The position numbers and the translations under genes are program-made. Shown here in pieces: positions 1 to 64,000 of a stretch of DNA of 64,000 bases; position 1 is the first letter of the stretch, and each line of letters begins with the position of its first letter. Origin of the DNA: Paenibacillus swuensis (lineage in GTDB: Bacteria > Bacillota > Bacilli > Paenibacillales > DY6); contig NZ_CP011388.1 of the NCBI RefSeq assembly GCF_001644605.1, forward strand, positions 3,128,501-3,192,500. The letters run 5' to 3'. The notes below the pieces were generated by a model. The model made no database searches, had not been told where the DNA came from, and saw only the letters and a list, made by a program, of their open reading frames with translations.

Positions 1-615
1 TGTATTATCTCTAAAGGAAATCTCAAGTTAAACGAGCTGCCGCAAGGAGCGAAGGTTGGAACAAGTTCACTGCGGCGAGCTTCCCAGCTGCAGCAATATC
101 GTCCGGATCTGAACATTGAGCCCATTCGAGGCAATATCGATTCCCGTATCAAAAAGCTGGATACGGAAGGTTTTGACGCGATTGTGCTGGCAGCGGCAGG
201 ATTGTATCGTATGGGCTGGGAGGACAAGATCAGCGAATACCTGACGGTTGAAGTGTGCTTACCCGCCGTCGGACAGGGTTCCCTGGGTATTGAATGCAGA
301 GGCGATGACATGCCGATGCTTGAAATTCTCAGTATGTTGAATGACCCTTATACCGAATTGACCGTTAAAGCCGAACGCGCCTTCCTGCGCGAACTGAACG
401 GGGGCTGTCAAGTGCCGATCGGAGCCTATGCCGTATTGGTCGACGGGGAAGAGGGACACGGCATACAATTGACTGGTTATGTAGCCACACCTGACGGATC
501 TGAACAGATTAAAGAGACATTGACGGGAACCGATCCTGTCGCCTTAGGAAAAGAATTAGCGGAGCGCTGCAAAGTCAAAGGCGCGGATCGTATATTGTCG
601 CAAGTTAGGGGATGA
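1..615 (+). CDS. hemC: Porphobilinogen deaminase (hydroxymethylbilane synthase), 5'-truncated
   Basis: Polymerises four porphobilinogen molecules into hydroxymethylbilane in cytosolic tetrapyrrole synthesis. The frame is open from base 1, so the N-terminal third lies outside the window. The visible part shows the family motif GTSSLRRASQL, then RGNIDSRIKKL, AAAGLYRMG, and LNGGCQVPIGAYA, whose Cys is the expected attachment site for the dipyrromethane cofactor. The stop codon is 6 bases before the next start, so hemC is translationally close to cobA/hemD. It is part of the hem operon seen in Bacillus (hemAXCDBL); hemA and hemX would lie to the left. Family assignment is very secure. Confidence 0.97.
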   Translation, partial: CIISKGNLKLNELPQGAKVGTSSLRRASQLQQYRPDLNIEPIRGNIDSRIKKLDTEGFDAIVLAAAGLYRMGWEDKISEYLTVEVCLPAVGQGSLGIECRGDDMPMLEILSMLNDPYTELTVKAERAFLRELNGGCQVPIGAYAVLVDGEEGHGIQLTGYVATPDGSEQIKETLTGTDPVALGKELAERCKVKGADRILSQVRG

Positions 616-621
616 GGCGTC

Positions 622-2169
622 ATGAAGAGGGGAAAAGTCTACTTAGTCGGTGCGGGGCCGGGAGATCCTAAATTAATCACGTTGCGGGGTTTAGAATGTA
701 TTCAGCGGGCGGATGTTGTCGTCTATGATCGGTTGGCCAGTCCGCGTTTGCTTCGGCATATGAAACCGGGCGCGGAGAAAGTGTACGTGGGTAAATTGCC
801 GGATCGACACACCATGAAGCAAGAGGACATTAATCAGTTGCTTGCGGACATCGCTTTAACAGGAAAGACGGTTACCCGATTAAAAGGCGGGGATCCCAGT
901 ATCTTCGGACGTGTTGCGGAAGAAGCGGAATTGCTGGTGGATAACGGGATCGAATTCGAAATTATCCCCGGAATCACCTCCGCCATTGCAGTGCCTACTT
1001 ATGCCGGCATTCCGGTGACCCACAGGGAAATCGCTTCTTCATTATCCATTATCACCGGACACGAGAATCCGGAAAAGCTGGATCAGAATATAGACTGGGC
1101 TAAGTTGACGAACGCCACAGGGACTTTGATTTTCCTGATGGGCGTGGCGAAAATAGGCTATATCAGCGAACAGCTGATACGCTATGGCCGTTCGCCCCAA
1201 ACGCCCGTCGCTCTGATCCGTTGGGGTACGCGCGTGGAACAGCGTACACTGACGGGCACGCTCGAGACGATTGCCGAACTCGTGAGGCAAGCGAACTTCC
1301 AGCCGCCGGCGGTCATCGTCGTCGGCGAGGTTGTGCTGCAGCGGGACAAGCTGCAGTGGTATGAGAAGAAGCCGCTGTTCGGCAAGCGGGTGCTCGTCAC
1401 CCGCGCCCGCAGCCAGGCGAGCGAGCTCGCGGACCGGATTGATGAACTCGGCGGCGAGGCCGTCGAGTTTCCGGTTATCCGCGTCGAGCCCGTTCGCGAA
1501 GCCGCCAAGCTGGCGCAGCTCCGCGCCGCTCTGGCGCAGCTCGACACCTACGATTGGCTCGTGTTCACGAGCCCGAACGGCGTCGAGCATTTCTTCCGCA
1601 GCCTGCGCGAAGCGGCTGCGGACATCCGGGCCATCCGCCGCGACGCGAAGATCGTGGCGGTCGGCCCGAAAACGGCCGAGGCGCTCGCGGAGCGCGGCTT
1701 GGCCGTGCATGCGCTGCCCGCGGCCGATTATCGGGCCGAGGGCGTGCTTGACGCGATCCGGCCGGAGCTTGCGGCCGGACAGCGGGTGTTGCTGCCGCGC
1801 GGGGACCTGGCGCGGGCTTGGCTGCCGGCCGAGCTGACTCAGCTTGGCCTGGCGGTGACGGAAGTCGACGTCTACGAGACGGTGCCGTCGGGGGAAGATG
1901 CGGCGGAGATCGCGGAGCTGCTCCGGAACAAAGACGTACATATCGTCACTTTTACGAGCTCGTCGACGGTCACCCATCTGCTGGACTTGCTGAAGCAGGC
2001 TGGGGAGGCGGATCCGCATAACCTGCTCCAAGATATAACGGTAGTCTGCATCGGACCGCTTACAGCGGAAACCGCGCTGAAAGCGGGTATTCAAGTACAT
2101 TTAACAGCTAAGGAAGCAACCATCGATTCACTTGTGGATTCGCTTGTGAACACGGCGGTTAGTGTTTAA
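622..2169 (+). CDS. cobA: Fused uroporphyrinogen-III C-methyltransferase / uroporphyrinogen-III synthase
   Basis: A two-domain enzyme of 515 residues. The N-terminal half (about 1-245) is an S-adenosylmethionine-dependent methyltransferase making precorrin-2 (siroheme/B12 branch): VGAGPGDPKLITLRG near the start, LKGGDPSIFGR at 87-97, and a PGITSAIAVP stretch at about 116-125. The C-terminal half (from about 250, KRVLVTRARSQAS) is the HemD fold that cyclises hydroxymethylbilane to uroporphyrinogen III. Such fusions are known in Paenibacillus and clostridia, whereas B. subtilis keeps hemD separate. It lies between hemC and hemB as expected. Bases from about 1230 to 1960, mostly the HemD half, are much richer in G+C than the flanks (43 of 60 at 1621-1680). 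Domain calls are secure; the fusion is seen directly as one uninterrupted frame. Confidence 0.95.
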   Translation: MKRGKVYLVGAGPGDPKLITLRGLECIQRADVVVYDRLASPRLLRHMKPGAEKVYVGKLPDRHTMKQEDINQLLADIALTGKTVTRLKGGDPSIFGRVAEEAELLVDNGIEFEIIPGITSAIAVPTYAGIPVTHREIASSLSIITGHENPEKLDQNIDWAKLTNATGTLIFLMGVAKIGYISEQLIRYGRSPQTPVALIRWGTRVEQRTLTGTLETIAELVRQANFQPPAVIVVGEVVLQRDKLQWYEKKPLFGKRVLVTRARSQASELADRIDELGGEAVEFPVIRVEPVREAAKLAQLRAALAQLDTYDWLVFTSPNGVEHFFRSLREAAADIRAIRRDAKIVAVGPKTAEALAERGLAVHALPAADYRAEGVLDAIRPELAAGQRVLLPRGDLARAWLPAELTQLGLAVTEVDVYETVPSGEDAAEIAELLRNKDVHIVTFTSSSTVTHLLDLLKQAGEADPHNLLQDITVVCIGPLTAETALKAGIQVHLTAKEATIDSLVDSLVNTAVSV

Positions 2170-2210
2170 TTTCACTATGAGCTTTTGGACAACACACAAG
2201 GAGGATGGTT

Positions 2211-3206
2211 ATGAGTTTCCCCATCACTAGACTGCGCCGTTTGCGCGGCAATGCAGGTATTCGTAATCTTGTTCGCGAAACGCGTCTAAGCGTTAACGAT
2301 CTTATATATCCGTTATTCGTTACTACGGGGACTGGGGTGAAAGAAGAGATCCCTTCAATGCCGGGAGTTTATCATCTGTCTCTGGATTTATTGGAAGAGG
2401 AGGTTCGTGAAGTTTCCGCCTTGGGCATCCAAGCGATCCTGCTCTTCGGTGTTCCGGATACGAAGGATGAAGCGGGCTCATCCGCCTACGCGGAAGAAGG
2501 CATTGTGCAACAGGCAACGCGTCTCATTAAACGTGTAACACCAGACATGCTGGTTGTTGCTGACACTTGTCTGTGCCAATTCACTTCCACCGGACACTGC
2601 GGTGTCGTCCATTATGACGAAGCTTGCGGCACGGCGGAAATTCTGAATGACGAATCGCTTGCCCTCCTGGTCAAGACAGCGGTGTCCCAAGCGGAGGCTG
2701 GGGCGGATATCATCGCGCCTTCCAATATGATGGACGGCTATGTCGCAGCCATCCGCAGCGGATTGGACGAAGCCGGGTTTACGAATACGCCGATTATGGC
2801 GTACTCTGTGAAATACGCTTCAGCCTTCTACGGTCCTTTCCGGGATGCTGCGCACTCCACACCACAATTCGGCGATCGCAAGACCTATCAGATGGACCCG
2901 GCTAACGGACGCGAGGCCCTGCGCGAAGCGGAATCCGATGTGCTTGAAGGCGCGGATCTGTTAATGGTGAAGCCGGCTCTGGCTTATATGGATATCATTC
3001 GCGCCCTCAAGGAGAACTTTGATTTACCGGTTGTGGCTTACAATGTGAGCGCGGAATATTCCATGGTAAAAGCGGCGGCCGCGAACGGCTGGGTCGACGA
3101 GAGAGCGATTGTGCTGGAAACCTTAACCGGATTTAAGCGCGCTGGCGCGGATATTATCATCACTTATTACGCCAAAGATGTTGCAGCCTGGCTGCGTGAG
3201 AATTAA
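2211..3206 (+). CDS. hemB: Delta-aminolevulinic acid dehydratase (porphobilinogen synthase)
   Basis: Condenses two 5-aminolevulinate molecules to porphobilinogen. The 331-residue protein has the zinc-binding cysteines at about 120, 122 and 130 ([15 protein letters not shown]) and the two active-site lysines in [12 protein letters not shown] and [10 protein letters not shown]. The ATG at 2211 is chosen over the in-frame ATG at 2205 because the ribosome-binding site AAGGAGG (2198-2204) touches 2205 but is 6 bases from 2211. The cysteine-rich site indicates the zinc-dependent class rather than the magnesium-only class. It lies between cobA/hemD and hemL, with a weak hairpin after its stop. Confidence 0.97.
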
Positions 3207-3247
3207 TCGTCATTCCCGTTTATAATAGAAATACTTGAACTACACCG

Positions 3248-3270
3248 GGCGCCTTCAGGGGCGCCTCTGT
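3248..3270 (+). terminator. Weak hairpin between hemB and hemL
   Basis: Two copies of the self-complementary hexamer GGCGCC (3248-3253 and 3260-3265) can form a 6-bp stem with a 6-base loop. The following bases (TCTGTTGT) are only partly T-rich, so this is at best an inefficient terminator or an mRNA processing hairpin. A TATAAT at 3221-3226 lies just upstream but has no good -35. Confidence 0.3.
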
Positions 3271-3325
3271 TGTAAGTTGTAGTACCCGTTCAATTTCCAA
3301 TTCTAATAGACAGGTTGTGTATGTA

Positions 3326-4630
3326 ATGAAGCAGAACAATTCAGTTCGTCAAGACGCTCGTTCCAGAGCCGCATTCGAGGAAGCCAAGAGCTACATCCCC
3401 GGAGGTGTCAACAGCCCCGTTCGCGCCTTTAAATCTGTGGGCTTAACACCGGTCTACATGGAACGCGGCGAAGGTGCCCGAGTATATGATATTGACGGAA
3501 ACTCTTATATTGATTATGTGGCTTCCTGGGGGCCACTGATTATGGGGCACGCCCATCCCGAGGTTGTGGAAGCGCTGAAGAGAACGGCTGAGAAAGGTAC
3601 GTCCTTCGGGGCGCCGACGGAGATGGAAACGGTGATGGCGAAGCTGGTTTGCGAGCGCGTTCCGTCGATCGAGATTGTCCGTATGGTCAATTCGGGAACG
3701 GAAGCGACGATGAGCGCTCTGCGTTTGGCCCGCGGCTACACGAAGCGGAACAAAATCCTGAAGTTTGAAGGTTCCTACCACGGCCACGCTGACGCGTTGT
3801 TGATTAAAGCGGGCTCTGGTGTTGCCACGTTAGGATTGCCCGACAGCCCCGGTGTTCCGGAAAGCGTTGCGGTAAACACGATTACGGTGCCTTATAACGA
3901 TTTGGCTTCCGTTGAAACCGCCTTCGAACGTTACGGCGAAGAAATCGCCTGCATCATTGTCGAACCGATTGCCGGGAACATGGGCGTTGTGCCTCCGCAG
4001 CCCGGATTTTTGCAAGGTTTGCGCGATGTAACGATGAAGTACGGGGCATTGCTGATCTTCGATGAGGTGATGACGGGGTTCCGGGTTCATCTGAACTGCG
4101 CGCAGGGCTTATACGGCGTAACGCCTGATCTAACTTGTTTAGGCAAGGTAATCGGAGGAGGGTTGCCGGTAGGCGCGTACGGCGGCAGACGCGAGATTAT
4201 GGAGCAGATCGCGCCAAGCGGGCCGATTTATCAAGCAGGAACCTTGTCCGGGAATCCGCTTGCGATGGCGGCGGGATACCATACGCTGCGTTTACTTGGG
4301 GAACCGGGTGTCTACGAGCGGTTGGAGCAATTATCCTCGCGTTTAGCGGACGGGTTTATGCGGAACAGCGCGGAACGGGGAATCGAGTCTACGTTGAATC
4401 GTGTCGGTTCAATGGTATGTCCGTTCTTTACGGCGACCGAGGTGGTCAATTATGATACCGCGAAAACTTCGGATCTGAACCGGTTCAAAACCTATTTCGG
4501 TCAAATGCTAGATCTGGGCGTCAGCGTCGCCCCTTCCCAGTTTGAAGGGATGTTTGTTTCCGCCGTGCATACGGAAGAAGATATCGACCGGACGATTGAA
4601 GCGCATCGCACCGCGCTCCAAGGACTGTGA
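3326..4630 (+). CDS. hemL: Glutamate-1-semialdehyde 2,1-aminomutase
   Basis: PLP-dependent aminomutase that converts glutamate-1-semialdehyde to 5-aminolevulinate in the C5 pathway. The 434-residue protein carries [10 protein letters not shown] near the N-terminus, [19 protein letters not shown], and the PLP lysine at about residue 274 in [11 protein letters not shown] 3326 is preferred to an upstream in-frame GTG (3317); no strong ribosome-binding site precedes either. Its last bases overlap the next start as GTGA (4627-4630), so the following gene is translationally coupled. Paralogues (gsaB/hemL2) occur in Bacilli, but the hem-operon context supports hemL. Confidence 0.96.
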
Positions 4631-5592
4631 TCCCTGTTGATTCAACCGGCCAACCTGAAGATAAAGGGTCGCAAACCACGGTTTCGTCCAGTCTGAAGGG
4701 GTCCGGTGCTCAGCGCAAAGGCGAATGGCTCGAGCTTGGCATCACCGCGGCTGATCTTCAAGATTTGGAGACGGCCGGCATCACCGACTTCGTCAGCCGT
4801 CTCCTGCGCACGCCGCCGGCGTTCGCGCGCAAACTGCAAGCTTCCGGCGGCCTGCAGCAGAGCGGCGACAAGCTGCGGCTGCGTTTGTTCGGGGCGGAGC
4901 CTGCAGGCTTCGCGCCGGAGTGGATGGACCTCCCCGTGCTGTATGAAGATGACTATGTGCTAGTCATTCTCAAACCAGCCGGGCTTAAAGTCCATCCCAC
5001 CGACGGTGAACCCGGCACGTTGGCGCACGGCGTCGCCTCCTACTTCGAATGCACCGGCCAAGCTTGCGCTGTGCGTCACGTCCATCGTCTGGACGAATGG
5101 ACGAGCGGGCCGGTGCTTTACGCCAAGGGCGCGCTTGCCCTCGCGCGCCTCGATGATGCGATGCGGCGCAAGGCGATCGGCCGCATCTATGTGGCGCTGG
5201 CCGCCGGCGAGCTGTCACCGCCGGCGGGCCGCGTGGATCTGCCGATCGGGCGGGATCGGCATCACAAGCAGCGGCGCAGAGTGTCGCCTGGGGGCGAGGA
5301 GGCCGTCACGTATTACGAGACGGTCTCCTCCGCCGGGGGCGCTTCACTCGTACGGCTGCGCCTCGAGACGGGACGCACGCATCAGATTCGCGTGCATATG
5401 AGTCATCTCGGGCATCCGCTGCTGGGGGACAGCCTATACGGAGGCAGTCTGCATCAAGGGATTACCCGGCAGGCGCTGCACGGGGAAAGACTGATCTTTC
5501 CACATCCGTTGACCGATGAAGAAATTGAAGTTGCAGCGCCGTGGCCAGAGGATTTCTTGGCCGCATGCGCCAAACTCCAACTAAAAATGTAG
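4627..5592 (+). CDS. RluA-family RNA pseudouridine synthase
   Basis: Probably isomerises uridines in rRNA or tRNA. The 321-residue protein shows the RluA-family catalytic motif [15 protein letters not shown] with the nucleophilic aspartate at about 156, preceded by [19 protein letters not shown], and later the conserved [20 protein letters not shown]. No clear S4 domain is visible in the first 90 residues. The GTG start at 4627 overlaps the hemL stop by 4 bases. Bases about 4690-5420 are distinctly GC-richer than the flanks, like patches in cobA/hemD and thrB. The exact target cannot be told from sequence. In B. subtilis hemL is followed directly by spoVID, so this gene is an insertion relative to that order. 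Confidence 0.9.
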
Positions 5593-5621
5593 TCATGCTC
5601 CTTTCCCTTCGGCCATATATA
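5593..5621 (+). promoter_or_regulatory. Weak sigmaE-like promoter before spoVID
   Basis: TCATGCT (5593-5599), a 14-base spacer, and CATATATA (5614-5621) resemble the mother-cell sigmaE pattern (KMATATT, 13-15 bases, CATACAnT) with two mismatches in each element. The spacing equals that of the better sites before spoIVFA and spoIIB. B. subtilis spoVID is sigmaE-dependent, which makes this plausible but not strong. Confidence 0.3.
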
Positions 5622-5695
5622 TAGACGGAAAGCATTTTGGATTCTCAAGACGAGCAGCCAACGATTTTCCGATGGTTGAAGGGAGGATTTGTATA

Positions 5696-6958
5696 GTGAC
5701 GGAGCATAACGGGTTAAGATTTGATATTTATGAACGCGTTCATCTGGCTGAAGAAGGCATTGGCATTGCTGAATTGGAAGAAGCCGAGCTGCTGCCCTAT
5801 ATTGAGGTGTATTCCAACGGAGAGCAAGCCGTGCTCAGAGGCAGCTTGTTGCTTACCGGCAAATATCTGGGGGAAGACGAGTTCAGAAGCAGCGTAGAGC
5901 TTCAGCACTCCATCCCCGTGGAAATTTCCATTCCCATGACACGTGTCAGTCGGTTGGAAGATATCCAGGTGGAAATTGAAAACTTTGATATTGACGTGTT
6001 GTCCAACCGAAGCTTAAATGTCACAGGATTGCTTACACTGCGGGGTGTACAGCTGGTAACGGAAACGGTGGAATCCCGCTGGGACGAGGAAGAAATCGTC
6101 GCCGTGCACCAAACGGAAGATGTGCGTGAGCTTTACAACCCTCGCAATTATCCGCTGGATGCTGAACCTTCCATCTCCGCAGCGGAGTACTATGAACAAC
6201 TCAATCAACAAACACAAGGTGAACGTCCTCTGTACCCATGGGAAACGGAATCCAGAGAAAACGAGTCTCAAGGGGAGAGCACACCGTACACGGGTACCGC
6301 CAGCTATAATACGTTGTTATCTGAGCCTGTTTCGGAAGACTATAATGCCGTTTCCGATCCGGAAGCTTATGCTTATGACGCGGGGCAGCGTACGGAACAA
6401 GAGGTTTATTATTCGGCTGAGGCTCAGGTTCAGGCTGAAGAGGAGCCGAACTATAATTCCTACGAGCAGGCGGGTTACGCCGCTTCCTATGGACAACAAG
6501 AGCAGCAAGAGTCCGCTTATTCCTATGATGACTCCTCCTATGATCGCAACCAAGAAAACTATGTTGCCGAAGAATACAAGGAGCCTAAGCTGGCTTTCGG
6601 CGTGAAACGTGATCAGGAAGTTGATCCAAGCGCCCCTGCACCATACGGATTGCAGAATCTGATACATACGTCTGCGCCCAGAGATGCCGATGCCGGGGAA
6701 GAGGAAACGGAAGCCTATGAGAGCGCGGCGTATATCGGCGGTTCATCTGGAGATGAATTGCAGTGGAAGAATTTATTTTTGGCCAATGCAACCGAAGAAA
6801 CTTCTTTCCGTAAGCTTAGAATGTGTATCGTTCAGAGGGAAGAGACCATCAGTACCATTGCTGAACGATATAACTTGAACCCGCGGGAAATTGCGCTTTA
6901 CAATCGCTTGGACGATCAGACGGTGTCCGCAGGGCAAGTGCTGTACATTCCGCGCTGA
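5696..6958 (+). CDS. spoVID: Stage VI sporulation protein D (spore coat assembly)
   Basis: Mother-cell protein that helps the spore coat encase the forespore. The 420-residue protein has three parts: an N-terminal SpoVID-type domain (about 1-125, with EVYSNGEQAVLRGSLLLTG), a long acidic Tyr/Gln/Glu-rich linker (about 130-340), and a C-terminal LysM domain (about 375-420, beginning CIVQREETISTIAERYNLN). The GTG at 5696 has AGGGAGG 9 bases upstream and gives the expected N-terminus; an in-frame ATG at 5672 lacks a site. Position between hemL and valS matches B. subtilis, although ysxE is absent here. The linker is low complexity, so only the ends are diagnostic. Confidence 0.9.
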   Translation: MTEHNGLRFDIYERVHLAEEGIGIAELEEAELLPYIEVYSNGEQAVLRGSLLLTGKYLGEDEFRSSVELQHSIPVEISIPMTRVSRLEDIQVEIENFDIDVLSNRSLNVTGLLTLRGVQLVTETVESRWDEEEIVAVHQTEDVRELYNPRNYPLDAEPSISAAEYYEQLNQQTQGERPLYPWETESRENESQGESTPYTGTASYNTLLSEPVSEDYNAVSDPEAYAYDAGQRTEQEVYYSAEAQVQAEEEPNYNSYEQAGYAASYGQQEQQESAYSYDDSSYDRNQENYVAEEYKEPKLAFGVKRDQEVDPSAPAPYGLQNLIHTSAPRDADAGEEETEAYESAAYIGGSSGDELQWKNLFLANATEETSFRKLRMCIVQREETISTIAERYNLNPREIALYNRLDDQTVSAGQVLYIPR

Positions 6959-6968
6959 CCATAATAAA

Positions 6969-7028
6969 AAAGCCTCCCCGCCGAAATCGGACTGAAAACC
7001 GATGACGTGCAAGGAGGCTTATATTTTG
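6969..7028. terminator. Bidirectional terminator between spoVID and a minus-strand gene
   Basis: AAGCCTCC (from about 6970) pairs with GGAGGCTT (ending about 7020); an inner ATCGG/CCGAT pair can stack inside. The left arm is preceded by AATAAAAA, which gives a U-run for minus-strand transcripts, and the right arm is followed by ATATTTT for plus-strand transcripts. It separates spoVID from the convergent small gene at 7036-7200. Confidence 0.7.
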
Positions 7029-7035
7029 CCCGTGA

Positions 7036-7200
7036 TTAGTACATGTCGAGCAGAAAGCCCAGATAGGCCAGAAACAAACCAAACAGCAACACGATGTCAA
7101 ACCCCGTCGGAAACAGCAATGTGCGCACGAATTGAACACAGATAACCGGAAATAAAACCCCTTTAACTTGATAACGGATTCTCCACCACCAACGTTCCAC
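7036..7200 (-). CDS. Small membrane protein of unknown function (54 residues)
   Basis: Unrecognised short gene. It starts with GTG at 7200 behind a strong ribosome-binding site (GAGGAGG, 6 bases upstream, minus strand) and stops at 7036, just before the shared terminator. The protein begins VERWWWRIRYQVKG, a basic/aromatic N-terminus, then has two hydrophobic stretches (VLFPVICVQFVRTLLF and IVLLFGLFLAYLGFLL) separated by a PTG turn, suggesting a two-helix hairpin in the membrane with both ends probably inside. Good initiation signals, a dedicated terminator and a membrane-like composition argue that it is real. It would be missed by size or ATG-only filters. Function unknown. Confidence 0.7.
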   Translation of the reverse strand: MERWWWRIRYQVKGVLFPVICVQFVRTLLFPTGFDIVLLFGLFLAYLGFLLDMY

Positions 7201-7328
7201 CGCGAAACCTCCTCATTCTCTATCCGTTCTTTCTGTCATCTTATGAAATACGCCCGGCAAATGTCCCTGTACCCTCAGTTTATGAAGAAGATAAGCTCGC
7301 TTATGACTCCGTTTGGACTTACAAAAGA

Positions 7329-7357
7329 TTGACTCCTCCTTCAAGAATGAGTATTAT
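7329..7357 (+). promoter_or_regulatory. Promoter for the valS T-box transcript
   Basis: TTGACT (7329-7334), 17-base spacer, TATTAT (7352-7357): a good sigmaA-type promoter placed just before the T-box leader. Confidence 0.7.
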
Positions 7358-7389
7358 AGGGATAATAAATGTCTATACTGAGTTCTAAT

Positions 7390-7650
7390 AAGGAATGACG
7401 TTGATCGGGAGGAGTACGCAGCCAACCCTGCAGAGAGCGAAACCATTTGCTGAGAGGTTTCGCAGGATGTAATTGCGGAAAGTCGCCCGGGAGTTGCTGG
7501 ATCTGTACAGATCAGCCGGTTGCAGCCGTTATCTGTTGAGTGCCGTGTGCGGAGCTATGGGTTTAAACCGAGCTGAACATTCACACGGAACAAAGGTGGT
7601 ACCACGGAAGCTAAACCTTTCGTCCTTTGGGGCGAAGGGTTTTTTTGTTG
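7390..7650 (+). promoter_or_regulatory. Valine T-box riboswitch leader of valS
   Basis: Senses uncharged tRNA(Val) and permits readthrough into valS when valine is scarce. Seen directly: the AGTA-containing specifier-loop strand (GAGGAGTACGCAG, about 7409-7421), an AGAGAG...GCTGAGAGG distal stem-I element, a specifier candidate GTC (Val) at 7482-7484 in the context GAAAGTCG, and the canonical T-box AGGTGGTACCACGG (about 7594-7607). The antiterminator would compete with the terminator at 7615-7647. The codon reading follows from pairing the flanking helices CGCA/TTGCG and CGGG/CCCG. Confidence 0.93.
7615..7647 (+). terminator. T-box terminator of valS leader
   Basis: An 11-bp stem (7615-7625 with 7630-7640; loop TTTG) followed by seven T. 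It is the OFF-state terminator of the valine T-box. Confidence 0.92.
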
Positions 7651-7679
7651 TTTAAATCGATATTGTGGAGGAAACAGTC

Positions 7680-10352
7680 ATGTCAGAACCAACCGAAACG
7701 AAACAAACAGGCTCCATGCCGACCACTTATGATCCCAAAGCCGCCGAAGCGAAATGGTACGCTTATTGGAACGAACATGGTTTCTTTAAAGCCGGAGAGC
7801 GCAAAGACGCGGAAACGTACACCATCGTTATACCGCCTCCCAATGTTACGGGTATGCTTCATATCGGCCACGCTTTGGACTTTACATTGCAGGATATCCT
7901 GATTCGCACGAAACGCATGCAAGGCTATGACGCCCTATGGCTGCCGGGTACCGATCACGCGGGGATTGCCACACAAACACGTGTGGAAGCGAAGCTGCGG
8001 GAAGAGCAGGGGCTGACCCGTTATGATTTGGGCCGGGAGAAATTTCTTGAGCAAGTGTGGGACTGGAAAGATCAATACGCGAACACGATACGGGATCAAT
8101 GGGCCAAAATGGGCTTGTCGCTGGACTACAGCCGCGAGCGATTCACGTTGGATGAAGGCTTATCCAAGGCGGTTCGCGTTGTATTCAAAAAGTTGTACGA
8201 TAAAGGCCTGATTTACCGCGGTAACTATATTATTAACTGGGATCCGGCAGCGCGTACGGCCTTGTCGGATATCGAGGTTGAATATAAAGAAGTTCAGGGC
8301 AATCTCTATCATTTGCAGTATCCGTTAAAAGACGGCGGAGGATATATCACGGTGGCTACCACGCGTCCGGAGACGATGCTTGGCGACACCGCGGTCGCGG
8401 TGCATCCTGAAGACGAGCGCTACAAGCACTTGATCGGTTCCATGCTCGTACTGCCCATTATTGGCCGTGAAATCCCGATTATCGCCGATGATTACGTGGA
8501 GAAAGAGTTCGGCAGCGGCGCGGTGAAAATTACACCGGCTCATGATCCGAATGACTTTGAGATGGGTTTGCGTCATAACCTGCCGCAGATTCTTGTCATG
8601 GACGAATCCGGCACGATGAACGCGAATGCAGGCAAGTATCAGGGAATGGACCGCGCGGATTGCCGCAAGGCTATTGTCGAGGATATGAAAGCCTCTGGCG
8701 TATTGGTGAAGATCGAGGAGCATGTGCATCAAGTCGGTCACAGCGAACGCAGCGGTGCGGTGGTAGAGCCGTATTTGTCCACGCAATGGTTTGTGAAGAT
8801 GAAACCGTTGGCGGAACGCGCGATTGAAGCGCAGAAATCCGGAAAAGGCGTGCAATTCGTTCCGGACCGTTTCGAGAAAATTTATTTACATTGGATTGAG
8901 AATGTAAGAGACTGGTGTATTTCGCGTCAGCTTTGGTGGGGACACCGGATTCCTGCTTGGTATTGCCAGACTTGCGGCGAACCGACCGTATCCGATGAGG
9001 AAGCGACTTCCTGTTCGCATTGCGGTTCCTCGGATTTGCGCCAGGATAACGATGTGCTGGATACATGGTTCAGTTCCGCGCTTTGGCCCTTCTCCACGTT
9101 GGGCTGGCCTGACGATGCCGAAGATCTCAAGCGTTATTATCCGACAGGCGTATTGGTTACGGGTTATGATATTATCTACTTCTGGGTAGCCCGGATGATT
9201 TTCACAGCATTGGAATTCACGGATGAAATTCCGTTTAAAGATGTGTTGATCCATGGATTGGTACGCGATTCCGAAGGACGCAAGATGTCCAAATCACTTG
9301 GAAACGGCGTGGATCCGCTCGATGTGATTGAGCAGTACGGCGCTGACGCCATGCGCTTTATGATTTCAACAGGCAGCACGCCTGGTCAAGATCTGCGCTT
9401 CCGCTTCGAGAAAGTGGAGCAGGCGCGTAATTTTGCCAATAAGATCTGGAATGCTTCCCGCTTTGCCCTCATGAATTTGGAAGGCGTAACGGCAACGGAT
9501 ATTGATATTTCCGGAGAGCTGGGGACAGCCGACCGCTGGATTCTGCATCGCTTGAATGAAACGGCTCGGGATATTACGCGCCTGATCGATTCGTACGAGT
9601 TTGGCGAAACCGGCCGGATTCTGTACAACTTTATCTGGGACGATCTGTGCGACTGGTATATTGAGTTCGCGAAGCTTTCCCTTTATGGCGAAGACGCTGC
9701 GGCGAAGAAACAAACGCAATCCGTTCTCGCTTACGTTTTGGATCATACCCAGCGTATGATTCACCCGTTCATGCCGTTTATTTCGGAAGAGATCTGGCAG
9801 CATCTGCCGCATGAGGGTGAGACGATTACCCTGGCCGCCTGGCCGCAATATGACGCATCCAAAGAAGCTCCGGACGCCGTGAAAGAAATGGAACTGCTTA
9901 TGGATATTATTCGCTCCGTTCGTAACATCCGTGCGGAAGTTAACGTGCCGATGAGCAAAAAGATTGAGTTGATGGTGAAGGCGGCGGATGCCGATACCCT
10001 CGCTATTTTGCGCAGGAATGAAATGTATTTGACCCGTTTCTGTAATACGTCAGCGCTTGAGGTGGACACCGATGTGGCCGCGCCTGACAAAGCCATGACT
10101 ACCATCGTGACCGGTGCGGAACTGTTCTTGCCTTTGGCCGGACTGATCGATATTACTCAAGAGATTGCGCGGTTGGAGAAGGAAGCGGCTACGCTCACTT
10201 CTGAAGTGGAACGTGTGGATAAGAAGCTTTCCAATCAAGGTTTCGTGGCCAAAGCGCCTGCGCATGTAATCGAAGAAGAGAAGGCGAAACAGAAGGATTA
10301 TGCGGATAAACGGGATAAAGTAATGGCTCGGATCGCTGAACTGCGCGGGTAA
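7680..10352 (+). CDS. valS: Valyl-tRNA synthetase
   Basis: Class Ia synthetase charging tRNA(Val). The 890-residue protein has the HIGH signature as HIGH at 61-64 ([15 protein letters not shown]), an editing domain in the region [17 protein letters not shown], a zinc-binding cysteine set (CQTCGEP...CSHCGS), KMSKS at 535-539, an anticodon-binding domain, and a C-terminal coiled coil (from about 820) typical of ValRS. ATG 7680 is chosen over an in-frame GTG at 7665 because GGAGG (7667-7671) lies 8 bases before it. Expression is set by the T-box leader. It is probably cotranscribed with folC and murC. Confidence 0.98.
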
Positions 10353-10380
10353 CGAACTCCATAGTTAAAGGATGAACTAC

Positions 10381-11748
10381 ATGACTAAATCCGGCGAAAT
10401 CATGCCGCTTCAAACCTATAGAGAAGCTGTAGAGTGGATTAACGGGCTGATTCCTTTCGGGATTAAGCCCGGATTACAACGTATGGAAGTATTTATGGAG
10501 AAGCTGGGCCATCCGGAACGGAGGCTCAAGTTCATCCATGTCGCAGGTACGAACGGCAAAGGCTCTACCTGTGCTTATTTGGAACGGGTTTTGCGTCAAG
10601 CCGGATATGATACAGGGATGTTTACTTCTCCCTATATGGAGAAGTTTACGAACCGGTTGAAATTTAACGGTGAGGATATTCCTGAGGATGTCCTGCTAAC
10701 CTTAACCAATCGGCTGAAACCCATCGCTTTGGAGATTGAGGAAAGCGAGTTGGGATCTCCCACAATGTTTGAAGTGACCACCGCGCTCGCCATTGCTTAT
10801 TACGGTACCGTGTCTTTTCCGGATTGGGTTGTCTGGGAAGCCGGTCTCGGGGGACGCTTGGATTGTACGAACATTGTCAATCCTGTTGTTTCCGTGATTA
10901 CCAATGTCGGCCACGACCATATGGATGTGTTGGGGGATACGCTTGCTGAAATTGCTTCGGAAAAAGCGGGCATCATTAAACCCGGTGTACCCGTAGTTAC
11001 GGGCGCCGATCAACCGGAAGTGCTCCAGGTCATTCTTGAAAAGGCGAGAGAACGCCGGAGCTCCGCGTATGTTTTGGGAGATCAGTTTTCATTTGTGTCG
11101 AAAGCGGTTAAAGAGAACGAGCAGCACTTTGATTTCCAGGGACCTTTCCGCCCGTTGAAAGATATCGCCATTGCCATGAACGGCAGACATCAGATGGTGA
11201 ATGCCACCGTTGCACTGATGACACTGGAAGTATTGCGGCAGTATTCGGCTGTCCTTTTGGAAGATGAAGATGTCCTGGCGGGTTTTGGAGCCACCGGCTG
11301 GCCGGGAAGGCTGGAAATGGTAGCAAGCGAACCTCGTATTCTTCTAGACGGAGCTCATAATCCTGAGGGTGCGGCGACGCTTGCGGAGGCTTTAACGACG
11401 GTTTATTCTTATCGCAAATTGAATTTAATGGTAGGTATGCTTTCTACCAAGAATCATTTGGGATATTTGAAGCATATACTACCCATAGCGGATAATCTTA
11501 TCCTTACCGAACCGGATTTTCGAAAAAAGATGGATGCGGCTGAGCTTCTTCGATTGGCGGAAACATTGCAGCGAGACATGAACAGAGAGATCCCGATCGT
11601 GGTAGAGCCCGACTGGCGTAAGGCGTTGGATCTTCTGAAAGACATGACGGAACAGGAAGATCTGGCGGTTGTTTCAGGAACGTTATATCTGATTTCAGAT
11701 GTGCGCTCCTGGATTTTATATCATTCCGATTCGGAAAAAGGTTGGTGA
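10381..11748 (+). CDS. folC: Bifunctional folylpolyglutamate synthase / dihydrofolate synthase
   Basis: Adds glutamate to folates and, in bifunctional forms, to dihydropteroate. A 455-residue Mur-ligase fold: P-loop [16 protein letters not shown] near residue 54, then [14 protein letters not shown] and the C-terminal [11 protein letters not shown] motif. ATG 10381 is preferred because AAAGGA (10366-10371) abuts the earlier in-frame ATG at 10372 but is correctly spaced from 10381. It follows valS directly, as in B. subtilis, and probably shares its T-box controlled transcript. Confidence 0.94.
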
Positions 11749-11755
11749 GACAGAT

Positions 11756-13132
11756 TTGAATACAGCGGAACATGTACATTTTATCGGAATCGGCGGCTAC
11801 GGCATGAGCGCGATCGCGAGAGTCATGCTGGAAATGGGATACCGGGTCACCGGCTCCGATGTCGCACAGCAAGAGTTGACGGACAAACTGGCGGCCAAGG
11901 GCGCGCAAATTTATATCGGTCATGAAGCGGGCAACGTGCAGGGAGCTAACCTGGTTGTTTATTCCACGGCTCTGACCAAAGATAATGTAGAGATTATGGA
12001 AGCGGAAAAACTGAATATTCCTGTGATTCACCGTTCTCAGATGCTCGCCCGCTTAATGAATGTTCGCAAGGGCGTAGCCGTGGCGGGAGCACACGGGAAA
12101 ACTACTACTTCCTCCATGATTGCTCTGGTCATGGAGTTATGCGGAACCGACCCGACGTATATTATCGGGGGAGAAATTATGAATGTCGGCAACAATGCCA
12201 AAGCAGGTAAAGGGGATTATGTGGTGGCGGAGGCCGATGAGAGCGACGGCTCTTTTCTGCAATATCATTCTACCCTTGCCGTAGTGACGAATATTGAACC
12301 GGATCATCTGGAGAACTATGATGGCAATTATGAAAATCTAAAAGCCGCTTACGTGAAGTTTCTGAGTCAGGTTAAGGATGACGGTAAAGCGGTCATCTGT
12401 CTGGATGATGCGGATTTAGCGGAGATGAAGCCGAAGCTGAACAGCGAGGTTGTGACTTACGGAATCCATTCCGAAGCCGATTACACAGCTCGCAATATTC
12501 GCTTGGGGGATCGTAAGGTGGCCTATGAGGTATATCACGGGGTGACGTTACTGGGAGAAGTGGAATTATCCGTTCCCGGAAAGCATAACGTTTACAATTC
12601 CCTGGCTACCATTATCGTATGTCTGGAAGCGGGAATTCCGTTTGCCCGTATAGCGGAGGCGATCAAGGAGTTCCGCGGCGCCAAACGTCGTTTTCAGGTG
12701 TTGGGCGAGGTGGACGGCATCCTCGTTATAGATGATTATGCGCATCACCCGACGGAAATTGAAGCGACGATATCTGCCGCTAAAGCTACCGGAAAACATA
12801 TCATTGCTGTGTTCCAGCCTCAGCGTTACACGAGAACATTCTTCTTGCTGGATCAATTCAGCCGGGCGTTTCATGAAGCGGATGAAGTCATCATCACGGA
12901 TATTTATTCGCCGGCGGGGGAGAAGCAGATTGAAGGCGTGAATTCGCAGAAGCTGGTGGAATTGATTATACAGAACAGCAATGCCAACACAACGTACTTA
13001 CCGACCAAAGAAGAGGTGCAAACGCTCTTGTTGAACCGTGTGAAGAGCGGCGATCTTGTCATCACGATGGGTGCCGGAGATATTTGGAAGGCAGCCGACG
13101 GATTGGCTAAAGGATTGCGCGCCCGGGTCTAG
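11756..13132 (+). CDS. murC: UDP-N-acetylmuramate--L-alanine ligase
   Basis: Cytosolic peptidoglycan enzyme that adds L-Ala to UDP-MurNAc. The 458-residue protein begins [17 protein letters not shown] (Rossmann-like UDP-binding loop), has the ATP P-loop [10 protein letters not shown] at about 111-120, [10 protein letters not shown], and the C-terminal [13 protein letters not shown] and FQPQRYTRT motifs of MurC. TTG 11756 gives the normal length; the frame stays open upstream into folC (to 11699), but that would add residues without family counterparts. The ribosome-binding site before the TTG is weak (GGTGAG), so coupling to folC, whose stop is 7 bases earlier, is likely. A strong terminator follows. 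Confidence 0.94.
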
Positions 13133-13139
13133 AAATTTA

Positions 13140-13168
13140 TTGTTGATCCCGGTTTGATGTGATACAAT
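13140..13168 (+). promoter_or_regulatory. Promoter upstream of the murC-distal hairpin
   Basis: TTGTTG (13140-13145), 17-base spacer, TACAAT (13163-13168). It lies after the murC stop but before the hairpin at 13197-13232, so its transcript would begin near 13175 and immediately meet that hairpin before the nuclease-like gene at 13277. Confidence 0.45.
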
Positions 13169-13196
13169 TCTTCCACATATGAAAGTGGCATAGCAT

Positions 13197-13237
13197 GCCC
13201 TGAATTCTCTCTTAAGAGGGAGGATTTGGGGCTTTTT
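13197..13237 (+). terminator. Strong terminator after murC / in the leader of the nuclease-like gene
   Basis: A 15-bp stem including G-U pairs (13197-13211 with 13218-13232; loop TTAAGA) followed by TTTTT. It ends the valS-folC-murC transcript and could also attenuate transcription from the promoter at 13140-13168. Confidence 0.8.
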
Positions 13238-13276
13238 GGTATTGTTTTTAAATTAGAATGAGATAGGGGGATATTC

Positions 13277-13945
13277 TTGGGGTTTACGGAGGAGCACGAG
13301 CGATGGTTGCAGCAACATTTGGCAAGCAGGACCGGTGAGCGCAAAGATCGTCTGAAGCGTGGGCATGCGCATGGGGAACGATTGTTTTGTGAGAAGGTGT
13401 GGTGGCCTTTAGTTGGCACATTGGAGTACTTGCACCCAGAATATGAAGTGGCGGATTGGAGAGGGCGGCCGTATTTTGTGGATTTTGTATGGAAGAGAGG
13501 CTATGTGAATGTGGGACTGGAGATCAAATCATTTGGGACGCATGTGCAACATAGGGATCGGTCCGGTTTTCGCAAAGAAAATAATCGGGAATTGTACATT
13601 AGAGGACGGGGGGTGGAAGTACTATCGGTATCCTATGATGAAATTGTAGAGAATCCTTCATTGGTTATGTCTTTATTACAGCCCATATTTGCACCGTTGA
13701 TGCATAGAAAAGAATCGGAAAAACCATTTACTCGAAATGAACGAGACACCTTACGGCTTGCTGTGCGGCAGGGTGGTTTCATTCGTCCAGTCGATGTGAT
13801 GAATGAGCTGGAATTGGGACGCAAGAGCGTAGTGCTCATCATACAAAGTTTGTGCGAACAAGGTAAGTTATCCCCAGTGAACAACGGTGCTCGTACAACC
13901 AAATATGAATTGAACTGGTCAGAGATGGACTCGTGGAGAATTTAG
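13277..13945 (+). CDS. Nuclease-like (PD-(D/E)XK, DUF559/Vsr-like) protein with C-terminal winged helix
   Basis: Not an assigned gene. The 222-residue protein starts at TTG 13277 behind GGGGG. Residues 30-125 look like a small PD-(D/E)XK nuclease of the Vsr/DUF559 kind: an N-terminal acidic residue (E35 in HGERLF), D69 in RPYFVDF, and E82-I-K84 in VGLEIKSFG, in the usual order and strand context, followed by a strand-helix unit (VEVLSVSYDEIVENP). Residues about 152-212 resemble a winged helix (TRNERDTLRLAVRQGGFIR, then VMNELELGRKSVVLIIQSL). I recall proteins with similar N-termini as multicopy, poorly characterised genes in Paenibacillaceae; that is memory, not a search. The stop codon overlaps the first unit of a 51-bp tandem array. 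It sits between two conserved blocks as an apparent insertion. DNA binding and cleavage are inferred. Confidence 0.65.
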   Translation: MGFTEEHERWLQQHLASRTGERKDRLKRGHAHGERLFCEKVWWPLVGTLEYLHPEYEVADWRGRPYFVDFVWKRGYVNVGLEIKSFGTHVQHRDRSGFRKENNRELYIRGRGVEVLSVSYDEIVENPSLVMSLLQPIFAPLMHRKESEKPFTRNERDTLRLAVRQGGFIRPVDVMNELELGRKSVVLIIQSLCEQGKLSPVNNGARTTKYELNWSEMDSWRI

Positions 13946-14351
13946 TGTGCCTGGGGAAATTAAATCAGCGGAAAAGGGTGGATGGGTAGAAAATAGTGTG
14001 CCCAGGGACATTAATCTGGCGGATATAGGTGGCAGGGGAGCGAATAGAGTGCCTAGGGGCATTAAACTGACGGATATAGGTTGTAGGAGAGCGAATAGTG
14101 TGCCTAGGATCATTAAATCGGCGGATGTGGGTGGATGGGGATCGAATAGAGTGCCTAGGGACATTAAATCGGCGGATGTGGGTGTATGATGATCGAATAG
14201 AGTGCCTAGGGACATTAAATCGGCGGATGTGGGTGTATGATGATCGAATAGTGCGCCCAGGGACTTTAAATCAGCTGAAATGGGTGGATGGGTAGAAATT
14301 AGTGTGCCCAGGGACATTAAATCATCGGATGGTTTTGGGGGTAAAGATTGG
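13944..14351. repeat. Eight tandem 51-bp direct repeats
   Basis: Units start at 13944, 13995, 14046, 14097, 14148, 14199, 14250 and 14301, each exactly 51 bp with no insertions or deletions. Units 5 and 6 are identical; units 1, 2, 7 and 8 are more diverged and unit 8 decays in its second half. The best-conserved part is GTGCCTAGGGACATTAAAT at the start of each unit, whose first 12 bases form a near-palindrome centred on CCTAGG. A partial ninth relic may be GCGAATGGTGTCCC near 14366-14379. There are no unique spacers, so it is not a CRISPR array. Fifty-one is 17 codons, so long frames are open on both strands, but none has a convincing ribosome-binding site. The region to 14400 has no other gene. 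Confidence 0.95.
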
Positions 14352-14402
14352 TACTGAATGTAGAGCGAATGGTGTCCCTTGCTAAAATTTTGTCCGCATC
14401 TA

Positions 14403-14431
14403 TCATATTTGCCCGCATTGTCTCATAGATT
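14403..14431 (+). promoter_or_regulatory. SigmaE-like promoter before the SPOR-domain gene
   Basis: TCATATT (14403-14409) matches the sigmaE -35 consensus KMATATT exactly; after a 14-base spacer comes CATAGATT (14424-14431), one mismatch from CATACAnT. The same pair and spacing occurs before spoIVFA. It is 35 bases before the start codon. Confidence 0.55.
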
Positions 14432-14465
14432 TGTTAATAGACTATGGACAAGGGAGCGGATCCAT

Positions 14466-15947
14466 GTGAACAAAGCGAGAATAACGTACAGATTTGACCG
14501 TCCGGAAAAACCAACCGGTGCTCATTCACATAAAGATGACAAGGGCAACATTCAGGGGAAAGTGATTCCGTTGACAGTGGAGGAGGTGTCCGTCACGGAA
14601 ACGGTCACTCCTGCGGCAAGAGATAATGAGCACTCACCTTCTCCTGACCCAACGGAGCCAAGCGATACCATCGTGTTCAATCCTGCTCCTGTCGCCAAAC
14701 AAACCAAGGAGAAGAAGGAGAACCAAGCGAACAATGAATTAAAGCCAAAGAGGGAAGCAACACTGACCTCCATACCGGACAAGTCTCCAACCTATGCCGA
14801 TACCCAACCGCTCAATCAATTTACAACGGATTATGGTGCCTGGAATAGTCCCTTTACGGAAGAAACATATCGTTTAGAAAGAATGATCCGGGAGTCAGAT
14901 CGAACCGCGTATGCCGGAACGCAAGGTTCCAAGGCCTCAAGGAGCAACCTGGATTCAGAAACAGGGTACTATGTGGAAGAAACCTCAATGGACCGGGAAT
15001 ATCATAGACCGATTATTGACGAACGTCCGATACGTCCTTCCGCCGCTTTTCGTACCCGCGGTTCCGAGGGCATTTCTTGGTTCAAAATTTTCGGCTCTGT
15101 TACAGCCGCCATCGCAACCGGCGCGTTGTTCGGTTATGTGGTACTTTCACTTTTTAACCCGGACTCAAACATGAATTTGCTAAACCCGATGAACAGCTTT
15201 GGAAACGCGGCAACGCAGAAGAACGATAATACGAACACGACTACACAGAACCCAGCGGCCAACAACATAAGTGGTGCCAATAAACCTACAGAGGCAACGG
15301 CAGGTACTTTGGAAGCAGCTTGGCCAGCCAGAACCTATTACGTGCTGCAGAACGGCGTGTTCAGCACTCTGGAGGGAGCGGAAACCGCTAAGGAGGACTT
15401 GAAACAGAAAGGCTATGCTGCCGCTTGGGAAGCGGGTAGTCAATATACGGTCTTTGTTGGGATGACGGACACTCAGGAACAAGCCAAAAGTCTTGGCGAA
15501 CAGTTAAAACAAGATGGTCTGGAGGTCTATGCCAAGGCGTTCGAATTGCCTGCGGTATCACGAATTCACTGGCAAGGCGGTGAGTCGGAGGCTCCGGGGC
15601 TCTATGCCGAACAAAGCAGCAAGCTTGCCGGTCAGCTTGCGCAATGGACACAAGCCCATTTGCAGGATGCGGCACCGGCTTCACTAACCGATGGCGAATG
15701 GTCCGCCCTTAAGCAATCCCATGAAACCTGGACGAAATTAGCATCCGAAGCTTCGGAAGGACTTCCCGAAGCGGGACGAAAGTTGATGGGACAAATGAAT
15801 CAATCCATGAACAATGCGGTCATGGCTATGGAGCAATATCGCAAACAAACATCAACTTCGTATTTATGGCAGGCGCAAAGCGCGCTCCTACAGTTTATAA
15901 TGACAGAGAAGGAATGGCTGCTAGCGATATCAGCAGATCCTTCATAA
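14466..15947 (+). CDS. spoIIB: SPOR-domain membrane protein, probable SpoIIB homologue
   Basis: Probably a sporulation protein that binds septal peptidoglycan during engulfment. The 493-residue protein has a long charged cytoplasmic region (1-205), one membrane helix (about 210-230, VTAAIATGALFGYVVLSLF), an Asn/Thr-rich linker, a SPOR domain (about 290-365; TYYVLQNGVFSTLEGAE then YTVFVGMTDTQEQAKSL), and a helical C-terminus. GTG 14466 has AGGGAG 9 bases upstream. SpoIIB of B. subtilis is a SPOR protein just upstream of maf-radC-mreB, the position seen here, though it is shorter (about 330 residues). The sigmaE-like promoter upstream supports a sporulation role. The ortholog name rests mainly on synteny and domain. 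Confidence 0.72.
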   Translation: MNKARITYRFDRPEKPTGAHSHKDDKGNIQGKVIPLTVEEVSVTETVTPAARDNEHSPSPDPTEPSDTIVFNPAPVAKQTKEKKENQANNELKPKREATLTSIPDKSPTYADTQPLNQFTTDYGAWNSPFTEETYRLERMIRESDRTAYAGTQGSKASRSNLDSETGYYVEETSMDREYHRPIIDERPIRPSAAFRTRGSEGISWFKIFGSVTAAIATGALFGYVVLSLFNPDSNMNLLNPMNSFGNAATQKNDNTNTTTQNPAANNISGANKPTEATAGTLEAAWPARTYYVLQNGVFSTLEGAETAKEDLKQKGYAAAWEAGSQYTVFVGMTDTQEQAKSLGEQLKQDGLEVYAKAFELPAVSRIHWQGGESEAPGLYAEQSSKLAGQLAQWTQAHLQDAAPASLTDGEWSALKQSHETWTKLASEASEGLPEAGRKLMGQMNQSMNNAVMAMEQYRKQTSTSYLWQAQSALLQFIMTEKEWLLAISADPS

Positions 15948-15991
15948 GCGGTTAGAGCGAGGAATTATACTAACAGTCTTCATACTGCGAG

Positions 15992-16021
15992 GACTGACAA
16001 CCGACCCGTTGTCAGTCTTTC
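15992..16021 (+). terminator. Terminator after spoIIB-like gene
   Basis: Perfect 10-bp stem GACTGACAAC/GTTGTCAGTC (15992-16001 with 16008-16017, 6-base loop) followed by TTTCT. Confidence 0.85.
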
Positions 16022-16117
16022 TGCCGTGATTACAAATAAATCCAAGTGTGCGTTGTGCACGGCGTCGATAAGGGCTTATAATAATAGGTAATCCACAAGC
16101 GCGGAGGAATTCGGACG

Positions 16118-16360
16118 ATGAAGAAGAATACGTTGACGTTAATCATTTTTATTCTATTAGGATTATTGCTAGGTTCGATTGCGGCGCATGTGTTGTCCGG
16201 CGTGAAACAGTTATCTTTTTTGACCGAATCCACAATGATTTCATGGCAACCCCGCGCGAATCTAGATGTAATTAGTTATGATCTCAAGTTACAGGTTAAA
16301 CTAAGCGTGATGAGCATCTTGGGTTTAGTTGCATCCATCTGGATTTACCGCAAGTTGTAG
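16118..16360 (+). CDS. DUF4321-type small membrane protein
   Basis: An 80-residue protein with two hydrophobic segments: TLIIFILLGLLLGSIAAHVL near the N-terminus and LSVMSILGLVASIWIY at the C-terminus, joined by a polar loop. The overall form and the location beside maf match the small DUF4321 family found in Firmicutes. A good ribosome-binding site (GCGGAGGA) lies about 10 bases before ATG 16118. Function is unknown; position before maf-radC-mreB suggests an envelope role, but nothing in the sequence shows it. It sits alone between a terminator and maf. Confidence 0.75.
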   Translation: MKKNTLTLIIFILLGLLLGSIAAHVLSGVKQLSFLTESTMISWQPRANLDVISYDLKLQVKLSVMSILGLVASIWIYRKL

Positions 16361-16494
16361 TGAACAGGCAGATTACTAAACTTCCAACATTTGCTGTTGT
16401 TGGTTTAGGTCGAATACCGATATAGTAGCATTAGGTTTTAAGTCCTGCTTTCATCTCATCTCATCTGGTTATTAAGCATCAGGAGGACAAGCCG

Positions 16495-17097
16495 TTGACA
16501 AATGTACAACATCATCTTATTTTGGCTTCATCTTCACCACGCAGACAGGAATTGATCCGGACACTGGGTATTCCTTATTCCATCAGGGTCAGCAACGCGG
16601 ATGAAACGACAGCTCCGGGAATGCTTCCGCAAGCGATTGTTGAATCTTTATCCTTATGTAAAGCACAGACGGTACTAGATTTGCTGACACATGAAGAACG
16701 CTCGGACAAGCACATTATCGGCTCGGATACCATCGTTGTGTTGGATGGTGAGGTGTTAGGCAAACCCCGGAATGAACGGGATGCGCATAGGATGTTAACT
16801 CGGCTGCAAGGCCGGGTGCATGAAGTATACAGCGGTGTTGCTGTTATTCAAGCTTCCGATGGCAAGTACGAGGTCGCTCATAACATGACGCGAGTTACGA
16901 TGAAGCCGTTGGACGCGGCTGCCATAGATCGTTACATCGCTACCGGAGAGCCGATGGATAAGGCAGGTTCCTATGCGATTCAAGGGATCGGAGCGACGAT
17001 GGTTACCTCTATTGAAGGGGACTACTTCAACGTGGTGGGTTTGCCGTTATCGCTTTTATCGGATTTGCTTGCTAAATTTGGCATACGTGTGTTGTAA
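16495..17097 (+). CDS. maf: Maf-family nucleotide pyrophosphatase
   Basis: Hydrolyses non-canonical or canonical nucleoside triphosphates (dTTP/UTP type in most bacterial Maf) and has been linked to septum arrest in B. subtilis. The 200-residue protein shows ILASSSPRRQELIRTLGI at the N-terminus (substrate loop), IIGSDTIVVLDGEVLGKP (catalytic Asp), YIATGEPMDKAGSYAIQG, and EGDYFNVVGLPL at the C-terminus. TTG 16495 has AGGAGG (16481-16486) 8 bases upstream. It starts the maf-radC-mreBCD-minCD cluster in the B. subtilis order. Confidence 0.95.
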   Translation: MTNVQHHLILASSSPRRQELIRTLGIPYSIRVSNADETTAPGMLPQAIVESLSLCKAQTVLDLLTHEERSDKHIIGSDTIVVLDGEVLGKPRNERDAHRMLTRLQGRVHEVYSGVAVIQASDGKYEVAHNMTRVTMKPLDAAAIDRYIATGEPMDKAGSYAIQGIGATMVTSIEGDYFNVVGLPLSLLSDLLAKFGIRVL

Positions 17098-17148
17098 TTT
17101 GCCGGAACATGTTTAATTACATTAAGACAAAGGCAGGGATAGCTGTTG

Positions 17149-17838
17149 ATGGAGTCGCCCAATTTAACGTTGCGCGATGTCCCGAATGAGGAACGACCCA
17201 GAGAACGCATGCAGCAATTTGGGGCTTCTGCACTAAGTAACGCCGAATTACTTGCTATTCTACTCAGAACTGGTACAATAGCTGAATCTGCGGTCCGTTT
17301 GGCCCAGAGATTGTTGCAAGAAACCGGCGGTCTTCGGCCGTTGGTCGAGATGAGAACGGAAGAACTCATGAAGTTTAAAGGCATTGGAAGCGCCAAGGCC
17401 ATTCAGATTCAGGCAGGCATTGAGCTGGGTCGTAGAATGGGTCGAACACAGCTACCCGAGACGGTAACCGTCCGTTCCCCGGAAGATGCTGCGAACTATT
17501 GTATGGAGGATCTGCGTTATCTGCAGAAAGAACACTTTGTTGTGTTATTCCTTAATACCAAGAATCACATCATAGGGCAAGAGACGCTGTCCATGGGAAG
17601 TCTGAATGCTTCCATTGTTCATCCGCGGGAAGTGTTTCGCGCGGCGATCCAGCGCAGCTCGGCCTCGTTAATTTGCGTACATAACCATCCGAGCGGAGAT
17701 CCGACTCCAAGTCCGGAAGATATCGCCATGACGCGTCGTCTGATTGAAGCCGGTGAAATCGTCGGCATAGACGTTTTGGATCACATCATTATCGGAGATT
17801 TGAGGTACGTAAGTTTGAAGCAGCAGGGCTTGTTGTAA
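17149..17838 (+). CDS. radC: RadC-family (UPF0758) JAB/MPN protein
   Basis: A 229-residue protein with an N-terminal helix-hairpin-helix region (NEERPRERMQQFGASALSN then MKFKGIGSAKAIQIQAGIELG) and a C-terminal JAB/MPN metalloprotease-like domain with the full HNHPSGDPTPSPED signature and a preceding glutamate. Once linked to DNA repair, the family's true function is unsettled. The ATG at 17149 or the adjacent TTG at 17146 could start it; both are served by AGGCAGGGA. It lies between maf and mreB as in most Bacilli. Confidence 0.93.
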   Translation: MESPNLTLRDVPNEERPRERMQQFGASALSNAELLAILLRTGTIAESAVRLAQRLLQETGGLRPLVEMRTEELMKFKGIGSAKAIQIQAGIELGRRMGRTQLPETVTVRSPEDAANYCMEDLRYLQKEHFVVLFLNTKNHIIGQETLSMGSLNASIVHPREVFRAAIQRSSASLICVHNHPSGDPTPSPEDIAMTRRLIEAGEIVGIDVLDHIIIGDLRYVSLKQQGLL

Positions 17839-17882
17839 TATAATGAAAATTGATTGCAAGATTGAAGGGAGCTACATACACA

Positions 17883-18911
17883 ATGTTTGGTGGTTTTACA
17901 AAAGATTTAGGGATTGACCTGGGAACAGCGAACACGCTGGTATATGTGAAAGGTAAAGGAATAGTCGTGAGAGAGCCCTCTGTGGTTGCCCTCCGTACAG
18001 ATACAAAGACGATCGAGGCTGTGGGTGAATCCGCCAAGAAGATGATTGGCCGTACACCGGGCAATATCCGTGCCGTTCGCCCGATGAAAGACGGCGTTAT
18101 TGCCGACTTTGAAACAACAGCAACGATGATTAAATATTTCATCAGACAAGCGCAGAAGCAGCGCTCCATATTTCCCCGTCATCCGGCGGTTATGGTTTGT
18201 GTGCCTTCCGGGATTACCGCGGTAGAGAAACGCGCGGTAGAAGATGCTACGAAGCAAGCGGGCGCGAAGGAAGCTTATACCATTGAAGAGCCGTTTGCTG
18301 CAGCCATCGGCGCGGATTTGCCGGTTTGGGAACCGACAGGCAGCATGGTAGTGGATATCGGCGGCGGTACAACAGAAGTAGCTGTCATCTCTTTAGGAGG
18401 CATTGTAACTTGCCGTTCGATCCGGATTGCCGGCGATGAGATGGATGAAGCCATCACACAGTATATTAAACGCATGTATAACCTCATGATCGGTGAAAGA
18501 ACGGCAGAGCAATTGAAGATGGAAGTGGGCTCTGCAACAACTTCGGATAAGCCGGAAACGATGGAAATTCGAGGCCGTGATTTGGTTACGGGATTGCCTA
18601 AGACGTTGACCGTCACTTCCGATGAGGTCACGGATGCATTGCAAGATACAGTGAATGCCATCGTTGAAGCGGTTAAAGTCACGCTGGAGAAATGTCCTCC
18701 GGAGCTGGCTGCGGATATTATGGATCGCGGTATCGTGCTTACGGGCGGCGGAGCGTTGCTGCGTAACCTGGATAAGCTGCTTTCCAAAGAGACAGGCATG
18801 CCGGTAATTGTAGCCGACAATCCGCTAGATTGCGTGGCGATCGGAACGGGACGCGCGCTTGATAACATTCATTTATTCAAAACGAAATCCGGCGGCCGCT
18901 CCAAGCGCTAA
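17883..18911 (+). CDS. mreB: Rod shape-determining protein MreB (actin homologue)
   Basis: Forms membrane-associated filaments that direct lateral wall synthesis. The 342-residue protein begins [23 protein letters not shown] (phosphate-1 loop), with [18 protein letters not shown] (phosphate-2) and [18 protein letters not shown] (adenosine motif). ATG 17883 follows AAGGGAG (17865-17871); the frame extends upstream to 17850 but without a matching initiation site. First gene of mreBCD; a 57-base gap separates it from mreC. Confidence 0.97.
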
Positions 18912-18968
18912 GAAGCTCAAGCTTTGACGGCATGACAAGAACTCAGGATAGGTTGGAAGGTGTTCGTA

Positions 18969-19835
18969 TTGATTAAGCTTTTTGGGAGTAAGAAACTAAT
19001 TGTGTTTATGCTGGCTTTTATCTTCTTTATAGCCTTGATGGGTTTTACTTCTGCCAGAGTGTATAAATTCTCTTGGCCCGAAAAGTTTATGAAAGATTCC
19101 GTCTCCTTCACCCAAAGTTTATTTTATAAGCCCGCTAGCTCTATAGCGGGCTTCTTTGGGGAAATTCGGAACTTGCGGGTTATTTATGAAGAGAATAAGG
19201 TATTGAAAGCAACGACGGCTCAATACGCCAGAGACCGGGTTCGTCTGAATTATCTGGAAGATGAGAATAAGAGTTTGAAGTCAAACTTGAATTTCACAGA
19301 GCGGCAGAAGAATGCCAACAACTATACGTTCCGATATGCGGAAGCCACGGCGCAGAGTCCGGATCCTTTCAACAACAGCATCACCATTAACCTCGGCGAG
19401 AAGGACGGCATTGTAGCCAATATGGCGGTCATGACCGAGAAAGGTTTGGTCGGTCGCATCATCTCCACTTCGGCGTTCTATTCCAATGTACAGTTAATCA
19501 GTGATCTGAATGCGAAGGAAACGGCTACCAAAGCAATCGCGGCCACTACGATGGATAACGGAAAGCTGACCAATTCCTTTGGGATGATTGAAAGCTATGA
19601 TGCCAAGACAGGAATGCTGCAAATGACGAAGATCCCGCCTGCCAATAAGCTGAAGAAAGGCGATATGGTGATTACTTCCGGAATCGGAGGCGTCTATCCG
19701 CGGGGAATCATTATAGGAACCGTCGATCGAGTAGGTGTAGGCGAGTTCGGTATCACCCATGTTGCGCAAGTGAAGCCCGCCGCGAACTTAAAGCAGCTGA
19801 AAGACGTGTTCATCGTGGAAGTACCGAAGTCATGA
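18969..19835 (+). CDS. mreC: Rod shape-determining protein MreC
   Basis: Bitopic membrane protein linking MreB to extracytoplasmic wall synthases. The 288-residue protein has an N-terminal membrane helix (LIVFMLAFIFFIALMGFTSA), a coiled coil (about 70-115, EENKVLKATTAQYARDRVRL onward) and a two-domain beta barrel (VGRIISTS, then GDMVITSGIGGVYPRGIIIG). TTG 18969 is chosen because GGAAG (18956-18960) is 8 bases upstream; GTG 18960 overlaps that site. The coding sequence contains a perfect terminator-like hairpin at 19128-19153. Confidence 0.95.
   Translation: MIKLFGSKKLIVFMLAFIFFIALMGFTSARVYKFSWPEKFMKDSVSFTQSLFYKPASSIAGFFGEIRNLRVIYEENKVLKATTAQYARDRVRLNYLEDENKSLKSNLNFTERQKNANNYTFRYAEATAQSPDPFNNSITINLGEKDGIVANMAVMTEKGLVGRIISTSAFYSNVQLISDLNAKETATKAIAATTMDNGKLTNSFGMIESYDAKTGMLQMTKIPPANKLKKGDMVITSGIGGVYPRGIIIGTVDRVGVGEFGITHVAQVKPAANLKQLKDVFIVEVPKS
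19128..19153 (+). other. Perfect 10-bp hairpin inside mreC
   Basis: AAGCCCGCTA (19128-19137) and TAGCGGGCTT (19144-19153) are exact inverted repeats with a 6-base loop, followed by CTTTGG. It encodes part of YKPASSIAGFFG, just after the membrane helix. The T-run is short, so termination would be partial at most. Confidence 0.6.
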
Positions 19836-19849
19836 GGTGTTAAAGTAGC

Positions 19850-20377
19850 ATGAGAAGAAATCTATCCATCATTTTACTGGTGCTGTTCGTATTGGAAGGG
19901 TCCATTTTCCCGTGGCTTATTCCGGGAAGTTGGCAAGACATGGTACGATTTGCGCCGCATTTGGCATTTGTCGTTATTATCTATATCGCAATCTTCCTAA
20001 ATCGTTATTATGCTCTTACTTTTGGATTATTGTTCGGCGCCCTGCATGACATCATATATTACAATCATATGCTCGGAATTTATACGTTCTGCATGGGCGT
20101 TACCGCCTACATCGCCGGTTTCATGTTCCGTGGCGGGGTGAACGGCATTGCTCAGGCCATGATTATTATCATCTGGTTTAATTTCTTGCTGGATTCTATG
20201 ATTTACGGCATATACATGTTATTCTCCAAGACTACGTTAGAGTACTCATGGGTATTCATGCATATGATCCTGCCAAGTCTGTTCATTAACGCTTTATTTG
20301 CCTTGATGATCTACATTCCATTGCGCAGATACCTTGAAGGCCGTTCCGTTTCGGGGATGGACGACGATGCGGCCTAA
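19850..20377 (+). CDS. mreD: Rod shape-determining protein MreD
   Basis: A 175-residue polytopic membrane protein of the elongasome. Almost the whole chain is hydrophobic, with about five or six segments (LSIILLVLFVLEGSIFPWL, LAFVVIIYIAIFLNRYYALT, LLFGALHDIIYYN, AMIIIIWFNFLLDSMIYGIY and so on), and the GLLFGALHDI motif is typical of MreD. GAGGTG precedes ATG 19850. It closes the mreBCD unit; minC follows after 57 bases. Confidence 0.93.
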   Translation: MRRNLSIILLVLFVLEGSIFPWLIPGSWQDMVRFAPHLAFVVIIYIAIFLNRYYALTFGLLFGALHDIIYYNHMLGIYTFCMGVTAYIAGFMFRGGVNGIAQAMIIIIWFNFLLDSMIYGIYMLFSKTTLEYSWVFMHMILPSLFINALFALMIYIPLRRYLEGRSVSGMDDDAA

Positions 20378-20434
20378 ACCCTGTTATGTAACGAGTCCCT
20401 GCGGGGCTAATCGCTTGTTAAAGCAGGAGTTCTC

Positions 20435-21151
20435 TTGTCTGATGCAGAAATGGATAAGGTAGGGGGGCGTTTGTTGATTATGATTGCTTCAAAACATCTG
20501 GTTACGATTAAAGGGGTCAAGGACGGCCTCATCTTTCTTTTGAACGATGAATGTGAATTTTCTTCCTTGCTGGAAGAATTGAATCATAAATTGGAAAACA
20601 CGCATCAAAAGTTTCTGTCGGGACCCATCATTCATGTTCATGTAAAATTGGGCAAGCGAGTGGTGGATGAAGAGCAGGAAACGTTAATTCGGGAGAGTAT
20701 ACGGCAACGGGGTAATTTGTTGATTCAATCCATTGAGTCAGACTTGCCTGAGAAGGAACGCGACCCGAGTGAACCGAGCAGAAGCTTGAAAATTATGTCG
20801 GGCATGGTACGGTCGGGTCAAAGTATTCATTATGACGGAAACTTAATGTATATGGGCGATATTAATCCCGGGGGAACGATTACGAGCACGGGCGATATCT
20901 ATGTGATGGGTTCCCTGCGAGGATTGGCACATGCCGGAATCGCCGGGAACCGCAGAGCGGTAATCGCGGCCTCTTACTTGAAGCCCACCCAGCTTCGTAT
21001 TGCCGAAATCATCAGCAGGCCTCCGGATGAATGGGAAGTATCGGATGCATCGATGGAGTTCGCCTATCTAAATGAACAAAAGATGGAGATTGACAAAATT
21101 GTTCACCTTGGACGGATTCGCCCGGACGCGGTGGAGTTTAAGGGAGAGTGA
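20435..21151 (+). CDS. minC: Septum site-determining protein MinC
   Basis: Inhibitor of FtsZ ring assembly away from midcell. The 238-residue form has an N-terminal domain (from HLVTIKGVKDGLIFLLNDE) and a C-terminal beta-helix (SGMVRSGQSIHYDGNLMYMG, then GGTITSTGDIYVMGSLRGLAHAG) that binds MinD. The start is uncertain: TTG 20435 has AGGAG 5 bases upstream; TTG 20474 and ATG 20480 lie behind AGGGGGG (20461-20467). The shorter forms fit the family N-terminus at least as well. It is 4 bases from minD. Confidence 0.9.
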   Translation: MSDAEMDKVGGRLLIMIASKHLVTIKGVKDGLIFLLNDECEFSSLLEELNHKLENTHQKFLSGPIIHVHVKLGKRVVDEEQETLIRESIRQRGNLLIQSIESDLPEKERDPSEPSRSLKIMSGMVRSGQSIHYDGNLMYMGDINPGGTITSTGDIYVMGSLRGLAHAGIAGNRRAVIAASYLKPTQLRIAEIISRPPDEWEVSDASMEFAYLNEQKMEIDKIVHLGRIRPDAVEFKGE

Positions 21152-21155
21152 GAAC

Positions 21156-21950
21156 ATGGGAGAAGCAATCGTCATCACATCAGGCAAAGGCGGCGTAGGC
21201 AAAACAACAACGTCGGCCAATCTGGGTACCGCGTTGGCTTTGCTGGGCAAGAAAGTGTGTATGGTCGACACGGATATCGGCTTAAGGAATCTGGATGTGG
21301 TTATGGGTTTGGAAAACCGCATTATTTATGATCTTGTAGATGTGGCCGAAGGGCGTTGCAGGCTGAACCAAGCCTTGATTAAAGACAAGCGGTTTGATGA
21401 GCTTTACATGCTTCCTGCCGCGCAAACCAAAGATAAGCATGCGGTTAATCCTGAACAGGTAAGAGACATTATCCTGGAATTAAAGAAGGATTTTGAATAT
21501 GTCATTATTGACTGCCCCGCGGGTATTGAGCAAGGTTTCAGAAATGCGGTTTCCGGAGCGGACAAAGCTATAGTGGTCACGACTCCTGAGAACGCGGCGG
21601 TCCGGGATGCCGATCGGATTATCGGCCTGCTGGAGCAAGAAGGAATCAAGTCGCCAAAGCTGATTATTAACCGGATTAAAGCGAACCTGCTTAAGAACGG
21701 GGATATGCTCGGCATTGATGAAATTTGCCAAGTGCTTGCGATTGATTTGATTGGTATTGTTCCGGATGATGAATTAGTTATTAAAGCTGCGAACACAGGT
21801 GAACCTACGGTAATGAATCCGGATTCCCGCGCAGCCATCGCCTATCGTAATATAGCACGCCGAATCCTTGGCGACACCGTACCGTTGATGCCCCTTGAGG
21901 ACAAGCCCGGTATGCTGAAGAAAATGAAGAGATTTCTTGGAATGGGTTGA
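21156..21950 (+). CDS. minD: Septum site-determining ATPase MinD
   Basis: Membrane-binding ATPase that positions MinC. The 264-residue protein has the deviant Walker A (GKGGVGKTTTSANLG) at the N-terminus, DTDIGLRNLDVVMGLENR, the IIDCPAGIEQGF motif, and a C-terminal amphipathic membrane-targeting helix (KPGMLKKMKRFLGMG). ATG 21156 follows AAGGGAGAG; the open frame extends 28 codons upstream into minC but has no better start. No minE is present, as expected for Firmicutes. Confidence 0.97.
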   Translation: MGEAIVITSGKGGVGKTTTSANLGTALALLGKKVCMVDTDIGLRNLDVVMGLENRIIYDLVDVAEGRCRLNQALIKDKRFDELYMLPAAQTKDKHAVNPEQVRDIILELKKDFEYVIIDCPAGIEQGFRNAVSGADKAIVVTTPENAAVRDADRIIGLLEQEGIKSPKLIINRIKANLLKNGDMLGIDEICQVLAIDLIGIVPDDELVIKAANTGEPTVMNPDSRAAIAYRNIARRILGDTVPLMPLEDKPGMLKKMKRFLGMG

Positions 21951-21956
21951 TCTCCC

Positions 21957-23090
21957 TTGTTAAACAAACTGAAGAAAATTGATATTGAAATCACAGGGAT
22001 CCTCCTGTTGTTCATGGTTATAAGCACATTGGTTGTACGCAGTGCTACTTACGGTGACTCGGATTATCCCAACTACGATACAAAGACGTTAATCTTCTAC
22101 ACTTTAGGCTTTATTGTCATGATTTGCGTCACGCTGTTCGATTATCGCGTACTCGTTAAAGGATCGCTACTCATCTACGGCATCGGGATTCTTTCCTTGA
22201 TTGCCGTCTATTTTTTGGGCGAAAACATTAATGGCGCGCGGGGTTGGTTTCGGGTAGGCGCATTTCTGATCCAGCCGGCGGAATTTGTGAAGCTTGCCAT
22301 CATTATAACCGTGGCTTATTTTTTACAAAAGAGACAAGGTGAACCGCTGCGAATCTTTGCGGATGTGATTCCCATCGGAATTGTGGTGTTTGTTCCTTTT
22401 GCTTTAGTCATGATTCAGCCCGACCTGGGGAATGCGGTTATTTATATCGTTATTCTGCTGGGCATGTTCTGGATCGGTAACATTAAATTATCGCATGCCA
22501 CCATAGGTCTGTTAATTATGGGGGCGTTCCTAGGATCTTTTCTGTATGTATTCAATGCCTTCGGGCCGGAGATCAAGCAATATCTGAACGAACAAGATAA
22601 GGGACATTGGTACCAACGGATCAATACGTTCGTAAACCCTTCAGAAGCATCCAATGACGAGCAATACCAAGTTAGGAATTCGATGATTGCCATCGGATCC
22701 GGTTCCTTGACGGGGGACGGGTATATGAACGGTAATTCCAAGAACAAGCGGTTTATCCCGTTTGCTTACTCGGATTCCATCTTTGTCGTTATTGGGGAGG
22801 AGTTTGGTTTTGTCGGGGCTTCAGTGCTGTTGCTGCTGTACTTCTTGTTAATCTACAGGATGATTCTCATAGCTATTCAATGCAGGGAGCTCAGCGGGTC
22901 GTTCATCATTGTCGGGATCGTATCCATGTTCGTGTTCCAGATATTTGAGAACGTGGGTATGTTGATCGGACTTATGCCGTTGACAGGAATTACGTTGCCG
23001 TTCATCAGTTACGGCGGGTCATCCCTTCTCATTAATATGGCCTGTATCGGCATCGTCCTGAGCATTAAAGCTCATCAGGAAGCTTATTAG
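21957..23090 (+). CDS. rodA: FtsW/RodA/SpoVE-family peptidoglycan polymerase, probably RodA
   Basis: A SEDS glycosyltransferase of 377 residues with about ten membrane segments. Family marks include NGARGWFRVGAFLIQPAEFVKLA, IMIQPDLGNAV-type sequence (ALVMIQPDLGNAVIYI), and the C-terminal GLMPLTGITLPFISYGGSS. TTG 21957 begins the conserved chain and lies 6 bases after minD, so it may be coupled. Location in an mre-min cluster favours a rod-elongation role over ftsW or spoVE, but the three cannot be separated on motifs alone. Confidence 0.88.
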   Translation: MLNKLKKIDIEITGILLLFMVISTLVVRSATYGDSDYPNYDTKTLIFYTLGFIVMICVTLFDYRVLVKGSLLIYGIGILSLIAVYFLGENINGARGWFRVGAFLIQPAEFVKLAIIITVAYFLQKRQGEPLRIFADVIPIGIVVFVPFALVMIQPDLGNAVIYIVILLGMFWIGNIKLSHATIGLLIMGAFLGSFLYVFNAFGPEIKQYLNEQDKGHWYQRINTFVNPSEASNDEQYQVRNSMIAIGSGSLTGDGYMNGNSKNKRFIPFAYSDSIFVVIGEEFGFVGASVLLLLYFLLIYRMILIAIQCRELSGSFIIVGIVSMFVFQIFENVGMLIGLMPLTGITLPFISYGGSSLLINMACIGIVLSIKAHQEAY

Positions 23091-23106
23091 CCAAAGGAGA
23101 GAGATT

Positions 23107-23400
23107 ATGAAGGAATATCATATCGGTTCAATGGCACAATACAACGAATTTCCGTCGGAAATTCAGGTTGGCAATGATTCCTATTATTTGTTGAAAGAAG
23201 GCACGACGCTCCGACTGGCTTCCCGCCAATGTCCCCACGCCGGCTATGAAGTCAGTTATGAATTCGGGGAGTTGGAATGTCCCTTGCACGGATGGACGTT
23301 TGATCTGGAAAACGGTGAATGCATCAATGTCGCAAGCAAAGGGTTGACATGCTTCCCGGTCGAGGACCGTCTTGGCGAATTATATGTGACTATCGATTAA
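23107..23400 (+). CDS. Small Rieske-type [2Fe-2S] protein
   Basis: A 97-residue stand-alone Rieske domain. The cluster ligands are visible as C42-P-H44 and C58-P-L-H61-G-W, separated by 13 residues (CXH-X13-CXXH), close to the usual 15-17. This form resembles NirD-type small subunits and ferredoxin components, so an electron-transfer role is inferred, but no reductase or oxygenase partner is encoded nearby. AAAGGAGAG precedes ATG 23107. Its last 21 bases overlap the 3' end of the opposing gene, and its terminator lies inside that gene. Confidence 0.85.
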   Translation: MKEYHIGSMAQYNEFPSEIQVGNDSYYLLKEGTTLRLASRQCPHAGYEVSYEFGELECPLHGWTFDLENGECINVASKGLTCFPVEDRLGELYVTID

Positions 23401-24090
23401 GGGAGCCTCGGCTCTCTTTTTTTTATCCGAAAATTCATTCTCAAAGTAACGAACCAAGCTTTTCAATGGGTTTCCGACGGATATGCCCAGTGTTCTTTCC
23501 ACATTTAGGGCGGCTTGCACCATGGATAGTTGCGCGACAGACAGACGCCGACGGGGTTCCGTCAACAGTAAAGTTTGCATGTAGTCCGTTAGCGTGTCGA
23601 CATATTCTTGTTGTTTCCCTTGCATAATTAGATCAAATGTATTATCAATCACTTTTGCCTCGAAAAGTTGAGGTGATTTATGATGAGCATTCACATAGTG
23701 TTGAAGTCGTTGCATCGTGCCTTCTACCGTTGCCGGATTCGTAAATAGGAGAATTTGAGGTTCATTCTGGTCGGTAAGATCCCTAAAAAAGGGCTCATCC
23801 ATCTTCATGATAGGTACGGAAGCAGAAAGTCGTTTCTCATCAAGAAGAGCGATATAATTTGTACAGGTAATGAATACGGCATCCACGTTAGTATGAATGA
23901 TCCATTCTATTTGTTCATGAACTTTCTCTTGTGCCTTACGTAGGTTGAAATCAGGATCTGCCTTCATCCGGTTCATCAACCCGGGATCTACGAAATGAAC
24001 AAATTCTATTGTGCCGCCTCCAAGTGCATCCTCAATATATGAAATATTGGAATGATGAGCATGTAAACACCCGATTTTCTTCTTCTGCAT
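23380..24090 (-). CDS. Asp/Glu racemase-superfamily-like protein
   Basis: A 236-residue protein tentatively placed in the Asp/Glu/hydantoin racemase fold: a first half with a nucleophile-like motif VFITCTNYIALL (Cys near residue 95), then LLFTNPATVEGTM and a second half repeating the layout. The usual second cysteine (in an LxCTE-like motif) is not visible; the region reads RRLSVAQLSMVQAA. It may therefore be a non-racemase member or have altered chemistry. The minus-strand start ATG 24090 is preceded by AGGTGG. It converges with, and overlaps, the Rieske gene and diverges from spoIVFA. Family call is moderate; no substrate can be named. Confidence 0.55.
   Translation of the reverse strand: MQKKKIGCLHAHHSNISYIEDALGGGTIEFVHFVDPGLMNRMKADPDFNLRKAQEKVHEQIEWIIHTNVDAVFITCTNYIALLDEKRLSASVPIMKMDEPFFRDLTDQNEPQILLFTNPATVEGTMQRLQHYVNAHHKSPQLFEAKVIDNTFDLIMQGKQQEYVDTLTDYMQTLLLTEPRRRLSVAQLSMVQAALNVERTLGISVGNPLKSLVRYFENEFSDKKKRAEAPLIDSHI
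23401..23424 (+). terminator. Terminator of the Rieske gene, inside the opposing coding region
   Basis: GGGAGCC and GGCTCTC (23401-23407, 23410-23416) form a compact stem followed by eight T. The same bases encode the C-terminal tail of the minus-strand gene, where the T-run reads as lysine codons. Confidence 0.75.
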
Positions 24091-24169
24091 ATCAGTACCA
24101 CCTACCTGATTTTTCTTTTCATATTAACACCATACAGCTGATCCTCCAATAAATTATATGATTGTGCTC

Positions 24170-24198
24170 TCATATTACCTGGGAAATGTTCATAGAAT
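24170..24198 (+). promoter_or_regulatory. SigmaE-like promoter of spoIVFAB
   Basis: TCATATT (24170-24176) equals the sigmaE -35 consensus KMATATT; after 14 bases comes CATAGAAT (24191-24198), one mismatch from CATACAnT. It lies 36 bases before the spoIVFA start. The B. subtilis spoIVF operon is sigmaE-dependent, in agreement. Confidence 0.72.
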
Positions 24199-24234
24199 TA
24201 ATAGAAACAAGCCCTACAGAAAGAGGGAATTTCT

Positions 24235-25161
24235 ATGGAAATTAAAGATAATGTTCGCCAACGCCGCCAAGAGCGTATTCGTTCACTCACAGAGCGTCAT
24301 GAAGCACGAAATTCGTTTCGTTACCCGGTATATGCCGCTTTAGAGGCCATTCAGGAGGACAAGGAAGAAGAACCAAGGTTACCTTATCCTAATAACTATG
24401 GCTATATCACTCCAGAAGAGCCCGATCCGGAGCTGTTATGGAAGCAAGGCGAGAAACGGCGTTGGCTGGATACGGCAATGGGGACATCGGGACCTTATAA
24501 AGAATCCAATAAAGAATATACAAGGTGGAAGGAATGGAAAGAACCGCCTACAACCCTGCAGCTCCAGCGCAAACTAGTGTTGTGCGTAATATTGTTTGCA
24601 GCGGTTTGGGGTCTGTTTCAATGGGATCACCCCTTAGCTTTAAAGGGTCAACAAATGATTGATACAGCGCTTCATCAAAGCATGGATACTTCGAAAGCGG
24701 CGGCTTGGTATGAACAAACATTTGCCGGCACACCTGTGTTTTTACCTCTGTTTAATACGGAGGATAAAGCTCCGGCTGTCAAAGCGGATGGCAAAGTACA
24801 GGGAGCATTGATTGCGCCTGTCACGGGAGACATCATCCAATCTTTCGCCACCACCTTGAAGGGAATTGAAATTGATGCAGGCGCTCTGAAAGAAGTAGTG
24901 TCAATCGATACAGGCCGTGTCATTTACGCGAGCGAGACGAAAGGGCAAGGCTGGACCGTTGTCGTGCAACACGCCGATGGCCTGCAATCCTATTACAGTC
25001 GTCTGAGTGAAGCGTTCGTCACGAGTAATCATTGGATCGAAACCGGTGAAGCGATCGGCAAGACGGCCGCGAACGAGGTTGACCGGAAAGGTACGCTCTA
25101 TTTTGCCATGAAACAGAACAAATCTTACGTGGATCCGACGGAGTGGATCTCTTTTGATTAA
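24235..25161 (+). CDS. spoIVFA: Stage IV sporulation protein FA (M23-like regulator of SpoIVFB)
   Basis: Membrane protein that holds the SpoIVFB protease inactive in the outer forespore membrane with BofA. The 308-residue protein has a charged cytoplasmic N-terminus (1-105), one membrane helix (about 112-130, KLVLCVILFAAVWGLFQW) and a C-terminal LytM/M23-like domain (from about 190, VTGDIIQSFATTLKGIEIDA, then WTVVVQHADGLQSYYSRLSE). The normal M23 zinc ligands are not all present, as expected for SpoIVFA. AGAGGGAA precedes ATG 24235. Its end overlaps spoIVFB by 8 bases, so the pair is coupled. Confidence 0.9.
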   Translation: MEIKDNVRQRRQERIRSLTERHEARNSFRYPVYAALEAIQEDKEEEPRLPYPNNYGYITPEEPDPELLWKQGEKRRWLDTAMGTSGPYKESNKEYTRWKEWKEPPTTLQLQRKLVLCVILFAAVWGLFQWDHPLALKGQQMIDTALHQSMDTSKAAAWYEQTFAGTPVFLPLFNTEDKAPAVKADGKVQGALIAPVTGDIIQSFATTLKGIEIDAGALKEVVSIDTGRVIYASETKGQGWTVVVQHADGLQSYYSRLSEAFVTSNHWIETGEAIGKTAANEVDRKGTLYFAMKQNKSYVDPTEWISFD

Positions 25162-26026
25162 ATGGATGGGTACGCAATACCGGTTTCACCCCCTGTTCGT
25201 GCTGCTTATGCTGTTATCCATGTTTACGGGATATTTCATGGAGCTCCTCATCCTGTTTGGCATCGTATTTATACACGAGATGGGGCATGTGGCCGCGGCC
25301 AAGTCGTTTGGATGGAATGTAACCGAGGTCATGCTGCTGCCTTTCGGGGGTGTGGCCGCAGTGGATGACGCCGGAGGAAAACCGGTTCTGCAAGATATTG
25401 CCGTAGCTTTAGCCGGGCCGCTCCAGAATGTGCTTATGGCAGGCTTAGCTTTGTGGTTTGAGGACAGAGGCTGGTGGACAACGGAGTGGACTCAGTATTT
25501 TGTAACGGCGAACATGATGATCGGAGGCTTTAATTTATTGCCCATACAACCGCTGGATGGCGGGCGCGTCATGCAGGCGCTGGTGAGTCTATGGATGTCC
25601 TATCATCGTACATTAATGGTTTGCGCTTGGATTGGACTGGCTTCCGGGGCGGGTGTTGTCATATACTCCTTATTCGGAACCGGCACGCATATTCATTTAA
25701 ATTTACTGATTCTGGGGTTATTTCTTGTGTACTCAAACTGGTATGGTTATTTGCACGCGCCCTATTTTTTCTTAAGATATATGATGCATCGTGATCGACG
25801 GGCTTCATTGCTGGAGGAAAAAGGAGTGATCGCTCTTCCGATTGTCGTCAGGCCCACCCGTAAAATTGCCCACATCGTAAAATTGTTTAAACGGGATAAG
25901 TATCATCTGATTTATGTTATCAATGAGCAAGGAACGATTATGAAAGTGCTGCCTGAACAAAAGATTACGAGAAGCTATTATTTGGAAAACAAACCAAGCA
26001 GTGCAGTTTCTGAGCTTTTCATGTAA
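25154..26026 (+). CDS. spoIVFB: Stage IV sporulation protein FB (site-2 protease, pro-sigmaK processing)
   Basis: Intramembrane M50 metalloprotease that cleaves pro-sigmaK. The 290-residue protein has the zinc motif HEMGH at 41-45 within the second membrane segment, a second catalytic motif NLLPIQPLDGG (Asp about 135), six or so membrane segments, and a C-terminal CBS-like region (KRDKYHLIYVINEQG). TTG 25154 has GGAGTGG 7 bases upstream; ATG 25166 is the alternative. It is encoded with spoIVFA; bofC is at 38432. Confidence 0.93.
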   Translation: MIKWMGTQYRFHPLFVLLMLLSMFTGYFMELLILFGIVFIHEMGHVAAAKSFGWNVTEVMLLPFGGVAAVDDAGGKPVLQDIAVALAGPLQNVLMAGLALWFEDRGWWTTEWTQYFVTANMMIGGFNLLPIQPLDGGRVMQALVSLWMSYHRTLMVCAWIGLASGAGVVIYSLFGTGTHIHLNLLILGLFLVYSNWYGYLHAPYFFLRYMMHRDRRASLLEEKGVIALPIVVRPTRKIAHIVKLFKRDKYHLIYVINEQGTIMKVLPEQKITRSYYLENKPSSAVSELFM

Positions 26027-26115
26027 AATGAGAGAAACCTTTACGCGAAAATTTGCGTTTATGACTTTGAATAATAAGGTATGAATGTAGTAGAGACGGG
26101 AGGTGAAACGAACGG

Positions 26116-27363
26116 ATGAATGAAATTGTCGTCCATTGCGGAGAAAACCAAACCGAAGTCGCTTTACTGGAGAACGGAATGCTTGCCGAATATTATGTGG
26201 AACGTCCTTCAGGGCGGACGGTTGCCGGCAACATTTATCGCGCGCGCGTAGTTAATGTACTTCCGGGCATGCAAGCGGCTTTCGTCGACATCGGTCTGCG
26301 GAAGAACGCTTTCTTATATGTGGACGACCTGCTCGATCCCCATTTGGAGAAGCAACCGAAAAGGAAGCCATCCATTACGGAATTGGTAAAGGAAGGGGAT
26401 GAGCTCATCGTGCAGGTGACGAAGGAACCGTCGGGATCCAAGGGAGCCCGTGTCACTACGCACTACGCTCTGCCTGGACGATGTCTGGTTTATATGCCTT
26501 ACGCCGATTATGTGGGTGTATCCCGAAAGCTCAGCAGCGAGGCAGAACGCAATCGTCTGAAGAACCTCGGGGAAATGCTCAGACAACCTGGAGAAGGCGT
26601 CATTCTGCGTACGGCTGCGGAAGGGGTTACGGAAGAGCTGGTAGCTCAGGATCTATCTTTTCTGCGCAAATTATGGAGCAGTATTCAGCTTCGCAAGGGC
26701 GAAGGAGTTGTGCCTTCTGAGCTGTATGGCGAACTTGACATAGTTCCGCGGCTGGTTAGGGATGCCTTCACGGAGAACGTAAATCTGATGATCATCGACC
26801 ATCCGGTCAAATGTGCGGAGATTGTCGGTTTACTTCAAGGATTCGCGCCTGAGCTTGCTTCGCGAGTGAGAAAGGTTCCCGCGGAACAAATCCGGCAACG
26901 GTTATCGGCTGCGGAGAGAGAGTACGAGCGAATGATACAACGTAAAGTCGGGTTGGCTAACGGGGGTTACCTGGTCATTGACCAGACGGAGGCATTAACG
27001 GTTATCGACGTAAATACGGGCAAATACATAGGGAATGACAGCTTGGAGCTTACCGTATTCGACACCAATCTGGAAGCGGCCAGAGAGATTGCAAGGTTGT
27101 TAAGGCTTCGGGATATCGGCGGAATTGTAATTATTGATTTTATAGATATGGAGCAGGACAAGCACCGGGAAGAAGTGTTGAAGCGTCTGGAGTTGACCAT
27201 GAAGAAAGACCGTTCGAAGCATCATGTCGTGGGCTGGACGAAACTAGGCTTAATTGAACTAACCCGGCGCAAAATACGCGAAAATCACTCCCATGGCAAC
27301 AATGTTCCGTGTCCCGTCTGTAAAGGAAGCGGTAAACATACCGTAAGGGAACGCAGGGGATAA
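26116..27363 (+). CDS. rng: Ribonuclease G (RNase E/G family)
   Basis: Endoribonuclease for rRNA 5' maturation and mRNA decay. The 415-residue protein has an S1 domain (about 30-125, AGNIYRARVVNVLPGMQAAFVDIG), the RNase H-like catalytic core with acidic residues in TVIDVNTGKYIG and IVIIDFIDMEQ, and the C-terminal zinc-link cysteines CPVCKGSG. It lacks the long RNase E scaffold region. GGGAGGTG precedes ATG 26116. B. subtilis has no RNase E/G, so its presence is one of the marks separating this genome from Bacillus. It sits between spoIVFB and the L21 leader. Confidence 0.94.
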   Translation: MNEIVVHCGENQTEVALLENGMLAEYYVERPSGRTVAGNIYRARVVNVLPGMQAAFVDIGLRKNAFLYVDDLLDPHLEKQPKRKPSITELVKEGDELIVQVTKEPSGSKGARVTTHYALPGRCLVYMPYADYVGVSRKLSSEAERNRLKNLGEMLRQPGEGVILRTAAEGVTEELVAQDLSFLRKLWSSIQLRKGEGVVPSELYGELDIVPRLVRDAFTENVNLMIIDHPVKCAEIVGLLQGFAPELASRVRKVPAEQIRQRLSAAEREYERMIQRKVGLANGGYLVIDQTEALTVIDVNTGKYIGNDSLELTVFDTNLEAAREIARLLRLRDIGGIVIIDFIDMEQDKHREEVLKRLELTMKKDRSKHHVVGWTKLGLIELTRRKIRENHSHGNNVPCPVCKGSGKHTVRERRG

Positions 27364-27403
27364 ACTGCTATCATTTGGAATCTTCCAACCTGAATATAAT
27401 GCG

Positions 27404-27432
27404 TTGCTTTATATAGATTGGTGTGTTAAGAT
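27404..27432 (+). promoter_or_regulatory. Promoter of the rplU-prp-rpmA operon
   Basis: TTGCTT (27404-27409), 17-base spacer, TAAGAT (27427-27432). The transcript would carry a leader of about 110 bases. Confidence 0.65.
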
Positions 27433-27439
27433 GTTTTAG

Positions 27440-27550
27440 TGCGTGTTGCAAAACATGCTATAACCGCACGAACCGGGTTCCATAAGTATCCGTTCTTTAA
27501 TAGAGACGAGTCACCCAGGCTAGGCGAGTCTGAGACATGAAGGAGGTGCA
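27440..27550 (+). promoter_or_regulatory. rplU: Probable ribosomal protein L21 leader
   Basis: A structured leader before rplU, with the stretch CCGCACGAACCGGGTTCC and the later inverted elements GACGAGTC / GGCGAGTCTGAG (27508-27536). Position and appearance match the L21 leader family of Firmicutes, thought to bind L21 or a ribosomal protein for autoregulation. I matched it by eye only. Confidence 0.55.
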
Positions 27551-27553
27551 ACG

Positions 27554-27865
27554 ATGTACGCAATTATTGAAACAGGTGGAAAGCAGTACAAAGTTCAAGA
27601 GGGCGATGTTCTTTACATTGAGAAATTGAACGCTGCTGAAGGTGAGAACGTAACTTTCGACCGTGTATTGGTCGTTTCCAACGGTGAAGCCCTGACAACA
27701 GGAGCTCCATTGGTATCCGGCGCAAGTGTTTCCGCAACAATCGAGAAACACGGCAAAGGACAGAAGATTATCGTTTACAAATACAAAGCGAAGAAGAACT
27801 ACCGTCGCAAGCAAGGTCACCGTCAACCGTACACGAAAGTGACGATTGGCAAGATCCAGGCGTAA
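27554..27865 (+). CDS. rplU: 50S ribosomal protein L21
   Basis: A 103-residue ribosomal protein with the family opening [25 protein letters not shown] and the C-terminal [28 protein letters not shown] precedes ATG 27554. First gene of the rplU-prp-rpmA operon; prp starts 3 bases after its stop. Confidence 0.98.
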
Positions 27866-27868
27866 GTT

Positions 27869-28195
27869 ATGATCCAAGTTTTGATTCGTAGACGTCATGA
27901 CGATCGGTTGATTACCGGATATACGGTCTCAGGACACGCATTCTTTGCGAATCCGGGGAACGATATCGTGTGCGCCGGTGTTTCGGCGGTCGCGGTAGGT
28001 ACGGTGAACGCGATAGAAACGCTTACCGGGACAAGTTTAGGAACGGAGATGAACGAAGGTTTACTTCGTGTCATCATCCCTGAACTTGAGAACAGGGAGC
28101 GGGATCAAGTGCAACTGTTGCTGGAGTCTATGGTCGTCATGTTGAAGACGATAGAAGAATCCTACGGGAAACATATAAAGATCAAGCAAGACTAA
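27869..28195 (+). CDS. prp: Ribosomal-processing cysteine protease Prp
   Basis: Cysteine protease that removes the N-terminal extension of L27. The 108-residue protein has the catalytic pair typical of the YsxB/Prp family: His in [19 protein letters not shown] (about residue 22) and Cys in [14 protein letters not shown] (about residue 34). It lies between rplU and rpmA, and the L27 encoded next carries the matching cleavage site, so enzyme and substrate are adjacent. Confidence 0.93.
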
Positions 28196-28226
28196 ACCAA
28201 TCTTACAAGAAGGAGGTAGACCTAAT

Positions 28227-28538
28227 ATGTTACAATTAAATCTTCAGTTATTCGCATCCAAGAAGGGTGTAGGTTCCACGAAGAACGGACGTGATTCACA
28301 TTCCAAGCGTCTTGGCGTTAAGCGTGCTGACGGCCAACTGGTTACAGGCGGAAGCATTCTTGTTCGTCAACGCGGAACGAAGATTCACCCGGGTAACAAC
28401 GTGGGTATCGGATCTGACGACACTCTGTTCGCGAAAGTGGAAGGTGTTGTGAAATTCGAACGTTGGGGACGCGATCGCAAGAAAGTGAGCGTCTACCCTG
28501 TTGATGCTGCACCCGTTGCAGCAGCAGTAGAAGCGTAA
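28227..28538 (+). CDS. rpmA: 50S ribosomal protein L27 with cleavable N-terminal extension
   Basis: A 103-residue L27. The start reads [20 protein letters not shown]; the first nine residues are the Firmicute-type extension ending in the LQLFA motif, removed by Prp before the mature [10 protein letters not shown] end can reach the ribosomal peptidyl-transferase centre. AAGGAGG precedes ATG 28227. A terminator follows. Confidence 0.97.
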
Positions 28539-28551
28539 TATACGCTTGTTC

Positions 28552-28582
28552 AGCCCCTGGCGGTTTATCGTCAGGGGCTTTT
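28552..28582 (+). terminator. Terminator after rpmA
   Basis: AGCCCCTGGCG (28552-28562) pairs with CGTCAGGGGCT (28569-28579, one G-U), followed by TTTTG. Confidence 0.85.
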
Positions 28583-28622
28583 GCTTTGCGACAAGGAACG
28601 TGGTGAATTCTTCCATCGTTCA

Positions 28623-28631
28623 TGGTATACT
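28623..28631 (+). promoter_or_regulatory. Extended -10 promoter before spo0B
   Basis: TGGTATACT: an extended -10 (TG, one base, TATACT at 28626-28631) without a strong -35. It would let spo0B-obgE be transcribed apart from the ribosomal genes. Confidence 0.4.
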
Positions 28632-28673
28632 GGGGATTGTTGTTTCACAATCAGGGGAAACGGAGAAATTCCG

Positions 28674-29410
28674 ATGATGAATGCTGGATGGATTCGATAC
28701 GTTTCTATAGGTTTGATCATAGCTGGGTTGCTCTTGTTTATGGCAGATCTGGACAAGCTATGGATTGATGCCATCGCCGCCACTGCGATTATTAGCGCAT
28801 ACGGGCTGCGTCTAAGCATGGAAGCAAGGACAAAGACGATTCAGAATGGTTCAGCCATCGCGAGCTGTTCAACAAAACGATTAATCACCACAGGCATGAC
28901 TGGATGAATGAATTACAGGTGCTTTATGGATATATTAGGTTGAAGAAATATGATTCACTGCCCTTATATCTGGACAAAATAAGAGACAAGATGTTAAAGG
29001 AAAGTCAGCTGTCCAAGTTGGGTGAGCCCGACTTGGTGTTGTTTCTGCACTCATATCGTACACTGGGAGGCACGATGGAGCTGGAAGTGGATCCGGAGGA
29101 AGGGTTGGATCTTTCTCATTTGAAACTTCACCAATCGGAGCTGGGCGCCTGGATTACAGACGTTATAAAGTGGTTTCAGACCTCCACGAAACCCGGCGAA
29201 GATCACTTTCACCAGTTGAATGTAGAGTTGACTTTGGGCAATCATGAATTAACGGTTCACTATTCGTTCTCGGGTGAAATAGATGAACAACAGCTCCAAT
29301 CGGCCATGAAGCGGCTCGTTTCGGAATACGAAAGTCTGGGGTTGCGATATTCCGTAACGGCCCAGCATGAAGAGGCCGATATTGCATTTGACGTGCCTTT
29401 TCATACATAG
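28674..29410 (+). pseudogene. spo0B: Sporulation phosphotransferase Spo0B, reading frame split
   Basis: Spo0B moves phosphate from Spo0F to Spo0A. Two pieces are seen. Frame A (28674-28907) encodes a membrane-anchored N-terminus (two hydrophobic segments, IGLIIAGLLLFMADL and IDAIAATAIISAYGL). Frame B encodes the Spo0B helical-hairpin and ATPase-like C-terminal region to 29410. The phospho-acceptor motif HHRHDWMNELQ straddles the ATG at 28904 in frame B, upstream of which frame B is open back to 28796 (encoding SEWFSHRELFNKTIN) with no ATG, GTG or TTG. Thus one base seems missing, or a -1 frameshift occurs, between about 28796 and 28904. Starting at 28904 would delete the active histidine (codon 28895-28897). 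Locus order rpmA-spo0B-obgE is as in B. subtilis. A sequencing error is possible. Confidence 0.78.
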
Positions 29411-29422
29411 AGAGGTGAAGAG

Positions 29423-30730
29423 ATGTTTGTAGATAAAGCTAAGATTAATGTAAAGGGCGGGGCCGGAGGTGACGGCATCGTTTCTTTCCGCAGAGAAAAG
29501 TACGTGGAACAAGGCGGACCCGCAGGGGGAGACGGCGGCAGAGGCGGCAGTGTGATCTTCCGGGTGGATGAAGGCTTGCGTACGCTGGTTGACTTTAAAT
29601 ACCAGAAGCATTTCAAAGCTGACCGCGGGGAACGCGGAGGAACGAAGACTATGCATGGCGCTAATGCGGAGAATATGATTGTTCGGATTCCTCCGGGCAC
29701 AGTCATCATCAATGATGACACCCAGGAAATCATCGCGGATTTGACGCGGCATGGGCAAGAAGTGGTGGTTGCCCGCGGCGGACGCGGCGGACGCGGCAAC
29801 ACCCGCTTTGCTTCACCGAGTACACCCGCGCCATACATCGCCGAGAAAGGCGAAGAGGGCGACGAGCGTTGGATCGTGCTCGAGCTTAAAGTAATGGCGG
29901 ATGTGGGGCTGGTCGGGTTTCCCAGCGTCGGCAAGTCGACGCTGCTTTCCGTCGTATCCGGGGCTCGCCCCAAGATCGGCGCATATCATTTCACAACGAT
30001 CACACCGAATCTGGGTGTAGTCGATGTGGGGAACGGCAAAAGCTTTGTGATGGCCGATTTGCCGGGATTGATTGAAGGCGCGCACGAAGGCGTCGGATTG
30101 GGCCATGAGTTCCTGCGTCATGTCGAACGGACACGCGTAATTCTCCATGTTATTGACATGGCGGCAACGGATGGACGGGACCCCTATGAGGATTATGTGC
30201 AGATTAATGAGGAGCTCAGACTTTATAATGCGAAGCTGTCAGATCGCCCGCAGATCGTGGCGGCAAACAAGATGGACATGCCGGAAAGCGCGGAGCATCT
30301 GATCGCCTTTAAAGAGAAAATGCAAGAGGCGGGACACGGGGATGTGGAAATTTTCGAAATGTCCACGGTAACGAAGCAAGGCGTGCAAGAAGCGCTTTAC
30401 CGTTTAGCAGAATTGCTGGATACCATCGCGGAAGCTCCGGTTGTTGAGGAAGTGTCCGCTGTAGAAGAACGAAAAATCTACAAAATGGAACCTAAAGGCG
30501 CAATCAACGAGTTCACCATACGCCGTGAGAATGAAATGTACGTCGTTGAAAGCAGCAGTCTGGAGAATTTCATTAACCGATACAACCTCAATCAGGAAGA
30601 CGTGTTGCAGCGCTTCGCAACCATTATGCGACGTATGGGTGTGGAGAACGAACTTCGCTCACGCGGAGCTGTGGACGGAACCATTGTGCGCATTGGCAGT
30701 TATGAATTTGAATTTGTTGAGTATGATTAG
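29423..30730 (+). CDS. obgE: GTPase Obg/CgtA
   Basis: Ribosome-associated GTPase needed for growth, stress response and sporulation. The 435-residue protein has the glycine-rich Obg fold (1-158; [20 protein letters not shown] and [14 protein letters not shown]), a G domain ([12 protein letters not shown] as G1, [16 protein letters not shown] as G3, NKMD as G4) and the C-terminal OCT domain (from about 345). GAGGTG lies before ATG 29423. It is 12 bases after spo0B, so probably cotranscribed. Confidence 0.98.
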
Positions 30731-30757
30731 AAGTATTAAACAACATATGCAGGGAAT

Positions 30758-30786
30758 GGGCAACCTAACCAAGGTTGTCCTTTTTT
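30758..30786 (+). terminator. Terminator after obgE
   Basis: GGGCAACCT (30758-30766) pairs with AGGTTGTCC (30772-30780; one G-U), loop AACCA, followed by TTTTTT. Confidence 0.85.
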
Positions 30787-30951
30787 GTATTAGGGGAACA
30801 ACAAACAATCAATCGAACAGGTTGATCTTAAGAACACTTCGATGTATTATATATGTTATATAACTTGACATGAAATACAATTATTAAATGAATACATCAA
30901 ATTTAAGTCAATTAATATGACATTCACTTATGATCAACGGAGGAATGCAGC

Positions 30952-32007
30952 ATGAAGCCATGGATTCGTACGGTGCTTCCGGGCAAGAATGAACCAAGAC
31001 CTCTGACTTACGACGAGGCGGTTGCCGCGGCACATGCCATCGCCCGAGGCGAAGCCACAGATGCGCAAACCGCTTCTCTGTTAACGGCATTGCGGATGCG
31101 CGGAGAGACGGATGAGGAGATTGGCGCTTTCGTTGATGTGTTCCGCAAATACACGCTCCCTTTCGCCTCGTTCTCCGAATCCTACCTTACGGTGGAAGGA
31201 GCAAGCCGACACTCGCGTTTTCCGGTAAGTTTCGCCGTGTCTTTGCTGCTTGCTTCCGTCGGTATTCCGCTGGCGATTCAAGGCGGTGCTGATCACGGGT
31301 TTGGTGAAGGTTATACCTATGGAGAATTACTTCGTGAACTGGGTATTGAGATACATGCGGATAATGCAACGTGGGAGCATCACTTTGCCGCCTTAAGAAT
31401 CGGGTACATTTCTTCGGAGCAAGCTTGTCCTCCGTTTGCTTCCCTCCAAGCTATACAAGGACAATTAGGCGTTTGTACAGTGGCGGAAACCGTTGAGAAA
31501 ATGCTGAATCCTCTGCAGTCGCACACATTGATTACAGGTGTGAAAGACAAGGCCACATTCCGTCAATATGACGCGGTATTTCCTAAAGTGGGCTTCAAGA
31601 CAGCTTACTTCATCCAAGGTCATGACGGTTCGGAGGATGTCCCGTTGCATAAAGGCAGTACGATTCGCAAAGTTTGCGAGGGGGTGGAGCAATCCTTGGT
31701 CGTTGACCCGATTACTTTCGGTTTTCAGGGAGAACCCCTTGTGAAACGTTCCAAGTTACAACAGAAGGAAGGGTTCCTCCGCATCTTGAAAGGGCATGAT
31801 TCGCCCGATTTGGCTCTGGAACGGGATCATATTATATTTAATACAGGACTGAGATTATTCTGGTTTGAGCGTGTCGGGTCCTACGAGGAAGGGTTTCAAT
31901 TGGCCAAAATGCTTCTACAGAGACGCGAAGGAGAGAAACAGCTGGTGAAATGGTCTGAGATGGCCAAGGAAATGAATACTGCGGAGAAGACCAAGAAAGC
32001 GAACTAA
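30952..32007 (+). CDS. TrpD-like (anthranilate phosphoribosyltransferase-fold) protein, motif-degenerate
   Basis: A 351-residue protein of the nucleoside phosphorylase/TrpD fold (glycosyltransferase family 3), as shown by the helical N-terminus (AVAAAHAIARGEATDAQTAS, LTALRMRGETDEEIGAFVDV) and overall layout. The phosphoribosyl-binding GTGGD motif of true TrpD is missing (the region reads TVEGASRHSRFPVS), as is the HGNR motif (QGGADHGFGEG). It therefore belongs with TrpD2/YbiB-like paralogues, some of which bind nucleic acid, rather than tryptophan synthesis; no other trp gene is nearby. A GGAGG site precedes ATG 30952, and TTGACA (30865-30870) in the AT-rich upstream gap may be part of its promoter. 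Function unknown. Confidence 0.7.
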   Translation: MKPWIRTVLPGKNEPRPLTYDEAVAAAHAIARGEATDAQTASLLTALRMRGETDEEIGAFVDVFRKYTLPFASFSESYLTVEGASRHSRFPVSFAVSLLLASVGIPLAIQGGADHGFGEGYTYGELLRELGIEIHADNATWEHHFAALRIGYISSEQACPPFASLQAIQGQLGVCTVAETVEKMLNPLQSHTLITGVKDKATFRQYDAVFPKVGFKTAYFIQGHDGSEDVPLHKGSTIRKVCEGVEQSLVVDPITFGFQGEPLVKRSKLQQKEGFLRILKGHDSPDLALERDHIIFNTGLRLFWFERVGSYEEGFQLAKMLLQRREGEKQLVKWSEMAKEMNTAEKTKKAN

Positions 32008-32031
32008 GAGGCTTCTCTGAAACACGAAACT

Positions 32032-32066
32032 CCTGATCGCGCTATGCGGTTGGGTTTTTATTTTTT
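32032..32066 (+). terminator. Terminator after the TrpD-like gene
   Basis: CCTGATCGC (32032-32040) pairs with GCGGTTGGG (32046-32054), including several G-U pairs, followed by TTTTTATTTTTT. Confidence 0.65.
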
Positions 32067-32078
32067 GTCAGAAGCCTA

Positions 32079-32107
32079 TTGTAAGATGTTCACTTCTTCT
32101 ATATAAT
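32079..32107 (+). promoter_or_regulatory. Promoter of pheB-hom-thrB-pheA
   Basis: TTGTAA (32079-32084), 17-base spacer, TATAAT (32102-32107), 50 bases before pheB. Confidence 0.65.
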
Positions 32108-32156
32108 TGTCCTCTATAGGCATACAAAAGTATTTATGGGGAGGACGAATTGAAGC

Positions 32157-32603
32157 GTGCAGGAATCGAAACATCCCTATTATCTCGTGCGTGAAGACTT
32201 GCTTCCGGAAGCTGTGCTGAAGACGATGCAGGCCAAGGACTTGCTGAATCGGGGAGAAGTTCGAACCATCCACGAGGCCGTGGATCGGGTAGGGCTCAGC
32301 CGAAGCGCATTTTACAAGTACAAAGACGGGATCTTTACGCTTAACAAGCTGGAACGGGAACGAATCGTCACGATCTCCATGGATTTGGAGCACCGATCCG
32401 GGATTCTCTCTAAAGTGTTGGGACTGGTAGCGGATTTTGAAGGAAACGTGCTGACGATTAACCAAACCATACCGTTGCAGGGACTTGCCAATGTGGTCAT
32501 TTCGGTGGATACTTCTTTTATGGTAGACCGATTGTCCTTGCTGCTCGATACTCTGGAATTGCAGGATGGCGTAAAGAAAGCTCATGTCATCGGACAAGGA
32601 TAA
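32157..32603 (+). CDS. pheB: ACT domain-containing protein PheB
   Basis: A 148-residue protein of the UPF0735/PheB family. The N-terminal half holds a short helix-turn-helix-like part (EAVDRVGLSRSAFYKYKDGI) and the C-terminal half an ACT domain (RERIVTISMDLEHRSGILSK, then VLTINQTIPLQGLANVVISV), suggesting amino-acid sensing. Name and place beside pheA in Bacilli suggest a link to aromatic amino acid control, but its biochemical role is not established. GTG 32157 is used; GGGGAGGA is about 12 bases upstream, slightly far. It opens the amino acid cluster with hom, thrB and pheA. Confidence 0.88.
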   Translation: MQESKHPYYLVREDLLPEAVLKTMQAKDLLNRGEVRTIHEAVDRVGLSRSAFYKYKDGIFTLNKLERERIVTISMDLEHRSGILSKVLGLVADFEGNVLTINQTIPLQGLANVVISVDTSFMVDRLSLLLDTLELQDGVKKAHVIGQG

Positions 32604-32674
32604 ATGCATGATGTTGTGCGATACATTCACGAAACGGGACATACATATTTACACTTTGAGAGGGGTTAAACAGG

Positions 32675-33961
32675 ATGAAGGAAATCAAGGTTGGTTTATT
32701 GGGACTGGGAACAGTAGGAACGGGTGTTGTTCGGATCGTGGAAGGCCATCATGAGGAGTTGTACGGTCAAGTCGGTTCTCCGATTGTGATCGAGAAAATA
32801 TTGGTACAAGACCGCGCCAAGAGCAGATCGATTGCCATTTCCGCCGATAAACTCACAGAGGATCCGTGGGATGTCATCAACCACCCGGATATCGACGTCA
32901 TTGTTGAGGTGATGGGGGGAGTTGAACAGACGAAAACTTACATCTTGGCCGCTCTTGAGCAAGGGAAGCATATTGTCACAGCGAACAAGGATCTAATGGC
33001 TGTGCATGGCTCTGAAATTTTGGCTAAAGCGAAGGAAAACGGTTGCGACGTGCTGTATGAAGCAAGCGTTGCGGGCGGGATCCCAATTATCCGAACGCTG
33101 TCCGAAGGCTTCTCGTCCGATCGAATTACGAAGATTATGGGCATCGTGAACGGAACAACAAATTATATTCTTACGAAGATGAGTCAGGAAGGCGCCGCTT
33201 ACGAAGACGTGCTTAAAGAGGCGCAAGATCTTGGCTATGCGGAAGCGGATCCTACTTCGGACGTTGAAGGATTGGACGCCGCGCGCAAGATGACCATCTT
33301 ATCCACTTTAGGTTTTCATGCGAACGTTTCTCTTGAAGACGTTGAGGTTAAGGGTATTTCTCAAGTAACAAAAGAGGAAATCCTTTACGGCAAACGACTT
33401 GGATATGAAGTGAAGTTGCTCGGGATCGCGGAACGTCAGGACGACTTTATCTCTGTAAGTGTTCAGCCGACCATGGTGAAGCAATCCCACCCGCTGGCTT
33501 CCGTGAACGGGGTTTTCAATGCCGTTTATGTGTATGGCGAGGCGGTTGGCGAGACGATGTTCTACGGACCGGGAGCGGGCGAATTACCGACCGCAACTTC
33601 AGTTGTGGCGGACTTGGTGGCTGTGGTCAAGAATTTGAAGCTGGGCGTAAACGGCCAACGGGTGCCGGCTCCTTACAAGGTGAAGAAGTTGAAGACGGAT
33701 GAGCAGATCGCATCCAAGTATTTTGTACTGTTACATGTTGCGGATAAAGCGGGTGTGCTTGCGCAAATAACACAGGTGTTCGCGCAATTTGAAGTAAGTC
33801 TGGAATCGGTGCTTCAGCAGCCGAATCCGAATAACCCTTCCGCCGAAATTATCATTATTACGCATGATGCCAGCAAAGCCTATATGAATCAAGTGTTGAA
33901 GCATTTCCAAGGCATGGAAGTGATTGACGAGATTAAGAGCGTATACCGTGTTGAAGGTTAA
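32675..33961 (+). CDS. hom: Homoserine dehydrogenase
   Basis: NAD(P)-dependent reduction of aspartate semialdehyde to homoserine. The 428-residue protein has a Rossmann start (VGLLGLGTVGTGVVRIVEGH), the catalytic region GIVNGTTNYILTKM with lysine in the DPTSDVEGLDAARK stretch, and a C-terminal ACT domain (from about 350, YFVLLHVADKAGVLAQITQV) that usually allows threonine feedback. GAGAGGGG lies before ATG 32675. Followed by thrB; thrC is not between them, unlike the B. subtilis hom-thrC-thrB order. Confidence 0.97.
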   Translation: MKEIKVGLLGLGTVGTGVVRIVEGHHEELYGQVGSPIVIEKILVQDRAKSRSIAISADKLTEDPWDVINHPDIDVIVEVMGGVEQTKTYILAALEQGKHIVTANKDLMAVHGSEILAKAKENGCDVLYEASVAGGIPIIRTLSEGFSSDRITKIMGIVNGTTNYILTKMSQEGAAYEDVLKEAQDLGYAEADPTSDVEGLDAARKMTILSTLGFHANVSLEDVEVKGISQVTKEEILYGKRLGYEVKLLGIAERQDDFISVSVQPTMVKQSHPLASVNGVFNAVYVYGEAVGETMFYGPGAGELPTATSVVADLVAVVKNLKLGVNGQRVPAPYKVKKLKTDEQIASKYFVLLHVADKAGVLAQITQVFAQFEVSLESVLQQPNPNNPSAEIIIITHDASKAYMNQVLKHFQGMEVIDEIKSVYRVEG

Positions 33962-34021
33962 GAAAAGAACATCAGGATGATTCTTTGTGTCGAAAAGTAG
34001 TATACGGAAGGTGTATTCATA

Positions 34022-34996
34022 ATGAACAGAGCGAAAGTGCGTGTGAAAGTGCCGGCAAGTACGGCCAATCTGGGGCCGGGATTCGATACGCTGGGCATGG
34101 CTTTAAATGTATATGCATGGATCGAGATGGCGGTTGCCGAACGGACGGTCATCCGTCTGTATGGTGAACAGATGGATGGGGTGCCGACGGATAAGACCAA
34201 TCTCATTTACAAAGTAGCACAGCAAGTGTTTCGTGCCGCGGGTGAAACCTATCCTGAGCTTGAAATATCGATGTACAGCGACATCCCGCTCACTCGGGGC
34301 ATGGGAAGCAGCGCGTCGGCCATCGTTGGCGCTCTGACCGCGGCAAACGCCTTAATCGGCAACAAACTGTCGACGAATCACCTGTTCCGCATGGCGACGG
34401 AGCTCGAGGACCATCCCGATAACGTCGGGGCGTCTCTGTTCGGCGGCATCGTTGTTGCGAGCTGGGACGGCGAGCGGGCGGATGCAATCCGTCTCGAGCC
34501 GCATCCGCAGCTCGAAGTGATGGTCGCCATTCCGGAGTTCAAGCTGGCGACGGAAAAGGCGCGGTTGGTGCTGCCGCAGCAGATCACGATGCGCGACGCG
34601 GTGTACAACGTCGCGCACTCGTCGCTGCTCGTAGCAGCTTTGGCCGCAGGCCGCCTGGACATGATCCGGCATGCGATGCAAGACCGGCTGCATCAGCCGT
34701 ATCGGGCATCGCTGATCCCGGGCATGGACACGATCTTGGCCGAAGCGACCGATCACGGGGCGCTCGGCGTGGCGCTCAGCGGCGCGGGACCGACGCTGCT
34801 TGCGCTCGTAGACGCGCAAGAGGCGCGTCAAGCGGAGCTCGAGCAGTTCCTGCTCGGAACGCTGGCGTCCCATGGAATCGAGGCCCGTACGTTGCGGTTG
34901 AAGCCGGAGCTTTCAGGGGTCCAGACATATGTTGAAGGCTCTTTAGAGATGGCTCTTCCGTTCAAGGACTTGTGGAAAGACGGTGTAAACGCATGA
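34022..34996 (+). CDS. thrB: Homoserine kinase
   Basis: GHMP-family kinase making O-phosphohomoserine for threonine. The 324-residue protein shows VKVPASTANLGPGFDTLGMAL (substrate motif), the ATP loop PLTRGMGSSASAIVGALTAA and the C-terminal GALGVALSGAGPTLLAL. Bases about 34260-34900 are strongly GC-rich (46 of 60 at 34741-34800) compared with both ends of the same gene. Its stop overlaps the pheA start as ATGA. Confidence 0.96.
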   Translation: MNRAKVRVKVPASTANLGPGFDTLGMALNVYAWIEMAVAERTVIRLYGEQMDGVPTDKTNLIYKVAQQVFRAAGETYPELEISMYSDIPLTRGMGSSASAIVGALTAANALIGNKLSTNHLFRMATELEDHPDNVGASLFGGIVVASWDGERADAIRLEPHPQLEVMVAIPEFKLATEKARLVLPQQITMRDAVYNVAHSSLLVAALAAGRLDMIRHAMQDRLHQPYRASLIPGMDTILAEATDHGALGVALSGAGPTLLALVDAQEARQAELEQFLLGTLASHGIEARTLRLKPELSGVQTYVEGSLEMALPFKDLWKDGVNA

Positions 34997-35880
34997 AGAG
35001 GTTTGCTTTATTAGGCCCCGGAACCTTCTCCGAAGAGGCTGCGAGATATTTATTGGATAACGGGAAAGAATCGGTGGAACTTGTGCATCATCGGTTAATT
35101 TCGGATGTGTTTCTTTCTACGGTAAACGGGGAAACGGACTACAGTATCATCCCTGTGGAGAACACCATTGAGGGATCGGTGAGCCTGCATCTGGATTGGC
35201 TTGTACATGAAGTGAACTTGCCCATTCAGGCGGAATGGGTGTTCCCCATTACGATGAACCTGATCGGTTTTAAGGAGGAATTGCCGTTGCTCCCGGGTGA
35301 TTCCCTGGATGAGAAGCTGCGAGGCATGACCACGGTGGCTTCCCATCCTACGGCCCTTGCTCAATGCAGACAGTTTCTTCGCGCGCAGATGCCGCAAGCG
35401 GATCTTCATGAAACAGGAACAACCGCCGAAGGCGCCCACTTCGTCAAAGACAACGGACCGGGCAAAGGCTACGCCGCTGTCGGAACGAAATCCGCTGCGC
35501 GGCTGCATGGCCTGGATATTCTGTTTGAACAGATACAGGATCATAACAATAATTTCACGCGCTTTGTTCTAGTCGGCGCGGAACCGGTGCACCTGGACAA
35601 GCCTAATGAACAGAAAACCAGCATTCTGGTTACGCTGCCTGAGGATTTTCCGGGCGCTCTGCACCAGGTTCTCTCGGCATTCGCCTGGCGCCGGATTAAC
35701 TTGATCAAGATCGAGTCGCGTCCGACGAAGAAGATGCTGGGCAGCTACTATTTCTATATTGATATCGAAGCTCCGATGGACAGCGTGCTGCTGCCTGCGG
35801 CATTGGCCGAAATCGAGGCGCTCGGCTGTCAGGTTCGCGTAATGGGCTCTTATCCCAGCTACACTTACATCGGAAGTTAA
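34993..35880 (+). CDS. pheA: Prephenate dehydratase
   Basis: Converts prephenate to phenylpyruvate in phenylalanine synthesis. The 295-residue monofunctional enzyme (no chorismate mutase domain) begins KRFALLGPGTFSEEAARYLL, has YSIIPVENTIEGSVSLHLD, the catalytic NNFTRFVLVG motif, and a C-terminal ACT domain with the phenylalanine-binding ESRPTKKMLGSYYFY stretch. ATG 34993 overlaps the thrB stop by 4 bases; an upstream in-frame start would only lengthen the overlap. Confidence 0.97.
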   Translation: MKRFALLGPGTFSEEAARYLLDNGKESVELVHHRLISDVFLSTVNGETDYSIIPVENTIEGSVSLHLDWLVHEVNLPIQAEWVFPITMNLIGFKEELPLLPGDSLDEKLRGMTTVASHPTALAQCRQFLRAQMPQADLHETGTTAEGAHFVKDNGPGKGYAAVGTKSAARLHGLDILFEQIQDHNNNFTRFVLVGAEPVHLDKPNEQKTSILVTLPEDFPGALHQVLSAFAWRRINLIKIESRPTKKMLGSYYFYIDIEAPMDSVLLPAALAEIEALGCQVRVMGSYPSYTYIGS

Positions 35881-35910
35881 GACCAGACTACATAACGGAG
35901 GTCGGCGCCC

Positions 35911-36786
35911 ATGGCTCAGGTCATTTATCTGAACGGCAAGTATGTAACGAAAGAGGAAGCCGTTGTTTCGGTATACGATCATGGGTTTCTTTATGGTGAC
36001 GGAATCTTTGAAGGAATTCGCGTGTACGGCGGCAACATCTTTAAATGCAGAGAGCATCTGGACCGTCTGTACGATTCCGCTAAGTCCATCATGCTGGATA
36101 TCCCGCTAACACAAGAAGAGATGGAGCAAGCCTTGATTGAGACGATTCGCTTAAATGCGTTGCCGGACGGCTATATTCGGTTGATCGTATCCCGCGGTAC
36201 GGGGAATCTGGGGCTGGATCCGAGAAGGTGTCCTGTGGCTTCCGTCATCATCATTGTGGAACAGCTTGCGATTTACCCGGTGGAAGCTTACCTGAACGGC
36301 CTGAAGACGGTCTCCGTTTCCACGGCCCGTAACATTCCGAACGCGTTAAATCCGAAGATCAAGTCGCTCAATTATTTGAACAACATCTTGGTGAAAATTC
36401 AGGCTAATCTTGCCGATGTCGGCGAAGCGATTATGTTGAATGCTCAAGGATATGTGGCGGAGGGCTCCAGTGATAACATTTTTATTGTTAAAAAAGGCAC
36501 GATCTATACCCCGCCATGTTATATCGGCGCTTTAGAGGGCATTACCAGGGCGGCGATTATGGAGCTTGCGGAGCAATACGGTTATAAGCTTAAGGAGGAG
36601 CCTTTCACCCTGCATGACGTGTATGTGGCGGATGAGGTGTTCTTCACCGGGACAGCCGCGGAAGTGATCGCCGTGAGGGAAGTGGACGGTCGGGTGATCG
36701 GATCAGGGCAAGCCGGGCCTGTGACGACACATCTGATGGAAGAATTCCGCAAAATCGTCTTTGTGGACGGGGTGCAGGTGTTCTAA
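35911..36786 (+). CDS. ilvE: Branched-chain amino acid aminotransferase
   Basis: PLP class IV aminotransferase of 291 residues. Marks: VYDHGFLYGDGIFEGIRVYGG, IRLIVSRGTGNLGLDP, the PLP lysine in ALNPKIKSLNYLNNILVKIQA, and EGSSDNIFIVKKG with GALEGITRAAIMELAE. D-amino acid aminotransferases share the fold, but the GTGNLGLDP and KSLNYLNN segments and length fit IlvE. ACGGAGGTC lies before ATG 35911. It ends in a strong terminator. Confidence 0.92.
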   Translation: MAQVIYLNGKYVTKEEAVVSVYDHGFLYGDGIFEGIRVYGGNIFKCREHLDRLYDSAKSIMLDIPLTQEEMEQALIETIRLNALPDGYIRLIVSRGTGNLGLDPRRCPVASVIIIVEQLAIYPVEAYLNGLKTVSVSTARNIPNALNPKIKSLNYLNNILVKIQANLADVGEAIMLNAQGYVAEGSSDNIFIVKKGTIYTPPCYIGALEGITRAAIMELAEQYGYKLKEEPFTLHDVYVADEVFFTGTAAEVIAVREVDGRVIGSGQAGPVTTHLMEEFRKIVFVDGVQVF

Positions 36787-36806
36787 TCTTAGAATCTTAA
36801 ATGGAC

Positions 36807-36841
36807 AACCCTCGAATTCGAAATTCGGGGGTTATTTTATT
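36807..36841 (+). terminator. Terminator after ilvE
   Basis: A 12-bp stem (AACCCTCGAATT 36807-36818 with AATTCGGGGGTT 36822-36833, one G-U; loop CGA) followed by ATTTTATTTATT. Confidence 0.88.
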
Positions 36842-36880
36842 TATTTTGCGCGAAAATAGAGGTCAAACGCCCATGGGCTG

Positions 36881-36888
36881 CATACACT
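36881..36888 (+). promoter_or_regulatory. Candidate sigmaE -10 element before safA
   Basis: CATACACT (36881-36888) matches the sigmaE -10 consensus CATACAnT exactly, 37 bases before the start, but no good -35 is found at the usual distance (AGGTCAA is there). Confidence 0.35.
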
Positions 36889-36924
36889 GTATCATATGTC
36901 TATCGACTTATGGGAGGTTTACGC

Positions 36925-38277
36925 GTGAAAATTCATATCGTTAAATCAGGGGACACGTTGTATGAATTGTCCAAAAAATACGGCGTCGAACTGCAAGACA
37001 TGATTAAGGCTAACCCTCAACTGGAAGATCCGAATGTGCTCGATGTCGGCATGAAAATAAGGATTCCGATGAAGACGAAGCCTATCGAAAAGCCTGTATA
37101 TGATACGGCCTTTGTGCACTCCGTTGTGCAAGGTGATTCTCTGTATAAGCTGGGCAAAAAGTACAATGTGCCGTTGGTCGATATGATTGGCGCGAACCCG
37201 CAGCTGAAGAACATTAATGCGCTTCTTTATGGAGAGAAGGTCAATGTTCCGAAAGTGAAGCCTTCCGTTGCAGCGGGTACGGATTCAGATGACGAGGTGC
37301 CTGCGGGAGCGCATTCGCCCGTGGTAAGTCCCCAGGCGGATCTGCCTGAAGGCTTGGAAACAGACGGCGGCATGTTGGGGTCGACCCAGGTCCCGCTTAC
37401 GCCCGATCTACCCGGTCAAGCTCAAACGCTCTTTGCCCAGAACCAAGTGCCTGCGGTAGAAGCGATGTCGTTCTATGATATGCCTAAGGTTCCGGAGTTA
37501 CAGTATGACAGCTGGAACACGGAGAGTTATTCCGCCCCGGGCAGTGCGCAAGAAACCGAAGCATCCGTACAGAGCGCCGAATACATGCAGCAAAATCCGA
37601 TGATGTCGGGCGGCGGCTTCTCCATGGCGGAGAGCGTGCCGATGTTGCAGGGGGAGCAGCCTGCGTTCTATGGCGGGTTGACCCCGCAGCCTCAACCGTA
37701 CTATCCTATGGCGCAGATGATACAGCCTATGTCAACATGCTGCGCAGAGAGTTCCTACGGGATGCCTGCATACTACGGTTATCCTACCCCGATGGAGCCT
37801 TTCCCTTTTGCCGAGCAGCAACCATACGGGTTCTCGCCTACTCCTTACGGAGGGTATCCGATGACGGATCCTTACGGGATGCCATATGATCCCATGACCA
37901 TGAGCTCTTATGGCCAGATGAATCCCTATCCCAATATTAGTCCTTACGCTAACCCTAATCCGTATTCCGGTATTAGTCCCTTCGGTTCGATGAATCCACA
38001 ATCCAATATCAGCCCTGCAGATCAAGCCAATATTGCCAACGCGGTTTCTCCAGCCGATAAAAGTTTGCTCAGGGACGAAACCGAGGAATACGGGGCTGAG
38101 GAAGAGCCTATAGAAACCAAGGGTTCAACAACGAAACGGCCTAAGTCCAAGCGACAGAAGGAATCCGAAGTGCTCAAAGCCTTTATCAGCGTTCCCAAAA
38201 GGCAAAGACGTTCGAATCCGACTTTAATCGCAGCGAAACCCAAAGCCAAGATCAACGCGCCTTGGACCAATTTCTGA
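36925..38277 (+). CDS. safA: Twin-LysM spore coat assembly protein (SafA-like)
   Basis: Probably a morphogenetic protein at the cortex-coat boundary, acting with SpoVID. The 450-residue protein has two LysM domains at the N-terminus (about 2-49, HIVKSGDTLYELSKKYGVEL; about 64-112, HSVVQGDSLYKLGKKYNVPL), a Pro/Gln/Tyr/Met-rich middle with short repeats (PYPNISPYANP, PYSGISPFGSM, PQSNISPADQA) and a basic C-terminus. GTG 36925 follows GGGAGG by 7 bases; the ATG at 36910 overlaps that site. B. subtilis SafA has one LysM; the name here rests on domain type, tail composition and locus near pheA and bofC. Confidence 0.75.
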   Translation: MKIHIVKSGDTLYELSKKYGVELQDMIKANPQLEDPNVLDVGMKIRIPMKTKPIEKPVYDTAFVHSVVQGDSLYKLGKKYNVPLVDMIGANPQLKNINALLYGEKVNVPKVKPSVAAGTDSDDEVPAGAHSPVVSPQADLPEGLETDGGMLGSTQVPLTPDLPGQAQTLFAQNQVPAVEAMSFYDMPKVPELQYDSWNTESYSAPGSAQETEASVQSAEYMQQNPMMSGGGFSMAESVPMLQGEQPAFYGGLTPQPQPYYPMAQMIQPMSTCCAESSYGMPAYYGYPTPMEPFPFAEQQPYGFSPTPYGGYPMTDPYGMPYDPMTMSSYGQMNPYPNISPYANPNPYSGISPFGSMNPQSNISPADQANIANAVSPADKSLLRDETEEYGAEEEPIETKGSTTKRPKSKRQKESEVLKAFISVPKRQRRSNPTLIAAKPKAKINAPWTNF

Positions 38278-38297
38278 ACCAGGATGAATATATTCAA

Positions 38298-38336
38298 GGA
38301 CACAACCGTTTTTACGGTCGTGTTCTTTTTTGTGTT
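38298..38336 (+). terminator. Terminator after safA
   Basis: GGACACAACCG (from 38298) pairs with CGGTCGTGTTC (to about 38326) with two G-U pairs, followed by TTTTTT. Confidence 0.85.
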
Positions 38337-38431
38337 TTCACCCTATGCGTCCGTATCGTATAACCTGTCTCCCCCTGGGCAAAATATGTAAAAGTACCAA
38401 CATCATTAACTAAGATACAGAGGGGATCCAT

Positions 38432-39103
38432 GTGAACAACATGAATTTGTACAAGCAGTTGAGAAAACGTCTCCGCAGGGCGCGTCGTTCTCTAGTTTTA
38501 GGGGCAGTCCTTGTTGCTGTTTGTTTGATGTGGATGTCAGCCCAAGGGAATGTGATGACATGGCGGAACACGGATGTGTTTGCTCCGGATCGAGAGGAGA
38601 AGAAGGACGATGCTAAAGCGGTGACAGCGGACACCATTCAAGCTTTAAGCCGGATTTCGGGAACTTTGAACGTAGTCATGGATAAATTGTATATATGCGG
38701 TACCGAAAGCACTTCCCTGGGTTCCATGGAGGCGAATCAGATCATTTCCTTGCTGGCCGAAAATCCGCATTGGACCGCGATGCTTCAAGAGGACGGCTCC
38801 ATGCACGTGACAGAGCGGATTCAGGATCTTTCCCCGACTTGCAAAAACAATGCATACATCGGTGTGGACGACCAAGGGAACCTAACTTTGTATGATGCGG
38901 AAACCGGGCGTAAGGAAGCCGTAAGAACATTTTTTCAACTCGATGTGCGCCAAATGGAAAGCAGTTTGCCTCGGCAGACATTACAGGAGTTATATTCGGG
39001 AATCAAAATTAATGACGTTGATGAATATAACAGCGTCTTGTCCACGTTCAGTGACTTCGCGATGGAGGAACAAACGACGCGGGTGATGAGTCCGGGCGTT
39101 TAA
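38432..39103 (+). CDS. bofC: BofC, intercompartmental sporulation checkpoint protein
   Basis: Forespore-secreted inhibitor acting on the SpoIVB signal that controls pro-sigmaK processing. The 223-residue protein has a basic N-terminus, one membrane/signal segment (about 21-36, LVLGAVLVAVCLMWMSA) and the conserved C-terminal BofC region: ERIQDLSPTCKNNAYIGVDD followed by RTFFQLDVRQMES. B. subtilis BofC is shorter (about 170 residues) and lies beside ruvAB, as here. GTG 38432 has GAGGGG upstream; ATG 38441 is possible. It acts with spoIVFA/B found at 24235. Confidence 0.88.
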   Translation: MNNMNLYKQLRKRLRRARRSLVLGAVLVAVCLMWMSAQGNVMTWRNTDVFAPDREEKKDDAKAVTADTIQALSRISGTLNVVMDKLYICGTESTSLGSMEANQIISLLAENPHWTAMLQEDGSMHVTERIQDLSPTCKNNAYIGVDDQGNLTLYDAETGRKEAVRTFFQLDVRQMESSLPRQTLQELYSGIKINDVDEYNSVLSTFSDFAMEEQTTRVMSPGV

Positions 39104-39132
39104 CGGCACTTCGGGGTAATCCGTATTCTGCA

Positions 39133-39161
39133 TTCTCATCCCCGCTCATATCTGATATAAT
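39133..39161 (+). promoter_or_regulatory. Promoter of the ruvCAB cluster
   Basis: TTCTCA (39133-39138), 17-base spacer, TATAAT (39156-39161). A LexA-like palindrome begins one base after it. Confidence 0.6.
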
Positions 39162-39162
39162 G

Positions 39163-39190
39163 AACAAGTGAACACATATGTTCGCTTGTT
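39163..39190. promoter_or_regulatory. LexA (DinR)-like SOS box within a 28-bp palindrome
   Basis: The 14 bases at 39171-39184 (AACACATATGTTCG) match the Bacillus LexA consensus CGAACATATGTTCG at 11 positions, with a perfect right half. They lie in a larger inverted repeat (12 bases each side of CATA, one mismatch) just after the -10 of the ruvC promoter. Because T-rich sequence follows, the hairpin might also end bofC transcription. Confidence 0.6.
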
Positions 39191-39239
39191 TTTGTTTGTT
39201 TTTTGGGAGTGTCTGGATTTAGGATAGGGGAGAAGAATT

Positions 39240-39743
39240 TTGAGGATTCTAGGCATTGACCCGGGGATTGCCATCGTGGGCTTTGGATTTATCGACAAGA
39301 TCGGCAATAAGGTCGTACCTGTCCAATACGGATGTATTCAAACCGAAGCGCATACGGATCCGGAAGTTCGGTTGCTTGAAGTTTATAACGCAACCGCGCA
39401 ACTTATGGATAAATATAAGCCTGACGCAGTCGCCTTTGAGAAGCTGTTCTTTAATCGCAATGTTACTACCGCATTTACTGTAGCGCAGGCAAGGGGCGTG
39501 ATGATTCTGGCAGCGGTCCAGCGCGGGTTACCGATTGGGGAATATACACCGTTACAAGTGAAACAAGCGGTTGTGGGCTATGGCAAGGCGGAGAAGAAAC
39601 AGGTTCAGGAGATGGTAAAGATGTTTCTGCACTTGCAGGCCGCGCCCAAGCCGGATGATGTGGCGGACGCATTGGCTGTGGCCATTTGCCACGCGCATTC
39701 TTCGACGTTACTACAGAAAGTGAAAGAGGTACATAAGAGATGA
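39240..39743 (+). CDS. ruvC: Holliday junction resolvase RuvC
   Basis: Crossover-junction endonuclease that cuts Holliday junctions moved by RuvAB. The 167-residue protein begins RILGIDPGIAIVGFGFIDK (first catalytic Asp), has AFEKLFFNRNVTTAFTVAQARG (Glu), and the C-terminal KPDDVADALAVAICHAH (two Asp). TTG 39240 is 7-8 bases after GGGGAGAAG. B. subtilis lacks RuvC and uses RecU. Its stop overlaps the ruvA start as ATGA. Confidence 0.96.
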   Translation: MRILGIDPGIAIVGFGFIDKIGNKVVPVQYGCIQTEAHTDPEVRLLEVYNATAQLMDKYKPDAVAFEKLFFNRNVTTAFTVAQARGVMILAAVQRGLPIGEYTPLQVKQAVVGYGKAEKKQVQEMVKMFLHLQAAPKPDDVADALAVAICHAHSSTLLQKVKEVHKR

Positions 39744-40375
39744 TTGATTTTTTGCGCGGACGCGTGGCGCACCGCGAGACGGAATATATTGTAATGGACG
39801 TACAAGGGGTGGGCTACAGGGTGTTCTGTCCGAACCCTTACGCCATTGGCTTGAAGGGTGAAGCCGAAACGATCGTATACATTCATCACAGCGTAAGGGA
39901 AGATGCCATCCTTCTGTTTGGATTTCCCGCTCGCGAAGAGCAGACCTTGTTCCGCCGGCTGTTGGATGTTTCCGGAATCGGACCGCGTGTAGCCCTTGGT
40001 ATCCTTGCGGGAGGTAAGCCCGACGCGGTGGTCGCGGCCATTCAGCAAGAGAATGTAACGTTCCTGACCAAGCTTCCAGGGATTGGTAAGAAGACGGCCC
40101 AACGGATGATTCTCGACTTAAAGGACAAGCTCGATGCTATGCCCCCGGCCGGTATGGAAATTGCAAGCGGCTCCGAAGGAACCGGTTCCGACAGCAGGCT
40201 GGATTATGCCGGCGGCAACGCCTGGTATGAAGCCAAGGAAGCTCTAATGGCGTTGGGTTATTCCGAAACTGAGACAGATCGGGCATGGAGCTCAATTAAG
40301 AACAAGGTGGACGGGGAGAACGACGGTGTTGACGTGATTATGAAGAAGGCGCTGCAGGCTCTTTTTTCGGGGTAG
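39740..40375 (+). CDS. ruvA: Holliday junction DNA helicase subunit RuvA
   Basis: Binds four-way junctions and loads RuvB. The 211-residue protein has an OB-fold N-terminus (MIDFLRGRVAHRETEYIVMD), helix-hairpin-helix motifs (VSGIGPRVALGILAG and LPGIGKKTAQRMILDLKDKL) and a C-terminal three-helix domain (EAKEALMALGYSETE). It overlaps ruvC by 4 bases and is followed by ruvB after 57 bases. Confidence 0.97.
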   Translation: MIDFLRGRVAHRETEYIVMDVQGVGYRVFCPNPYAIGLKGEAETIVYIHHSVREDAILLFGFPAREEQTLFRRLLDVSGIGPRVALGILAGGKPDAVVAAIQQENVTFLTKLPGIGKKTAQRMILDLKDKLDAMPPAGMEIASGSEGTGSDSRLDYAGGNAWYEAKEALMALGYSETETDRAWSSIKNKVDGENDGVDVIMKKALQALFSG

Positions 40376-40432
40376 AGACATGATTGCAGTGATGAGTATT
40401 ACGATTTTGACTAGACAGGAGGTGACCTGACC

Positions 40433-41449
40433 ATGGAAGACCGGATCATCTCGGCTAATTTGATGATGGAGGACCAAGTGGCCGAGTTTAGTCTCCGTCC
40501 CCGCTACCTGGCGGAATATATCGGCCAGGGACAAGTGAAGGACAATCTGAAGGTGTTTATAGAAGCGGCCAAACTTCGGCAGGAAGCACTGGATCATGTG
40601 CTGCTCTATGGCCCGCCGGGCTTGGGAAAGACGACGTTGTCCAATATTATCGCGAATGAATTGGGCGTTAACATAAGGACGACCTCCGGACCTGCCATAG
40701 AGCGCCCCGGCGACTTGGCGGCAATCTTGACGAACCTTCAGGAAGGCGATGTGTTATTTATTGATGAGATTCATCGTCTTCATCGAACCGTGGAGGAGGT
40801 ACTCTACCCGGCGATGGAGGATTTCGCGCTGGATATCATTATCGGGAAGGGTCCCAGCGCGCGATCTGTGCGGTTGGATCTGCCAGCCTTCACATTAATC
40901 GGAGCTACTACTCGCGCAGGACTGCTGTCTGCGCCGCTTCGTGACCGGTTCGGTGTTGTTGCAAGACTAGAATTCTACACAGTTGATGAATTATCCTATA
41001 TTGTCAGCCGCGCGGCCGATATTCTGCAAGTCCAAATCGTGGGCGAAGCGGCACATGAGATTGGCATGCGTTCCCGCGGAACACCGAGGATTGCGAACAG
41101 ACTCTTGAAGAGGGTTCGGGATTTCGCGCAAGTCCGGGGTGACGGTGTAATCACGCTGGATCTGGCACAGAGCGCGCTGAGCCTGATCCAGGTGGACGGG
41201 CTCGGGTTGGATCAGATCGATCATAAGATGTTGACCGCCATCATCCAATCCTTCCGCGGAGGCCCTGTAGGACTGGATACGATTGCTGCAACGATCGGGG
41301 AAGAAAGCCAGACCATTGAAGATGTGTACGAGCCCTATTTATTGCAGATCGGATTTCTGCAACGCACGCCGAGGGGCCGCGCCGTCACTCCGCTGGCTTA
41401 CCGCCATCTCGGTTTGCCGGTTCCAGGCGATACGGTCGGAAGCAACTAG
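40433..41449 (+). CDS. ruvB: Holliday junction DNA helicase motor RuvB
   Basis: AAA+ ATPase driving branch migration. The 338-residue protein has [12 protein letters not shown] near the start, Walker [19 protein letters not shown], Walker [11 protein letters not shown], the sensor [18 protein letters not shown] and a C-terminal winged helix ([20 protein letters not shown]). GGAGGTGACC lies before ATG 40433. Confidence 0.98.
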
Positions 41450-41484
41450 ACCTGCTCTTGCACAACCATACTCAGGGAGGCGGA

Positions 41485-43623
41485 ATGCAGATGAACAGAT
41501 TCGGGAAACGAGACAAACTTGCCAAGTGGGGGATGGTTGCCGTCGTCGCTGCGGTGATAACCGGCGGGTTTACACCCATTGCCGGTCCGTCAGAAGCAGT
41601 TGCGGCGATCCCTAAGATGAGCAACATACGTGTAGCTTTACTTGGCGATTATACGGCGACTTACAAGAACAGCGTCCCAGCCGTAACATTATCCGCTGTC
41701 GGCGGACTTCAGATCGGCTCAAGAGAGGGTACTGGCATTGTTCCGTTGAGTAACACAACAGACGGTAAAGCGGTGCGCTTCAGCTTAAATTCTTACGGCG
41801 CCCAGCTGTTGGAAACAGCTGATTTCGCCGCTGCCCAAGCTTTATATAAGAAGATTTCAGCCGCCGAGATGCCGGCACTTCTTGGGATAAGTAAATCCGG
41901 ACGGCAGATGTACCAAGTAACTGTCGGTCCGTATGCGAATGTTCAGGATGCCACAAAGGCAATGTCCCGTTTGTCGGGAAGCAGCGTGTTGCAGGGGCTG
42001 TTAATCCCGGCCGAAACGAAACTGACCGGACCTTTGTACGCTTCAGCCGGCGTGTACGCCACAGAATCGGAAGCTGAAACTCAATTAGCGGCCGTCAGCG
42101 GAACCGGGGTTGACGCTTCTGTAGTTATTCAAACCACGCCCGAGGGCGCAGCGCAGTATGCCGTATGGTTTGGCAGAGCAGCGGACTTGACTGCTTTAGA
42201 AGAAGCCAAAGCTAAGGTGTTGTCGCTCGGGATGCCTCCGGAAACCGTCTCTGCGGCGGATGTAAGTCAGCCTTATTTGATCAAACAGACAGATTTGTCT
42301 TCAATCACAACACCCGGGGAGGGTTTAACCCGATATGCAATCCCTACGGGGGGATCCAAGATTTGGGTTTCATCCGCACAGCCGGGGATCACACTTAAGG
42401 AAAAGTCCAACCGGATTTATCGCGGCGCCTTTGAGCTTTCCCAATATAATTATAAATTAGCTGCAGTTAATGAGCTTCCTATGGAACAGTATTTATACGG
42501 AGTGGTGTCCGCCGAGCTGGGAGCCGGCTGGCCTGCCGAAGCGCTGAAAGCTCAGGCCGTTGCAGCTCGTACTTATGCGGTGCGTAAAGGCACGGCCTAC
42601 AAAATCGCGAATATTTCGGATACGACGCTGGATCAAGCCTATTACGGCATGAAAGGCGAATTCCCCGCGGCATTGGCGGGAGTTGAAGCTACAGCGGGCG
42701 AAGTTATTACGGACGTGAAAGGTTCACTGATCGAACCTTTATACTATTCCAACAGCGGAGGGAAAACCGCCGATGCATCCGAGGTATGGAATAACCAGCT
42801 GCCTTACTTACATAGCGTGACGAGTCCTGATGACGGACCGCAAAGAAGCTTGCCGCTATGGGACCGTGTGATTACAGAAGAGGGACGTGTAGGTTATATT
42901 CGAGCTGACCTGTTGCAAGCCTCCGGAGACAAGAATGAAGCGGGATTGAATCTTTCGGTCATTTCGAGCGATAATGCGAATTTGCGTAATCTGCCATATG
43001 TAGACGATGTGAACAATCCGTCCATCGTGAAGCTCAGTAAAGGCGCTAAAGTGGTTTCATTAGGCCGAACTTCGCAGTCCAATCCTTATCAATGGCTGCG
43101 TGGCCCCTACACTCCGGATCAGGTTGCGGGTTACATGAAGGGGAAGACAACTTCTCCTTCGCCAGGAATACCGCATACTTTGGAAGTCACTAAACGCGGG
43201 CCGTCCGGTCGTGTAACAGAAATGGCGGCGAACGGTCAACCGGTGCTGGTGAAGTATCCCGATTTATACCGAACATTGTTTAACAGCTTGCCCAGCACGA
43301 TGTTTAGCGTTGAAGAAACAGGCCGGATGACGGTGCTTGGCGCGGGGGGCCAAACCTCCGAGCGCAACGGCAGCGGGAACGCTTTGGTTGTACAAAGTGC
43401 GGCGGGCGCTACCGTTGTTAACAATCCGTATTTTGTAATTATGAACGGTGAGCAAGGGGTCAGGGCGGCCAGCTTGGATGCGCGTTATCTTTTTGCGGGT
43501 AACGGTTACGGCCACGGCTTGGGGATGTCCCAGTACGGTGCCAAAGCATTGGCCGAAACGGGGTATGACTACTCCCAAATACTGAAATACTACTATAAAG
43601 ACGTAAGTATAGTTAAGGAATGA
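41485..43623 (+). CDS. Secreted SpoIID/LytB-domain protein with SPOR-like and SH3-like regions
   Basis: Probably an extracytoplasmic wall protein related to the lytic transglycosylase SpoIID. The 712-residue protein has a signal peptide (about 1-36, ending near SEAVAA), a SPOR-like region (MYQVTVGPYANVQDATKAMS), and the SpoIID/LytB domain, which starts PMEQYLYGVVSAELGAGWPA then AVAARTYAVRKG and SNSGGKTADASEVW. An insertion of about 170 residues, including an SH3-like stretch (GLNLSVISSDNANLRNLPYV), splits it before the C-terminal FAGNGYGHGLGMSQYGAKAL motif. Either ATG 41485 or 41491 may start it. It lies between ruvB and queA. It is not spoIID itself by context. Confidence 0.82.
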   Translation: MQMNRFGKRDKLAKWGMVAVVAAVITGGFTPIAGPSEAVAAIPKMSNIRVALLGDYTATYKNSVPAVTLSAVGGLQIGSREGTGIVPLSNTTDGKAVRFSLNSYGAQLLETADFAAAQALYKKISAAEMPALLGISKSGRQMYQVTVGPYANVQDATKAMSRLSGSSVLQGLLIPAETKLTGPLYASAGVYATESEAETQLAAVSGTGVDASVVIQTTPEGAAQYAVWFGRAADLTALEEAKAKVLSLGMPPETVSAADVSQPYLIKQTDLSSITTPGEGLTRYAIPTGGSKIWVSSAQPGITLKEKSNRIYRGAFELSQYNYKLAAVNELPMEQYLYGVVSAELGAGWPAEALKAQAVAARTYAVRKGTAYKIANISDTTLDQAYYGMKGEFPAALAGVEATAGEVITDVKGSLIEPLYYSNSGGKTADASEVWNNQLPYLHSVTSPDDGPQRSLPLWDRVITEEGRVGYIRADLLQASGDKNEAGLNLSVISSDNANLRNLPYVDDVNNPSIVKLSKGAKVVSLGRTSQSNPYQWLRGPYTPDQVAGYMKGKTTSPSPGIPHTLEVTKRGPSGRVTEMAANGQPVLVKYPDLYRTLFNSLPSTMFSVEETGRMTVLGAGGQTSERNGSGNALVVQSAAGATVVNNPYFVIMNGEQGVRAASLDARYLFAGNGYGHGLGMSQYGAKALAETGYDYSQILKYYYKDVSIVKE

Positions 43624-43632
43624 GTAACGACT

Positions 43633-44679
43633 ATGAATGTGGAACAATTTGATTTTGACTTACCGGAAGAGCTTATCGCTCAAACTCCCCTGTTGCAGCG
43701 TACTGAGTCTCGGCTATTGGCATTAAATAAGCGAACCGGAGCGATCGAACACGGTACGTTCACGCAGCTGCTGAATTATCTGCAATCCGGTGATACGTTG
43801 GTACTGAATGATACACGAGTCCTCCCTGCCCGGTTATTAGGTGTTAAGGCGGATACGGGCGCTAAAGCCGAAGTGTTGCTGCTAAAGAACACGGAAGGCG
43901 ATACATGGGAGGCGTTGGTGAAACCCGGAAAACGTGTGAAGAAAGGAACCGTTCTTCACTTCGGCGCGGATTCGGAAGCGCCTTTGCTTCTAGCTGAGGT
44001 AACAGAAGAAGGCGAAATGGGCGCAAGAACACTGCGTTTCGAGTACCAAGGGATTTTCCATGAATTACTTGATCAACTTGGTCAGATGCCGCTTCCTCCT
44101 TATATTAAAGAGCAGTTAGAGGATCAGGAGCGATACCAGACGGTATATGCCAAGCATCGGGGATCAGCCGCGGCGCCCACTGCGGGTCTTCACTTTACGG
44201 AGGCGTTCCTCAATGAAATCCGCAGCCGAGGGGTTACGATCGCAAGCGTCACGTTGCATGTAGGCTTGGGGACGTTCCGTCCTGTATCCGCGGAGCGGGT
44301 GGAAGAGCATGAAATGCATCATGAGTATTACGAAGTCTCTCAAGAAACGGCGGAAGTACTTAACGATACACGCGTACGGGGCGGACGTGTGGTTGCTGTA
44401 GGCACCACATCCGCCAGAACGCTGGAGACGGTCGCGCGCCGTTACGGGGACAGCGCTGTTCAGGCTTGCTCGGGCTGGACTAACATCTTTATGTACCCGG
44501 GGTACGAATTTCAACTGGTGGATGCGCTGCTCACGAATTTTCACTTGCCCAAGTCCACGCTGGTGATGTTAGTCAGCGCTCTGGCAGGGCGGGAGCTCAC
44601 GATGAAAGCTTATGAGGCAGCTATTCAGGAGCGTTACCGCTTCTTTAGTTTCGGCGACGCGATGTTTATTTACGAATAA
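43633..44679 (+). CDS. queA: S-adenosylmethionine:tRNA ribosyltransferase-isomerase
   Basis: Moves the ribosyl group of S-adenosylmethionine to 7-aminomethyl-7-deazaguanine in tRNA, making epoxyqueuosine. The 348-residue protein begins [19 protein letters not shown], has [44 protein letters not shown] and the C-terminal [17 protein letters not shown]. It begins 9 bases after the preceding stop. With tgt it supplies the queuosine pathway. Confidence 0.97.
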
Positions 44680-45834
<1,155 letters not shown>

Positions 45835-45845
45835 GAGGGTCTCAC

Positions 45846-46190
45846 ATGAATTTATTAGTAGCGGCAGAAGAACCTGCAGGGTTGTTCGGCGGAGGTATCG
45901 GAGCATTTCTTCCTTTGATTCTCATGTTCGCGGTATTTTACTTCTTACTGATTCGCCCGCAGCAGAAGAAACAGAAGCAACGCAACTCCATGTTATCCGC
46001 AATCAAGAAAGGTGATAAAGTCGTCACCATTGGCGGTTTACACGGTACTGTGCTTGAAATGAATGAAGATACGGTTGTGCTTCGTGTGAACGACGCAACG
46101 AAGTTGACGTTCGACCGCAGCGCGGTCAACACAATCGTGAGCAGCGCGCCTGCCGCATCGGTTACACCTTCGTTAACGAAAGAAGATTAA
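45846..46190 (+). CDS. yajC: Preprotein translocase accessory subunit YajC
   Basis: A 114-residue membrane protein that associates with SecDF. One membrane helix (about 17-36, FLPLILMFAVFYFLLIRPQQ) is followed by the family motif RPQQKKQKQRNSMLSAIKKG and a beta-rich domain (GDKVVTIGGLHGTVLEMNED). TAGGAGGGT precedes ATG 45846. secD and secF are 4.5 kb downstream. Confidence 0.95.
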   Translation: MNLLVAAEEPAGLFGGGIGAFLPLILMFAVFYFLLIRPQQKKQKQRNSMLSAIKKGDKVVTIGGLHGTVLEMNEDTVVLRVNDATKLTFDRSAVNTIVSSAPAASVTPSLTKED

Positions 46191-46199
46191 TGTAAATGA

Positions 46200-46246
46200 A
46201 AGAGTGCCGAGCAGGAATCCACATTCCGGCTCGGCACTCTTTTTTG
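46200..46246. terminator. Bidirectional terminator between yajC and the PAP2 gene
   Basis: Thirteen bases (46200-46212, AAGAGTGCCGAGC) pair exactly with 46229-46241, and an inner GGAAT/ATTCC pair extends the stem. TTTTTT follows on the right for yajC; the left flank (AATGAA) is less T-rich on the other strand. Confidence 0.88.
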
Positions 46247-46251
46247 ATATT

Positions 46252-47100
46252 TTAATTTTCACTGACCTTTTGCCGTGAACGCACCGATGTTCCAAGCTGC
46301 AGCTCACCCATATACTCGGTACGGGCTGCAAGCTTCATGCCAAGGGTCGCGGCTGTTACCGCTAAGGCTACCCCGCCCAGCATATCCACAAACCAGTGAA
46401 TGCCAAGATAGAAGATGGAGAAGAGCACTAATAGAGCACTAACGCCTGTAATCCACTTCCACACTCGGTTTCCGCTTTGATATGCCAGAAGAGCTACTGT
46501 GACGGAAATAGAGGTATGCAGACTAGGGAAGCAATTGTTAAGTCCGGATAAGGGTCTGTAATCCTGCTCAAATGATGGGAAAATGCTCGGTATGAGGAAG
46601 TCCACATGCGGATGGAAATACCAAACTTCATTGACCGGCAGGAACAGATAGAACGGAATAGCCACGATATAGTTAGTCATGATTGCGTAGCAGGTGGCAT
46701 AGAACATCTTATGTTTACCCGTTCCCGTATAGATGATAAGAGAAGCGATCATCAAAGCCGGAAATACGATTACGTATATAAAGGTAAGCAGATAAGTCAA
46801 GTTCGGGTTTAAGAACGTGTGTTGAATCCAATACACCAAGTCGCCTTCAATGGAATGAAACAGATTCGCGTAATCATACGGGACGCCCAGCGTAGATTCA
46901 ACTTTCATTTCCAGTTTGTTCAGGTAAAGAATCAATAACAATGCGCCGAAGTGCAATAGGAATTTGCGTGAAGTCATTAGCTGCTTTATAAATTGGATAA
47001 CCGAAATATGCGGAACCATCCGGGTAGCAACCCAGACAAACACCAACACAACGAGTGTGGTGAATAGCGATATATGTGACATAGACTGGAATACAAACAT
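46252..47100 (-). CDS. PAP2-superfamily membrane phosphatase/phosphotransferase
   Basis: Likely acts on lipid phosphates at the membrane. The 282-residue protein has about six hydrophobic segments and PAP2 active-site motifs: GLNNCFPSLHTSISVTVAL (Ser-x-His) and FYLGIHWFVDMLGGVAL (His plus Asp); the upstream K/R motif is less clear, as in the Aur1/Ipt1-like subgroup. The minus-strand ATG at 47100 follows AAGGAGG. It is inserted between yajC and the yrzE-like gene. Substrate cannot be inferred. Confidence 0.82.
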   Translation of the reverse strand: MFVFQSMSHISLFTTLVVLVFVWVATRMVPHISVIQFIKQLMTSRKFLLHFGALLLILYLNKLEMKVESTLGVPYDYANLFHSIEGDLVYWIQHTFLNPNLTYLLTFIYVIVFPALMIASLIIYTGTGKHKMFYATCYAIMTNYIVAIPFYLFLPVNEVWYFHPHVDFLIPSIFPSFEQDYRPLSGLNNCFPSLHTSISVTVALLAYQSGNRVWKWITGVSALLVLFSIFYLGIHWFVDMLGGVALAVTAATLGMKLAARTEYMGELQLGTSVRSRQKVSEN

Positions 47101-47181
47101 GGTGTGATCCTCCTTGAGTAAAGCGTATGGCTACAAAAACTTTATTATTATACCATACTTCAAGAGGGATCGAAATCGCAG

Positions 47182-47583
47182 TTATTTCCTGAGATTCACC
47201 CCGAACATTCCGCCTAGCGCCCCCATAAGGAATGAGCCGACTGTCATCAAGAGTGTGTTCAAGGAAAGACCTGCGTCAAAACCAAGAAAACCGACAATAA
47301 AGATAAAAATTCCGTATAACAGTCCCGTCAGTCCTCCGTAATACCAGCCTTTATGCCCAGCCTGCTTTCCCGCGGAAATCCCTCCGAACAACAAGGATAA
47401 GCCATGAACAATATAAGTATACATAGGTAATGACTCTTCTTTCATTCCTCCAAACGTGACAAACAAAGATAAAATCAATGTGCCTGCCGTAAGCCAAGCT
47501 AGACTGGTGACGAGTCCGGACAGCAGGGGCGAAGTCATGCGAACCTGATTAACTTTTGTACTCATCGTATGGATCGGATTCAT
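47182..47583 (-). CDS. TIGR04086-family membrane protein (YrzE-like)
   Basis: A 133-residue protein with four hydrophobic segments (LVTSLAWLTAGTLILSLFV, YTYIVHGLSLLFGGISAG, GGLTGLLYGIFIFIVGFLG, LLMTVGSFLMGALGGMFG), rich in glycine within helices. Size, topology and place near yajC, a DUF421 gene and spoVB match YrzE of B. subtilis. The minus-strand ATG 47583 is chosen because AAGGAGGG lies just before it; the frame extends 14 codons further without a site. Function unknown. Confidence 0.78.
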   Translation of the reverse strand: MNPIHTMSTKVNQVRMTSPLLSGLVTSLAWLTAGTLILSLFVTFGGMKEESLPMYTYIVHGLSLLFGGISAGKQAGHKGWYYGGLTGLLYGIFIFIVGFLGFDAGLSLNTLLMTVGSFLMGALGGMFGVNLRK

Positions 47584-47787
47584 GAGAATACCCTCCTTGA
47601 CGCGATGCGCCTTAATATAAGTCAACTTACAGACGTCTGTTCACAACATGTCTATGGTGTATCCGACGGAAATAGTACAGGCGTCTGACGCGTTTTCCCA
47701 ACATTTTCACGGAATTGCCGTGCATCAGAGCAACAGCCGCCGCTCACAATACAAAGGATATTCTTCCAAGGGAGGAGGCCGGTTTCT

Positions 47788-48480
47788 GTGGGCTTGTGGA
47801 TTATAATCGGACGAACACTGTTTATTTATTTCTTTGTCTTCATCATGCTGCGAGTTATGGGGAAACGTGAGATCGGAAAGTTATCGGTATTTGATTTAGT
47901 GATTTCAATTATGATTGCTGAAATTGCGGTTATGGTTCTGGAAGACGAGGATATTTCCCTTTTCCTCGGGGTTGTGCCGATGATCACGCTGGTATTCATT
48001 CAAGTGCTGATTGCCTTCATTACTTTGAAAAGCCGCAAGCTCCGGCAATGGTTCGACGGGAAGCCTTCCTTGCTGATCGAGAATGGAAAGCTAAACCGAA
48101 GCGAAATGCAGAGACAGCGCTACAACCTGGACGATCTGCTTCTCCAACTGAGAGAAAACCGTATTAACAATGTGGCTGACGTGGAATTCGCTATTTTGGA
48201 AACGTCGGGAAAATTAACGGTAGTTCCGAAGGAAGTCCGCGCCTTTAAGGATCGTAATCAAGGGTTGCCCGAGCAACGAAAATTCCCGTTTCGTTACGAG
48301 GGATTGCCGATGGCATTAATTATGGACGGAAAAGTACAGGATGAAAATCTGACAAAAATTGGCCAGACCCGGTTCTGGTTGAAAAATAAATTGCAAGAAC
48401 AAGGCGTGACCGATTTCAAAAAAGTATTTCTGTGCTCTGTGGATTATAAGGGCAAGCTCTATATTGATCGCAAAAAATAA
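47788..48480 (+). CDS. DUF421 membrane protein (YrbG-like)
   Basis: A 230-residue protein with two or three N-terminal membrane helices (FIYFFVFIMLRVMGKREIGK, MIAEIAVMVL, VVPMITLVFIQVLIAFITL) and a cytoplasmic C-terminal domain carrying the family motif DVEFAILETSGKLTVVPK. GTG 47788 follows GGGAGGAGG. YrbG is the counterpart at this locus in B. subtilis; related DUF421 proteins occur in sporulation and germination settings, but the role here is not known. It converges with spoVB with an 18-base gap and no obvious terminator. Confidence 0.88.
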   Translation: MGLWIIIGRTLFIYFFVFIMLRVMGKREIGKLSVFDLVISIMIAEIAVMVLEDEDISLFLGVVPMITLVFIQVLIAFITLKSRKLRQWFDGKPSLLIENGKLNRSEMQRQRYNLDDLLLQLRENRINNVADVEFAILETSGKLTVVPKEVRAFKDRNQGLPEQRKFPFRYEGLPMALIMDGKVQDENLTKIGQTRFWLKNKLQEQGVTDFKKVFLCSVDYKGKLYIDRKK

Positions 48481-48498
48481 GGGTGCAAGCATACGTCT

Positions 48499-50106
48499 TT
48501 ATTTGACGATTTTCCGGCCCATCCAAAGCAAGCGCTGCAGATCCGCGCGGTCAATGAGACCGAACCAGATCATAAACAGCAGATACACGAACACGCCGGA
48601 GACAGCCGCCGCCGTGAATTGCAAGGGTAAAGAATCGGTCCATGCCTGACGTGTAACACAGGCAACGGTTAGAGCCATACCGGCCATGCCGCCGCCGACC
48701 TTAAGGAAGTCCGTCATTTTCATACGGAAATTCAGCAGCCTCATCACACTGCCCCCATGTAACACCGTAACCAGGAACACATTCACGCAGATGGCTATGA
48801 CAGCGCCGGTAATGCCAAGCTCAGGTTGGGTAGCTAACTGGTAGATGAGAATCAGCTTGATTGAAGCGCCGACAAAAGTGTTGAATAACGCCGTTCCGGG
48901 CTTGTTTAAAGCTTGCAAAGTGGCCTGAAGCGGTGCTTGGAAGTATATAAACAGGCCGAACGGAGCCATCATCTTCAACATCCCCGCCGTCTCGGTGCTG
49001 CCATACATAATCAAGCATAACGGTTCGGCTAATACATACAGCAGCACGGCGCAAGGGGCGCCCGTGACCAGAGCAAGACGCAGCGATTGGTGTAACCGTT
49101 TATGGATCGTGAGTTGGTCACCTCGGGCCGCGGCTTCGGAAAGGGAGGGCACGAGAGAAACGGCCAAAGAGTAGGTCAGCGCACTGGGCAAAAGCAATAA
49201 AGGGATGACCATCCCTTGTAACGCCCCGTACTGAGCTGTCGCGACACCTGTCGCCACGCCGGCAATCGCGAGACTCCGCGCGATCATGATCGATTCGAAA
49301 AGGTAAGAGAAGGAACCCACCAGCTTGCCCCCGGTAACGGGGATTGAAATCCGCATAAGTTTACCCAGATAAGGAAGGCCGAAAGCATAGGATTTTTTGG
49401 CGCCTTCCCGTTGCTGACCCGTAACAGCTTCTTCACGGAGAGTTCCCGGACTTTCCGCTTGGGTTGCCAGCTTGCGTATCGTTAGGTTATACTGCCCAAG
49501 CAGGACCGCGATACCGCCCAACTCACCTGCCAACACACCCAGCATGGCGCCGGCTGCGGCAAACTCGATACCATAGGGTAACATCAGGTAAGAGAAACCA
49601 AGCATCGCGAAGATTCGAATGACTGTTTCCACCAATCCGGAAACGGCTGTAGGGATCATATTATGCCGCCCTTGGAAATATCCGCGGTAAACGGACGAAA
49701 TTCCGACAATAATAATCATGGGCGTCATACTGAGAAACGTATAATACACCCTGGAATCCGGGATGACGTGAGTGGTAATCCAGGGAGCCGCCACAATGCA
49801 TAAGATGGTGAAGAAAACAGAAGCTGCGACCGTAATCAGTAGAGATGTCCTAAGCACGGCTTTAACTTTTCTTTCGTTCCCTTCCGTTTCCGCTTCCGCC
49901 ACCAGTTTGGCTATGGCTAGCGGGATGCCGCCCGTTATAATAGTGAGAATCACGATAAAGAACGGGTAACCGAGCTGGTACAGACCCACACCTTCCGCTC
50001 CGATGACTCTCGGCAGCGCGATGCGGGGAACAAACCCAAGAATTCGGTTGACGATCCCCGCTGCGAGCAGAATCATGGTCCCTTTAATAAATGATTGCTT
50101 GGTCAA
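48499..50106 (-). CDS. spoVB: Stage V sporulation protein B (MOP-superfamily flippase)
   Basis: Polytopic protein of 535 residues with 12-14 membrane segments, of the polysaccharide/lipid II flippase family, needed for spore cortex synthesis in B. subtilis. It opens KQSFIKGTMILLAAGIVNRILGFVPRIALP, here split as FIKGTMILLAAGIVNRILG, and has VYRGYFQGRHNMIPTAVSGL. The minus-strand start is TTG at 50106 behind AAGGGGAA. The order yrzE-yrbG-spoVB-comN-secDF is that of B. subtilis, which favours spoVB over its paralogues (ykvU, ytgP). Confidence 0.87.
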   Translation of the reverse strand: MTKQSFIKGTMILLAAGIVNRILGFVPRIALPRVIGAEGVGLYQLGYPFFIVILTIITGGIPLAIAKLVAEAETEGNERKVKAVLRTSLLITVAASVFFTILCIVAAPWITTHVIPDSRVYYTFLSMTPMIIIVGISSVYRGYFQGRHNMIPTAVSGLVETVIRIFAMLGFSYLMLPYGIEFAAAGAMLGVLAGELGGIAVLLGQYNLTIRKLATQAESPGTLREEAVTGQQREGAKKSYAFGLPYLGKLMRISIPVTGGKLVGSFSYLFESIMIARSLAIAGVATGVATAQYGALQGMVIPLLLLPSALTYSLAVSLVPSLSEAAARGDQLTIHKRLHQSLRLALVTGAPCAVLLYVLAEPLCLIMYGSTETAGMLKMMAPFGLFIYFQAPLQATLQALNKPGTALFNTFVGASIKLILIYQLATQPELGITGAVIAICVNVFLVTVLHGGSVMRLLNFRMKMTDFLKVGGGMAGMALTVACVTRQAWTDSLPLQFTAAAVSGVFVYLLFMIWFGLIDRADLQRLLWMGRKIVK

Positions 50107-50179
50107 GGTGTTCCCCTTCTTCCTTCAAGAGAGATAAGCTTGTATTACTACAACCATATGCACGTCCGACGGCAAGACA

Positions 50180-50188
50180 TGCTATAAT
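50180..50188 (+). promoter_or_regulatory. Extended -10 promoter of comN
   Basis: TGCTATAAT (50180-50188) is a perfect extended -10; no clear -35. About 88 bases before the gene. Confidence 0.45.
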
Positions 50189-50275
50189 TTTTCACAGAAC
50201 ACATGTAAGACCGGCAGGAAACGGAAAGGCAATAAAGAATTACTATACAATGGCATGCAGAGGAGGACCTGACGA

Positions 50276-50572
50276 ATGTTCAACCTGTTGGAACCGCGCG
50301 AAGAAGCGCCCAAAGACCCTTTTGCCGAAACGGGATTCGATCCCGAGATGATAAGCTCCATGCGCATGTTATGCGCCAGTAAAGCTGAGGAATTCCAAAT
50401 GATCGGTTACGAGCATGTGACGGGTACGGAGATCTGGGAGTGTGTACTTGGTAAATACAAGAAAACCGGGATACCGGCTATGCATCAGGTCGTTAATGAT
50501 ATTCTCTCTTTAAAAGTAACGAATTTCATGAATCACATGACGATGAGCGCATACCGCGGGGCCCGATTTTAG
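50276..50572 (+). CDS. comN: ComN-family post-transcriptional regulator
   Basis: A 98-residue cytosolic protein matching the post-transcriptional regulator ComN (YrzD), which in B. subtilis affects comE mRNA and localises to division sites. Recognised by size, the segment EEFQMIGYEHVTGTEIWECV and LGKYKKTG...NDILSLKVTNFMNH, and its position just upstream of secDF. GAGGAGG precedes ATG 50276. The terminator stem overlaps its stop codon. Confidence 0.8.
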   Translation: MFNLLEPREEAPKDPFAETGFDPEMISSMRMLCASKAEEFQMIGYEHVTGTEIWECVLGKYKKTGIPAMHQVVNDILSLKVTNFMNHMTMSAYRGARF

Positions 50573-50584
50573 GGGCCTTTTTTT
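50558..50584 (+). terminator. Terminator overlapping the comN stop
   Basis: GGCCC (50560-50564) pairs with GGGCC (50573-50577) across the TAG stop, followed by seven T. Confidence 0.75.
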
Positions 50585-50602
50585 GCGGGTTCCGGGCATT
50601 GC

Positions 50603-50630
50603 TTCACATTTTGACAATTTGTATTATAAT
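50603..50630 (+). promoter_or_regulatory. Promoter of secDF
   Basis: TTCACA (50603-50608), 16-base spacer, TATAAT (50625-50630). Confidence 0.65.
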
Positions 50631-50671
50631 AGGAATGTTGAGTAGCCACTAAAGGGGGATTAATCGTAGTT

Positions 50672-51907
50672 ATGGACTTTAAAAGGATTATTACTTTTTT
50701 ATTAACAGTCATCGTGACTTTTGGAGTCATTGCGTGGACGAGCCCTACCCTTGTAAAGAACATTAAATTAGGGCTTGATTTGAAGGGCGGCTTTGAAATT
50801 CTGTATGTAGCCGAACCGATTGAAGCCGGCAAAGATGTCACCAAGGACGCGCTTGTGGAAACGGCTCGAAGCCTGGAGAAACGTGTAGACGCGCAGGGTA
50901 TCGCCGAACCGGAAATTACAACGGAAGGCAAAGACCGGATTCGCGTGCGATTAGCGACAGGGGACGCGGATGAGGAAGCGATTCGCAAGACACTGAAGAA
51001 ACCGGCAGATTTGACGTTCCGCGATCCAAGCGGTAAAGTCATGCTTCGCGGTAACGACTTCGTGGAGGGCGGCGCGAGCGTAGGCTATAACGAAACAAGT
51101 CAACCGCTGGTGCAGATTAAACTGAAGGATGCTTCTAAATTTGAGAAGGTTACGGGTGATCTGATTGGTCAGACTCTTGGAATCTACCTCGATGAAGAGC
51201 AAATTTCCAATCCGGGTGTTTCGTCGGCCATTCCTGGAGGGGTAGCGACCATTACCGGCAGCTTTACATATGAAGAAGCCAAATCCCTGGCGGATACGAT
51301 TAATTTGGGCGCGTTGCCGCTGAAATTAACCGAGAAGTACTCCCAAAGCGTTGGCGCTTCCTTGGGTCAATTATCGTTGGAACAGACGGTGAAAGCCGGA
51401 TTGATCGGTTCCGTATTAATTCTAATTTTTATGCTTGTATTCTATCGGATTCCGGGCGTCATCGCGGCGATCTGTCTGATCACATATGTTTGGCTGCTGC
51501 TTCTTGTGTTTGACTGGATGAACGCCACCTTGACCTTACCGGGTATCGCGGCCTTCGTCTTGGGCATCGGGATGGCAGTGGACGCGAATATTATTACCTT
51601 TGAACGGATCCGCGAGGAACTTCGCAGCGGCAAGAGCCTGCTGTCTTCTCTTAAAGCGGGTTCCAAGCATTCCTTCCGTACGATCATGGATGCTTATGTA
51701 ACGAACATTATCGCAAGTGCCGTGCTTTATTATATCGGCAACGGAGCTATTCGGGGTTTCGCGTTAATCAGTATTCTCAGCGTTCTGTTGAGTGTCATTA
51801 CGAATGTATTCTTATCCCGAATTCTGTTGAGCTTGCTGATTAAGGGCAAGGCGTTCAACAAGCCGTCTTATTATGGCGTGAAGGAGGGTGAAATCCGTGG
51901 ACTATAA
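50672..51907 (+). CDS. secD: Protein translocase subunit SecD
   Basis: Proton-driven accessory of the Sec channel. The 411-residue protein has an N-terminal helix (ITFLLTVIVTFGVIAWTSPT), the LGLDLKGGFEILYVAE motif, a large extracytoplasmic P1 region, and about five C-terminal helices with FVLGIGMAVDANIITFERIREE. Many Firmicutes, including B. subtilis, have a fused SecDF; here secD stops at 51907 and secF starts 10 bases earlier in another frame, so they are separate but coupled. Confidence 0.97.
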   Translation: MDFKRIITFLLTVIVTFGVIAWTSPTLVKNIKLGLDLKGGFEILYVAEPIEAGKDVTKDALVETARSLEKRVDAQGIAEPEITTEGKDRIRVRLATGDADEEAIRKTLKKPADLTFRDPSGKVMLRGNDFVEGGASVGYNETSQPLVQIKLKDASKFEKVTGDLIGQTLGIYLDEEQISNPGVSSAIPGGVATITGSFTYEEAKSLADTINLGALPLKLTEKYSQSVGASLGQLSLEQTVKAGLIGSVLILIFMLVFYRIPGVIAAICLITYVWLLLLVFDWMNATLTLPGIAAFVLGIGMAVDANIITFERIREELRSGKSLLSSLKAGSKHSFRTIMDAYVTNIIASAVLYYIGNGAIRGFALISILSVLLSVITNVFLSRILLSLLIKGKAFNKPSYYGVKEGEIRGL

Positions 51908-52799
51908 GAACAGATTCGATTTCATCAAGAACCAGAGGATTTTCTTCGGACTTTCCGGATTTATATTGGTGACCGGCTTGATTATGATGATCTTCTTCAG
52001 TCTGAATTACGGTGTCGACTTTAAAGCAGGTACGAATATTGAGTATTCTTTAGGCAAATCCGTACAGCAAGACCAGGTGCAGTCGGCCGTAGACGAAACG
52101 GGCTTAAAGCTCGAAGAAGTGACGATGGGCAGCGGCAATAAGCATACTTCGCTTCGTTTTGACGAAATTCTGACGGAAGATCAGATTAAGCAGGTGAACG
52201 CCAAGTTTGCAGAGAAATTCGGCAAGGGTGTATCGCCAGAGGTCAATACCGTTTCGCCGGACATTGCCCTGGAATTGCGTAACAATGCCATTAAAGCGGT
52301 CCTGATCGCTTCAGTGCTCATTATGATTTATGTATCGATTCGCTTTCACTGGACCATCGCGCTGGCGGCGGTATTGGGTATATTCCACGACGCGTTGATC
52401 GTCATCGCCTTCTTCGCCATCTTCCGTTTCGAAGTGGATCTGCCGTTCGTAGCCGCAGTGTTAACAACGGTCGGATATTCGATCAATGACAAGATTGTTA
52501 TCTTTGACCGGGTGCGTGAAAACTTGCGATTTGCGAAAATCAAGAGTGTGGACGATCTCAGCGAGCTTGTTAACCGTAGCGTATGGCAGACGATGGCTCG
52601 TACCGTTAACACCGTAATAACCGTTCTCATTGCTGCTGTGTGTCTGTTTATCTTCGGCAGCGAATCCATTAAGCTCTTCGCTTTGGCGAAGATTATCGGA
52701 CTAAGCAGCGGCGTTTACTCATCCATCTGTATTTCTGTTCCTTTATGGGTGCTGTTCCGCAAAAATGCTTTGTTGAGAAATAAGAAAGTTACAGCATAA
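51897..52799 (+). CDS. secF: Protein translocase subunit SecF
   Basis: Partner of SecD. The 300-residue protein has an N-terminal helix (IFFGLSGFILVTGLIMMIFF), VDFKAGTNIEYSL, and the C-terminal helix bundle with TTVGYSINDKIVIFDRVREN. GTG 51897 is chosen because AAGGAGGG (51881-51888) is correctly spaced from it; the in-frame GTG at 51888 lies in that site. A terminator follows. Confidence 0.96.
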   Translation: MDYKNRFDFIKNQRIFFGLSGFILVTGLIMMIFFSLNYGVDFKAGTNIEYSLGKSVQQDQVQSAVDETGLKLEEVTMGSGNKHTSLRFDEILTEDQIKQVNAKFAEKFGKGVSPEVNTVSPDIALELRNNAIKAVLIASVLIMIYVSIRFHWTIALAAVLGIFHDALIVIAFFAIFRFEVDLPFVAAVLTTVGYSINDKIVIFDRVRENLRFAKIKSVDDLSELVNRSVWQTMARTVNTVITVLIAAVCLFIFGSESIKLFALAKIIGLSSGVYSSICISVPLWVLFRKNALLRNKKVTA

Positions 52800-52808
52800 G
52801 AGGTTTGG

Positions 52809-52834
52809 AAGCCGCGTAGGTTTACGCGGCTTTT
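52809..52834 (+). terminator. Terminator after secF
   Basis: AAGCCGCGTA (52809-52818) pairs exactly with TACGCGGCTT (52823-52832), loop GGTT, then TTC. Confidence 0.82.
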
Positions 52835-52876
52835 CAAACGGTTAGGAGCAATCACTGGAATCGGGAGTGTTGCAAG

Positions 52877-53812
52877 ATGAAGGATCAGCGGAAGGAAGGA
52901 TACGGTTGGCTTCTAATGGCCGGGCAGATGCTGCTGGCAGGAAGTAAAGGCTTGCTTGGCCTGTTTGGCGGAAGCCAAGCCATGTTAGCGGACGCTGCTC
53001 AAACCGCGGCTGGAAGCGTGCATACGGCTGTAAGTTCGGCAGGCTTCAGGCGGATCGGTCCGCTTTACGCTTCCCGTCCTTACGAACGGGAGAAAATGCA
53101 TAAAGTAGCAAGCATCATTTCTTCAATCGTGATCATTGTGCTTGGGCTTGAAATAGGCTTGCATGCCGCCCAACAACTGTTCCGCGGTGAAGGGCCGGAA
53201 GCGCCGGAATGGTATGTGCCCCTGTTCATGACGGTTCTGTTCGCGATTCGGATTCTGTTCGCTTTAAGAAGACAGCATCATGACCGAAGCAAGGCGGGCG
53301 CGATTCGTAAGGCGGGCTGGCCATCCCAGGAATGGGTGCCTGCTATAACCTTGGTAGGTGTCAGTCTCGCTTACGCGGGGGAACGTTCAGGTACATACGC
53401 CTTATTGTATGCCGATGGCGTTGGGGCGCTGCTGGCAGGCTTGCTGATGATCTGGAGCGGTTATTTAACTATCTCGGCTTCGGTCAGAGGTTCAGCTTCC
53501 GCGCTTCTTCGAAAGGAAGAAGCCGGGGATTTCACAGAGACGGCCCAGCGGATTAGCGGTGTGATTGCCGTTGAGCACCTGGAGGCCCGGGAGCAGGGAC
53601 ATTATGTAGTCGTTGACATCCGGATCAGCGTCAGCCCGGGGATTACCGTGGCGGAGGGTCAAGAAATAGGTAAGATCGTCAAGTTTCACCTTATGAAAAA
53701 ACATGCACATATTACAGACGTACTCGTGAGGGTTACACCCTACGAATCGGGTTATCCATATAAAAGATCAACAGATATGCATTCGGAACCGCTAATGACC
53801 CTGTTGCAATAG
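52877..53812 (+). CDS. Cation diffusion facilitator-like membrane protein with degenerate metal sites
   Basis: A 311-residue protein with the CDF layout: an N-terminal helix pair (GSKGLLGLFGGSQAMLADAA), a basic loop, further helices, and a C-terminal cytoplasmic alpha/beta domain (VIAVEHLEAREQGHYVVVDI, then HLMKKHAHITDVLVRVTPYE). The transport motif DxxxD is reduced to one Asp (ADAAQTAAGS), and the second site HxxxD has no His (LLYADGVGALL), so zinc or manganese transport is doubtful. It may bind metal only in the C-terminal domain. It is 9 bases before recJ. Confidence 0.75.
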   Translation: MKDQRKEGYGWLLMAGQMLLAGSKGLLGLFGGSQAMLADAAQTAAGSVHTAVSSAGFRRIGPLYASRPYEREKMHKVASIISSIVIIVLGLEIGLHAAQQLFRGEGPEAPEWYVPLFMTVLFAIRILFALRRQHHDRSKAGAIRKAGWPSQEWVPAITLVGVSLAYAGERSGTYALLYADGVGALLAGLLMIWSGYLTISASVRGSASALLRKEEAGDFTETAQRISGVIAVEHLEAREQGHYVVVDIRISVSPGITVAEGQEIGKIVKFHLMKKHAHITDVLVRVTPYESGYPYKRSTDMHSEPLMTLLQ

Positions 53813-53821
53813 GAGGGTACC

Positions 53822-56251
53822 ATGCTTCAAGCTAAAGCCAAATGGAACATAACAGAATATGACGAGGCGTTGATCGAGAGGCTGTCCGCCGAATGGGGCG
53901 TACAGCCTTTCCTGTTGAAGTTACTGCATGCGCGAGGCATCACCACGGCCGAGGAGGCAAGCCGTTTTCTGCAGGGAGACGAGGGGGAAATTCACGATCC
54001 GTTTCTGTTGAAAGGGATGCGGGAAGCTACAGCAAGAATCCGTAAGGCACTGGAAGAGGGAGAATATATCCGGGTTTACGGCGATTATGATGCGGACGGT
54101 GTCAGCAGCACTTCCCTTCTTGTTCATCTCTTGCGGGGGCTGGGAGCCAAATTCGATCATTATATTCCCCATCGAGCCAAAGAAGGCTACGGATTAAACA
54201 TAGCCGCAATCGAAGCCGCAAAGGCTGAGGGCGTATCCTTGATCGTTACTGTGGACACCGGCATTAGTGCCGTGGAGCAAATTGCGTTCGCAAACAGCGT
54301 TCAAATCGACGTAATCGTTACAGACCACCATGAACCGCCCGACATTCTTCCGCAAGCTTTGGCTCTTATTAATCCAAAGCTAACGGACTGTCCCTATCCC
54401 TACAAGAGCTTAGCCGGCGTCGGAGTAGCCTTCAAGCTCGCTCATGCGCTGCTTGGCCGCTTTCCGGAAGAACTTCTTGAGATGGCTGTCATTGGAACGG
54501 TCGCGGACCTTATGCCGTTGACCGGGGAAAACCGGGCGATCGTCAGACGAGGAATGAAACGAATTCGTAACAGCGATAATCCGGGAATTAAAGCGTTACT
54601 GGATGTTGCCGGTGTGGAGTTGTCGAAAGTTTCAGCCGGTAATATCGCATTTGCTGTCGCTCCCCGAATTAATGCCGCAGGCAGGCTTCAGCACGCCAAC
54701 TTAGCCGTGCATCTGCTGACCACCTTGGATACGTCCGAAGCAGAACTGCTGAGTCATGAGTTGGATTTACTGAACAAGGAACGACAAGCCATCGTTGAGG
54801 ACATCGCGGGTCAAGCTTTAGAGCAGGTGACAGCGCAAGGACTGGAGCAGGATAAAGTGCTCGTTGTGGCGGGCGAGAGCTGGAATGTGGGTGTCATCGG
54901 AATCGTTGCCTCCAAGCTTCTGGACCGACATTACCGCCCGGCCATTGTTCTCGGTGTGGATCCGGAAACGGGCATGTGCAAGGGTTCAGCCCGATCTATT
55001 CCGGGCTTTGATATGTACAAGGCCTTGTCATCTGTCAGCGAGCTGTTTGCTCATTATGGCGGACATCAGGCAGCCGCCGGCATGACACTGCATAGAGATC
55101 AACTGCCGCAGCTTCGGCAGAGGTTAAATGAAATGGCCGAGCATTGGTTAATGGCGGATGATCTGTTACCTAAACTCTCAGCTGATATGGTGTGCGGGTT
55201 GTCCGAGGTTACATTGGAAACCATTCAACTGGCTGAATCACTTGCCCCATTCGGCATGTCGAATCCTGCGCCACGGTTTGTGTTGGAAGGTTTACAGATT
55301 CGGGAGATCCGTACGATGGGGAAGGATAAACAGCATATTAAGCTTACATTGACGGATCCGGAAGGAAAGGCTAAGCCGCTGGAGGCGTTGGCCTTCAACC
55401 GGCCGCAGCTGGTTCATGCGCTGTCTTCCACTTCGCGTTTGGATTTACTGGCGGAGTTGTCTATTAACGAATGGAACGGTACACGTAAACCGCAAATCAT
55501 GATACAGGATGTTCGTGTCAATCAACTGCAAATTTTTGATTGGCGAGGGATTCCAACGCCTCAGGACAAGCTTGAAGCTTTAGCAGATGAGGTTCGCGCA
55601 TGCGCGGTTCTGGCCAGCAGGCCAGCGGCGGAACGTCTCGCGGCCGACGGCAAGCTGGGCGCTTGCGGATTATGGTCCTGGGAACCGGACGGCACCGCCT
55701 TGCCCGTGAATGATGCAGCGAAGGCGCGTCCCTTGGCGTTCGTGCACAACGTCGTTCTATATAGTTTGCCGGAATGTTTAACACGGATACACAAATTGTT
55801 GATAAACGGGCAAACTATGGAACGGATCTATGCTGTATTTGCCGCGGACGGCCAACGCAATCAAACGTTGACGCTGCCATCCCGCGAGGATTTTAAAGGT
55901 ATGTACGCGATACTGAAGCAACGTGAGCAATGGAATATCCGCTCCGGTGAGTTGCACACCCATCTGCGCAGACGATCAGGCATCTCCGAGGATGCGGCTT
56001 CCTTTATTTTGCAAGTATTCGAGGAATTATCCTTTATTGAAAAGGACGGCCACAGCATTCGGTGCACATCCGCTCCTTCCAAGCAAGATTTAACCACAGC
56101 GCAAGCTTATCAACGACGCGTAAAACAGTTGGAAGCTGAAGAAATATTCGTTTATTCCAGCGCGCAGGAGCTGACTGACTGGTTCCTGAAGCAACCTGGG
56201 TTTGAATCGTCTGAACCACAACAACCTAATTTATTGGAGGAAATCGTATGA
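53822..56251 (+). CDS. recJ: Single-stranded-DNA-specific exonuclease RecJ
   Basis: 5'-3' ssDNA exonuclease of recombination and repair. The 809-residue protein has the DHH-family motifs: [16 protein letters not shown] (Asp about 88), VTDHHEPPD (about 168-170), and DHHA1 marks [14 protein letters not shown] with [15 protein letters not shown] long C-terminal extension (from about 560) is usual in Firmicute RecJ. AGGAGGG precedes ATG 53822. Bases about 55560-55760 form a short GC-rich patch. Its stop overlaps apt as ATGA. Confidence 0.96.
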
Positions 56252-56760
56252 ATTTCAAAGAACATATCCGTGTAGTAGAGAATTGGCCGCAGGAGGGTAT
56301 CAGTTTCAAGGATATTACGACATTGTTACAAAACGGTCCCGCGTTCAAGGGCGCAATCGATGAACTTAAACAATTGATTCAACATCTGGAGATCGACGTC
56401 ATCGCCGGGCCGGAAGCACGAGGCTTTGTCATCGGATGTCCTTTGGCTTACGCTTTGGGTGTAGGTTTCGCACCGATTCGTAAACCCGGTAAACTGCCGT
56501 TTGACACCATTGAAGCAGGCTACGACCTGGAATACGGAAAAGATAAGCTGGCTATGCACACGGATGCGATTAAACCGGGACAGCGCGTTCTCATTGCCGA
56601 TGATTTACTGGCGACTGGCGGAACCATCTCTACGGCAATCAACCTGATTGAACAGTTGGGCGGAGAAGTTGTGGGGGCGGCGTTTCTCATCGAGTTGACG
56701 TATTTGACAGGCCGCGAAAAAATGGGCAACGTGGATGTGTACTCTTTGTTGAAGTATTAA
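56248..56760 (+). CDS. apt: Adenine phosphoribosyltransferase
   Basis: Salvages adenine to AMP. The 170-residue protein has [25 protein letters not shown], and the PRPP-binding motif [18 protein letters not shown] 56248 overlaps the recJ stop by 4 bases, and TTGGAGGAA lies upstream within recJ. The recJ-apt-relA order is as in B. subtilis, although here the uracil permease gene intervenes. Confidence 0.97.
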
Positions 56761-56784
56761 TTCATTGTATTTACCATATATTAC

Positions 56785-56826
56785 AAAAAAGCTGTCCACG
56801 CCCGTCGGCGTCGGACAGCTTTTTTT
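56785..56826. terminator. Bidirectional terminator between apt and uraA
   Basis: AAAAAAGCTGTCC (56785-56797) and GGACAGCTTTTTT (56813 onward to about 56826) are exact inverted repeats, giving U-runs on both strands. It ends both convergent genes. Confidence 0.92.
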
Positions 56827-56834
56827 ATTAAGAT

Positions 56835-58115
56835 TTAGGCTTCATTTGTCAGTTTAAACCGGTTCAAGAGGTTGAAGAACAGACTGAGTATAATTGCGAC
56901 AACCGTGGCCAGCGCCATCCCGCTCATGGAGAAATTTCCGAACGATACTTTTGCGCCGGACAAACCGATAACCAACACTACCGTCGTCAGAATCAGGTTA
57001 ACCGGCTTGGAATAATCCACTTTGGTTTCGACGAGCATACGTAAGCCGGAGGAGGCAATGACGCCGAACAACAACAAGGATACACCGCCCATGACCGGCT
57101 GCGGTATGGTTCGTATCAGTTCCGACAATGTGCCGGAGAACGATAGCAGTATCGCTAAAACCGCCGCTCCTCCGATCACGAAGGTTGAATATACCCGGGT
57201 CAAAGCCAATACGCCGATATTTTCTCCGTAAGTCGTGTTCGGCGTGGCGCCGACGAAACCGGATACGATGGTGGATAAACCGTTACCCAACAAAGAACGA
57301 TGCAAGCCGGGATCTTTGGAAAGGTCCTTGCCGACTATATTGCCGGTTACAATCAGATGCCCCACATGTTCAGCGATAACAACCAACGCCGCAGGCAAAA
57401 TAATGGCGATGGCGGACCATTCGAATACAGGCGTTGTCATCTTGGGCAACACGAACAAATTTGCTTCAAGTACGGAATCGAACTGTACCATTCCAAGAAT
57501 GACGGCCAGCACATAGCCCGTAATGATGCCGACAAGAATCGGGATAATCTTCATAAATCCACGGAAAAGAACGGTTCCCATAATCGTAACCAGCAGTGTC
57601 GTTAGGGATACGATGATGGCTTTGGAGTCGGGGTTCCATCCTTCATAAGCGGTGCCGGAGGGGGGAATAATTCCGGACATCCCTGCCGCTACGGGAACAA
57701 GCTCAAGACCGATTACCGCAACAATCGCACCCATGGCCGCCGGAGGGAACAGTACGTCAATCCAGCCTGTGCCGGTGTATCGAATGAGCAGGGCAATGAG
57801 CGTAAACACGACGCCTACAGCGATGAAGCCGCCAAGCGCGGCGGCATATCCACCGCCGCTTTGCGTGGCAATGACAGCGCCCGCGGGCGAGATGAAAGCG
57901 AAGCTTGAGCCCAGGTAAGCTGGAATTTTACCTTTGCACAGCAGGAGGTAAAATAAGGTGCCGATTCCGTTCATTAATAAACAAATCGCGGGATCAACCT
58001 GTAGCAAGTAAGGCACGAGCACGGTCGAGCCGAACATGGCGAACAGATGCTGGAGGCTGAGCGGCAACGTCTGGAGAAGCGGGGGGCGTTCATGAACGCC
58101 AATGGTTCTGGACAA
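56835..58115 (-). CDS. uraA: Uracil/xanthine permease (NCS2 family), probable uracil permease
   Basis: Polytopic NCS2 transporter of 426 residues with 12-14 membrane segments. Marks: LPLSLQHLFAMFGSTVLVPY, LGSSFAFISPAGAV, PPAAMGAIVAVIGLEL, LPAALVVIAEHVGHLIVTGN (the EHxGH-type motif) and GATPNTTYGENIGVLALT. These fit the UraA/PyrP uracil group better than xanthine permeases. The minus-strand TTG 58115 follows AAAGGAGG. It diverges from relA. Confidence 0.9.
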   Translation of the reverse strand: MSRTIGVHERPPLLQTLPLSLQHLFAMFGSTVLVPYLLQVDPAICLLMNGIGTLFYLLLCKGKIPAYLGSSFAFISPAGAVIATQSGGGYAAALGGFIAVGVVFTLIALLIRYTGTGWIDVLFPPAAMGAIVAVIGLELVPVAAGMSGIIPPSGTAYEGWNPDSKAIIVSLTTLLVTIMGTVLFRGFMKIIPILVGIITGYVLAVILGMVQFDSVLEANLFVLPKMTTPVFEWSAIAIILPAALVVIAEHVGHLIVTGNIVGKDLSKDPGLHRSLLGNGLSTIVSGFVGATPNTTYGENIGVLALTRVYSTFVIGGAAVLAILLSFSGTLSELIRTIPQPVMGGVSLLLFGVIASSGLRMLVETKVDYSKPVNLILTTVVLVIGLSGAKVSFGNFSMSGMALATVVAIILSLFFNLLNRFKLTNEA

Positions 58116-58161
58116 GGAAAGTCCTCCTTTTATGTATGTATGATCTCAACTGCCATTCTTC

Positions 58162-58189
58162 ATCATAGCAAAATGTGGACGCGCGTAAA
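58162..58189 (-). promoter_or_regulatory. Promoter of uraA
   Basis: On the minus strand TTTACG (58189-58184), 16-base spacer, TATGAT (58167-58162). The leader to the TTG start is short (about 40 bases), so no PyrR attenuator is expected. Confidence 0.5.
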
Positions 58190-58283
58190 GACTTCTTTTG
58201 CGGAAATGCCGCCAGGATTAAAATAATTGTCTGTTTCCGTCGAAAAAATAGGCCGTTATTCCCCCCGCAAGAAGAGGGCACAG

Positions 58284-58312
58284 TTGACGTAGACTTGTTT
58301 CAAAGGCATAAT
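58284..58312 (+). promoter_or_regulatory. Promoter of relA
   Basis: TTGACG (58284-58289), 17-base spacer, CATAAT (58307-58312), 66 bases before the relA start. Confidence 0.65.
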
Positions 58313-58377
58313 TATGAGATATACTTTTATCGAACATTAATGTAATGAAATGAACATAGATCAGAAAGGATCCATTC

Positions 58378-60564
58378 ATGGGCATTGAGCAACTTATTGT
58401 GAAGGCAGCTGCATATATGAAGGAATCCGACCTTAAGCGGATCAGGGATGCGTACGAATTTGCCGATCAAGCCCATCATGGCCAGGTTAGAAAATCCGGA
58501 GAACCGTACATCCTGCATCCGTTAGCGGTAGCCGACATCCTTGTGAATATGCAGATGGACGTGACGAGCATTATCGCCGCTCTGCTTCATGATGTCGTGG
58601 AAGATACAACGGTATCGCTGGAGTCGGTGAGGGAGCATTTCGGGAAGACATGCGCTATGCTCGTAGACGGTCTTACGAAGCTGGAGAAGATCAAATTTAA
58701 ATCCAAGGAAGAGCAGCAGAACGAGAATTATCGCAAGATGTTCGTCGCTATGGCGCAAGACATCCGTGTGATTCTGATTAAGCTGGCCGACCGGCTGCAT
58801 AATATGCGTACGCTTAAGTATCAATCCGAGGAAAGCCAACGGCGAATCGCGCAAGAAACTCTCGATATCTTCTGCCCCATTGCGCATCGGTTAGGGATTT
58901 CAGCCATTAAATGGGAGATGGAAGACATCGCCCTTCGCTTTATCAACCCCCAACAATATTACCGCATCGTGAATCTTATGCAGAAGAAGCGGGCGGAGCG
59001 CGAGCAATATATATCCGATATTATTGGACGGATTAAAGAAAAGCTCAGCGAGATGGGGATTGAAGGCGATATCTCCGGCCGGCCCAAGCATATTTTCAGC
59101 ATCTATACGAAGATGTCAACGAAAGCCAAGCAATTTAATGAAATTTACGACTTATTGGCGATTCGAATCATCGTAGAGAATATCAAGGATTGTTACGCTA
59201 CCTTGGGGATCATCCATACGTTATGGAAGCCGATGCCGGGACGGTTTAAGGATTATATAGCCATGCCGAAAGCGAATATGTATCAATCCCTCCATACCAC
59301 GGTCATCGGACCGCGGGGCGAGCCGACCGAAGTCCAGATCCGAACCTGGGATATGCATCAGACCGCCGAATTCGGAATCGCGGCTCACTGGGCATACAAA
59401 GAGGGCTCGGCCGCTCCAGGAGCAGGAGCTCCGTTCGAGGACAAGATGGCCTGGTTCCGCGATATAATCGAGCTGCAGAATGAGACACGCGACGCTTCCG
59501 AGTTTATGGAATCCATGAGGATGGACTTCTTCGCGGATGCGGTGTTCGTATTTACCCCTAAAGGGGAAGTATTCGAGTTGCCTTCCGGTTCCGTACCTCT
59601 TGATTTTGCATATCGTATTCATACTGAAGTGGGTAACCGCACCATTGGCGCTAAAGTGAACGGACGAATCGTTCCCTTGGATCATAAGCTCAAGACAGGC
59701 GATATTATCGAAATACTGACTTCCAAACATTCTTACGGTCCCTCCCAGGATTGGATCAAAATTGCGCAGTCTTCACACGCGAAGACGAAGATTAAACAGT
59801 GGTTTAAGAAAGAGAAGCGCGAAGAGAATGTGGACAAGGGTAAGGATCAGCTGGAACGCGAGTTGAAGCGTTTAGGCATCGATCCGCCGACCCTGATGAC
59901 CGAAGACAAGCTGATGGAAGTAGCGAAGAAGTTTAACTTTAACGATGTGGAGGACATGTTATCCGCCATCGGATTTAACGGGATCACGGCTGCGCAAGTA
60001 TGCACTCGTTTAACGGATAAGTTGCGCAAAGAGAATGAAGAAGCACAGCAGATCCAGCTGACGAGCGAAATTAAGGAAATGAAGGCGCCTGGGACGGTTC
60101 GCAAATCGCGGCCGACACACGGCATCCGGGTAGAGGGCATTGATAATCTGCTCGTCCGCTTTGCCCGTTGCTGTAATCCGGTGCCCGGTGACCAGATTAT
60201 CGGTTACATTACACGCGGACGCGGGGTTTCGGTTCATCGCGCCGACTGCATGAACATTCCGCAAGGCGAAGACGAAGAAGTGCAACGCGTCATCGATGTG
60301 ATGTGGGAAGAGTCGGTGGAAGCCAGCTACAGTGTGGAGATTGAGATTACGGGGCATGATCGCCGCGGATTGCTGAACGAGGTATTGCAGGCGGTATCGG
60401 AGAGCAAGACCAATATTTCCGCTGTATCCGGACGTTCAGACAAGAACAAGATGGCGATGATTCATATGACGATCTTGATTCGGAATACAGAGCATTTGCA
60501 ATCGGTTGTCGAGAAGATCAAGAGGCTGTCGGATGTATATTCCGTGCAGCGGATTATGCAATAG
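58378..60564 (+). CDS. relA: Bifunctional (p)ppGpp synthetase/hydrolase
   Basis: Stringent-response Rel enzyme. The 728-residue protein has an HD hydrolase domain (ALLHDVVEDTTVS, and RLHNMRTLKYQ) at the N-terminus, so it should degrade as well as make the alarmone; a synthetase domain (FKDYIAMPKANMYQSLHTTV), a TGS domain (VFVFTPKGEVFELPSGSVPL), a zinc-finger-like region (FARCCNPVPGDQIIGYITRG) and a C-terminal ACT domain. AGAAAGGA precedes ATG 58378. Confidence 0.98.
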   Translation: MGIEQLIVKAAAYMKESDLKRIRDAYEFADQAHHGQVRKSGEPYILHPLAVADILVNMQMDVTSIIAALLHDVVEDTTVSLESVREHFGKTCAMLVDGLTKLEKIKFKSKEEQQNENYRKMFVAMAQDIRVILIKLADRLHNMRTLKYQSEESQRRIAQETLDIFCPIAHRLGISAIKWEMEDIALRFINPQQYYRIVNLMQKKRAEREQYISDIIGRIKEKLSEMGIEGDISGRPKHIFSIYTKMSTKAKQFNEIYDLLAIRIIVENIKDCYATLGIIHTLWKPMPGRFKDYIAMPKANMYQSLHTTVIGPRGEPTEVQIRTWDMHQTAEFGIAAHWAYKEGSAAPGAGAPFEDKMAWFRDIIELQNETRDASEFMESMRMDFFADAVFVFTPKGEVFELPSGSVPLDFAYRIHTEVGNRTIGAKVNGRIVPLDHKLKTGDIIEILTSKHSYGPSQDWIKIAQSSHAKTKIKQWFKKEKREENVDKGKDQLERELKRLGIDPPTLMTEDKLMEVAKKFNFNDVEDMLSAIGFNGITAAQVCTRLTDKLRKENEEAQQIQLTSEIKEMKAPGTVRKSRPTHGIRVEGIDNLLVRFARCCNPVPGDQIIGYITRGRGVSVHRADCMNIPQGEDEEVQRVIDVMWEESVEASYSVEIEITGHDRRGLLNEVLQAVSESKTNISAVSGRSDKNKMAMIHMTILIRNTEHLQSVVEKIKRLSDVYSVQRIMQ

Positions 60565-60574
60565 CAGATGGCAA

Positions 60575-60615
60575 GGTATACGCCCTTCTCCCTTACGGGT
60601 GGAGGGTATTTTTAA
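60575..60615 (+). terminator. Terminator after relA
   Basis: An imperfect hairpin (ATACGCCC... with ...GGAGGGTAT, loop TTAC) followed by TTTTTAATT. Confidence 0.55.
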
Positions 60616-60661
60616 TTATATTAGAAGCCGTGCTCGGATAACGGAAGGAGTTTGATGAGGA

Positions 60662-61108
60662 TTGAAAGTGGTACTCCAAAGAAGCAAGGCGGCCCAAGTA
60701 AGTGTTGACGGCCAAGTCATCGGCAGCATTGAGCAAGGGTTCGTGCTGCTGGTCGGCGTAACGCATGAAGATACGAATGAGGATGTGCGATTTTTGGCGG
60801 ATAAGGTGGCGGGACTGCGTATATTTGACGATGCGGATGGTCGGATGAATCTGGCTATTCAAGATGTGAACGGTCAGATATTGTCGATTTCCCAGTTCAC
60901 GTTATACGGAGATTGCCGCAAGGGCAGGCGTCCGAACTTCATGGCGGCGGCTCGTCCGGAACCGGCAGAGGCGTTGTATCTGCAGTTTAATGAGCATTTA
61001 AGGGAGAAAGGTCTAAACGTAGAAACAGGGCAGTTTGGCGCGATGATGGATGTGAGTCTGGTCAATTGGGGGCCGGTGACACTTATTCTCGATAGTAAAG
61101 AAAGGTGA
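60662..61108 (+). CDS. dtd: D-aminoacyl-tRNA deacylase
   Basis: Removes D-amino acids from mischarged tRNAs. The 148-residue protein begins [16 protein letters not shown], has the active-site motifs [11 protein letters not shown] and [11 protein letters not shown] (the GP-type motif). TTG 60662 gives the family N-terminus, although GAGGA sits better for GTG 60668. It follows relA as in Bacilli. Confidence 0.94.
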
Positions 61109-61177
61109 GGCGGGGGTATGTCATAGACTTCTTGGTTACACTAATGAAATCAACCATACCAAGGAGAACGAACCTCT

Positions 61178-61354
61178 ATGCATCAATCCAAAAAGGAACA
61201 AGTTATGCTCTCATCCACAAATCGGCTGTTGAACAATCATCTGCGTGAAGCCATGAAGATGGCTGAAGGCGTTCAGGAATATGGCTTTGGTCAAGAGGCG
61301 GGGCTGACGGGAGAACAATATCCATGGGTACAGCCTCGCAAAATCAGACTGTAA
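61178..61354 (+). CDS. Small hypothetical protein (58 residues)
   Basis: Unrecognised. ATG 61178 follows AAGGAG (61161-61166) by 11 bases. The protein is hydrophilic, with a probable helix (LLNNHLREAMKMAEGVQEYG) and a Gly/Pro-containing tail (EAGLTGEQYPWVQPRKIRL); no membrane segment or cysteine. Codon use resembles its neighbours and it is followed by a terminator at 61496. It looks like a small conserved cytosolic protein, but no family can be named. Confidence 0.6.
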   Translation: MHQSKKEQVMLSSTNRLLNNHLREAMKMAEGVQEYGFGQEAGLTGEQYPWVQPRKIRL

Positions 61355-61387
61355 ACCGTTGAAAAATTGTTTAATAAATCAGGTAAT

Positions 61388-61401
61388 AGAAAACGCTTTA
61401 A
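61388..61401. promoter_or_regulatory. Weak catabolite-response-element-like site
   Basis: AGAAAACGCTTTAA resembles the cre consensus TGWAARCGYTWNCA with two or three mismatches; position alone gives no target. Low confidence. Confidence 0.2.
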
Positions 61402-61495
61402 AAAATGTAACATAACTGTAATCTGTTTAACATAAGCCTTTAACATTCATTTCCTATACTAATTAACGACCCCCTTTTTAAAATATAAACACTTA

Positions 61496-61532
61496 AACCC
61501 TACAACATTCTGTTGTAGGGTTCTTTCTTTTT
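61496..61532 (+). terminator. Strong terminator before the hisS leader
   Basis: Perfect 12-bp stem AACCCTACAACA/TGTTGTAGGGTT (61496-61507 with 61511-61522, loop TTC) followed by CTTTCTTTTT. It insulates hisS-aspS from upstream transcription. Confidence 0.92.
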
Positions 61533-61544
61533 CGACATAAACAC

Positions 61545-61573
61545 TTGACAACCTGTAGTAACAATTATAGAAT
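61545..61573 (+). promoter_or_regulatory. Promoter of hisS-aspS
   Basis: TTGACA (61545-61550), 17-base spacer, TAGAAT (61568-61573): a near-consensus sigmaA promoter. Confidence 0.8.
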
Positions 61574-61609
61574 AACCTCTATTGAAGCATGTTAATTTAA
61601 TCCTTTGAT

Positions 61610-61897
61610 TCGTTGAAGGGGCAAAGTAATTCAGTACCACGCATAGTAGAGAGGGATGCCTTAGGCTGAAAGTATCCTTGCGATGACTGAATGAATAGAC
61701 TTCCCTGAGAACGGTCGGCGAACAGCGGCAAGAGGGTTGCCGGACAGTAGCTGATACGCGTAGACGGGCGTTAACCGTAAAGCGATACTTATCTAGAATT
61801 TTACCGGATAAGGTCGGAATGTGGGTGGTACCACGGGTGAATTAGGTTTCTAATCTCTCGTCCCTGGCAATGATGTCAGGGGTGGGGGATTTTTTTA
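61610..61897 (+). promoter_or_regulatory. T-box riboswitch of hisS-aspS, probably aspartate-specific
   Basis: Senses uncharged tRNA. Seen: AAGTA in the 5' specifier-loop strand (about 61634), AGAGAG...GGCTGAAAG distal element, helix ATTCAGT/ACTGAAT, and the T-box GGGTGGTACCACGG (61823-61836). In the 3' specifier-loop strand (GAATAGACTT) the likely codon is GAC (Asp) at 61698-61700; a His codon is not evident. Because hisS and aspS are cotranscribed, an Asp signal would control both. The codon call is tentative since the loop is two bases longer than in the valS leader. Confidence 0.88.
61853..61897 (+). terminator. T-box terminator of the hisS leader
   Basis: A 14-bp stem with several G-U pairs (61853-61866 with 61877-61890) followed by seven T. 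Confidence 0.9.
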
Positions 61898-61944
61898 ATT
61901 TCAAGGGATATGGATCCGCATAAAGCGGTTTGGGAGGTAAATAG

Positions 61945-63198
61945 ATGGCATTCCAGAAACCAAAGGGCACACAGGATTTATTGCCGGGTACTGTGGAGAA
62001 GTGGCAGTTTATTGAGGAGAAAATTAAAGCAGTATGCTGCCGCTATAATTACAAAGAGCTGCGTACCCCGATATTTGAACAGACAGAGTTATTTACAAGA
62101 GGTGTCGGTGAAACAACGGATGTGGTAAGCAAGGAAATGTATACGTTCCTCGATAAAGGGGACCGCAGCATGACATTGCGGCCGGAAGGAACGGCAGGCG
62201 TGGTCCGGGCTTATGTTGAGAATAAGCTTTATGGTGAACCCGATTTAACGAAGGTGTATTATGTGGGACCTATGTTTCGCTATGAACAGCCTCAGGCGGG
62301 ACGCTTCCGTCAATTCCACCAATTCGGCATTGAAGCTTTCGGGTCCACCGATGCGAGCCTTGATGCGGAAGTGATTTCGCTGGGCTTCCAGTTCTATAAG
62401 GAGCTTGGATTGTCGGGTGTGACCGTTGAAGTGAATTCCGTCGGTACTCCGGAAATACGCGCTGCTTTCAAATCCAAACTGCAGGATTTTCTGGCGCCTG
62501 TCAAGGATAAACTTTGCCGTGACTGTCAATCCCGCTATGATAAAAATCCGCTGCGTTTGCTGGACTGTAAGGTGGATCAAGCCCATTTCGAAGGCGCACC
62601 GTCCATTTTGGATAGTCTGGACGAGGAGTGTACGAACCATTTTGCCACGGTAAGAGGGTATCTGGATGCAATGGGTGTGAATTACACGATTAATCCCCGT
62701 TTGGTTCGCGGACTGGATTACTACACGCATACCGCTTTTGAGTTTAAGGCGGAAGGGATCGGCGCGATTGATACCATCGGAGGCGGCGGACGGTACAACG
62801 GTCTGGTTGCTGACGTAGGCGGTCCGGATCAGCCGGGAGTAGGCTTCGGACTTGGGTTGGAGCGTTTAGTGCTGGTGCTGGAGAAGCAAGGGATCGACAT
62901 TCCGTCAGGCAAAGGGCTGGATATGTATCTGGTTGCGCTTGGCGAAGCGGCTGAGAAGGAAATCACACGCTTGTTGTTCGAGCTTCGTTCTCAAGGTGTG
63001 GTGGCCGAGAAGGATTACGGCGGCCGTAAAATGAAGGCGCAGATGAAATCGGCGGACCGGTTGCATGCGAAATATGTCGCCATCTTGGGCGATGATGAAC
63101 TTGCGCGGGGCGAAATTACGTTAAAGTCGATGGCGAACGGCGAGCAGGAAGTTCTGGATTTAGAAAATTTCATTGAGAAATTTTTAAATAAACAATAA
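61945..63198 (+). CDS. hisS: Histidyl-tRNA synthetase
   Basis: Class IIa synthetase charging tRNA(His). The 417-residue protein begins [20 protein letters not shown], has motif 2 ([20 protein letters not shown]), the histidine loops [15 protein letters not shown] and the motif 3 [16 protein letters not shown], then an anticodon-binding domain. GGGAGGTAA precedes ATG 61945. It is followed after 27 bases by aspS in one operon. Confidence 0.98.
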
Positions 63199-63225
63199 TT
63201 ATTTGATAAAGGGGAACAAAGAATC

Positions 63226-64000
63226 ATGATGTTAAAAACTCATCATTGCGGACAATTGGGAACGGCCGAAATCGGGCAAACTGTCGTATTAAACGGCTGG
63301 GTACAAAGAAGAAGGGACCTTGGAGGCGTCTTGTTTATCGACCTTCGGGACCGCAGCGGAATCGTACAAATCGTGTTCGGACCTGAATATTCAGGTGAAG
63401 CGCTGCAGATCGGCGACCGATCTAGAAACGAGTATGTGCTTGCGGTAAAAGGGACGGTTGTGGAACGCGACGCGGAGACGGTTAACGCAAATCTCGCCAC
63501 AGGTCAAATCGAAGTGCGCATTACGGAAATTGAAATACTGAACAGCGCGAAGAACCCTCCGTTCTTCATTGAAGACGGCATCGAAATCGACGAATCGCTT
63601 CGTCTGAAATATCGCTATCTGGACCTGCGTCGTCCGGAAATGCAGCGCACGCTTATGCTTCGTTCGCAGGCGGCCAAGATATTCCGCAACTTCCTGGATG
63701 ACCAAAGTTTTATTGAAATCGAAACGCCGATTTTGACAAAAAGCACGCCGGAAGGCGCTCGCGACTATTTGGTGCCAAGCCGTGTGCATCCGGGTGAATT
63801 TTTCGCTTTGCCGCAATCCCCGCAAATTTTTAAGCAATTGCTTATGGTGAGCGGTATGGAGCGGTACTATCAGATTGCGCGTTGTTTCCGCGATGAAGAT
63901 TTACGAGCAGACCGCCAGCCTGAATTTACGCAGGTGGACATCGAGACTTCGTTCATGTCGCAGGAGCAGTTGCTCTCCATGATGGAAGAACTGATGGCGA
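63226..64000 (+). CDS. aspS: Aspartyl-tRNA synthetase, 3'-truncated
   Basis: Class IIb synthetase. The frame is open from ATG 63226 (or 63229) to the window edge, about 258 codons of a protein usually near 590. An OB-fold anticodon-binding domain ([20 protein letters not shown]) is followed by the class II core with [13 protein letters not shown]-type sequence ([12 protein letters not shown]), [20 protein letters not shown], and motif 2 [25 protein letters not shown] lies before the start. Confidence 0.97.

Follow-up and report, generated by a model that had tools for sequence, protein, structure and literature searches.

A split spo0B gene in Paenibacillus swuensis, very probably a recent null mutation or a single-base sequencing error

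The only copy of spo0B in the Paenibacillus swuensis genome is written in two reading frames. As the first-pass annotation of the window (the whole 64-kb stretch of DNA analysed here) had described, the membrane N-terminus lies in frame 0 and the phosphotransferase part in frame -1. The gene is a broken or mis-sequenced copy and not an intact member of the membrane-anchored Spo0B (Spo0B-TM) group. Very probably, the split reflects either a null allele of spo0B that arose recently or the loss of one base in sequencing. A real mutation in the strain has roughly an even chance, a base-call error in the record is a substantial possibility somewhat short of even, and recoding and a separate start of the second part have at most a slim chance between them.

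The split gene and its locus

The gene order at the locus is rplU, a small ribosome-associated gene, rpmA, spo0B, and obg, as named from the sequence and the known synteny (PMC12826061). spo0B sits between rpmA and obg, which is its known position in the synteny described for this interval (PMC12826061). An L21 leader RNA was also observed just upstream of rplU (27452-27541). The coordinates of the features are listed in Table 1.

Table 1. Features of the spo0B region, in positions of the window
Feature	Position	Strand	Description or basis
Terminator-like hairpin, rpmA-spo0B intergenic	28552..28579	+	hairpin scan
spo0B 5' part, frame 0	28674..28907	+	ATG start 28674, membrane segment, stop TGA 28905-28907, 77 aa
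spo0B 3' part, frame -1	28796..29410	+	phosphotransferase domain, 204 aa, without canonical start before the histidine
Most likely frame-change interval (linker)	28797..28856	+	codon usage, profile scan, frame -1 alignments with solved and soluble Spo0B
Presumed phosphorylated His codon, CAT in HHRHDW	28895..28897	+	sequence, homology
ATGA overlap, frame-0 stop and first frame -1 ATG	28904..28907	+	by-product of conserved Trp-Met-Asn codons
obg, intact downstream neighbour defining the locus	29423..30730	+	ORF list

The frame -1 stretch is preceded by a TAG codon (28793-28795) and closed by another (29408-29410), and both frames are open across an overlap of approximately 110 nt. The sequence HHRHDWMNELQ is encoded in frame -1 at 28886-28918; its presumed phosphorylated histidine was assigned by homology to His30 of B. 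subtilis Spo0B, in the established numbering. Two further statements of the first-pass annotation were confirmed. Frame -1 is open back to its upper boundary without a start codon, since ATG, GTG, and TTG are all absent before the histidine, and the sole ATG of this frame up to the conserved core is that at 28904, three codons after the active-site histidine codon. The start-like codons upstream of the histidine are ATA (28799), CTG (28865), and ATT (28880).

The product of frame -1 resembles Spo0B. It scored 51.7 bits against the helical domain SPOB_a of Pfam (PF14689; cut-off, 28.1) and carries the HHRHDWMN motif; the match to the C-terminal domain SPOB_ab (PF14682) was 15.3 bits (E 0.02), below the cut-off of 27. 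Against a Paenibacillaceae Spo0B profile, it reached 200 bits over profile positions 58-244. It also matched the solved B. subtilis Spo0B at 2e-8, and a profile of the relatives' Spo0B proteins retrieved the same solved Spo0B chains. These Pfam, profile, and solved-structure scores show that the resemblance exceeds chance. In frame 0, residues 4-31 are hydrophobic, with a Kyte-Doolittle value of up to 1.97, as befits a membrane segment, and a weak match to profile positions 1-65 was found.

Membrane-anchored Spo0B occurs in 92% of Paenibacillus (PMC12826061), and this frequency, together with the relatives' alignments, bears out the earlier expectation that a single membrane-anchored protein should be encoded here. 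The P. swuensis locus shares with the Paenibacillus Spo0B-TM genes the rpmA-spo0B-obg arrangement, the N-terminal hydrophobic segment, the linker, the HHRHDWMN motif, and probably the C-terminal domain (PMC12826061); however, its two halves occupy different frames.

Position of the frame change

The first-pass annotation had placed the break exactly at the active site, and this placement did not hold. When the two frames were stitched in silico at every codon and scored against a profile of 20 relatives, the score was nearly flat across the linker, so that the profile scoring does not fix the exact base of the shift. Codon usage, with 110 genes of the P. swuensis genome itself as the reference, gave a junction score that peaked at 28809 on a plateau too wide to fix the exact base either, and junctions from approximately 28869 onward were disfavoured. 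Frame -1 aligns with the solved Spo0B from approximately 28841, and it shares with the soluble relatives an ELFxxT-NH motif (ELFxxTxNH) directly before the histidine. Since the resemblance to Spo0B and this motif both begin in frame -1 ahead of the histidine, the junction lies upstream of the active site, in the linker. Within this poorly conserved stretch, the sequence comparisons place the frame change most likely between 28797 and about 28856.

The ATGA overlap at 28904 is a by-product. The conserved TGG ATG AAY codons (Trp-Met-Asn) always hold a TGA in the other frame, so the overlap arises automatically. Reinitiation at this ATG (28904) was considered and rejected, as the product would be a fragment without the histidine.

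spo0B in related genomes and the ways of expressing a split gene

The genus and the family contain only the P. swuensis genome, and all comparisons were thus made at the order level, where the best matches of the spo0B 3' part were approximately 30-50% identical. In the 417 relatives examined at full resolution (148 + 26 + 4 + 79 + 80 + 80), spo0B was an uninterrupted single frame in nearly all, a few genes being not judgeable at contig ends. It was broken in five (about 1%), each at a different site: one carries a nonsense codon, one a 20-bp tandem duplication, and the other three a frameshift. The nonsense codon (G174, L111) and the duplication (G386, L112) are in the linker, and the frameshifts are in the mid-protein (G381, L153), just after the active site (G217, L154), and in the C-terminal domain (G205, L155). 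Some of these alleles may themselves be sequencing errors; the G205 assembly is 90% complete. Among the other 50 genomes of the genus of G174, no internal stop or split was found (one is represented by a contig fragment only), and spo0B is intact in the other six genomes of the genus of G386.

The P. swuensis allele resembles these five in being disrupted while most relatives are intact. Each lesion and position is different, two being in the linker as in P. swuensis and three further downstream. Distinct lesions at distinct sites point to sporadic loss or error and not to a conserved device. The linker had been suggested as a hotspot of breakage by the first two broken relatives, and this idea was dropped once three others were found broken elsewhere. 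An internal-stop flag in G230 was dismissed as well, since the gene is intact and the alignment merely overran its natural stop; G187 and G005 have intact spo0B genes of the soluble type.

A programmed or leaky -1 ribosomal shift would fuse both parts into one membrane-anchored Spo0B. The direction of the shift is right, the overlap offers an open stretch of the required kind, and there are weak A-rich slip sites at 28832 (A_AAG) and 28874 (A_AAA). A programmed shift works only at a slippery site, most often with the help of a stimulator. However, no in-frame slippery heptamer (X_XXY_YYZ) was found by the scan, in accordance with the first-pass annotation, no run is longer than four A, and the downstream stem was not significant compared to shuffled sequences (z -1.44 and +0.69). 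Moreover, the match of frame -1 to Spo0B has already begun upstream of the A-rich site at 28874. Nor is the arrangement conserved: spo0B is a single frame in nearly all of the 417 relatives, and each broken copy has its own lesion at its own site. Set beside programmed -1 genes of the E. coli dnaX type, as generally known, spo0B has the overlapping 0 and -1 frames in common with them, but it has neither the slippery heptamer nor the stimulatory structure nor the conservation. We therefore regard such a shift as highly improbable. Among the three options that had been offered at first, a missing base and a loss of Spo0B both stand, and the ribosomal -1 shift falls for want of heptamer, stem, and conservation.

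The phosphotransferase part might instead be begun at a non-AUG linker codon, CTG 28865 or ATT 28880, and so be made in soluble form, as Spo0B is in the P. elgii clade. Naturally soluble Spo0B was found in several related lineages, one of which, the P. elgii clade, has been published, and the membrane part is thus dispensable there (PMC12826061). Nevertheless, the soluble relatives begin at an ATG approximately 30 codons before the motif, whereas the stretch of frame -1 ahead of the histidine lacks ATG, GTG, and TTG alike, and neither CTG nor ATT is preceded by an evident ribosome-binding site. In the P. polymyxa Spo0B-TM, deletion of the membrane segment abolished detectable interaction with the partner (PMC12826061). 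This start is likewise very doubtful. That an active Spo0B is made from the split gene by either route, an inefficient -1 shift or a non-AUG linker start, is very unlikely; if it were, the break would lower or solubilise Spo0B and so tune the entry into sporulation. Scarcely credible is a two-gene design, in which a small membrane peptide and a histidine-less truncated Spo0B, produced when translation restarts at the ATGA overlap, have a new regulatory role. ATGA overlaps often serve coupled translation, as is generally known, but the present one follows automatically from the conserved codons, and such a design gives no reason why the conserved HHRHDW is kept open upstream of the start.

Origin of the lesion and its expected effect

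No second Spo0B was found across the complete P. swuensis genome, a single contig of 5,012,599 bases (5.01 Mb; 99.97% complete). No match was returned when plasmid records were searched with blastn. Spo0A is intact, as is a Spo0F-like single-domain regulator at its usual site between pyrG and fba. The spoIIA operon, spoIVB, and the spoIIIA genes near spo0A, named from the aligned proteins and their order, are single frames in alignment with relatives. There is no sign of a decayed sporulation programme, and among the genes examined only spo0B is damaged, a mild argument against sporulation having been lost long ago.

The quality of the assembly was assessed by a frameshift census, in which 400 kb surrounding the window and 160 kb surrounding spo0A were set against the genes of two relatives. 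The census aligned approximately 128 kb and 75 kb of P. swuensis sequence, and in this total of about 204 kb there was no true frameshift besides spo0B. A split gene is detected only if each of its two pieces finds a match, and the census would thus miss breaks close to poorly conserved ends. The single apparent split was rejected, since the radC frame of the relative G360 had been drawn too long and ran into maf. The two census regions gave no sign of a noisy assembly. The census bounds the indel rate and does not clear the single base in spo0B; the rest of the assembly, which looks clean, argues mildly against a base-call error. With no other genome in the genus or family, the comparisons do not separate a mutation from a base-call error.

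We propose that this is an ordinary Spo0B-TM gene in which the linker joining the membrane segment to the phosphotransferase domain is, in net terms and modulo 3, one base short. As written, the ribosome would make the 77-aa membrane peptide and then stop, and the phosphotransferase part, with no usable start before the histidine, would give no working Spo0B. If the allele is real, phosphotransfer from Spo0F to Spo0A would be blocked and the strain would sporulate poorly or not at all. B. subtilis cannot sporulate without Spo0B (PMC12826061), and by analogy a strong defect in spore formation would be expected of P. swuensis if the lesion is real. The 204 codons downstream have stayed open and conserved, which would make a real lesion a recent one. 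Alternatively, the base was lost in sequencing. Two terminator-like hairpins were observed within the spo0B 3' part (29013-29036 and 29089-29112); as a candidate effect, they could lower transcription into obg if this part is untranslated.

Rich liquid culture repeatedly selects for the loss of sporulation-initiation functions, as published for spo0A (PMC12016532) and kinA (PMC11914059), and it has been cautioned that the sporulation genes of a sequenced spore-former may be frameshifted (PMC3533761). The visibly broken spo0B in approximately 1% of the relatives fits this known ease of losing sporulation genes, in culture or in the records. The finding matters mainly for annotation: before the base is checked, it would be premature to list the strain as devoid of the phosphorelay or as a case of recoding.

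Elsewhere in the window, a T-box leader (7392-7630) was observed upstream of an 895-aa aminoacyl-tRNA synthetase ORF (start 7665). Right after an ORF ending at 13945, there is a tandem array (13943-14331) of approximately 7.6 copies of a 51-bp unit with a 153-bp higher-order period; read on the minus strand, the array forms a repetitive ORF of 132 aa.
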